From contig CAMYKF010000675.1 of the NCBI GenBank assembly GCA_947258905.1, forward strand, positions 1-41,576: a stretch of 41,576 nucleotides of DNA. The letters are read 5' to 3'. Under the pieces are notes generated by a model. The model worked only from the letters and a program-made list of their open reading frames with translations, was not told the DNA's origin and did not search any database. This DNA is from an uncultured Pirellulaceae bacterium (GTDB lineage: Bacteria; Planctomycetota; Planctomycetia; Pirellulales; Pirellulaceae). The position numbers and the translations under genes were made by a program. Shown piece by piece: positions 1 to 41,576 of the stretch (its first letter is position 1; each line of letters opens with the position of its first letter).

Positions 1-34
1 CAATTGACTACGTGCAAGCGCGGTCAACTCGTTT

Positions 35-3000
35 ATGGAAAATTCGCCCAAAGTCGATCTTTCGATTGTCGCCCGCAATCTCGAACTCCCCGAACATCAG
101 GTTCGCATTGCCGTCGAGTTGCTGGATGACGGCAACACGATTCCGTTTATCGCGCGTTATCGAAAAGACGAAACGGGCGGGCTCGCGGAACGTCCTTTGC
201 GCAACATCCATCAGGAAGTTGCCCGTCTGAATGCGCTGGCCGAGCGCAAGGCGACGATCCTCAAGTCGCTGGAAAACCAGGACAAACTGACCGGAGACTT
301 GCGGTCCCGTATCGAACAGGCAACCCAGTCACGCGCGCTGGAAGACCTGTATTTGCCCTACAAGCCCCGGAAGCAGACAGCTGCTGCCCTGGCTCGGCAA
401 CAAGGACTGGATCCGCTGGCCCGGGACATCCTCGAAGGCCGTGAGCCAGATGTCGACCTGGCGTCAAGAGCCACCGACTTTGTACGAGTCGACAAGGGAC
501 TGAACTCGGTCGATGAAGTCATCGAAGGCGTCAGGCACATACTTGCAGAAAAATTTGCCGAGCATGTTCAGCTAAGAAAACAAATCCGCAAGATCTATCG
601 CGAGTCCGCCAAGCTGGCAACGAAAGTCGCTGATCAGCAGCTGGAAGCGGACGGCAAACAACCGCCTGAGGCGAAACAGCAGCAAGCGAGAGCTGCCGGC
701 CAGCCGGATGTGGCGACAGAAACAGCCAATCCGGAATCCGCCGACCCGCCAACACCGAACAGCCAATCCGGAATCCGCCGACCCGCCAACACCGAAGGTT
801 CCGGCATCTGCCGAAACGCAGAACGCGGCCCCCGCCGAAACTCCGCAGCCGGATGTGGCAACAGAAACAGCCAATCCGGAATCCGCCGACCCGCCAACAC
901 CGAAAGATCCGGCATCTGCCGAAACGCAGAACGCGGCCCCCGCCGAGACTCCGCAGCCGGATGTGGCAACGGAAACAGCCAATCCGGAATCCGCCGACCC
1001 GCCGACTCCGAAAGATCCGGCATCTGCCGAAATGCAGAACGCGGCCCCCGCCGAAACTCCGCAGCCGGATACATCCAGCGAACCACTTGCCGCTGCCTCG
1101 CAGCCAGCGACCGAGACCACGCAACCCACCGAGACCACGCAACCCATTAGCGCAGCCGGAAAAGACGACACAACGATCGCGGGTCAGGCCGAGCAGACGG
1201 CCACTGCCACGGCAATCGAATCGCCATCAACCACCGAGCCAGTGGCAGCACCATCCCGCCGCAAAAAGAAAAAAAAGAAGAAAGCCAAACCCGATCCCTT
1301 CGCGGAATTCCGCGACTTCTCGGAAACTGTGCAGAAATTGCCACCGCACCGCATCCTTGCCATTAATCGCGGGGAACGTGCGGGACGGATCGAGGTCAGG
1401 TTTCAGGCCGACGCAGATCGAATTCGCGAAGCATCGCGGAAGGCACTGATTCCCGAAAATCACCCCTTCACCGAGTTCCTGAACACCGCAGTCGAACAAT
1501 CGCTGAACGAGTTGATTCTGCCGAGCATCGAACGGGAAATCCGTCGCGATCTGACGGAACGTTCGGAAACACACGCCGTCAATGTGTTTGCCCGCAACCT
1601 GCGGCACCTGTTTCTGCAACCACCCGTCTCGGGCCATCGCATTCTGGGAGTCGATCCGGGATATCGTTCGGGCTGCAAGGCCGCCGCCATTGACGAAACC
1701 GGGCAGCCGCTCGGCCACGGTGTGTTTTCCATCGTGGGCAACGAAGAACGCATCAATCACAACAAACAACGCCTGGTCGATCTGGTCAACAAATTCGAGC
1801 CCGAATTGATTGCCATTGGAAACGGCAATGGTTGCCGCGCCGTCGAGCAATTTGTTTCGCAGGTCATCAACAACGAACTGGCCAATCGCAATCTGCAGTA
1901 CACAATCGTGAATCAGGCCGGCACCAGTGCCTACTCGACCGGCGAAACCGCGCGCGAGGAATTACCCGATCACGATCCGGTCATTCGCAGTGCTATCTCC
2001 ATCGCCCGACGGTTGCAGGATCCGCTCTCGGAACTCGTTAAAGTCAACCCGGCCAATATCGGCGTGGGCATGTACCAGCATGACATCAAGGCCCAGCACC
2101 TGGCGGACGCGCTGGATGCCGAAGTCGCATCCTGCGTCAACCTGGTCGGTGTGAATGCCAACACCGCTGGAGTTTCACTGCTCAAATACGTTTCCGGTCT
2201 GGGCCAGACGGCAGCCGCCAATCTGGTCGAATCTCGCAAAGCCAACGGGCCGTTCAGTTCGCGCGAAGATTTGAAAAAGGTTTCCGGATTTGGCGATGTA
2301 ACGTTCGTGCAAGCTGCCGGATTTCTGCGAATCGGTGACAGCGCCAACCAACTGGATCGGACGGCAATACACCCCGAAAGTTACGAGATTGCTGAGAAGA
2401 TTCTTGCCTCGCTGCAATGCAAGATCGAGGAACTGGAACTTCCCAAACAGGATTATTTGCGTCGTACCCAGGCGGCGCCCCCTGCGACCAGCGACGCCGG
2501 TCAGTCGACGGCGACGCCGGAAGGGCCGGCAACCACGCAGGAAGTAGCGACCCCAACGGATCCGGCCAGCGAGACGAGCCTCGAAAAAACGGAGGCCTCG
2601 CCAGCGGAATCCGCACCCAAACCACCTGCCACCGAACCGTCACCGGGCGAGTTTGCCGCGAAAAAGAAACGCCGCAACGAATTGGTGCACAAAATCAAGG
2701 CGCTGGATGCGGCCAAACTGGCTCGCGAAATGAATGTCGGTGAAATGAAAATTCGCGACATCCTGCGATCCATCCGCAACCCGCTGCAGGATCCGCGTGA
2801 CGAATCTCCCGCGCCCGTATTTCGCAAGGGAATTCTCAAACTCGAAGACCTCAAGCCGGGCATGCAATTGCGCGGGCAAATCGTCAATGTGGTTGACTTT
2901 GGCGTGTTCCTCAACGTAGGCATCGGTGAAAGCTGCCTGGTTCACATCAGCCGCCTGTCCAATCGCTACGTGCGTGATCCTCACTGGTTTTTTGCCGTGG

Positions 3001-3350
3001 GTGACGTGTTGAATGTGTGGGTGCAGGAAGTCGACAAGGAAAAACGGCGGGTGACGCTGACCGCGATTCGACCCGAATCAGCGAGGCGGGAACGACGCAG
3101 ACCTCCGCGAGGCGAAGCGCGGGGGGCGGGCAAGGCTGCGGGTCGCGGACGTGGCCGCGGCGGCGGTCGTAGCGGCAAGCCGCAGGGCAAGGGGAAACCG
3201 CATCACAAACGGACTCGCAAGCCAAAACCGGTCACGCCGATCACTCAGGAAATGGTCGAAGGCAAGAAACCCATGCGATCCTTCTCTGACTTGTTGCAGT
3301 TTCACAAAAAGAAGACTGACGACGAAAAGGACAAGGACAAGGAATCCTGA
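35..3350 (+). CDS. tex: Tex-family RNA-binding transcription accessory protein (HtH / YqgF-like / HhH / S1), frameshifted in this sequence
   Basis: The N-terminal half is ORF 35..1150 (LPEHQVRIAVELLDDGNTIPFIARYRKDETGGL). The C-terminal half is in ORF 708..3350 (HRILGVDPGYRSGCKAAAID, VSGFGDVTFVQAAGFLRI, S1 domain GMQLRGQIVNVVDFGVFLNVG). The frames differ by +1 because of a 37-bp tandem duplication at 722-795. Confidence 0.9.
701..1061 (+). repeat. Three tandem 108-bp (36-aa) units, the first carrying an internal 37-bp duplication
   Basis: Units start at 701, 846 and 954 with cagccggatgtggc[ga/aa]cagaaacagccaatccggaatccgcc...; they encode QPDVATETANPESADPPTPKDPASAETQNAAPAETP. Confidence 0.95.
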
Positions 3351-3395
3351 TTCGTCACGCAGCCAATGTCGTGAGACTTTTGATCGCCACCTCGC

Positions 3396-3722
3396 CTAAC
3401 GCCGCCGGCCACCGGTTTTCCCCGCCGGCCCTTTTCCCTGTCGTCGCTGGTCCCGCTCCCCGCGTCTAAATTCGCCGGTTGCCACAGGATCTTCCGGTCC
3501 CACCACGACCGTCCAGAACAGGTAGATGGCAATCACCATTGGCAGCAGCGTAAACAAAACGCTCAAAAACAGCCCGACTGTGCGGTTGTGCACATCGACA
3601 CCGGTAATTTCACTCCAGCGAAACAGGACGGTCCACAAATTAGCGCCTGCCCAGACGGTTAGCGCCGCGGCCAGAGCCATCCGCGGCCATGGATTCTGAA
3701 AATTTCGGCTGGTTTGATTCAT
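3396..3722 (-). CDS. Small hypothetical membrane protein (about two TM segments, basic C-terminus)
   Basis: ORF 3396..3758; the internal ATG at MNQTSRNFQNPWPRMALAAALTVWAGANLW looks the better start; hydrophobic segments are evident. Confidence 0.5.
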   Translation of the reverse strand: MNQTSRNFQNPWPRMALAAALTVWAGANLWTVLFRWSEITGVDVHNRTVGLFLSVLFTLLPMVIAIYLFWTVVVGPEDPVATGEFRRGERDQRRQGKGPAGKTGGRRR

Positions 3723-3945
3723 GATAGCGTGGGCAGGGGAATGCGGTTCAACACTCAATCTTTATATCGCGGATGACGGGAAATGTCGATGCAAATCGTT
3801 CACCACCCGTGTCATCTCCGCTCGCCATTCACGTCAAACGAAGCCGGTATATAATGTGAGCGACGGCGGATAGGTCATCCACGTCCTGAATCCTGTTTCA
3901 ATCGTCCTTGAGGCGTATACAACACATAAATATATCGGAGTCCTA

Positions 3946-5124
3946 ATGAGTACTGCTTCACCCCAAACGGGCGGCAAGTCCGAGCCGTCAACGGATCCGT
4001 TGCGGCTGGTCGATGTCGACTACGTTGAATTCTATGTTGGCAATGCCAAACAAGCGGCCTACTTTTATGCCCAGTGTTTCGGATTCGAGATCGAGCAGGT
4101 TAACGATCTGACCACCGGCAATCGCGAGACTGCCTCCTACCTGTTGACGCAGGGCAACATCCGTTTCGTGCTGACCACCGGGCTGACACCGGACAGTCCC
4201 ATCCAGAAGGAAGTGCGATTGTACGGAGACGGCATCAAGGACATCGCGTTCACGGTTGACGACGCGGTGGCCGCTTACGAACAGGCACTGAAAAACGGCG
4301 CCGAGAGCGCTTACGAACCATCCGAATCCAGCGACGACAATGGCACGGTCGTGCGGTCGGGTATCAAAACCATGGGTCGGGTAGTGCATTCGTTTGTGTC
4401 CCGCACCGACCAGTACCATCTTGACCACTACAAGAAAAACGGCGGGGCGTTCATGCCCAGCTTTGACTCCATGCAGCATCTGGCCATCAACGAGTACAAC
4501 CGCAACAACCCGGTCGGCCTGTTCTACGTCGATCACTGCGTCGGCAACGTAGAGCTTGGCAAGATGGATCACTGGGTCAAATGGTACGAAGACATCCTCG
4601 GGTTCAAGCTGTTCAAGCACTTTGATGACAAGGATATCTCGACCGAGTATTCGGCGTTGATGAGCAAGGTCATGGACTCGGGTCGGGAACTGATCAAGAT
4701 CCCGATCAACGAACCGGCCGAAGGCAAACATAAAAGCCAGATTGAGGAATACCTGGACTGGCACAACCATACGCCCGGCATCCAGCACCTGGCCTTGCTG
4801 ACCAAGGACGAGATTCACAGCGTCAGCCGTTTGCGGGAACGTGGTGTTGATTTCCTCGACATCCCCGAAACCTATTACGATATCGTGTGGGATCGCGTGG
4901 GTGACATTCGGGAGGACACCGACAAGGTCAAGGACCTGCGCGTGCTGGTCGACCGCGATGACAAGGGCTATCTGCTGCAAATCTTTACCAAGCCGTTGCA
5001 GGATCGTCCGACGCTGTTCTTTGAAATCATCTGCCGGCGTGGCAGCGAGTCATTCGGCAAGGGTAACTTCAAGGCCCTGTTTGAATCGCTGGAACTCGAA
5101 CAGGCCCGCCGCGGCAATCTGTAA
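3946..5124 (+). CDS. hppD: 4-hydroxyphenylpyruvate dioxygenase
   Basis: 392 aa, two glyoxalase/VOC-like halves, motifs GIQHLAL, LLQIFTKPLQDRPTLFFEIICRRGSESFGKGNFKALFESLELEQARRGNL. Confidence 0.95.
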   Translation: MSTASPQTGGKSEPSTDPLRLVDVDYVEFYVGNAKQAAYFYAQCFGFEIEQVNDLTTGNRETASYLLTQGNIRFVLTTGLTPDSPIQKEVRLYGDGIKDIAFTVDDAVAAYEQALKNGAESAYEPSESSDDNGTVVRSGIKTMGRVVHSFVSRTDQYHLDHYKKNGGAFMPSFDSMQHLAINEYNRNNPVGLFYVDHCVGNVELGKMDHWVKWYEDILGFKLFKHFDDKDISTEYSALMSKVMDSGRELIKIPINEPAEGKHKSQIEEYLDWHNHTPGIQHLALLTKDEIHSVSRLRERGVDFLDIPETYYDIVWDRVGDIREDTDKVKDLRVLVDRDDKGYLLQIFTKPLQDRPTLFFEIICRRGSESFGKGNFKALFESLELEQARRGNL

Positions 5125-5148
5125 AGAGCCCGCAAGTTGCCATATAGG

Positions 5149-5178
5149 AAACGGGGTCGTGAGACCCCGTTTTTTTTG
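5149..5178 (+). terminator. Rho-independent terminator downstream of hppD
   Basis: acggggtc-gtga-gaccccgt stem followed by a T-tract (aaacggggtcgtgagaccccgttttttttg). Confidence 0.9.
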
Positions 5179-5201
5179 TTGTGTCTCCCGATTGTTGCTG
5201 A

Positions 5202-6659
5202 CTAGCGAGGGGCAGGCATTTGAAAGAGCTTGATATTGGCAACCGGAATCTCGATCGTGTGATCACCAATGGAGATGGTCAGTCCGTCATTGTTGCGTTC
5301 TTTCAACGCAAATGCGGCCTCGGTTTCGTCTCCGCTGAGGACATATTCTTCTCCGATGCAAGTGCGGATCAGCCCGGTATCTTCAGCACGCTGTATCGGC
5401 GGTGAAAACCAGATCGACAGCATATTGTTCGTGGCAATCTCATTCACGTCCTTAATGCCATGAAAAGCGAGCATATCGGTCAGGTGTTCCGGGTTGTCCT
5501 CAAGTCTTTTGGCATTGGCCTCAAACTGACCCAGCACTTCAGCACCATCCAAACTGATTTTGGTTGTGCCATCCGCGAAATCGAGGGGCGGCGAATTGAT
5601 GATGATGTCGTACAGCGGACTGACCAAAACCGCCTTGTCACCGGCAAACATCCCTGCCGCAACGTTGGGATACATGGCCACGCGATGGCCGCCCCAGAAT
5701 CCTGCGACTGATTCTGCCGGAATCGTGACTTCTGGCGCAGCCGCGAGCACAAACGACTCGGTCGCGGCCTCGCATCGGAGCACTGAACCGTCGGAGAGCA
5801 TCACCATCGTTCCCTCGACGAGCTCATGAACCTTTTCATCAAGGGCTCCGGGTCCGTGATACCACTTCAAGCCTGGCAAACCCAGTTCTGCCGCATCTGC
5901 GGTATCTTCGGTACCGTCTCCCCTGACCACCAAAAGCTCCGCGACCCCCCGTCGCTCCGGGTCGGCTACCAGTTCGTCAAACACCAGATCGTCGATCGCG
6001 AAATCCCTATTCAACCTGTCTGTCTGCAGGTACTCGTTGGAACGCACCAGCAACCAGGCAATGGGCAAGCTGGAATCAAACCCCATAAAGCTGGTACGAT
6101 CCTGCGTGGATTGAGTCACCGCGATGCGATGGCCTGAGGAATTGTACGCCTCCACGATGGTGTGCTCGGGGATCACGATTTCGGTAAACAGGCCGGCCTG
6201 CCGGACCGTCGCGCCGGAACCGGAATTGCCGGGAACGCAAAAATCAATCCGCATGATTCCCTGATAACTAATCTTCTTTCCGCCACGATCTGTATCGATG
6301 TAGAAGTTGCCCAGTGATCGTTGTCGGCTGATGCTTTTCTTGAAACGGAATCCGCATACAATGACATGCCCTTCCGGTTCCACGCAGCGAAATCGCGCTC
6401 CCGCATAGGCAAACATGGTGTCCACGTCCGTGTCGCGATCACCCCTCTTGGGCAACTCACCCAGCGCGTCCTTCTCAAATCCGATTTGCGCAAACCCCGG
6501 CCGGATCGTTCCGTCATCAAAAAAGTAGTCAGCGTCGGTGATCAGCCGGACCGGTGGATCCGTCTGCGCAACACCAACCTGACAAATCGCCATCAGCCAA
6601 CCGGCGCAACATATCAGCAAACCGTTTTGAATCGTGCCCTTCATTTTGTTCCTCCGCAT
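5202..6659 (-). CDS. Hypothetical secreted protein
   Basis: 485-aa ORF with N-terminal signal-like segment (GLLICCAGWLMAICQVGVAQ); no domain confidently recognised. Confidence 0.7.
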   Translation of the reverse strand: MRRNKMKGTIQNGLLICCAGWLMAICQVGVAQTDPPVRLITDADYFFDDGTIRPGFAQIGFEKDALGELPKRGDRDTDVDTMFAYAGARFRCVEPEGHVIVCGFRFKKSISRQRSLGNFYIDTDRGGKKISYQGIMRIDFCVPGNSGSGATVRQAGLFTEIVIPEHTIVEAYNSSGHRIAVTQSTQDRTSFMGFDSSLPIAWLLVRSNEYLQTDRLNRDFAIDDLVFDELVADPERRGVAELLVVRGDGTEDTADAAELGLPGLKWYHGPGALDEKVHELVEGTMVMLSDGSVLRCEAATESFVLAAAPEVTIPAESVAGFWGGHRVAMYPNVAAGMFAGDKAVLVSPLYDIIINSPPLDFADGTTKISLDGAEVLGQFEANAKRLEDNPEHLTDMLAFHGIKDVNEIATNNMLSIWFSPPIQRAEDTGLIRTCIGEEYVLSGDETEAAFALKERNNDGLTISIGDHTIEIPVANIKLFQMPAPR

Positions 6660-6765
6660 AAACCTGGTGAATCAGGATGACAACGCAAATATATCAGTCA
6701 GTTTGTTGCTGTGCGAAGAAAGTGCGGTGCCAGCGCGATGGGGAACGAGGTGCCGGCCGCCAGAA

Positions 6766-7155
6766 TCAGTCGTTGTGCAGATCCTCGACGCCGTATTTTC
6801 CGCGAAACACGGCCGCGGGATACTTTGCCTGGTTCTTGATCATTTTGGCCTGTAGCGAGGCCGACAGATCAATCTGCAATTCGTTGGCCAGTCCCAGCAA
6901 ATAGCAAAGGACATCCGACATTTCTTCGGCCACTTCCTGCAGCTTCTCCCCGTCGTTGACCACGTCGCGCGAAGCCTGCATGGAAATCCACTGAAAGTGT
7001 TCCATCAATTCGGCCGCCTCAATCGCCATTGCCATGCTGAGATTCTTGGGCGAGTGGAATTGTCGCCAGTCACGCTGGTCCACAAATTCAGCCACCAGTT
7101 GCTTGAGTTCGGCGACAGTAACGTCGTGATCTGTGGAATCGGGCGACTTGTTCAT
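6766..7155 (-). CDS. MazG-like nucleotide pyrophosphohydrolase (RS21-C6/dCTPase type)
   Basis: 129 aa: FHSPKNLSMAMAIEAAELMEHFQW...EVAEEMSDVLCYLLGLANELQIDL, the typical EAAEL / EExxDV helical motif. Confidence 0.85.
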   Translation of the reverse strand: MNKSPDSTDHDVTVAELKQLVAEFVDQRDWRQFHSPKNLSMAMAIEAAELMEHFQWISMQASRDVVNDGEKLQEVAEEMSDVLCYLLGLANELQIDLSASLQAKMIKNQAKYPAAVFRGKYGVEDLHND

Positions 7156-7224
7156 GGCGAAGATTCAATGAGTGGGGTCAGCAAACTTCGAGTGCTGCAA
7201 TTGTCACCGGGAATCCCGTTCCAA

Positions 7225-7290
7225 CAATAGCCCGACGCGCCAGTGAGGGATTAACCGGCAGAAGATCCCTCGCTGCGCTTCGGGCTATTG
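7225..7290. repeat. Imperfect inverted repeat, ~26-bp arms
   Basis: caatagcccgacgcgccagtgagggat (7225-7251) against atccctcgctgcgcttcgggctattg (7265-7290). Confidence 0.85.
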
Positions 7291-7326
7291 AGCCGCATCA
7301 ACTGCAGGGCATTTCAAAACGGCAGG

Positions 7327-7350
7327 CGAGTCCCGGCGCGCCGGGACTCG
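7327..7350. repeat. Perfect 24-bp palindrome
   Basis: cgagtcccggcgcgccgggactcg is its own reverse complement. Confidence 0.9.
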
Positions 7351-7366
7351 TGTTGACCTGTCTTTT

Positions 7367-7387
7367 CCCGGTTTCGGAGAGACCGGG
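7367..7387. repeat. Short hairpin, 9-bp stem with one G-U pair
   Basis: cccggtttcggagagaccggg. Confidence 0.7.
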
Positions 7388-7418
7388 CTACCGTAAGAGA
7401 CTGGTTTTGAAACGACTT

Positions 7419-8675
7419 CTAGACTTCCAGGAACAATCGGGCCGGTTCTTCCAGCACTTCCTTGATGGTCTTGAGAAACTGCACCGCTTCCCGGCCATCC
7501 ACGATTCGATGGTCGTAGGTCAATGCCACATACATCATGGGCCGGATTACGACCTGGTCATCGACTGCCACCGGCCGTTTTTGAATCGCGTGCAGTCCCA
7601 GTATGCCGCTTTGCGGCGGGTTCACAATCGGCGTCGACAACAGCGAGCCATAGACACCGCCGTTGCTGATGGTAAACGTGCCGCCTTCGAGGTCTTCGGG
7701 CGTGAGTTTGTTGTCCTGAGCCAGTGCTGCAAAGTGGCCAATCGACCGTTCGATCGTGGCGAAACTCATCCGCTCGACGCTGCGCAACACCGGCACGACC
7801 AGGCCCTTGCCCCCGCCGATGGCGATGCCAATGTCACAGTAATTGCGATAGATCACATTATTGCCGTCGACTTCCGAGTTGATTGCGGGATAGCGTTTCA
7901 GGGCCTCCACCGCTGCCTTGGCAAAAAACGACATGAACCCCAGCTTCACACCGTGCTTCTCCAGAAACGGCTCCTTGTACTTGCTACGCAGCTGCATCAC
8001 CGGCTGCATATCGATTTCGTTGAAGGTGGTCAGCAACGCCGCCGTCTGCTGGGCCTCGACCAGGCGATTGGCGATGGTGCGACGAATCATGCTCATCGGT
8101 TTGACATCTTCGGTGCGCTCCATCGAATCCAGCAGACTGTTGAATTCCTCGATGTCCGGTGCGATGGCAAGCGGTGCTGGAGCTGGTGGCGGAGGGGCGG
8201 CCGGTTGAACGGGTGCAGCTGCAGCGCCGCCTCCGTTTTGCGCACGCTCGACGTGCCGCAATACATCTTCCTTCATCAATCGCCCGCCCGGTCCGGTCGC
8301 CGGCACCTGGTCTGCCGTCAAATTGTTCTCGTGCAATAGCCGCTCGGCTGCCGGCATCACTGAAGTCGCAGTCCCGCCGCCAGCGGCAGCCACGTGAACC
8401 GGAGCCTCTGCAGCCGCCGCCGGTGCCGCGGCGGGCCGTTCGGCCGGCTCCATTTTCGCAATCACGTCGCCGACCGCTACAAAAGCGCCATCGGCATGGA
8501 GTAATTCGGTAATGATCCCCGATTCGGGCGAGGGCAGGGCCTGGGACGCCTTTTCCGATTCCAGTTCCACCAGGTCTTCGTCCTTGCCCACAAACTCGCC
8601 GACCTGTTTCAGCCACTGCGAGATCTGGACTTCCTGAATGGACTCACCGAATTCGGGTACTTTGACTTCGATCAT
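7419..8675 (-). CDS. sucB: Dihydrolipoamide succinyltransferase, E2 of 2-oxoglutarate dehydrogenase
   Basis: 418 aa: lipoyl domain ([17 protein letters not shown]), E3-binding segment, catalytic C-terminus ending [32 protein letters not shown]. Confidence 0.93.
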
Positions 8676-9017
8676 GAGGGTTGTCGTTACAGCTGAGGAA
8701 TAAATCGTGATGAATGGTATGGGGGCCCGGATAACCGGGGCACGTCGGGGTCCGTGTCTATCGGGGACCGTGTCTATTCTAGCGATTTGCGGCCCAAGTG
8801 AACCGGCCTGTGCGTGCCACGAAATTTATCGGCCAGCCCGTCACGCGGCCTGTGGCCCGCCAATATCGGTCCGGACAATCCGTTTGAAAGGGAACCTGCA
8901 CGTAAACGGTGTCAGAAAATCCTGTTTGGTGCATAATAAACCTGCAGAACGACCCGGCCGGAATCACCCCGGGCCAGGCCCGCAATCCGCAGTTCGACCC
9001 ATGCGACGTTTCATTCT

Positions 9018-12000
9018 GTGATCAAGACCCCTACAACCGGCTTCATCCCGCTCCTGATCGCTGGCTTCGCGCTGGTCTGTCCGGTTGACTCGGCCACAGC
9101 ACAGGATCGCGTCAGCTACAACAGCCAGATTCGTCCGGTATTCTCCGACAAGTGCTACGCCTGTCACGGTCCCGACGAAGGCCAGCGGCAAGCCGACTTG
9201 CGACTGGACATTCGCGAGGATGCCATCGACTACGGTGCGATTGACCCCGACGACTGGCAGCAATCGTTGATCCTTGAACGTATTGTCACCGACGATCCCG
9301 ATCTCGTCATGCCGCCACCCTCGGCGCACAAGGACCTGACTGACGAGGAGAAGTCTCTGATTCGGCAGTGGCTGGAACAGGGAGCCGACTATGAACCGCA
9401 CTGGTCGTTTGCCCCCCTGTCACGCCCCGACCTTCCACCGGGTGACGCTGCCAATCCGATCGACCGCTTTATCGACCGGCGTTTGGCGGAAGCAAATCTA
9501 CAGCCTGCGTTGCGTGCCGAGCCACACACGCTGCTGCGACGGGTTTTTCTGGACCTGACTGGCCTGCCACCAGACTGGCACGATGTGCAGGCCTTTGCTG
9601 CCGCTTCCGATCGGGCGGCATACGAACAACACGTTGACCGACTGCTTCAATCACCGGCCTACGGTCAGCGGATGGCCTCGTCCTGGCTGGATGTCGTCCG
9701 GTATGCCGACACGGTCGGCTACCACGGTGATCAAAACCAAAACGTATGGGCCTATCGCGACTGGGTCATCGAGGCCCTTAACGACAACAAGCCGTTTAAT
9801 GAATTCACGATCGAGCAACTGGCTGGCGACCTGTTGCCCGATCCATCGACGGATCAGTTGGTTGCCACCTGCTTCAATCGGCTGAACATGATGACTCGCG
9901 AAGGTGGAGCACAACCCGGCGAGTACCTGACCAAGTACACTGCCGATCGCGTCCGCACCGTGGGCATGGCATGGCTGGGACTGACCCTGGGCTGCGCCGA
10001 GTGTCATGACCACAAGTTCGATCCGATCGCCACACGCGATTTCTATTCCATGGGAGCTTTCTTTGCGGACATCCGCCAATGGGGCGTCTATCACGATTAC
10101 CGATACACGCCCAATCCGGACTTGCGCGGATTCAGCAACGACCATCCGTTTCCACCAGAAATCACCGTCGAGAGCGAGTTCCTCAGGCAAAGAATCAGTA
10201 CTCTGCTCGATGAACAACGATCGCTGCTGGATGACTTGCAGCCCGCCGGGCAGCCACTAACGGAATGGGCGAAATCCATCGGCGAATTTCTGGAACAGCA
10301 TCCCGATGGCTGGCAACAACCTGAAGTGGAACGCCTGGCGGAAGGTATTTCCCTGCTGGAGGATCGCAGCATCCTCGTCACGGGTGACGTGGCGACCACG
10401 ATCGAACTGGGGGTGCAGGGCACGATCGCCTCGATGCAGATCGAACTGCTCCCGCACGAGCAGCATGGCGGCAGCATTCGACGCGGCGGCAATCAGCGCC
10501 CCTTCGATCTGCGTCCACAAGTGAAAATCAAACGTGCCGGGCAAGTGGATCCGCAAGACGTGCCCCTTCACACAGGCACTGGCATGCCGTTTTCGCCCCG
10601 TTTCAGCAACGGTTTCCAGCACATCGGCATCCTGCGCGGCTGGCGCACGGCTGCTCACGATCAAACGCATCGTGGCGTTTGGGTGTTTCGCCACCCGATT
10701 ACGCTACAAGAGGGTGATACGCTCGTCGTCGATTGCCGGGATAACAAGTGTATCGGTCGCCTGCGGATTTCGCTGTCGCCACTGGCCGCTGTCCGACCTG
10801 ACCAGCCTCTGGATCTCGACACCGACAAATTGCAGTCGTTGATTGAGGGCGTGGCCAATCATGAAACCCGGGAGCAACTTTCTGGAAACCTGGATCGCGC
10901 AACGGACGTGTTACCGTTTTTTGTTCGTTCCACTGGCCAGCCGCCTGAAATCTTCGGTCGATTACAGCAGATCGACAATGAAATTCTCCAATGTCGCGAC
11001 GGCAATACGCCCGTGCTTGTGACACGCGTTCTTGAGGAACCTGTCGTGGCCCGCGTCTTGCCGCGTGGGGACTGGCAGAATGAGTCCGGCGAAGTGGTGC
11101 AACCGGCGGTGCCTCAATTCCTGCCCGGCGCGGCGAACCCCGACAACCGTCGCCTGACCCGACTGGACCTGGCCGAATGGCTGGTCTCCGACGACAATCC
11201 GCTGACCGCCCGTGTGGTCATGAATCGCCTGTGGCGCGAATTCTTCGGCGAGGGATTGAGCCCCATGACCGATGACGTCGGCGCTCAGGGGCAATCGCCA
11301 TCGCATCCCGAGTTGCTGGACTGGCTGGCCGTGGAATTACGCGAAAGTGGCTGGGACCTGAAACACATGGTGCGATTGATCGTAACGAGTCAGGCGTATC
11401 AGCGCAGTTCGCGGTCAACCGGAGTCCAACGGCAAGATGATCCTGAAAACAAGTGGCTGGCGCGACAACGGCCCCGGCGATTGCCAGCCGAGATGGTCCG
11501 TGATAATGCGCTGGCCATTGCCGGACTGCTGGACAAGACCCACGGTGGCCCGCCGATCAAGCCCTATCAACCAGCTCGCTACTATCGGCACTTGCAGTTT
11601 CCCAATCGCACTTACCGGGCTTCGTCTGCCCGGGATCAGTATCGCCGTGGCGTTTACATGCATTGGCAGAGAACATTTCTGCATCCCATGCTGGCCAATT
11701 TTGATGCGCCCAATCGCGAGGATTGCGTTGCCATGCGTAACGAAGCCAACAACCCGCAACAGGCACTGACGCTGCTGAATGATCCGGCTTTTGTTGAAAT
11801 GTCGCGTGTGATGGCGGGCAATTTGCTGGCTCAACATTCCGACGCGGACGGCTCGGAAAAATTGTCTTTCCTGTTCCGTGCAGCACTGGCCCGCGATCCA
11901 TCCGACGACGAACGCCAGTCGCTGCTGAAACTGGCTGACTCGCTGACACAACACTACAACGATCATCCCGAGGACGCCCGCAAGCTGCAGGCGGTCGGCA

Positions 12001-12104
12001 TGGCTCCGACGCCGGCAGAGACCATTGCCGTTGAGCAACTGGCTGCGTGGACCAACGTCTGCCGCGTGATTTTGAATTTACACGAAACCATTACGAGGTA
12101 TTAA
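9018..12104 (+). CDS. PSCyt1 (cytochrome c-like) - DUF1549 - DUF1553 protein
   Basis: 1028 aa: CYACHGPDE haem-binding-like motif, FLDLTGLPP, LLPDPSTDQLVATCFNR, GCAECHDHKFDPI, VMNRLWREFFGEGL. Start taken as GTG at 9018. Confidence 0.9.
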   Translation: MIKTPTTGFIPLLIAGFALVCPVDSATAQDRVSYNSQIRPVFSDKCYACHGPDEGQRQADLRLDIREDAIDYGAIDPDDWQQSLILERIVTDDPDLVMPPPSAHKDLTDEEKSLIRQWLEQGADYEPHWSFAPLSRPDLPPGDAANPIDRFIDRRLAEANLQPALRAEPHTLLRRVFLDLTGLPPDWHDVQAFAAASDRAAYEQHVDRLLQSPAYGQRMASSWLDVVRYADTVGYHGDQNQNVWAYRDWVIEALNDNKPFNEFTIEQLAGDLLPDPSTDQLVATCFNRLNMMTREGGAQPGEYLTKYTADRVRTVGMAWLGLTLGCAECHDHKFDPIATRDFYSMGAFFADIRQWGVYHDYRYTPNPDLRGFSNDHPFPPEITVESEFLRQRISTLLDEQRSLLDDLQPAGQPLTEWAKSIGEFLEQHPDGWQQPEVERLAEGISLLEDRSILVTGDVATTIELGVQGTIASMQIELLPHEQHGGSIRRGGNQRPFDLRPQVKIKRAGQVDPQDVPLHTGTGMPFSPRFSNGFQHIGILRGWRTAAHDQTHRGVWVFRHPITLQEGDTLVVDCRDNKCIGRLRISLSPLAAVRPDQPLDLDTDKLQSLIEGVANHETREQLSGNLDRATDVLPFFVRSTGQPPEIFGRLQQIDNEILQCRDGNTPVLVTRVLEEPVVARVLPRGDWQNESGEVVQPAVPQFLPGAANPDNRRLTRLDLAEWLVSDDNPLTARVVMNRLWREFFGEGLSPMTDDVGAQGQSPSHPELLDWLAVELRESGWDLKHMVRLIVTSQAYQRSSRSTGVQRQDDPENKWLARQRPRRLPAEMVRDNALAIAGLLDKTHGGPPIKPYQPARYYRHLQFPNRTYRASSARDQYRRGVYMHWQRTFLHPMLANFDAPNREDCVAMRNEANNPQQALTLLNDPAFVEMSRVMAGNLLAQHSDADGSEKLSFLFRAALARDPSDDERQSLLKLADSLTQHYNDHPEDARKLQAVGMAPTPAETIAVEQLAAWTNVCRVILNLHETITRY

Positions 12105-12108
12105 CAAC

Positions 12109-12166
12109 GTGGGGCGGGCTTCCAGCCTGCCATCTCTGACAATGGCAGGCTGGAAGCCTGCCCCAC
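12109..12166. repeat. Inverted repeat, 25-bp arms with one mismatch, 8-nt loop
   Basis: gtggggcgggcttccagcctgccat - ctctgaca - atggcaggctggaagcctgccccac. Confidence 0.95.
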
Positions 12167-12177
12167 GGGAAACCGTT

Positions 12178-13608
12178 ATGTCCGATCCTGTTAACAACCT
12201 GCGAATCCAGCGCCGCAGTTTCCTGCAAAACTCGGCGATCGGTCTCGGCGGAATTGCCCTGACCCAGCTGTTGCCCGAACGCTCGTTGGCCAGCACCGTC
12301 GATGATCCGAACCGCGGTATTATCCAGCCGTTGCATTACCCGGCCCGGGCCAAGCGCATTATCCATTTGTGCATGGCCGGGGGGCCCTCGCAAGTTGAAT
12401 CGTTTGACCCCAAGCCGGTTTTGGATGAACACGATGGCCAGCCTTTTCCCGAGTCGCTGACCCGCGGTCAGCAACTGGCTCAGTTGCAAAACACCGTGTT
12501 GAAGGCCCGTGGTTCGTTTACGTCGTTTCAGAAACACGGTCATTCCGGTCAGGAAATCTCCGACCTGTTTCCCTTTACGGCGCGGATGGCCGATGACCTG
12601 TGCATCGTGCGATCGATGGAGACCGAGCAGATCAATCACGACCCGGCCCAGGCGTTTATGAACAGCGGCTCGATCCTCAAGGGTCGGCCCAGTATGGGAT
12701 CGTGGCTGTTGTACGGTCTCGGTGCGGAAACCGAGAACCTGCCCGGTTTTGTTGTCCTCGTTTCGCAAACCAAAGGCGGCGGCATTCAGCCGGTGGCGGC
12801 CCGTCAATGGTCAGCCGGATTCCTGCCCGGAAGATTTCAGGGCGTGGAATTGCAAACGCAAGGGGATGCGGTGCATTACATTGGCAACCCGGACGGCGTT
12901 TGCCAGAGTACCCAGCGGCTGGTCGTCGATGAAATCAAGCGGCTCAACGGAATGCTGGACGAGCGTGTTCACGATCCCGAACTGACAACGCGAATCGCCC
13001 AATACGAATTGGCTTTTCGCATGCAGACGTCGGTTCCCGAGCTGTCCGATTTTTCCGCGGAATCCAGCGAGACACTGGAGATGTACGGAGTCGACAAGCC
13101 GGGAGACGGCAGCTTTGCATCCAACTGCCTGATGGCGAGACGACTGGCCGAGCGTGGCGTGCGCTTTATACAGCTGTACCATCGCGGCTGGGATCACCAC
13201 GGTTCGATCGAACAGAATATGCCGATCGCGGCCCTGGAAACCGACCAGGCTTGCTGGGCGCTCGTAAAAGATCTGAAACAGCGCGGCATGCTGGACGACA
13301 CCCTCGTGATTTGGGGCGGTGAATTCGGACGTACGCCGATGGGCCAGGGCAGTGGGCGCGACCATCACATCCTGGCGTTCAGCATCTGGATGGCGGGCGG
13401 GGGCATCCGTCCCGGAATTAGTTACGGTCAAACCGACGATTTCAGTTACCGCGTCGCCGAAGATGCCGTGACCATGCACGACCTGCACGCCACAATTCTG
13501 AAGTTATGCGGCATCGACCACGAACGCTTTTCCGTCAAGTTTCAGGGACTGGATGCCAAACTGACTGGCGTGGAAAAGGCCACCGCCATTGATGCCTTGA
13601 TCGCCTGA
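12178..13608 (+). CDS. DUF1501 (sulfatase-like) protein with Tat-like signal
   Basis: MSDPVNNLRIQRRSFLQNSAIGLGGIALTQLL; HLCMAGGPSQVESFDPKP; GGEFGRTPMGQGSGRDHH. The upstream part of ORF 12109.. is the hairpin. Confidence 0.92.
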   Translation: MSDPVNNLRIQRRSFLQNSAIGLGGIALTQLLPERSLASTVDDPNRGIIQPLHYPARAKRIIHLCMAGGPSQVESFDPKPVLDEHDGQPFPESLTRGQQLAQLQNTVLKARGSFTSFQKHGHSGQEISDLFPFTARMADDLCIVRSMETEQINHDPAQAFMNSGSILKGRPSMGSWLLYGLGAETENLPGFVVLVSQTKGGGIQPVAARQWSAGFLPGRFQGVELQTQGDAVHYIGNPDGVCQSTQRLVVDEIKRLNGMLDERVHDPELTTRIAQYELAFRMQTSVPELSDFSAESSETLEMYGVDKPGDGSFASNCLMARRLAERGVRFIQLYHRGWDHHGSIEQNMPIAALETDQACWALVKDLKQRGMLDDTLVIWGGEFGRTPMGQGSGRDHHILAFSIWMAGGGIRPGISYGQTDDFSYRVAEDAVTMHDLHATILKLCGIDHERFSVKFQGLDAKLTGVEKATAIDALIA

Positions 13609-13637
13609 TGCGGAGTCGCGTGACCACGACAACAGAC

Positions 13638-14312
13638 TCACGACGATGACGTCGCAGGGATGGCCTGGATAATGAAGCTCTCGACCTGCTCCGCCTGAGG
13701 ATCGGTGGAATGCAACGGGTAACGAGCCACAGGCTGAATCACCAGCCCCCTGGTCAACCCGCGTGATTTCGCTTCGCTCACTTCTTCGACCCACCGCGGA
13801 CCCTTGAGGGCCAACATACGTCGTGCGGCCAGCCAACGACCGTCCAGCCATGTTAGCAGCTTCCACATCGGACCAACGGCGCGGGCGACACAACAATCAA
13901 AGCTCATATCATCAAGCACGTTTTCGGCCCGGTCGTGGAACACGGATACCGGCAATTGCAGCTTGTCGACAAATTCGTTCAGCAACTTCGCCTTTTTGCC
14001 CACCGATTCACAGACGGATATTTGCAAGTCGGGTCGCACAATGGCCAGTACCAGACCGGGCACTCCACCGCCGGACCCGATATCCAGCACCTCCTGTCCC
14101 TGGTCAAGCAGACGAGACAGCTGCATTACATCGACCAGATCACGGGCCACAAATGTAGGAAAATCCAGATGCCGCGTCAGGTTGACCTGACGATTGGCCT
14201 CCCACAGCAACTCGCAAAACCGCGCCAGTTGGCTCACGGTTTTCTTTGGAAACTCGTACCCGTGTTGCCGCAGCGAATCCTGCAACGAACATCGCTGGTC
14301 GCTGCTGGTCAT
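13638..14312 (-). CDS. rsmG: 16S rRNA (guanine527-N7)-methyltransferase
   Basis: MTSSDQRCSLQDSLRQHGYEF...EANRQVNLTRHLDFPTFVARDLVDVMQL...VLDIGSGGGVPGLVLAIVRPDL. The ATG overlaps the upstream TAA by 1 nt (TAATG). Confidence 0.9.
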   Translation of the reverse strand: MTSSDQRCSLQDSLRQHGYEFPKKTVSQLARFCELLWEANRQVNLTRHLDFPTFVARDLVDVMQLSRLLDQGQEVLDIGSGGGVPGLVLAIVRPDLQISVCESVGKKAKLLNEFVDKLQLPVSVFHDRAENVLDDMSFDCCVARAVGPMWKLLTWLDGRWLAARRMLALKGPRWVEEVSEAKSRGLTRGLVIQPVARYPLHSTDPQAEQVESFIIQAIPATSSS

Positions 14313-15382
14313 TAGCAAATCCACCAGGGAATCTGCCAGATCAGCGTTTGCAATGGCTCGGTCGCCTCTTCGGCGGGCGGGGTGACCGGCCGGCCGAGGA
14401 ACAATCGGGTGACGTGAAAGAAGATCGGTGCAGCAAAACAAATCGATGCGATCTGGTCCAGGACGCCGCGATTGTGGACCAGTGTGCCCTGACGGGCGAT
14501 GCCACGGTCCCGCTTGATCGCCCACATGGTCATGCTGCCGGAACTGGCCATCACGGAAATAATCAGTGCCATGGCCCCGGAGCCAATAACCTGGAACGGA
14601 GTCACGGGCAACAACAGCTGAATCAGCACGCCCACCACGGCCGAGGCAAAGGCCGCCGCGATCACACCTTCCCAGCTTTTGGTTTCGTGAACCTTTGGCG
14701 CAATCACCTGTTTCCCGAACGTCCGGTCCACCACAAAGTGCACCATGTCGCTGAATTGCACAATCACGACCAGATACAGCAGCAATCCGCCCTTGGCACC
14801 CTCCCAGGGAATCAGGCCGCCTGCTTCACTGTCCCAGGTTTGCCAGGGCTCCCAGGTCAGCAGTGCCGGTGCGTGACTGAGCGCATATACGCAAATCAGC
14901 AAACCGAACTGGATCTTGGCAATGCGTTCCAGAAAGCCCTCCTGGTCGTTGGCAAATGCAATACGGGCCGCCACAAACAGCGACCCGTAAACCGGAATCA
15001 AAATCGAGTACAGTTCGTACCACGCCATGCCCACCAGGACATATTGCGCGATGGGAAATACCAGGATGACCCAGAACAACGTGCGATGATCACCGGGGCG
15101 CGTCGGTGTCAGCGTGATGAATTCGCGCTGTGCCCAGAACGAAACGAACCAGAAGAAGATAACCGTGAACAGCACGTTGACCATCAACGCCAGTGCCAGT
15201 ACGACGCACATCACAATCCACGACAACATGTTGCGGCTGAAGGCTCGTACGACATCCTTGTCGATTTCCGATTCGGATCGCTTGCGCAAAAACCGTCCCA
15301 CGCCAAACAGCACCGCCAGCACTGTCACGTTGGACAGCAGCAAGATAATGGCCGGTTGATCAAGCAGCCTGAAATCGAACAA
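14312..15382 (-). CDS. CdsA-like phosphatidate cytidylyltransferase (predicted CDP-diglyceride synthetase)
   Basis: 356 aa polytopic protein; TFGKQVIAPKVHETKSWEGVIAAAFASAVVG and MTMWAIKRDRGIARQGTLVHNRGVLDQI resemble the CdsA signature region. Confidence 0.82.
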   Translation of the reverse strand: MFDFRLLDQPAIILLLSNVTVLAVLFGVGRFLRKRSESEIDKDVVRAFSRNMLSWIVMCVVLALALMVNVLFTVIFFWFVSFWAQREFITLTPTRPGDHRTLFWVILVFPIAQYVLVGMAWYELYSILIPVYGSLFVAARIAFANDQEGFLERIAKIQFGLLICVYALSHAPALLTWEPWQTWDSEAGGLIPWEGAKGGLLLYLVVIVQFSDMVHFVVDRTFGKQVIAPKVHETKSWEGVIAAAFASAVVGVLIQLLLPVTPFQVIGSGAMALIISVMASSGSMTMWAIKRDRGIARQGTLVHNRGVLDQIASICFAAPIFFHVTRLFLGRPVTPPAEEATEPLQTLIWQIPWWIC

Positions 15383-15411
15383 GGGTTTGCATCCGGGCGA
15401 TGGGAAGGGAA

Positions 15412-16020
15412 TTACAAATCACGCAGCTTTTCAATGGCCTGGCGTGCGCGATCAAGAAAATCGTTTTTGGATTCGCCCGTCTCCAGCCACATGGGCGGGC
15501 CAATCGTTATGCAGCTTACCAGCGGAACCGGCAAAAACTCTCCCTTGGGCATGATGCGATTCATGTTATTAAGGAAGACGGGAACCAGTTCCAGGTCCGG
15601 CCGTTTTTTGCTGAGGTAGTACAGCCCGCTCTTGAACGGCCGCATTTCATTGTCGGTATTGCGGCTGCCTTCGGGAAACACAATCAGCGAGTACTCGTTG
15701 CCTATCTCATTGATCATCATGTTGATCGGGCTGTTGTGAACCTTGATTTTTTCGCGATCAATCAACAGGGCGTTGAACACGCCGGACATATAGCGGCGAA
15801 TCGGTCCCCGCACCCAGTAATCCTTGGCGGCCACCGGTCGGGTGATCGCTCGAATTTGACGCGGCAGCGATGCCCATAAAATCAATGCGTCCAAATGGCT
15901 GGTGTGATTGGCGAAATAAACCCGCTGGCAAGTATCCGGCTGACAATCCACCCAGCGCAGCGTGGCACCCGAAAACAACTTGGCAATCGCCACGAGCGCA
16001 GGAATGGTGATGGCTTTCAT
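15412..16020 (-). CDS. plsC: 1-acyl-sn-glycerol-3-phosphate acyltransferase family protein
   Basis: 202 aa; NHTSHLDAL (HX4D-type) and VFPEGSRNTDNEM motifs. Confidence 0.88.
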   Translation of the reverse strand: MKAITIPALVAIAKLFSGATLRWVDCQPDTCQRVYFANHTSHLDALILWASLPRQIRAITRPVAAKDYWVRGPIRRYMSGVFNALLIDREKIKVHNSPINMMINEIGNEYSLIVFPEGSRNTDNEMRPFKSGLYYLSKKRPDLELVPVFLNNMNRIMPKGEFLPVPLVSCITIGPPMWLETGESKNDFLDRARQAIEKLRDL

Positions 16021-16125
16021 GGGTGGATCAAAACCGACGCAGGAACACCCGGTATTGTAACAGTTCCCGGTTTCAGCGGAATTCGGGAAATCGCTCGCGA
16101 GACGCTGATTCCCGAGTCGAATCCG

Positions 16126-17352
16126 CTATGGGTGAGAAGGTGTAACGGGGAATCCTGTTACAACGGCCGATGTCATGGGAGCGCGACACAGCCGGGAAAT
16201 CTTGCGCCACCAGACTGTTTCGATCAATTCGGTATAACCGGCGGTCATCGTTTGCAGTGATCCATAGCCGATCACGTGCTGGCGTCCCGCCTTGCCAAAC
16301 TGGTCGGACAAGGCACGGTCGCTCAGCAACCGGCTCCAGCTTTCCACATATGCGGATTGGTCGCCGGGCGGAACGAGAAAGCCCGTTGTACCGTGCAGCA
16401 CCGCCTGATCAATCGAGCCGACCTGCGGAGCCACCACGGGCAGGCCTGTCGACATCGCTTCGAGGATGGACACCGGGCTTGCTTCGTTGTGGCTGGTCAG
16501 GGCAAACAAGTCCATTGCCGACAATGCACCACGCACATCCCGGGAATTGCCCGCAAAATGCAGCCGCCCGCAACATTCCATGGAACTCGCCAGCGACTCC
16601 AGCCGCTGACGTTCGGTACCATCCCCCACGATCAGGAAATGTGCGTCGGGAACCTGTTGCAGCGTGGATTGAGCGACTCGAAAAAACAGTTCGTGGTTCT
16701 TTTCCGGTCGTAATGCCGCCACGATGCCACATACCGGGCTGGACGCCGGAATGGCAAAGCGTTCCCGCCACGCCTGCGCCGCAGACCGGTCACGAACGAA
16801 TTGATCCGTATCGATTCCATTGGGAATCAGGAACACCTTGCCGCCGGGCAATCCTTCGCGTTCCACGAGATGACGCCGGTGCGGTTCGGCCACAGCGATA
16901 AAGGCGTCGGTGATTGGTGTCAGCATCCGGTTCAGTCGCCCGATGCCATCGGGCCAGCCAGTGGAATGCAGGGCCGACAGCACGGCCGGTACGCCTGCCC
17001 GCCGGGCCGCGAGTCGCCCCCAGAACATTTTGTCGCCGGCACCTACCGTGACCAGTGCATCGATAGATGCGTTCTGAAACAGCCGCTTGAGCCGCCCGAG
17101 CACCCGCGCATCATACTTGCCTTTGATCAAGTTGCTGTACACGCTGAACTCGCCGGCGATCGATTCACCCAGCTCACCGGCGTGTTTTAGACAGGTAACG
17201 GATGGCAGGATGCGTTCCGGATCGAAGCGACGCATCATGTTGACCAACAACGTCTCTGCTCCACCCACCTCGAGGCTGGTAATCAGAAACATGACACGCA
17301 ACGGGCGTGTGGTTGCGTATTCGGGTATTCGTGTCGATTCGGGGCTCGGCAT
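16126..17352 (-). CDS. Glycosyltransferase family 4
   Basis: 408 aa: VMFLITSLEVGGAETLLVNMMRR; GIVAALRPEKNHELFFRVA; LTSHNEASPVSILEAMSTGLPVVAPQVGSIDQAV. Confidence 0.9.
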   Translation of the reverse strand: MPSPESTRIPEYATTRPLRVMFLITSLEVGGAETLLVNMMRRFDPERILPSVTCLKHAGELGESIAGEFSVYSNLIKGKYDARVLGRLKRLFQNASIDALVTVGAGDKMFWGRLAARRAGVPAVLSALHSTGWPDGIGRLNRMLTPITDAFIAVAEPHRRHLVEREGLPGGKVFLIPNGIDTDQFVRDRSAAQAWRERFAIPASSPVCGIVAALRPEKNHELFFRVAQSTLQQVPDAHFLIVGDGTERQRLESLASSMECCGRLHFAGNSRDVRGALSAMDLFALTSHNEASPVSILEAMSTGLPVVAPQVGSIDQAVLHGTTGFLVPPGDQSAYVESWSRLLSDRALSDQFGKAGRQHVIGYGSLQTMTAGYTELIETVWWRKISRLCRAPMTSAVVTGFPVTPSHP

Positions 17353-17358
17353 GGCAAT

Positions 17359-18258
17359 TCAATTCAGCGGTAACGCCTGCTTGTCCGCCCGGTTATCACC
17401 GGCCGACTGATCGATGAGTGACTGGGCCGCCCGGGTCTGCCAGACATTTCGTTTGCGTGGATCGAAGGTCAGCCAGTTTTTCAGCCGGGCCATCTCGGGA
17501 TCACCGTGAAATCGCTGCAGATGAAAGGCGTCGCCGCCGACTTCGTTCCAGCCACCGTAAGCCGAACAGACGCCCGCAAAGCCGTGCTCTCTTGCCAGCC
17601 GAAAAACGGCGGCGTTCAGGTTTTCAATCTGCCCAAACGGAAAGGCAAAGTATCGAATGGGACGGTCGATTTGCTGTTCCATTTCACGTGTCGCAACCAC
17701 GACTTCGTCAAACAGTTGTTCCGGATCCGTCAACGCACCGAGATCGGGATGATTTCGGGTGTGGCCACCGATCTCGACCCCGGCATCGGCCAACGCCCGC
17801 AGCGTGTCAAGCGAGTGCGGAGCCAGAGGCCGCCCCCGTTCGACGTCATGATCAAATGGCTGGCCCGCCGTTGCGTGGCCGGTAGTAACAAAATACGTCA
17901 CCGGGATTTTTCGCTTGATCAACAGCGGCAAGGCAAAGGCCGAGTTGTCCGCATAACCGTCGTCAAACGTCAGACACAGCGTGGGAACCCGATTTTCGCC
18001 ACTGCGTATTCTGGCCTGGGCTTCAGCCAGCGAAACGATTTCAAATCTGCTTTGTAACCAGTCAATCTGTCGCCGAAACGCCGCGCAGGAAATGGTCCAG
18101 GGATTGGGATCCACATCGGCAACGCGATGGTAAAACAGGATGCCCACGGGAACCGATCCGTTACGGCGAGCCTGTTGCGAGGACAGGTATCGCCACGGCG
18201 CAGTCACGCAGCGATAAGCATCAATCATCAAGGGCTTAAGCGTATTTAGCGGGGTCAC
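17359..18258 (-). CDS. Polysaccharide deacetylase family protein
   Basis: 299 aa: VGILFYHRVAD, LCLTFDDGYADNSAFALPLL, EIGGHTRNHPDLG (NodB-like motifs). Confidence 0.9.
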   Translation of the reverse strand: MTPLNTLKPLMIDAYRCVTAPWRYLSSQQARRNGSVPVGILFYHRVADVDPNPWTISCAAFRRQIDWLQSRFEIVSLAEAQARIRSGENRVPTLCLTFDDGYADNSAFALPLLIKRKIPVTYFVTTGHATAGQPFDHDVERGRPLAPHSLDTLRALADAGVEIGGHTRNHPDLGALTDPEQLFDEVVVATREMEQQIDRPIRYFAFPFGQIENLNAAVFRLAREHGFAGVCSAYGGWNEVGGDAFHLQRFHGDPEMARLKNWLTFDPRKRNVWQTRAAQSLIDQSAGDNRADKQALPLN

Positions 18259-18526
18259 GGTACGTCACAGAAAACGTGGAAACGGCGTACTCTCCATTTT
18301 AGGCAATCGCTGGCCGGGTCCCGACAGGCAAATTCCTGTTCGTGCCAGATTGAAACTGACGGCGATCACCATAACCCGTACAACCCGCCAAACCGATTCG
18401 CAAGGCGATTCGATTTCCAGACCGGCCACGTTACACACGCGAATCCCGGTCGTTCTTGCTGCACGATAGGAAAAGGACATTGCTTGTGTCCAATCGCCCG
18501 CTTACTTTCGCAGACCCAACGTCGCC

Positions 18527-19312
18527 ATGTCTGATTGCCAAAGAGAGTTGTTCGGTATCCGCATCGATGCACTGGAGATGGATCAGGCCATATTCCGCCT
18601 GTTGGAGTGGGCCAGGGAACCAGCGGATCGCTGTCGCTATGTCGTCACACCCAACGTGGACCACACGGTTCTGCTGCGCGACAACGAATTGTTGCAGAGT
18701 GCCTACGACGAAGCTGATCTGGTTCTGGCCGATGGTCATCCCATCGTGTGGGCTTCGCGTCTGCTGGGCCAACCGGTTCCCGAACGGGTTCCCGGGTCGG
18801 ATCTGGTCCCGCGTCTGTTTTCCGCTGTTGAACCGAACCGCGAATTAAGGGTATTCCTGCTGGGTGCGGCGCCCGGCGTCGCCCGGCGTGCGGCTCGCAA
18901 CATGGCCGAAACATGGCCGCAAGTCAAAACTGTTGGCGTTTACAGTCCACCTCCCGGATTCGAAAACAGCGAGGACGAATGCGAGTTGATTCTGGGAAGA
19001 ATTGCCCTGTGCCGTCCCGATGTCCTGATTGTGGGACTGGGCGCGCCCAAACAGGAATGCTGGGTGTACCGGCATCGCACACAAATTCGCGCATCGGTGG
19101 CGCTGTGCGTGGGTGCAACGATCGATTTCCTCGCCGGTGAAAAGTGCCGGGCGCCCTTATGGATGCAAAGGGCGGGTGTCGAATGGCTGCATCGGATGTG
19201 CAGCGAACCACGCCGAATGGTCAAGCGTTATGCCCGCGACGCATGGGTCTTTCCCCAGCTGGTTATGCAGCAATGGATGGACGACCACAGCCAGAATCCG
19301 TCACGCCAGTAG
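18527..19312 (+). CDS. WecG/TagA/CpsF family glycosyltransferase (GT26)
   Basis: 261 aa: TPNVDHTVLLRDNELLQSAYDEADLVLADGHPIVWASRLLG; VERVPGSDLV; IVGLGAPKQECWVYRHR; GVGATIDFLAGE-like segment. Confidence 0.92.
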   Translation: MSDCQRELFGIRIDALEMDQAIFRLLEWAREPADRCRYVVTPNVDHTVLLRDNELLQSAYDEADLVLADGHPIVWASRLLGQPVPERVPGSDLVPRLFSAVEPNRELRVFLLGAAPGVARRAARNMAETWPQVKTVGVYSPPPGFENSEDECELILGRIALCRPDVLIVGLGAPKQECWVYRHRTQIRASVALCVGATIDFLAGEKCRAPLWMQRAGVEWLHRMCSEPRRMVKRYARDAWVFPQLVMQQWMDDHSQNPSRQ

Positions 19313-19318
19313 CATTCG

Positions 19319-20518
19319 CTATTTCTTGATCGTTTCCGGCAACGTCTCGCCGTCGGCTATGAAACGCATGGAAATCGAATTAACGCAGTGTCGCGTATTC
19401 TTTTCGGTGTACGCCTCGCCGAGGAAAACGTGACCGAGGTGCCCGCCGCAGTTCTCACAAAGAATTTCCGTGCGCATGCCGTCGGCATCCGGTTCGCGTC
19501 GCACGGCTCCTTCGATTTCATCATCAAAGCTGGGCCAGCCGCAATCACTTTCAAATTTCGCTTCCGACAAATAAAGCGGTGCGTTGCATTGGCGGCAAAT
19601 ATAGGTCCCGCGCTGTTTGTTATCCGTGTATTCGCCCGTGAACGCGCGTTCGGTGCCCTTGCGCAGAATCACACGCTGCTCCTCGGGAGTTAGCGGGTTG
19701 TACTGGACGCCGGACAGGTCGTTGCCGGACGATTCGGGAGTTGTCATGGTTTCATTTCCTTTTGCAAACAGTTGGGCGATTGCCTGGTTGCTTTCCGATT
19801 GCAGTCCCTCCATCTCGATGCCCAGCTCTCCCGCCACGCGTTTCATTTCGGCAGTTAGCGCATCAATGGCGGCTTGATCCAGCTGCTCGGGCGGCGAAAA
19901 CTCCTTGCCGTCAACGAACGTCAGCAGTCGCGGCGAAATCTGCTGGTTCTGCATCTTGATGAACGCTTCAAAATACTCGTCGTTATTCAGCAGTGTTTCA
20001 ATGCCACGCGCCGGTTTGAGAAACAGCGTGACTACGTCAGCGGCCTTGTCTCGATATTCGTCAGGCGAGCCGGTGGCGGAAGTCGGCCAGCCTGGTGCAT
20101 AGTCCTCGCCGATCGTTAGTTGCAGTTTGGCCACGCGATCCAATACGACAGAGAATCGTTGCGGGTCCCGCATCATGGACGGATTGATGACTGCGCCAAT
20201 CTGATTGGATCTTGCGCCAACGCCCTGCCGCACCGCTGCCGCCTGGTCGGCAACCGGTGGAAACATCTGAAAGTCGAGCATGACGCGCAGCTGGCCGGCA
20301 TAAAAACACACGCCGGCTTCCTCAAGATTGCCCGCCTGAAATTGCTGGCCGCAATGTTCAAACAAGCGGGTCGCGTTGGCCGTTTCGATCACAAACGTTG
20401 CGTCATCTTCTGCCGTTTGCGAATTCGAGGCAGCTTCCTGAAAGGCCCCCGCAGGCAGCGTGACACTCCACGTCAGGACAGCGATCAGGGCAGGAAATCC
20501 TCGGCGAGCAGCATTCAT
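19319..20518 (-). CDS. Secreted MsrB-type methionine-R-sulfoxide reductase domain fused to an unassigned N-terminal domain
   Basis: C-terminal ~125 aa: [44 protein letters not shown]...[10 protein letters not shown]...[12 protein letters not shown]...[12 protein letters not shown]-terminal ~270 aa includes a signal peptide and is not recognised. Confidence 0.88.
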
Positions 20519-20673
20519 GATTCGGGACCTGTGTGCGGGGTATTGGAATCAGGGCCGGACGCGGAGGCGACCCTTACTGGCCTCGAACTACTATTTCGCC
20601 GGAATCCGTTTCGATCAACCGCAGATTCGCGATGCTGCGGATGACGGGTCCATAGCACGCGAACCCGAAAAAA

Positions 20674-20757
20674 TGCCGGAGACAGGAGTTGAACCTGCAC
20701 GCCCTTGCGGGCACATGAACCTGAATCATGCGCGTCTGCCAATTCCGCCACTCCGGC
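20674..20757 (-). tRNA. tRNA-Leu (anticodon CAG)
   Basis: Minus strand GCCGGAGTGGCGGAATTGGCAGACGCGCATGATTCAGGTTCATGTGCCCGCAAGGGCGTGCAGGTTCAACTCCTGTCTCCGGCA: paired acceptor stem, CATGA-TTCAGGT-TCATG anticodon arm, long variable arm. CCA is not encoded. Confidence 0.95.
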
Positions 20758-20782
20758 TCGGTGAGTTGCCTGGCTGACAGCC

Positions 20783-20811
20783 AAAAAGCCAGCCACTTTT
20801 TATATGGCTGG
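20783..20811 (-). terminator. Possible Rho-independent terminator between the rhodanese gene and the tRNA
   Basis: Minus strand ccagcca-tataaaaag-tggctgg followed by ctttttgg. Confidence 0.45.
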
Positions 20812-20849
20812 GGAATCCGTTCGGCAAGTGGACTTTTTGGCCGCCCCAT

Positions 20850-21185
20850 CTAGTAACGAGGGACGGCCGGATCGATCTCGCATGCCCACGCCTCGATTCC
20901 GCCTGCCATGCTCTGAACCTGCGCGAATCCCTGTTTTCGCAGCCAGCGGGCAGCCCGCAAACTGCGAATGCCGTGATGACAATAAACCACGATCCGCTGA
21001 CCGGTATCGCCCAGTGAACCAGCCTGCTCGGGAATCTGTCCCAGTGGCATCAGTCGCGAGCCATCTAGATGACACCATCGGTGCTCGGCTGGTTCCCGGC
21101 AATCCAGCAAAACAAAATCGACCCGGGAATCCATCAGTTGCCGAACCTGCTGTACGCTGATCTCGATCGGCAACGACTCGTTCAT
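20850..21185 (-). CDS. Rhodanese-like domain protein
   Basis: MNESLPIEISVQQVRQLMDSRVDFVLLDCREPAEHRWCHLDGSRLMPLG...RIVVYCHHGIRSLRAARWLRKQGF...GGIEAWACEIDP. Confidence 0.88.
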   Translation of the reverse strand: MNESLPIEISVQQVRQLMDSRVDFVLLDCREPAEHRWCHLDGSRLMPLGQIPEQAGSLGDTGQRIVVYCHHGIRSLRAARWLRKQGFAQVQSMAGGIEAWACEIDPAVPRY

Positions 21186-21365
21186 CAGCGGCAGGGCCTC
21201 GACTGCTGGTATGGAAAACCACAAACTGATCATCGCAGCCTGCGACAACGCGGATGCATGCCGCACACCATGTGCAACATCCCGTGTAATTTAGAGTCTG
21301 GCGAGCAGATCGCCAGTCTGTCGATCTGTGTTTCTGTCATTTCCGTCACTGAGGCATTCGCGTCC

Positions 21366-22610
21366 ATGAAACAAAGTCCGCGCGAATTTGCGATGGAGGT
21401 CGCCCTCCGGTTGCAGGAATCCGGTTACCAGGCCCTGTGGGCCGGCGGTTGCGTGCGCGATCAGTTGCTGGGCACCGAGCCCAGGGACTACGACGTGGCC
21501 ACCAACGCCACACCTGAGCAAATTCGCGGAATCTTTGGCAAGAAACGGACGCTCGCGATCGGTGCCGCGTTCGGCGTGATTACCGTATTGGGCCCCAGAT
21601 CCGCCGGCAACATCGAAGTTGCCACGTTCCGGCAGGACGCCGCTTACAGTGATGGCCGCCATCCCGACGCGGTCCGTTTCAGCACGGCCGAAATGGATGC
21701 GCAGCGTCGCGATTTCACCATCAACGGTTTGTTCTACGATCCGCTGGCCGAACGCGTCATCGATTACGTCGGCGGACAGCAGGATTTGCAACAACGCATC
21801 GTGCGGGCGATAGGCCGCGCCGAGGAACGGATCGCTGAAGACAAATTGCGTATGCTACGCGCCGTCCGATTCGCTGCCGCACTCGATTTCGAGCTGGAAC
21901 AACACACGCTGCAGACTATTCGCGATCACGCACAGGAAATCCACGTGGTCAGCGCCGAAAGGATTGCCGGCGAACTGCAGGGGATGCTGCTGCATCCCTC
22001 GCGCCGTCGTGCCGTCGAGTTGTTACAGGACAGCGGATTGCTTGAGCAAGTGCTGCCCGCCACCCGCGACTGGGTTACCGATGACGAGCAACTGCAAACG
22101 ATCCTCTCGCGATTGCAGAGGCTCCGGCAGCCCACGCTGGCCGTGGCCCTGACGACGCTGCTGGAACCGTCCCTCGACGATGAGTCGTCACTGGTCGACA
22201 TCTGCCGCGAATTGCGTCTGCCCAACGAAGTGGCATCGACCGGCGTCTGGATGTTGCAGGCAGCGCCGGTCATAGAGGACGCCCGCCAGTTGCCCTGGTC
22301 CCGCGTTCAACCGGTGCTGGTTGATCCGCGAATCGATCAGGCTTTGCAATTCGTCGCCGCACGCGAGCCCGGTTCCAGCGAAGTCTCAGACGGACTGGCG
22401 TTTTGCCGTGCACAATTGCAGCGGGACGCCTCGGAACTGGATCCGCCCATGATCCTGACCGGGGACGAGTTGCGTGACCACGGGTTTTGCCCGGGGCCGG
22501 GATTTGCAACCGCCTTGCGGGAGATGCGTCGTGCCCAGCTGGACGGCGAAATTTCCAGCGTGGAAGAGGCTCTGCAGATTGCCAGGCAGGTACTGGACAA
22601 TACGGATTGA
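21366..22610 (+). CDS. CCA tRNA nucleotidyltransferase / poly(A) polymerase family
   Basis: MKQSPREFAMEVALRLQESGYQALWAGGCVRDQLLGTEPRDYDVATNATPEQI; VATFRQDAAYSDGRHPDAVRFSTAEMDAQRRDFTINGLFYDP. ORF extends to 21069 but 21366 is the better start. Confidence 0.9.
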   Translation: MKQSPREFAMEVALRLQESGYQALWAGGCVRDQLLGTEPRDYDVATNATPEQIRGIFGKKRTLAIGAAFGVITVLGPRSAGNIEVATFRQDAAYSDGRHPDAVRFSTAEMDAQRRDFTINGLFYDPLAERVIDYVGGQQDLQQRIVRAIGRAEERIAEDKLRMLRAVRFAAALDFELEQHTLQTIRDHAQEIHVVSAERIAGELQGMLLHPSRRRAVELLQDSGLLEQVLPATRDWVTDDEQLQTILSRLQRLRQPTLAVALTTLLEPSLDDESSLVDICRELRLPNEVASTGVWMLQAAPVIEDARQLPWSRVQPVLVDPRIDQALQFVAAREPGSSEVSDGLAFCRAQLQRDASELDPPMILTGDELRDHGFCPGPGFATALREMRRAQLDGEISSVEEALQIARQVLDNTD

Positions 22611-22744
22611 CGCCGTGTGCCTGGAGTTGATTTCCAGTCCGGCCGCCCTGCCTCCACTCGCATCCGCGGCCTGAATCGCCCACAATGATTCGGGCTTGTT
22701 CATCTGCCCGCTGCTTGTGGCCTTCTGGTTTTGGGAGCTGTTTC

Positions 22745-24046
22745 GTGTCCAACTTGTGCGTAATTGGTCTGCAATGGGGCGACGAGGCTAAAGGGAAACT
22801 CGTCGATCTGTTGACGGAGCGGTTTCAAATCGTGGTGCGATATCAGGGAGGCGCCAATGCCGGCCATACGGTGGTGGCGGGCAGCGAGACCTACAAGTTG
22901 CACCTGATTCCCAGCGGGATCTTGAATCCCCAAGCCACCAATGTTGTAGCGCCCGGCGTCGTTGTGCACCCCGCAACGTTACTGCGGGAAATCCATGGAC
23001 TGGAGGAACGTGGTGTGGATGTGGCCGGACATCTTCGTTTGAGCGAACGCGCACACGTGGTGCTTCCCTGGCACGTCGAGGAAGACCGTATCGCCAACGA
23101 GACCGAACCTGGCGAAGAATCGATCGGCACGACGTTACGCGGCATCGGTCCGTGTTACCGTGACAAGGTCGGCCGGCGGTATGCCCTGCGGCTGGGTGAT
23201 CTGCTGCGTGACGATTTTGAGGAACGCGTACACCAGATTTGCAAATTTAAAAAACGCTACCTGTCCGAATTCAGCGAATATCCTGTGGAACTGGATGCCG
23301 ACCAGATCATTCGGGATTATGGAACGATGGGCCAGGAATTGTCGGCGATGATCGGTGATACCAACACGTTTTTGCTGGATGCGGCCGAGAGTGGCCAATC
23401 CATCCTGTTCGAAGGCGCCCAGGGAGCGTTGCTGGACGTCGATCACGGAACGTTTCCGTACGTCACCAGCAGCAACAGTTCCGGGGTCGGAGTGTGCAGT
23501 GGCTCGGGCTTGCCACCGCGGTTTATTCATCAGGTCATAGGCGTGGCCAAATGTTACAGCACACGAGTCGGCGGCGGACCTTTTCCCACCGAACAGGACA
23601 ACGAAACCGGCGAACACATTCGCCAGCTGGGCAAGGAATTTGGCACGACCACCGGCCGGCCGCGCCGCTGTGGCTGGTTTGATGCCGTCGCCGTGCGCTA
23701 CACGGCCCGGCTGAGCGGCGTCGACCGGCTGTCCATGATGATGCTGGATGTGTTAAGCGAACTCGACGAAATCAGGATTTGTGTGGCCTACGAAATCGAT
23801 GGCCGGCAGATTGACGATTTTCCCAGCCATGTCGAGGACTTGCGCAAGGTCCGGCCGGTATACGAAACGCTGCCCGGCTGGCAAACCGACATAACCGGCG
23901 TCCGCAGTCTGGAGGACTTGCCCGCCAATGCCGTGGCTTATGTCCAGCGGATCAGCCAGCTGGTGGGCCGGCCAGTGGAAGTCATCTCGGTGGGACCGGA
24001 TCGCACTCAGACGATTTTTTGCAACGAAATGCTTTCCGTGGTCTGA
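22745..24046 (+). CDS. purA: Adenylosuccinate synthetase
   Basis: [93 protein letters not shown] start at 22745 fits the conserved N-terminus. Confidence 0.95.
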
Positions 24047-24054
24047 CGACTGTT

Positions 24055-24086
24055 GTTTTGCTAGACTGGAGTTTTGCTAGACTGGA
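24055..24086. repeat. Perfect 16-bp tandem duplication
   Basis: gttttgctagactgga at 24055-24070 and again at 24071-24086. Confidence 0.9.
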
Positions 24087-24131
24087 GCAGTCGTTTTGCA
24101 TTTCCCGGCATCCCGGCCATTCAGGAATTTC

Positions 24132-24917
24132 GTGTCGAGTCCGTCAGCCACAGACACCGCCGAGTCCGCATTGGATTTGCGGGCCGATCAGTTGCCGGCC
24201 CATATTGCCATGATCATGGACGGCAATGGGCGTTGGGCGCAGCGCAATAATCTGCCCCGTATTGAAGGCCACCGGCGTGGCACCCGCACCGTGGGCGACA
24301 TTGTCGAAGAGTGCCAGCGTCTGGGCATCCGTCAGGTTACTCTGTACTGTCTGTCCAGCGAAAACTGGAAGCGACCGCAACAGGAACTCGAATTTCTGAT
24401 GCACCTGCTTGAGCAGTTCATGATCGAGTCCCGCGCGAAGCTGATCGAGAAGAAGATTCGCTTGCAGGTGATCGGACGACGCAACAAACTCCCCCCGGAC
24501 GTGCAGGCCGAAATGGACAAGACGCTGGAAATGACGCGCCACTTTTCCGATTTCTGTCTCTGTCTGGCGATCAACTACGGTGCCCGCCAGGAAATGGTGG
24601 ATGCCGTGCGGCGGATCGCCAACGGCGTTCGCGACGGGACGCTGGATCCGGCCGACATCAATGAGGACACCGTTTCCTCTAATTTGTATACCGCTGGCAT
24701 GCCCGATCCCGATTTGTTGATCCGCACCGCCGGAGAAATGCGTGTCAGCAATTACCTGTTGTGGCAAATCAGTTATGCCGAATTGTGGGTCACCGATCGA
24801 TGCTGGCCTGAATTTCGCGTCGAGGATTTGCATCAGGCACTTCGCGATTTTGCCAGCCGCGAACGCCGTTATGGAGGACTGGTGGACGAGGAAGGAACCG
24901 GAGCTCATTCGTGCTGA
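24132..24917 (+). CDS. uppS: Isoprenyl transferase (undecaprenyl diphosphate synthase family)
   Basis: HIAMIMDGNGRWAQRNNLPRIEGHRRGTRTV; YCLSSENWKRPQQEL; DLLIRTAGEMRVSNYLLWQISYAELWVTDRCWPEF. The start could instead be 24096. Confidence 0.93.
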   Translation: MSSPSATDTAESALDLRADQLPAHIAMIMDGNGRWAQRNNLPRIEGHRRGTRTVGDIVEECQRLGIRQVTLYCLSSENWKRPQQELEFLMHLLEQFMIESRAKLIEKKIRLQVIGRRNKLPPDVQAEMDKTLEMTRHFSDFCLCLAINYGARQEMVDAVRRIANGVRDGTLDPADINEDTVSSNLYTAGMPDPDLLIRTAGEMRVSNYLLWQISYAELWVTDRCWPEFRVEDLHQALRDFASRERRYGGLVDEEGTGAHSC

Positions 24918-25828
24918 AAAAGCGATTGATTTCGGCAGCGATCGTTCTGCTTGTGATCGCCGTGCTGGTCTGGCTGGACATGTTACTGGGTTCGCCCGAG
25001 TCACTGGGACGACCGGGCGTCGTTTTGTTCGGGTGTTGTCTGGTGCTCGGCCTGATGGCTGCCAGCGAAGTCCTGTACTTCAACCCTGAAATCGCGCAAC
25101 AGTTCAAACACTGGCCCGCCATGGTTGGCACGGCGCTGGTGATTGTGCTGGCCTTTGTGCCCGTCTGGTGGCAGCAGTACCCGGCGGACTGTGCCATCGG
25201 CCGTCTGGGCTGGATTCTCTACGGATTGGTGGCAGCCGTGGGCCTGGCCCTGATCAACCAGATCCTGACGTGGAAACCGGGTAATCCCGTATTCGACAAC
25301 GTGGCCCGCACGATTCTGGTTCCGGCCTACGTAGGCGTATTGTTGGGTTTTTGGTCGCCGCTGCGGGCCTTTCACGACAACTATTGGGGCATCGTGGCCC
25401 TGTTATCATTGTTCTTCACGGTCAAGTTGTCGGATGTAATGGCGTTTACCGTTGGCAAAATGTTTGGCAAACACAAACTGGCGCCGAACCTCAGTCCGGG
25501 TAAAACGGTCGAAGGTGCTGCGGGCGGCTTGCTGGGCGGTTGCCTCGGAGCATTGATCGTGTTCTACCTATTTGCACCCTGGTTGACCGGCTCCGTCACC
25601 GCCGCACCGTGGTGGGCTGTGCTGGTTTTCGGAGCGGTTCTGACCGTGGTCGGGGTGATCGGTGATCTGTCGGTGTCCCTGTTCAAACGCGAGGGGGGCG
25701 TCAAGGATTCCAGCCGCTGGCTGCCGGGACTGGGCGGCATTATGGACATGGTTGATTCGATCCTGCCCGCGGCTCCGGTCGCCTACGCCTTTTGGAGTAC
25801 CGGGTGGTTCGGTCCGCTGGCCGCCTGA
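24911..25828 (+). CDS. cdsA: Phosphatidate cytidylyltransferase
   Basis: 305 aa; KLSDVMAFTVGKMFGKHKLAPNLSPGKTVEGAAGG; GDLSVSLFKREGGVKDSSRWLPGLGGIMDMVDSI. GTG start overlaps the uppS stop. Confidence 0.93.
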   Translation: MLKKRLISAAIVLLVIAVLVWLDMLLGSPESLGRPGVVLFGCCLVLGLMAASEVLYFNPEIAQQFKHWPAMVGTALVIVLAFVPVWWQQYPADCAIGRLGWILYGLVAAVGLALINQILTWKPGNPVFDNVARTILVPAYVGVLLGFWSPLRAFHDNYWGIVALLSLFFTVKLSDVMAFTVGKMFGKHKLAPNLSPGKTVEGAAGGLLGGCLGALIVFYLFAPWLTGSVTAAPWWAVLVFGAVLTVVGVIGDLSVSLFKREGGVKDSSRWLPGLGGIMDMVDSILPAAPVAYAFWSTGWFGPLAA

Positions 25829-26060
25829 TTATTCCGGCTAATCCTTGTCGGGCGTTTGATCACTACGATCGGTCCGTTGCCGGATGCCCGGCGGTTTCGT
25901 CCTGCAAATAGCCACCAAAACCACTTTTTTAACTTGTTTGCTGGCAGCAGTTTCCATTGCGGCACAGCCCCAGGCCCGGCGACGGCGGCTCGGAATCAGC
26001 TATATTTGAAGCAGGAGATTTTTGTCTCAGGTGCGGTGTACTGACGCCACCGCAGCATTA

Positions 26061-27005
26061 ATGACCGAAGCTACAATTTCATCCATTGAGCCCCAACTGG
26101 TTCTGCCGTTGTTCGGCGCAAAGGACCAGCATCTCAATCGGCTCCGTGAACGATTTGACGTCGAGATCGTTCACCGTGACGGACAAATCCGGGTCCAGGG
26201 AAGCGACGATAACGTCGCACGCGCCACACAGGTTATCGAGCAGCTGACCAATATCGTGCGCCGACGCGGCAGTTTGACTCCCGACCTGTTTGATGAAGCG
26301 ATCGCCAGTGTGACCGGCGAAGCCGTTGTGGCTCCGCAGCCCAGCGCCATCGACGTCATGCAACTGGGTCAGGAGATTCGTCCACGTACCTCCGGGCAAG
26401 CCCGCTACATCAAGGCGATCCGCAACAATGATCTGGTCTTCTCCACTGGTCCGGCCGGCTGTGGCAAGACGTATCTGGCGGTGGCCATGGCCGTCGAAGC
26501 GCTAAAACACCAGACGGTTCGCAAAATCGTCCTGGTACGGCCGGCCGTCGAAGCGGGCGAAAATCTCGGTTTCCTGCCGGGTGACCTGCAGGCCAAAATC
26601 AACCCCTATCTGCGGCCCTTGCTGGACGCGGCCTACGAGATGATCGGCTTTGACCAGATTCAGCGTCTGGTACAACAGGACGTGATTGAGATCGTGCCAC
26701 TGGCTTATATGCGTGGCCGCACGCTAAATGAGGCCTTTATCATCCTCGACGAAGCCCAAAACACTACCGTTTCCCAGATGAAAATGTTCCTGACACGGAT
26801 GGGCGAACACTCTAAAATTGTCGTCTCGGGCGACCCCACTCAGGTCGACCTGCCGCGGCACACACGTAACGGACTGAAGGATGCCATACATCGGCTGAAA
26901 AACATTGACGGCGTGTCCTTTGTCGAATTGACCGTGGCGGACATTGTTCGTCACCGGCTGGTTCAGGATATCGTGGACGCCTACGAACTGGATTCTGGCA
27001 AGTAA
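26061..27005 (+). CDS. PhoH-like ATPase
   Basis: LVFSTGPAGCGKTYLAVAMAVEAL (Walker A), KIVLVRPAVEAGENLGFLPGDLQAKINPYLRPLLDA, AFIILDEAQNTT, KIVVSGDPTQVDLP. Confidence 0.95.
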   Translation: MTEATISSIEPQLVLPLFGAKDQHLNRLRERFDVEIVHRDGQIRVQGSDDNVARATQVIEQLTNIVRRRGSLTPDLFDEAIASVTGEAVVAPQPSAIDVMQLGQEIRPRTSGQARYIKAIRNNDLVFSTGPAGCGKTYLAVAMAVEALKHQTVRKIVLVRPAVEAGENLGFLPGDLQAKINPYLRPLLDAAYEMIGFDQIQRLVQQDVIEIVPLAYMRGRTLNEAFIILDEAQNTTVSQMKMFLTRMGEHSKIVVSGDPTQVDLPRHTRNGLKDAIHRLKNIDGVSFVELTVADIVRHRLVQDIVDAYELDSGK

Positions 27006-27027
27006 CCCAGGCACACGCCTATTTCCC

Positions 27028-29472
27028 ATGCCCAACGCAAACCCCAAACCGGCCCGCTGGACTGCGCCTGTGCCGCAAAGTCCGTTCGCGATGATGCTGG
27101 ACAAACTTCGGGAGCTCGATGTTTGGACGCGGGTGTTGTTGTGCGCGGTCACTGGCCTGATTTTGTGGGTCGTCACCGCTGGCTGGTCACCCAGTTTTCC
27201 CTATCGGGCCCGCCAGGCACCCCGGCACAACTTGCACGCCCGAGCTGAATTCGAGTACTACGATGCCGTGGCAACCGACCGGGCGCGGGATGAATCACGA
27301 CGCACGGCGATGGTTCATTACTCCAACGACCCGCGCGCCCTGGACGATCTGCAAACCGCGCTGACCGACCGCCTGTTCGTGATCAAGGACAACGCCTACG
27401 ACGAAATCGATCCGGAGCTGTGGGAAGAATTTCTGGGCGAAAAATATGCGGCCGCTCCGGTCGTCGCGGGCTCACCGGTAGACCAGCCCGACGAAGATGA
27501 CCAGGCGGTTGGCGAACCGGCCGCTGACTCCAGCCAGGCAAATGACGACCCGGAAACCGTGGCCCAGGAACAAGGCGAAGAGACGCAGGAACCGGAACCC
27601 ACCGAACCCTCACACATTGCCTATGTGCGTTTCGCACAGGCCATCCAGCAGGACCCGTCGCTGGAATCGCTCAAGTTGGCTGTGGAGAACGCATTTCTCA
27701 GCGTTGTAAAAAATGGCTTGCTGGAAAACCTCGAGCACGAGTTTGGTGAGGGCAGCACCAAGGAAATCATGGTGCGAACGGCGGACAGCGATATCCAGCA
27801 GGTAGTTCCGGTATCTGAAGTCCGCATCGGAGAAGTTTCCGGTGAATTGTACGCCCGGATACGCGCCAATCTCGACAACGATGACAACATCGCCGACCCG
27901 CGGTTTGTCGCTGACAGGATTTTTGACTGGCTGCGTCCCAAATTGCCAACCACGCTGAAACTGGACGAGGCGGCCACTGAGCGGTCCATGCGGCGTGCCG
28001 AACTGAACACCAAGCCCAAAAACAAACTTTATTCCCGGGGCAGCCCCCTGGAGCGACGCTCCATGACAGTCGAGGATGCCGACGTGATCACGGCAGGACG
28101 GCCGCTGGACGACGAGGATATCCAGTTGTTGCGTGTCGAGCATCGGGCCTATGTGGATTCCATGAGTGTCCACGAACGCGTGTTCTACTCTCTGGCCAAC
28201 TGGGGCATGTACGTGGCCGTGTTTTCTTTGTTAGGCGGCTATTTGTATTATCGCGACCGCACGCTAATTGAAGACTTGCGCCAGTTTGCACTGCTGCTGG
28301 GCCTGTTCCTGATTACGGTCGTCACGATGTGGGTGCTCGCCATCAACGTCCATTGGCGAGCCGAGATCATTCCCATCACCATGTTCGCCATGACCATCTC
28401 CGTGGCCTACCACCGTGAACTGGCCCTGTTGCTGGCCGCACTGGTCGCGCTGGTGTTTACGGCGGCCCACGGATACGGGGTCAACGAGTTTGTGATTCTC
28501 ACTGCCACCAGTTTTGTGGCAGCCCTGTTGTGCGGACGCATTCGCAGCCGGACGCGACTGGTCTACATCGGCCTGATCGGCGCTGCCGTGGCCTTTCCCA
28601 CCACGCTGGGCATCGGCACCATGACTGGCCAGCCGCTGGGTTCGGGACTGATTCTTGACGGTTTGTGGTTCGCCGGAGGAGCGTTGCTGGCTGGCCTGTT
28701 CATGACGGCGTTGCTGCCTTTCCTCGAGCAATGGTTTGGCATCGGCACCGACATCAGTCTGCTGGAACTCAGTGACGCCAACCATCCGTTGCTCAAACAA
28801 CTCGTGCAACGCGCGCCGGGTACCTACAACCACAGCATCAATGTGGCCTCGATTTCCGAAGCAGCCGCCGAGGCCATCGGTGCCAACGGGCTATTGTGCC
28901 GCGTCGGCGCCTATTTTCACGACATCGGCAAAATGCGCAAGCCCGAATACTTCGTGGAAAACCAGGGATCCGATGGCAACAAGCACGACGATCTGGTCCC
29001 CACCATGAGTACGCTGGTCATTATCGCGCACGTCAAGGACGGTGCGGAAATGGCCCGCAAACATCATCTGCCACAACGCATCATCGACATGATCGAACAG
29101 CATCATGGCACGACGCTGGTCGAGTACTTTTACCGACAGCAAACTCAGAAAAAGGAAGGGGCAGGGGAGCCGACGGACGTCGAGGAAGCCGATTTCCGGT
29201 ACCCCGGTCCCAAACCGCAAACCCGCGAAGCAGCCGTCATGATGCTGTCCGATTCCGTGGAAAGCGCCAGTCGCACGCTGCGGGAACCGACTCCCGCACG
29301 ACTGGAAAACCTCGTCAAAAGTATCTCCAAGAAGAAACTCGATGATGGCCAGTTCGATCAATGTGCACTGACATTGCAGGAACTGAGGATCATCGAGAAC
29401 AGTCTGATCAAGTCGCTCAATGCGATGTATCATGCCCGAGTCAAATACCCTGACCAGCAACAGCCCGCATAG
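27028..29472 (+). CDS. 7TMR-HDED/HD-domain membrane phosphohydrolase (PgpH/YqfF family)
   Basis: Extracytoplasmic N-terminal region, polytopic middle, HD domain: LLKQLVQRAPGTYNHSINVASISEAAAEAIGANGLLCRVGAYFHDIGKMRKPEYFVENQ; IIDMIEQHHGTTLVEYFY. Confidence 0.92.
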   Translation: MPNANPKPARWTAPVPQSPFAMMLDKLRELDVWTRVLLCAVTGLILWVVTAGWSPSFPYRARQAPRHNLHARAEFEYYDAVATDRARDESRRTAMVHYSNDPRALDDLQTALTDRLFVIKDNAYDEIDPELWEEFLGEKYAAAPVVAGSPVDQPDEDDQAVGEPAADSSQANDDPETVAQEQGEETQEPEPTEPSHIAYVRFAQAIQQDPSLESLKLAVENAFLSVVKNGLLENLEHEFGEGSTKEIMVRTADSDIQQVVPVSEVRIGEVSGELYARIRANLDNDDNIADPRFVADRIFDWLRPKLPTTLKLDEAATERSMRRAELNTKPKNKLYSRGSPLERRSMTVEDADVITAGRPLDDEDIQLLRVEHRAYVDSMSVHERVFYSLANWGMYVAVFSLLGGYLYYRDRTLIEDLRQFALLLGLFLITVVTMWVLAINVHWRAEIIPITMFAMTISVAYHRELALLLAALVALVFTAAHGYGVNEFVILTATSFVAALLCGRIRSRTRLVYIGLIGAAVAFPTTLGIGTMTGQPLGSGLILDGLWFAGGALLAGLFMTALLPFLEQWFGIGTDISLLELSDANHPLLKQLVQRAPGTYNHSINVASISEAAAEAIGANGLLCRVGAYFHDIGKMRKPEYFVENQGSDGNKHDDLVPTMSTLVIIAHVKDGAEMARKHHLPQRIIDMIEQHHGTTLVEYFYRQQTQKKEGAGEPTDVEEADFRYPGPKPQTREAAVMMLSDSVESASRTLREPTPARLENLVKSISKKKLDDGQFDQCALTLQELRIIENSLIKSLNAMYHARVKYPDQQQPA

Positions 29473-29947
29473 TTTTCAGGGATCGATTGAAATCAATCAG
29501 GCGGCCGATTTTGAAATCGACGAGCCACTGATTGGTGCGATCATCTCGCAAATTCTTGCCGACGCCGGTATTCGAGATGGCAACATCAGCATCGCCATCG
29601 TCGACGATGACACCATTCACCGGCTGAATCGCCAGTTCCTGCAACACGATTACGCCACCGACGTGCTGAGTTTTGTGCTGGATGCCGATCCGCAGCGCCA
29701 GTGGCTGGAAGGCGAAATCATCGCCAGCTATCAGACTGCCACCCGCATGGCCGGAGAATACGGCTGGAGTCCTTCCGCCGAGTTGCTGCTGTACCTGATC
29801 CACGGAGCGTTGCACCTGACGGGTATGGACGACGCCAGCGAGAAACAACGGCGGCAAATGCAGGAAGCCGAAAGCAGGTACCTGCTACGCGTTGGACTGA
29901 CCCGTCCGCCCGACCAAACCGGGGAGGAACCGATAACCGCCCCATGA
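29432..29947 (+). CDS. ybeY: Endoribonuclease YbeY
   Basis: ISIAIVDDDTIHRLNRQFLQHDYATDVLSFVLD; LEGEIIASYQTA; LYLIHGALHLTGMDD. Confidence 0.92.
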   Translation: MPESNTLTSNSPHSFQGSIEINQAADFEIDEPLIGAIISQILADAGIRDGNISIAIVDDDTIHRLNRQFLQHDYATDVLSFVLDADPQRQWLEGEIIASYQTATRMAGEYGWSPSAELLLYLIHGALHLTGMDDASEKQRRQMQEAESRYLLRVGLTRPPDQTGEEPITAP

Positions 29948-31254
29948 CATCTGGCCTGCTGTTGATTCTGACCTTGTTTTCGATCGTCGTGATGTCGGCT
30001 TCGGCCACCGCTGCACAGGTGCTGCAGGAGTTCATGCGGCACGAACTGGAGGAGTACTGCCTTCGCCGGGGCAGGCTCAGCTGGTTTGCTCACATCATCG
30101 AACGGCGCCGCGAATTGACTCTGGGAGCCCAGACGCTGCAGATGATCAGTATCGCAACCAGTATCATCTTTGGCTTGCTGTATTTCTTTGCCGATCGTGC
30201 GCTGTCGGAAGTTTCGCCCTTCGGGCTGCTGGGATTGATCGGTCTGTGGTCCCTGATTCTGCTGGCCGCCAATTGCTGGATTCCCTGGGGCGTGCTGAAA
30301 ATTGCCGCGCCGCAGTTTCTGTTCGCCACGTGGCGATTATGGTGGCTGGTCTCCCTGGCACTGGCACCGCTGATCGCCGGCGTGGAAGTCGTCTCGTCGC
30401 TGTTTCAGCGATTGTCGGGCCAGCCGGAAGACGAGGAAAACGAAGAAGAAAATTTCGAGGACGAAATTCTTTCCATGGTTTCCGAGGGCGAACAGGAGGG
30501 ACTGCTGGAAGCCGATGCGCGCGACATGATCGAAGGCGTGTTCGAACTCGATGACAGTGTCGTGGGCAAGGTGATGACGCCCCGCTCCAAAGTCGATGTG
30601 ATCGACGTCAACGCCAACTGGCAGGAAATGACCCATCGTGTGGCCGATACCGGTCGCACCCGATTGCCGGTCGTCGAGGGTCAGTTCTCGAAGGTCGAAG
30701 ATGTGATCGGGATTTTGTTTGCCAAGGATTTGCTGGCCCAGTTCAACCAGCCTGCCGAGTCCCGACTTGGTTTGCGTGAACTCGTGCGCCACCCCATGAT
30801 TGTGCCGCTATCCAAAACCCTGGATGAAATGTTGCAGCAGTTCCTGAGCGAACGCTCGCACATGGCGATCGTCGTCGACGAGTACCAATCGGTGGCAGGA
30901 GTGATTACCATCGAGGACATCCTCGAGGAAATTGTCGGCGAAATTGTTGACGAAATGGACGAGGAAGAACCCGGAGAGATCCTCCGGATCAGCGACCGGG
31001 TTGTGGAAGTTGACGGCACCGTACGAATCGATTTGCTGAACAACGAACTTGGCCTCGGCCTGCCCGAAAACGAGGACTATGACACCCTCTCCGGCTGGAT
31101 CATGAGCACGCTGAAGTCGATTCCCAAGCGTGGCCAGCAATTACAGGCCAATGGCTTGCACGTCGATATCCAGCAAGCCAGCCGCCGTACCATTGAACGC
31201 GTTCGGCTGACGTTGCTCGACACCGATCGCGGCAATGGCACGCTGGACGAGTAG
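29944..31254 (+). CDS. DUF21/CBS-domain HlyC/CorC family protein
   Basis: EEILSMVSEGEQEGLLEADARDMIEGVFELDDSVVGKVMTPRSKVDVIDV; HMAIVVDEYQSVAGVITIEDILEEIVGEIVDE; C-terminal CorC domain. ATG at 29944 overlaps the ybeY stop. Confidence 0.92.
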   Translation: MTSGLLLILTLFSIVVMSASATAAQVLQEFMRHELEEYCLRRGRLSWFAHIIERRRELTLGAQTLQMISIATSIIFGLLYFFADRALSEVSPFGLLGLIGLWSLILLAANCWIPWGVLKIAAPQFLFATWRLWWLVSLALAPLIAGVEVVSSLFQRLSGQPEDEENEEENFEDEILSMVSEGEQEGLLEADARDMIEGVFELDDSVVGKVMTPRSKVDVIDVNANWQEMTHRVADTGRTRLPVVEGQFSKVEDVIGILFAKDLLAQFNQPAESRLGLRELVRHPMIVPLSKTLDEMLQQFLSERSHMAIVVDEYQSVAGVITIEDILEEIVGEIVDEMDEEEPGEILRISDRVVEVDGTVRIDLLNNELGLGLPENEDYDTLSGWIMSTLKSIPKRGQQLQANGLHVDIQQASRRTIERVRLTLLDTDRGNGTLDE

Positions 31255-31370
31255 CATTGACCCGCTCGTCAGACGACTTGCCTGCCATTGTTGTGGCGGA
31301 CTATTTGCAAGGGACGACGCTCAGGGCGGCCATCGCACATCACTCACGAGCAAAGCTTTCATACACAGCC

Positions 31371-31589
31371 ATGGACGACAAAACGAAACAAAAGCTGGTT
31401 GAATTGGAAACATCCTGGGGTCTGCTGCAGCACGACGTGGAACAGCAGAACGGGGAAATCCTGCGACTCACCCGGCAACTGCAGGCCCTGGAGAATACGG
31501 TCGCCCGGTTGCTGGACCAAATGCAGCGCATGCAGCTATCCAGTGAACAAACGCCCGCTGACGAGGAACCACCGCCCCCGCATTACTAG
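31371..31589 (+). CDS. slyX: SlyX family protein
   Basis: 72-aa coiled-coil-like protein ending EEPPPPHY, the typical SlyX C-terminus. Confidence 0.8.
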   Translation: MDDKTKQKLVELETSWGLLQHDVEQQNGEILRLTRQLQALENTVARLLDQMQRMQLSSEQTPADEEPPPPHY

Positions 31590-31592
31590 CTC

Positions 31593-31712
31593 GCCTCGGG
31601 CTTTACCGGTTGGCCATTGCCACGGGCCCGAGGCTAGCGCCTTCGGCTCAGAGGAAGCGAACGTTGAGCCTCGGAGCGACGGCATGCAATAGCCCACGGC
31701 GTAAGCCGTGGG
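31593..31712. repeat. Cluster of palindromic spacer repeats
   Basis: gcctcgggc/gcccgaggc (31593-31601/31626-31634); ggctca/tgagcc (31645-31650/31665-31670); cccacggc-gtaa-gccgtggg (31693-31712). Confidence 0.8.
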
Positions 31713-31822
31713 TAACGATCACGCAGAATTCGTGAACCCCGTAGGGGCGGCTTTCTAACAGCGTGGGTTCGCTGGATCGCGCATACTCAGGTTATCGCCA
31801 ACGTACTCTTGTGGATCACCTG

Positions 31823-32478
31823 ATGAAACACTTTTTTATCACCGTCTTGATTTCCGCGATCTTGATCTCCGGTTGCCAACCACCGGCCGAACCGGCCGCT
31901 GAGACACCGCGTAATGTCGAGCAAGTCGCCACCGAGTACTTTGCCACGTTCGCCGAACGTGCCGATTGGGACAAACTGCTTTCCTTCTATTCACCGGACT
32001 TGAAATTCGAAGACATCGTCTTGCAGATGAAGCTGGAGAGCTTTGACGAGTTCAAGGAATTCTACGATTGGCCCAATCCTGATTTTGAGAAGCTGACTCC
32101 CGATCAACAGCACCTGGTCGTGGAAACTTTGGCCACGTACGACAACCGCGTCGCCGTCGCCCGCGGCCATCTCAGTCCCTTCATGTGGAAAGGGAAATAG
32201 TTGACCCGCCCACCGGCCTCGAATTCACCATCTGGCTCTACTTCGACGACAACCTCAAAATCATCCGCCAGATCGACTGGATGGAATACGATCACGGCGT
32301 GTTGGAAAGCGTGATCAAGCGGGTGCGGGAGGAAGGAGAGGACCAAGACCTCTCCGGTCGTAGCGGAAGTCGCCAGACTTTCCAATTTCCTTTCGGAACT
32401 CTGGCGAGTTCCGCTACGCCCAGCTGCGCCAGCGCTCGGCGACTGCCGCGAACAGGACCGAGGGAGTCCCCTAACTAG
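31823..32478 (+). pseudogene. NTF2/SnoaL-like lipoprotein, frame-broken near 32190-32198
   Basis: Lipobox-like MKHFFITVLISAILISGC; frame A ends ...RGHLSPFMWKGK*; frame B continues EIVDPPTGLEFTIWLYFDDNLKIIRQIDWMEYDHGVLESVIKRV. Confidence 0.65.
32360..32417. repeat. Inverted repeat, 19-nt arms with 2 mismatches
   Basis: gtagcggaagtcgccagac (32360-32378) against ctctggcgagttccgctac (32399-32417). Confidence 0.85.
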
Positions 32479-32519
32479 CTACTGAAACTGAGCAGATTTG
32501 CAGATCGCTCAAGAATGTA

Positions 32520-32543
32520 GGCGAACGAGGCCCTTCGTTCGCC
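32520..32543. repeat. Hairpin, perfect 9-bp stem
   Basis: ggcgaacga-ggccct-tcgttcgcc. Confidence 0.8.
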
Positions 32544-32615
32544 AGGCAGCATGTCCGACCGGATGGTTGCAGATCATCTGCGTTTCAGCATCAAATCACG
32601 GCGAATCCGACATCT

Positions 32616-32639
32616 GCTGAGCGAAGGACCTCGCTCAGC
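32616..32639. repeat. Hairpin, perfect 9-bp stem
   Basis: gctgagcga-aggacc-tcgctcagc. Confidence 0.8.
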
Positions 32640-32666
32640 TACACAAAAAGTGCACAGTTTGAGTAG

Positions 32667-32897
32667 CTAGGCAGGAAAGATGGCGTCAACCTGCGTTGCA
32701 CGCCATGCCAGAAAAGCCAGCGCGATCATCCAGCAGCCATAGATCACGGCCACCGCAGCAAACAGTCGGGGTCGGGGTCGCGGTGGTTTGATCACCACCT
32801 CGGCATTTTCAGCGGCGGGTTTCGGCAACTCCCTGGCCGGCACAGCTTCTGCCTCTGCTTTTGCTATCCCTGCTTTTCGCGTTTTTCGTTTTGTCAC
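32667..32897 (-). CDS. Small single-TM hypothetical protein
   Basis: 76 aa; basic/Pro-rich N-terminus, then LFAAVAVIYGCWMIALAFLAW; same strand as and close to the next gene. Confidence 0.55.
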   Translation of the reverse strand: MTKRKTRKAGIAKAEAEAVPARELPKPAAENAEVVIKPPRPRPRLFAAVAVIYGCWMIALAFLAWRATQVDAIFPA

Positions 32898-32912
32898 CGA
32901 TTATCCCACAGC

Positions 32913-33365
32913 TCAGGAACCCGACAGTTTCATTTCGAATTTCTTGTCGAACACTTCGTCAAAGTCATAGACATCATCAAAGTGCGTGCGGCAGTCGCGA
33001 GGCGATTTCTTCATCAAGCCCACGTCAATCATGTTGTAAACGATGTCGCCGAAATCGCTGGTGCGGGTAATTCCCCAGTTCTTCAAAACCACGCGGGACA
33101 TGTATCCGAACTGGTTAACCGCGTAATGACGAATGGCTTCGCAAAGTTCCTGCCCGGTCAAATGTCGCTCGGCGATCGGTTGCAATTCCTGCTGGATGGC
33201 ATCCAGTTCCAGGCAGGGTTCGGGATCAGCATGCAGGGAATCACTGCCAAGATTCAAAACATCCGAAGCATAACTCAGCGCTTCCCGAACAAACACGTAG
33301 GCTTCCAGGGGAAATCGCCTGTCACTGTTCAACAGCTGATGGAGTGACCGCACTTCGTCTTTCAT
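32913..33365 (-). CDS. Minf_1886 / TIGR04138-type conserved protein
   Basis: YVFVREALSYASDVL...HLTGQELCEAIRHYAVNQFGYMSRVVLKNWGITRTSDFGDIVYNMIDVGLMKKSPRDCRTHFDDVYDFDEVF. Confidence 0.85.
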   Translation of the reverse strand: MKDEVRSLHQLLNSDRRFPLEAYVFVREALSYASDVLNLGSDSLHADPEPCLELDAIQQELQPIAERHLTGQELCEAIRHYAVNQFGYMSRVVLKNWGITRTSDFGDIVYNMIDVGLMKKSPRDCRTHFDDVYDFDEVFDKKFEMKLSGS

Positions 33366-33456
33366 GGAACTGGTTGGGGTTGGATGTTTCGTGGCCGTCG
33401 CAGATGGCAGCAGCAGATTCAATTTTACTTGATCGGCCGTGAAATTCTAAGGTTGC

Positions 33457-34317
33457 TCATTTCCTGATGACTGACAGCACCTCGCTAACGTCAATCAGCA
33501 CGCGTCGGTTATCCTCAGTCTCCACAAGGACTTGCTGAGCCAGAATCTCGTGGCCCAGCACCTTGCCCTGTCCCATATTTGTGACCACCCGGGCACCCAC
33601 TCGCGGCAATTCCTTTTGCATTTGCTCGTAAGTATCGTACTCATATCGCAGACAACATTTCAGCCGACCGCAGCGACCCGATATCTTGGTGGGATCCAGC
33701 GTGGCCTTCTGGATTTTTGCCATCTTCATGGACACGGGCGGCATGGACGTCAAATGGGTGTTGCAGCAAACCGGTTTGCCGCAGTCTCCGTAATCGGCCA
33801 GCAATCTGGCCTCGTCCCTGACTCCGATCTGACGCATTTCAATTCGCGTCTGGAACTCTCCTGCGAGGGATTTAACAAGCTCCCGAAAGTCGATACGCTG
33901 CTCGGCCAAATAGTAGACGACGATCCGCTCGCCTCCAAACAAATGTTCAAGGTCAACCAGCTTCATGTCAAGTTTGAACTTGTCGATATGCTCCTGGCAA
34001 GTCTTGAGTTTCTCGTCGCGGCCGGATTGCAGCCAGGTATATTCGTTGAGGTCGTCGTCGGTCATTTCCCGCAGAATCTGGCCAGTGGGTGGCTCATCCA
34101 GGTGCGATAGTGCGTCGTCGCTGGCCTCGCACAAAACCATGCCCGTTTCCAGACCTCGGTTGGTCCGCGCAATCACACTCATGCCGCGACGATAATCCTC
34201 CCGCTTGCCGCGCGTGTGGAAGATACCCAGGGAGCGCATCGAGCCATAACGCACGACGTACCTGGACACTTGTTTTTCTGGCTGCGGATCGCCGGACATG
34301 TCGCCGTTGTTCGTCAT
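33457..34317 (-). CDS. PSP1 domain protein (RicT/YaaT-like)
   Basis: ARLLADYGDCGKPVCCNTHLTSMPPVSMKMAKIQKATLDPTKISGRCGRLKCCLRYEYDTYEQ, the conserved Cys-rich PSP1/RicT core. Confidence 0.92.
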   Translation of the reverse strand: MTNNGDMSGDPQPEKQVSRYVVRYGSMRSLGIFHTRGKREDYRRGMSVIARTNRGLETGMVLCEASDDALSHLDEPPTGQILREMTDDDLNEYTWLQSGRDEKLKTCQEHIDKFKLDMKLVDLEHLFGGERIVVYYLAEQRIDFRELVKSLAGEFQTRIEMRQIGVRDEARLLADYGDCGKPVCCNTHLTSMPPVSMKMAKIQKATLDPTKISGRCGRLKCCLRYEYDTYEQMQKELPRVGARVVTNMGQGKVLGHEILAQQVLVETEDNRRVLIDVSEVLSVIRK

Positions 34318-34319
34318 TT

Positions 34320-36461
34320 CTAGTCAGGCAGCCACAACTTTGATTTGCCGGGCTCTGCGGATTCAGCGGCCGGTTCGCCGGGCGTCCAGATCTGGTTTTC
34401 GGCCCCGGTCGCTACCGGTTCCGGTTCGCCGGGCGGCTGGTCACGCATGCTGCCGTCGGGACCCATGATGCCGAAGCGCTGCAGAACCGACGCCAGCCGG
34501 TATTGGGTGCGTGGTTCACGCAAATGGCCTGCCTGCAAGACGCGGAGTAATTCCTGACAACCATCGGGCCGGTTGCGTTCCAGCCGCAATTCCAGTTCGT
34601 CCACCAGCAAGTCACCGATCGGTCGATCGGCGGCTGCCGCGTGTTGCCGTGCCTTGTGCATCAAGTGCAAGGCCTCGTCGGTATCCACGGTCAACCGCGC
34701 CAACATGCCGTAGACCATTTCAAAGCGGATAAACTTCTCCATCTCGGGCCGCGACAGGATTACCGGAGCCGCCGAGCGCAATACACGCAAATTGCCGGCG
34801 CTGCTGGCCATCACGTAGGCCTTGATCAGGAATTCATCCGGCAGATTATCGAAATCAAGTCGCTGGACCTGAATTGGCGACAGGTAATCCAGATCCACCT
34901 CGCTGCCGGTAATCGGCTGCGGCTCGGGCAGACCCAGGTGCTGCCGCAGCCGATTGAAATCGAAACTGTCCACCGCCTGCGCATCAGCTCCCTGCTCCAG
35001 CAGCAGCACCAGGGCTTCGACGTCCAGTTGCGCATCCCGGTCGTTGGCAACTTCCGCGGGCGTGCGATCACCCAGAGGAATAAACGGGATGTTTGGCCAG
35101 ATTTCCAGATACTCGCGGACCCGCTGCCGCTGTACGAATTCCTGACGCTGCTCCAGCGTCATGTCCTCTGGCAAGTGCCACTTGAAACTCATGGCATGAT
35201 CCAGCACGCCTACCTGCTGAACCACTTCGTCGGTCAGACGCTGGCCCAGAGTATCGCCGAACACATCCTGCAGCCGGGTGTGAATGTCGTCGAACTGGTC
35301 ATCACAGACGACGAATGTCTCGAGGCGGGCCGGACGATCGGTTTCCCGACCGTAGACCAGCATTTCACCAATCACGCGTGGAAAATCGTCCTCGTCGGCA
35401 GCGGCGAGGCTGGCGACGGCGTCCTTGTCCAGCAACAGGTAGCCAGCCACCGGTGGCGGTGCATTGTCATCGATAAAGTGATGACTGAACAGCGAACCGG
35501 TTCTGATGCGCAGGCTGGAAACAGCGGTCTCATTAAACTTGTCAGTGTCCGACAGTGCGTAGGTCGTCCTGATGAATTCATGGCTGCCTGTGATCGGCTG
35601 GTCGTCAATCAGCAGCGACATGGCCCGCGCTTCCACGGCTTCGTCGTGATCCACGCCCGGCAATTCGGACAGTTCCCGGAACGCGGCACTCCCACTCATC
35701 GTATCGCCCAGGTTCATCGACCACGTGGCAATGGCCCGCACAATGGCCGGCTGGCCGGGATACTCGGCGTCCAGCTTGCTGGCGATGATGCGCGCCGCAC
35801 GCCAGCGACCGCGTTCAGCAAACAAGGCGGCATTGAGGAAGCGGTCCGCCCACGGCTGGTTCTCTTCATGGCCTGTCAGGACAACCGGGAACTCGGACTT
35901 CAACAACAACGGTACTTCAGGAGAACTGAATGTCTGCAGCACCAGTTGGCCGGTCACTTCATCCTCGCCGTCACGCATACGCGATGCGAAAATCAGATGC
36001 GCCCGTCCTGCCACGACATCGCCATGGGACATCAACATCATCCCCACGATGCGGAAGGCATTGCCCAGAATCAGCGGCACGCCACTGGTCGGCGCCACTT
36101 CCAGCGCATCCTGCAGCGCATCGACGGCGTCATCGGTGCGTCCTTCGGCGGCCATCAACAAGGCGTGATGCGCGTAGCCAGTCGGATTGTCCGGATGTTC
36201 ACGCAGGAACGCTGCGTTGACTTCGTTGGCTTGCGCGTACTCTTTCAGGTTGATCAGCAAATGTGTCTTTAACACCGAGAGGCAGGCCCGCGGCCCCGAC
36301 TTGTCCAGCAACCGATCGACCTTTTCCAGCGCGGCAACATGCTGTTTACCGCGGGTCAGGTTCAGGATCTGATCCAGATCATGCACAATGTCCTTGGCGC
36401 AACAGAACTTGATTTTCTTGCCAGAATGACAAGGGCAGGGTTGATAGATATCGATATCCAT
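34320..36461 (-). CDS. SEC-C motif protein with TPR-like repeats
   Basis: 713 aa; N-terminal YQPCPCHSGKKIKFCCAKD (SEC-C zinc motif) followed by helical repeat segments. Confidence 0.82.
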   Translation of the reverse strand: MDIDIYQPCPCHSGKKIKFCCAKDIVHDLDQILNLTRGKQHVAALEKVDRLLDKSGPRACLSVLKTHLLINLKEYAQANEVNAAFLREHPDNPTGYAHHALLMAAEGRTDDAVDALQDALEVAPTSGVPLILGNAFRIVGMMLMSHGDVVAGRAHLIFASRMRDGEDEVTGQLVLQTFSSPEVPLLLKSEFPVVLTGHEENQPWADRFLNAALFAERGRWRAARIIASKLDAEYPGQPAIVRAIATWSMNLGDTMSGSAAFRELSELPGVDHDEAVEARAMSLLIDDQPITGSHEFIRTTYALSDTDKFNETAVSSLRIRTGSLFSHHFIDDNAPPPVAGYLLLDKDAVASLAAADEDDFPRVIGEMLVYGRETDRPARLETFVVCDDQFDDIHTRLQDVFGDTLGQRLTDEVVQQVGVLDHAMSFKWHLPEDMTLEQRQEFVQRQRVREYLEIWPNIPFIPLGDRTPAEVANDRDAQLDVEALVLLLEQGADAQAVDSFDFNRLRQHLGLPEPQPITGSEVDLDYLSPIQVQRLDFDNLPDEFLIKAYVMASSAGNLRVLRSAAPVILSRPEMEKFIRFEMVYGMLARLTVDTDEALHLMHKARQHAAAADRPIGDLLVDELELRLERNRPDGCQELLRVLQAGHLREPRTQYRLASVLQRFGIMGPDGSMRDQPPGEPEPVATGAENQIWTPGEPAAESAEPGKSKLWLPD

Positions 36462-36591
36462 AATGGTCGATTCTGAATTTGATCTCGAAAAAGCAGGGAT
36501 GAGTTCCCAACTTTGAATTTATGACATTCAGAGATCAAAAGATACCCTTGGAACGCCTGCCCGGGCGGGTTCAGGGGAGGGTTGAGCGAAT

Positions 36592-37686
36592 TCAGCGGCG
36601 ACGCAACAGCCGGCCCGCCCACGGCTGAACCCGGCGAAAACCACGCAACATACAGCGAGACAAAGGGCCACCGATGGCGACCCGGTATCGGTAACGCATC
36701 CTCGATTCGTTGCACCACCTGGCCACCGCAGGACTGAGCACCCCCATGGTGTCAACGGTTGCCACGTCGCGTGACTCGTGCCAGTGCTTGAGCTGCAGAT
36801 AAAGCAACAGCTGCCCAGGGCTGAACTCGGCAAAGTCCGGATCGAAACTTACCTTGTGCGAGTGCCAGGTCGATTTGGCGGTGCAGCCGATTTCAAATGC
36901 CACGCGTAGCTGGCCCACCTTGAGGAATTGGATCTCCAGCATGCCGGCCGCGGCCAGCTCCCTGCAACATGCGATGTAGAACTGGCGACAATCCTCGTTG
37001 GCAATCAGGGAACTGCCCTCGCAGCCCTTCCAACTCCGATCCTCCATTGCCAGGGCCTGGCCAAGTAACTGCTCCAGTTCCCAATCATCATCAAACCGGT
37101 GAAACCGTTCGAACTCGACTGGTCCCAGTTGTTGTAACCGACGCAGGCTGCGACGCATGTGCTTGCGATGGTTTTTGGAAAGCGAAGCAAGGTACTCGTC
37201 CCAGCTGTCCTGAATCCGTACCAGCCCGGTCTCGAAATTCGGCTGGCGCAGCACCTCGCATCCCTCTCGCCTGAGCGCCGCAATCAACTGCACGACTCCC
37301 GGCGTCTCCACCAGTCCTTCCAGAAACAGGAAGGACGCGGGCAAACCACTGATTTGAAATGCGAGCTGGTCAAAGGTCTCCTCGCTGGCCAGATGGCGGT
37401 CCACCAGCAAATCGGCGCATTGCATCCACGGATTGGAAGCCAGTCGAAAACACGGGACGTTGCCCGACATACGCGCTGCGGTCAAGGGCAGGGCAGCGGT
37501 CCAGCGATCTTGCGAAACAGACCGGACAATCACCGGCGAATCACCGTTGCCGAACGTCTGTTGCCAATTGGCCAAACAGGCGGAGCGCAACATCGGCGAT
37601 GTGACGCCGCTGCGTTGCCACAAATCATCCAGCGCCTGCGATTCTCGCAGGGCATCGATCGACGGTACAGACAGTTTTTGAATCAT
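36592..37686 (-). CDS. CelD/FemAB-like GNAT acetyltransferase
   Basis: 364 aa; YLASLSKNHRKHMRRSLRRLQQLG ... QLRVAFEIGCTAKSTWHSHKVSFDPDFAEFSPGQLLLYLQLKHWHE. Confidence 0.8.
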   Translation of the reverse strand: MIQKLSVPSIDALRESQALDDLWQRSGVTSPMLRSACLANWQQTFGNGDSPVIVRSVSQDRWTAALPLTAARMSGNVPCFRLASNPWMQCADLLVDRHLASEETFDQLAFQISGLPASFLFLEGLVETPGVVQLIAALRREGCEVLRQPNFETGLVRIQDSWDEYLASLSKNHRKHMRRSLRRLQQLGPVEFERFHRFDDDWELEQLLGQALAMEDRSWKGCEGSSLIANEDCRQFYIACCRELAAAGMLEIQFLKVGQLRVAFEIGCTAKSTWHSHKVSFDPDFAEFSPGQLLLYLQLKHWHESRDVATVDTMGVLSPAVARWCNESRMRYRYRVAIGGPLSRCMLRGFRRVQPWAGRLLRRR

Positions 37687-37707
37687 GGTCGCCCGGGTCA
37701 GGAATTA

Positions 37708-38829
37708 CTAATGAGAAGAACGGCCGGTCATCGTTTGCGTCCAGTCACGAAATTGCCGGCCGGCATTCCACAGTGAACTGCGGACACGCGGCATCCAGCG
37801 GTCGGGGACGATTCGCGTTCGCCACAGCGGCGCGCGTGTGGCTTTCCAGCGGGATTTGTACACTTCGTCTCCACGCAGGAAATCAAACCAGCGGAATCCG
37901 CGTTCGATTGATGCCTGAATCGCCCAGGTAAAGTTAATGTGACCAGGTTCCAGCGACAGATATTCCGGGTCCATGCCCGTTTGGTACATGAAAACCGAGT
38001 CTCCCGCGATGAATTCAAGATTGGCAGTGATCGGGCGGCCCTTGTAATGCACCAGATTGATCTGGGAATGTGCGGATTCAGCCAGTCGCAGCGAGGCTGT
38101 TTGCAGAAACCGTTCAAAGTGCGGGTCGGCGAAACATCCGGGCTGTCCCAGACTCTGCCGACGCATTTGATGCAGGTCGGCAAAGATTGGCCAGGCACGT
38201 TGCAACTGTTTTGGCGTCAGGAAGACCTCGCCGGAAAATTCCGCGTTGGCCAGTCGCTTTTCCGCCTTGCGTGTCTTGCGACGAAATGACCTGTGCAACG
38301 TCGCTTCGTATTCGTGCCAGTCGGCTGGCAGTGCCGATCGCCAGGTGCCGCCGATTTCGTGCATCACCACACTCGCGTTGCGGCATGCGGCGGCCTCGTG
38401 CAACAACTGGATGGCGGGGTCGGTGGCCAGGTGCCCTTCAATCTCGAACAGATCCACGTCAGCAAACAACTCATGTACGTCGCGGCCCAGCATCAATCGT
38501 CCCAATGCAACGATCACCGGTGCCGTAAAACCTGGACGGATCGCCAGACTGACGTAATCGCTGCAGGCGGAGCCGCTGGCCAGCGTTTGAATCACCCTTC
38601 CGCGAGCCGGCGAAGTCGACTTGTACCACGGCGCTATGCCAACCCAGTGACCACGATCATCTTCGAACACAACGATGGCCAGTTCTCCACCGCTGCAATA
38701 CTGTTCCCACCAGCTGAACATCCATTCCCAGCGATGAAATACGCGATCGCCCGCCAGCTCATTCCAGCGCTGGCGACACCCGCGGAATTCATCGAATTCG
38801 GTAATCAGTCTTGTTTGCAATCTCGACAT
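37708..38829 (-). CDS. CelD-like GNAT acetyltransferase (second copy of the family)
   Basis: MSRLQTRLITEFDEFRGCRQRWNELAGDRVFHRWEWMFSWWEQY; SFRRKTRKAEKRL; VFMYQTGMDPEYLSLEPGHINFTWAIQASIERGFRWFDFLRGDEVYKSRW. Confidence 0.88.
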   Translation of the reverse strand: MSRLQTRLITEFDEFRGCRQRWNELAGDRVFHRWEWMFSWWEQYCSGGELAIVVFEDDRGHWVGIAPWYKSTSPARGRVIQTLASGSACSDYVSLAIRPGFTAPVIVALGRLMLGRDVHELFADVDLFEIEGHLATDPAIQLLHEAAACRNASVVMHEIGGTWRSALPADWHEYEATLHRSFRRKTRKAEKRLANAEFSGEVFLTPKQLQRAWPIFADLHQMRRQSLGQPGCFADPHFERFLQTASLRLAESAHSQINLVHYKGRPITANLEFIAGDSVFMYQTGMDPEYLSLEPGHINFTWAIQASIERGFRWFDFLRGDEVYKSRWKATRAPLWRTRIVPDRWMPRVRSSLWNAGRQFRDWTQTMTGRSSH

Positions 38830-38834
38830 GGCAA

Positions 38835-39965
38835 TCAATCGTTGGGAGCCGCGCGTCTGGCAGCCTTGAATCGCGCGATGGCCGGAGTGCGTGCCGCCTG
38901 CACTTCGCGAAAAGCGGCCCACCGTTTGCGCAGGTAGCTGGTTAGCGGCATCTCGATCTTGTACGTCACCACCGCCGACACCGCGATGACAAACAGGATT
39001 CCCGCGACCATTGACAACTGGGGCGACAAACCGGCCTGATTCACATGCCAGATAAACACACAGCCCAGGTTGTTGTGCATCAAATACAGGGCGTAGGAAA
39101 TTGTGCTGATAAATACCAGGGGCCTCATTCGCAACAAGGGCACACGCCCCCAGGCACTGAAGGCCAACAGGACAAACAGAATCAGGGTCGCGGCCGGATT
39201 GTGATCGTGACGATCCACCACATGGAAGACAACGATACTGGCCACGATTCCCAGCGCATGCAGGGTCGGGTTGCCACGTTTGTTCTTGATCTCATTCAAG
39301 AGGATCCCGATGGTGAACAGCGGCAAATATTCCAGAATCAGCAAATCGCGCGACGTCGTCATCCAGGCCATCCAGGTCGCGTCGTGCGGCCTGGCCGACA
39401 GGAAGTTGATCGACAAACATGTCACCAACGACAACGCCAGCAACCACATGACCGTGCGGAAAGGCGTCTCCAGCGCTCCGGTCATGAACATCAGCAAAAT
39501 CATGCCGTAAAACAAAACCTCGACCTGCAGCGTCCACGTCACCGGCTCCATGCACTCGTAACCAAGCAGGTTGGGCATGATGGTCAGATTCGCTGCAATC
39601 TGATCGCCAGTAAATGCGGCGACCGTTAACGGGGCCAACCCGATGATCAGCAAGTTGATCACGATCACCGACCAGTAGGAGGGGCAGATGCGAATGATGC
39701 GGCTGGCCAGGAAATCCGCCGACTTGCGTTTCTTCAGCAGCGTCATGGCGTTGACAAATCCGCTGAGCATGAAGAACAACTGGACGCCGTATTTCCCGAA
39801 CGGGAACTCAAATCCCAGCGGCGACGTATAACCGTACTTGACCGCATACACGTGCGTGAAATGAAACAGCACGAGGTTCAGGGCCGCCAGCGCTCGTAGC
39901 GAATCCAGTTCGACAATCCGTTTGGTTTTTTTGACCGCGGGGGCGGACTGGGCGGGCTGGGACAT
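38835..39965 (-). CDS. Acyltransferase 3 (OafA-type) membrane protein
   Basis: RIVELDSLRALAALNLVLFHFTHVY; GVQLFFMLSGFVNAMTL; FLASRIIRICPSYW; polytopic. Confidence 0.9.
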   Translation of the reverse strand: MSQPAQSAPAVKKTKRIVELDSLRALAALNLVLFHFTHVYAVKYGYTSPLGFEFPFGKYGVQLFFMLSGFVNAMTLLKKRKSADFLASRIIRICPSYWSVIVINLLIIGLAPLTVAAFTGDQIAANLTIMPNLLGYECMEPVTWTLQVEVLFYGMILLMFMTGALETPFRTVMWLLALSLVTCLSINFLSARPHDATWMAWMTTSRDLLILEYLPLFTIGILLNEIKNKRGNPTLHALGIVASIVVFHVVDRHDHNPAATLILFVLLAFSAWGRVPLLRMRPLVFISTISYALYLMHNNLGCVFIWHVNQAGLSPQLSMVAGILFVIAVSAVVTYKIEMPLTSYLRKRWAAFREVQAARTPAIARFKAARRAAPND

Positions 39966-40289
39966 GGCTGGCTGGAGAAGGGCGGGCGGGTTGCGGCACT
40001 CTGCAAGCGGGTTCAGGCGAAACAACTTGCAAATGCCAGACCGCAGCAGTCGTTGGCAGCAGGACGTCCGATGAGCCGGCAAAACGCGGGTGTCTTGGCC
40101 GGCCCGAAATTGACCAGGATTCCAATGTTGCCAAAACGCAACATGCTCGCCCCAAATGTGACCACCTCTGCATACACAATGCAGCGACCCGCAGGCTTCC
40201 GATTTTGGCTAATCGGGCTGGTTTGTTTCGTTTGATAGCGTGCCCACGATTGCCACTGCTGACAAATCCGCTTTTGACAGAAAAATCTA

Positions 40290-40318
40290 TTGACCCCGTT
40301 GTGACGATTCACTAATTT
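40290..40318 (+). promoter_or_regulatory. Candidate sigma70-type promoter
   Basis: TTGACC (40290-40295), 17-bp spacer, TAATTT (40313-40318). Confidence 0.4.
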
Positions 40319-40324
40319 TCGCGA

Positions 40325-40590
40325 GTTGTTTGGGAGTTACCCAAAAACAAAAGCCAATTCGAAACACGGATTGGATCCAGCGTTAATGGCATTATGGTTT
40401 TTCGGCCACGCTAATACTGGAATCGGCGGATCAGCAAGGAAGCAACATTCGCCGAGGACAATTGACACTTGATCCAATCCTTGGTTGATCAGGGCACGGA
40501 AGCTCCTGATCCACCGTCCAATCGCTCTCGGACCAACTTCAGTGTTCCTCAGCCCCCCTTGGAACTCTGGGTTACCGAGAGCCTTTTTTA
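40325..40590 (+). ncRNA. Candidate structured RNA gene or attenuated leader, unassigned
   Basis: Nested stems P1 ggattggatc/gatccaatcc, P2 agcgt/acgct, P3 tcggcg/cgccga; hairpin ggttgatcagg/cctgatccacc; terminator gctctcgg/ccgagagc + T6. The 5' end is inferred from the candidate promoter. Confidence 0.4.
40524..40590 (+). terminator. Rho-independent-like terminator with a long structured loop
   Basis: gctctcgg (40524-40531) / ccgagagc (40575-40582), then ctttttta; inner gttcc/ggaac pairing. Confidence 0.5.
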
Positions 40591-40684
40591 TGCGCCGACC
40601 TGATTCTGGAGCTTGCCAGGCCCGTTTGTGGCCTATGTTTTGGCAGTCGCACCAATCCGTTTTGACTGGCCCGGAAAACTAATC

Positions 40685-41191
40685 ATGAACGACACCGGTT
40701 TTCATTCGCCGGAAGATGACGTGGTCTTTCTCGATCGCCTGGTTGGCCTGCCCTGCCCCAAATGCCAGGGCGAGTTGGTTATTGCATCTGCCAGCGGTCT
40801 AAAGATCGCCGGCTGCCAGCAGTGCCACGGTCTGCTGCTGCAAAAAAACGTGATGGCGGGTTTGATCCGCAATCGACGGGCGACCTGGCCCGGCGAAGAC
40901 GCCAATCCGCGACCGGTCGATCCGGACGAACTGCGGGAAAGCTGTTATTGCGTGGCCTGCGAGCAAGAAATGGAAACGCATATCTATGGCGGACCGGGAA
41001 ACGTCATCATCGATTCCTGTGCCCAGTGCGGGCTAGCATGGCTGGATGTCACCGAGTTGCGTCGCATCACCGAAGCACCCGGCAATCGCGACTGCACGGC
41101 CGGCGATCTGGCAGGTCTGGATGCCCACATGCTGGACCGCAGTGAGATTACCTGGGCAGCATTCGTCGAGGCATTCGTCGAGGCGTTTTAG
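40685..41191 (+). CDS. zf-TFIIB-type zinc-ribbon protein
   Basis: LPCPKCQGELVIA...IAGCQQCHGLLL; CYCVACEQEMETHIYGGPGNVIIDSCAQCGLAWLDVTELRRI. Confidence 0.85.
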   Translation: MNDTGFHSPEDDVVFLDRLVGLPCPKCQGELVIASASGLKIAGCQQCHGLLLQKNVMAGLIRNRRATWPGEDANPRPVDPDELRESCYCVACEQEMETHIYGGPGNVIIDSCAQCGLAWLDVTELRRITEAPGNRDCTAGDLAGLDAHMLDRSEITWAAFVEAFVEAF

Positions 41192-41279
41192 CTATTGCGA
41201 GGCGTGGCCAAACTCAGCGGACATGTTCCCGGCTGACGCTTCGAGTCCCCGTGTTCCATCTCAGCGACACCCTGTTTGC

Positions 41280-41576
41280 CTACTGCGACAGGTCCACGGA
41301 CACGATTTCCTTGTCGTTGCGGGCAAACATGTGTTTGTCGGAAAACGCCGGATGCGACCATACGACCTTGCGACCACGGGCAACGCTGGTGGGCTCAAGA
41401 ATGCTGGCGCGGTCGATTTCCTCAAATCCGTCAGGTGACAGGCGGGCAATCATCAACTCACCGTTGTCGTTAAACATGAAATAGCGACCGTGGTTGGCAA
41501 CGATAAAGGCGGTGGCAAACGTCACCGGTTCATCTTCCAGCCAGTTCTCCTCGGTCCATTTCATCTCGCCGGATTC
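41280..41576 (-). CDS. PQQ/BamB-like beta-propeller protein, C-terminal fragment cut by the window edge
   Basis: FATAFIVANHGRYFMFNDNGELMIARLSPDGFEEIDRASILEPTSVARGRKVVWSHPAFSDKHMFARNDKEIVSVDLSQ; the ORF is open at the right edge. Confidence 0.75.
   Translation of the reverse strand, partial: ESGEMKWTEENWLEDEPVTFATAFIVANHGRYFMFNDNGELMIARLSPDGFEEIDRASILEPTSVARGRKVVWSHPAFSDKHMFARNDKEIVSVDLSQ

Follow-up and report, generated by a model that had tools for sequence, protein, structure and literature searches.

A 37-bp tandem duplication divides a long tex gene within a coding minisatellite of an uncultured Pirellulaceae bacterium: recent mutation or assembly artefact

In the window (the whole 41,576-nucleotide stretch analyzed here, which is the entire contig C675), a tex gene is divided between two reading frames by an exact 37-bp tandem duplication, located in the first unit of a coding minisatellite with a 108-bp period. 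The frame break is best read as a sporadic event within this minisatellite, the duplication being either a recent mutation or an artefact of assembly. We assign a probability of about 0.48 to a one-off, recent duplication in the minisatellite of long tex that exists as a real molecule. An assembly artefact in a genome with an intact gene is a serious contender that itself falls short of even odds, and ranking these two becomes meaningful only with reads.

Positions 759–795 repeat positions 722–758 exactly and in tandem, as the earlier note had claimed, and TRF reports a period-37 array at 721–796 with 100% matches; a chance match is ruled out. The identity run at this duplication is 39 bp, leaving the phase ambiguous by 2 bp. 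The arrangement is that of a short-junction tandem duplication, with exact head-to-tail copies of 37 bp and a 2-bp extension at the ends. The two-copy junction carries the sequence CACCGAACAGCC. The two open reading frames described in the same note are also present; they lie in different frames with an overlap of 443 nt, and deleting one copy indeed yields a single frame (3316 nt − 37 = 3279 nt = 1093 codons). The features of the locus are as follows.

35..1150, + strand: upstream ORF, 371 aa; Tex_N (aa 10–80) and the first part of Tex_central_region, then the array, out of frame after the duplication
708..3350, + strand: downstream ORF, 880 aa; remainder of the array in the Tex frame, second part of Tex_central_region, YqgF, HHH and S1
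638..1292, + strand: insert 1 of long Tex, P/A/T/S/E-rich with a lysine-rich end; replaces approximately residues 203–207 of P. aeruginosa Tex, inside Pfam Tex_central_region; same site in relatives
701..845, + strand: minisatellite unit 1, 145 bp long owing to the duplication
722..758, + strand: duplication copy 1, from sequence identity and TRF; phase ambiguous by 2 bp (identity run 721–796)
759..795, + strand: duplication copy 2, identical to copy 1; right limit (796/797) is the divergence point of units 1 and 2 (904/905)
846..953, + strand: minisatellite unit 2, 108 bp, 36 codons
954..1061, + strand: minisatellite unit 3, 108 bp, 36 codons
1638..2018, + strand: Tex_YqgF domain, aa 311–437 of ORF 708..3350
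2136..2513, + strand: HHH_3 and HHH_9 domains, aa 477–602 of ORF 708..3350
2433..2693, + strand: insert 2 of long Tex, low-complexity, ~87 aa; replaces approximately residues 595–601 of P. aeruginosa Tex; start approximate, overlapping the end of the HHH_9 match
2853..3062, + strand: S1 domain, aa 716–785 of ORF 708..3350
3252..3302, + strand: conserved C-terminal motif MVEGKKPMRSFSDLLQF of long Tex, in the window sequence and relatives

The Tex_N, Tex_YqgF, HHH and S1 domains all pass the Pfam cut-offs and keep the Tex order, distributed across the two ORFs; in the window assembly they form two polypeptides in two frames instead of one uninterrupted chain. The upstream ORF matches Tex_N and profile positions 3–68 of Tex_central_region, and the downstream ORF matches positions 63–178 of the same profile, followed by Tex_YqgF, HHH_3/HHH_9 and S1. 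Upon alignment with P. aeruginosa Tex (3BZC), the upstream half covers residues 23–202 and the downstream half begins at residue 208, so the frame break sits in a ~200-residue insert, where the solved structure has a few residues. The domain order (Tex_N, central region, YqgF, HHH, S1) is that of P. aeruginosa Tex (PDB 3BZC, 2OCE; Tex/Spt6 family); unlike the latter, the window protein possesses two long low-complexity inserts (after approximately residues 202 and 594), a C-terminal motif and the frame break in insert 1.

The array in insert 1 consists of three 108-bp units (starting at 701, 846 and 954) and a partial tail, and its longest exact internal repeat is 44 bp. Units 1 and 2 diverge at exactly the base where the duplication reaches its right limit (797 and 905). 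Units 1–3 differ at nine sites, and seven of these are third-position changes in the Tex frame and synonymous (chance of at least 7/9 is 0.008 under a 1-in-3 expectation), indicating that the array diverged while being translated.

Related genomes were compared, as the earlier note had proposed. We extracted 28 long-Tex loci from relatives, the contigs of 26 spanning insert 1; L011 and L029 were excluded from the count, as their contigs start inside the array of the insert, and L009, L017, L025 and L030 were labelled 'part' by the motif script, yet have both termini. In 26/26 spanning relatives a single frame is open from the N-terminal part through the insert. The intact one-frame gene is thus, as judged from these sequences, the ancestral state.

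Insert lengths vary widely among the relatives, and the long inserts are rich in P/A/T/S/E/D. Tandem arrays are frequent in both inserts: TRF detected 48, with consensus lengths divisible by 3 in all except two (a 171-nt period with a 172-nt consensus and a 21-nt period with a 20-nt consensus; 46/48 divisible). The in-frame arrays differ by genome, for example (PEQAV)n in L011, (TESTAP)n and (APASE)n in L018, and (ADSDIV)n in L027. Two low-complexity inserts make the long Tex of planctomycetes an unusual architecture for a Tex protein.

The core blocks of the window protein are 68–75% identical to same-genus proteins, with dN/dS of 0.08–0.10 in the C-terminal blocks; for the N-terminal block, pN is ~0.2 and synonymous sites are saturated. 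The C-terminal motif, with the pattern P-[ML]-[RT]-[ST]-F-x-[DE]-L, is matched in 24 of the 25 relatives with a C-terminus and is intact in the window. In the window and in relatives L003–L031 it sits after the basic low-complexity tail of long Tex; the same-genus canonical Tex proteins (L131, L132) lack it and stop just past S1. This element may possibly act as a docking motif. Conservation of the cores and of the C-terminal motif implies that the frame break is either very recent or not real.

The window gene belongs to this 'long' Tex, which is separate from a canonical Tex of ~740 aa also carried by close relatives. Long Tex is present in most of the 60 genomes searched (same family or order), and a second, canonical Tex (~720–780 aa) in many of them. 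The two same-genus genomes have both types: G001 (C166 and C148) and G002 (C198/C613 and C666). Their canonical proteins, G001:C148 (L131) and G002:C666 (L132), lack the inserts and are ~42% identical to long Tex across the YqgF–HHH part. Since same-genus genomes hold this second copy, loss of long Tex could be tolerated. In the window's own assembly only long Tex was found and canonical Tex was not, which the incompleteness of that assembly (84% complete) may explain; taken as it stands, the missing backup counts against a real null allele. Given how strongly long Tex is conserved, a null allele in the majority is likewise unlikely a priori.

If the duplication is real, the following course of events can be proposed. 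A 37-bp tandem duplication with 2-bp microhomology at its ends would have arisen once in the fast-evolving 108-bp minisatellite. As 37 is not divisible by 3, translation starting at position 35 would depart from the Tex frame at the duplication and stop at 1150, giving a product of ~371 aa that retains Tex_N and a portion of the central domain and lacks YqgF, HHH and S1. The resulting allele would be a loss-of-function or a segregating one. Exact loss of one copy via RecA-independent replication slippage could restore the gene; in E. coli, such loss from a tandem pair is well documented for repeats of 101 bp (PMC8378479). A return to two copies should seldom occur: the one-copy sequence lacks any repeat at 37-bp spacing and offers just 2 bp of microhomology, and unequal exchange between 108-bp units preserves the frame. 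We infer that DNA molecules carrying the duplication exist in the population, that the allele arose recently and that its truncated product, to judge from sequence, would be inactive.

The alternative that comes closest is that the genome carries one copy and an intact long tex, and that the assembler joined pieces meeting at the end of the unit 1/2 repeat while retaining a 37-bp overlap. The source is a short-read-type MAG, a fragmented draft of 763 contigs that is 84% complete and scaffolded with N gaps. The right limit of the duplication falls exactly on the repeat branch point in a region that is hard to assemble: the contigs of 4 of the 28 relatives (L008, L011, L018, L029) terminate within these inserts. 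One scaffold gap of the same genome also consists of 43 N between identical 20-bp ends, and the intact frames of 26/26 relatives agree with a one-copy genome. Against this, the junction 10-mer ACCGAACAGC occurs once in the whole contig, hence the junction is new sequence, which favors a real molecule, and an N run is absent there. Two contig-end overlaps of 99 bp were also detected: C570 and C228 have 99 terminal bases in common, and the match of the start of C461 to C664 ends exactly at base 99 of that contig. The final assembly k was therefore probably ~99–100, which exceeds the 74 bp of the duplication. A de Bruijn path creates no junction missing from the reads, although iterative assemblers do carry earlier contigs forward. 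Taken together, the unique junction and the probable k lean, as indirect evidence, against an artefact. A specific version, joining through an overlap at k = 37, was prompted by the end at the repeat branch and rejected, as contig-end overlaps are 99 bp and no assembler step of such size is evident.

Tandem repeats left unresolved in draft assemblies resemble the tex case in that the array lies in a fragmented draft and the contigs of relatives stop within the homologous inserts. However, such repeats usually appear as collapses, breaks or N gaps, whereas tex shows a precise extra copy without N.

The base rate of exact tandem duplications of at least 20 bp was estimated from 82 contigs (~0.84 Mb) of the same genome, and no other duplication there breaks a long ORF, a further point against an artefact. 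Those with lengths that are not multiples of 3 lie outside open frames of at least 150 codons or at a gene's edge, and those within genes (L070, L153) have lengths that are multiples of 3. Frame-breaking lengths outside genes and multiples of 3 inside are the pattern expected of real duplications under selection, to which the tex duplication is the exception. The following repeats and gap were recorded.

L150:4293–4398 (G000:C6): exact tandem duplication of 53 bp, outside long ORFs, whose ends show no extension
L073:13583–13627: 22-bp duplication, length not a multiple of 3, outside frames of at least 150 codons or at a gene edge
L117:3756–3816: duplication with a 20-bp unit, length not a multiple of 3, outside frames of at least 150 codons or at a gene edge
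L086:2219–2347 (G000:C588): GACCTTC heptamer array, ~18 copies, between two genes; covered by one overlapping open frame, not by the flanking genes
L073:3345–3427 (G000:C575): scaffold gap of 43 N with the same 20 bp on either side; overlapping ends left unmerged by the scaffolder

Much less probable is a reversible repeat-length switch, with long Tex on in the one-copy state and off in the two-copy state. It is just as improbable that the duplication persists at intermediate frequency in the population, with 37 bp gained and precisely lost to toggle long Tex; a transcription-accessory factor of an environmental planctomycete would then undergo phase variation driven by duplication. Pneumococcal capsule genes provide a known case of such phase variation (Waite et al. 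2001, 2003, as cited in PMC4022640), and the slippage documented in E. coli provides a route back to one copy. Nevertheless, with 2 bp of microhomology and no 37-bp spacing in the one-copy state, switching off should be rare, and exchange among 108-bp units preserves the frame. The arrays of relatives have periods divisible by 3, an out-of-frame insert occurs in none of the relatives spanning insert 1, and Tex does not belong to the surface structures that contingency loci usually control. In a contingency locus, both states retain a hypermutable repeat whose unit length is not divisible by 3; the array proper is built of 108-bp units. A maintained two-way switch is thus possible in principle but poorly supported. 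Among the three explanations offered by the earlier note, assembly error and recent loss of function are both still live, and the reversible switch loses ground to the in-frame relatives (26/26), to arrays that are effectively all multiples of 3 and to a one-copy state without a 37-bp-spaced repeat.

Known systems bear on this comparison. Waite and colleagues, in work of 2001 and 2003, reportedly described short duplications in pneumococcal cap3A, cap8E and tts, with both states and the switching between them observed in culture. As in tex, a short tandem duplication within the ORF inactivates it; the capsule genes differ in showing two states in culture, whereas the tex allele is known from one draft-genome consensus. 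In the simple-sequence contingency loci of Haemophilus and Neisseria, as in tex, repeat number changes the reading frame, but these loci consist of many short units kept in both phases, and tex has two 37-bp copies and none in the in-frame state. Short-junction duplications at S. aureus sigH are kilobase-scale with, for example, an 8-bp flanking repeat; they generate an active chimeric gene, and reversion gives back the single-copy sequence (PMC3486894). Both cases share a head-to-tail arrangement with very short end identity, but the tex duplication is 37 bp long, has 2-bp microhomology and breaks the gene, whereas that of sigH creates an active chimera and only there has reversion been seen (PMC3486894). 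Literature searches on Tex in Planctomycetes, MAG tandem-repeat frameshifts and Tex/YhgF returned nothing useful.

It is also highly improbable that the two ORFs function as they stand, either as two proteins (the second starting at 708 or by reinitiation) or as one produced via +1 ribosomal frameshifting in the overlap. The 443-nt overlap and an ATG at 708 in the C-terminal frame would allow this, but that ATG comes with the repeat unit (CAGCCGGATGTGG is found again in units 2 and 3), the break lies within the Tex_central_region domain and the split form is absent from relatives; inspection by eye revealed no recognized ribosomal shift site. ORF 708..3350 as an independent gene, the finding that the earlier note said would overturn its interpretation, is rejected because relatives hold both parts in a single open frame, and a long-standing pseudogene is likewise rejected, given the conservation of both cores and of the C-terminal motif.

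As a single event, the duplication carries little weight: repeat-rich inserts in MAG genes yield apparent pseudogenes, which call for checks at the read level. More interesting is the setting, namely a planctomycete long Tex with two fast-evolving inserts, arrays that are kept in frame and a C-terminal motif lacking in the canonical paralogue of the same genus.
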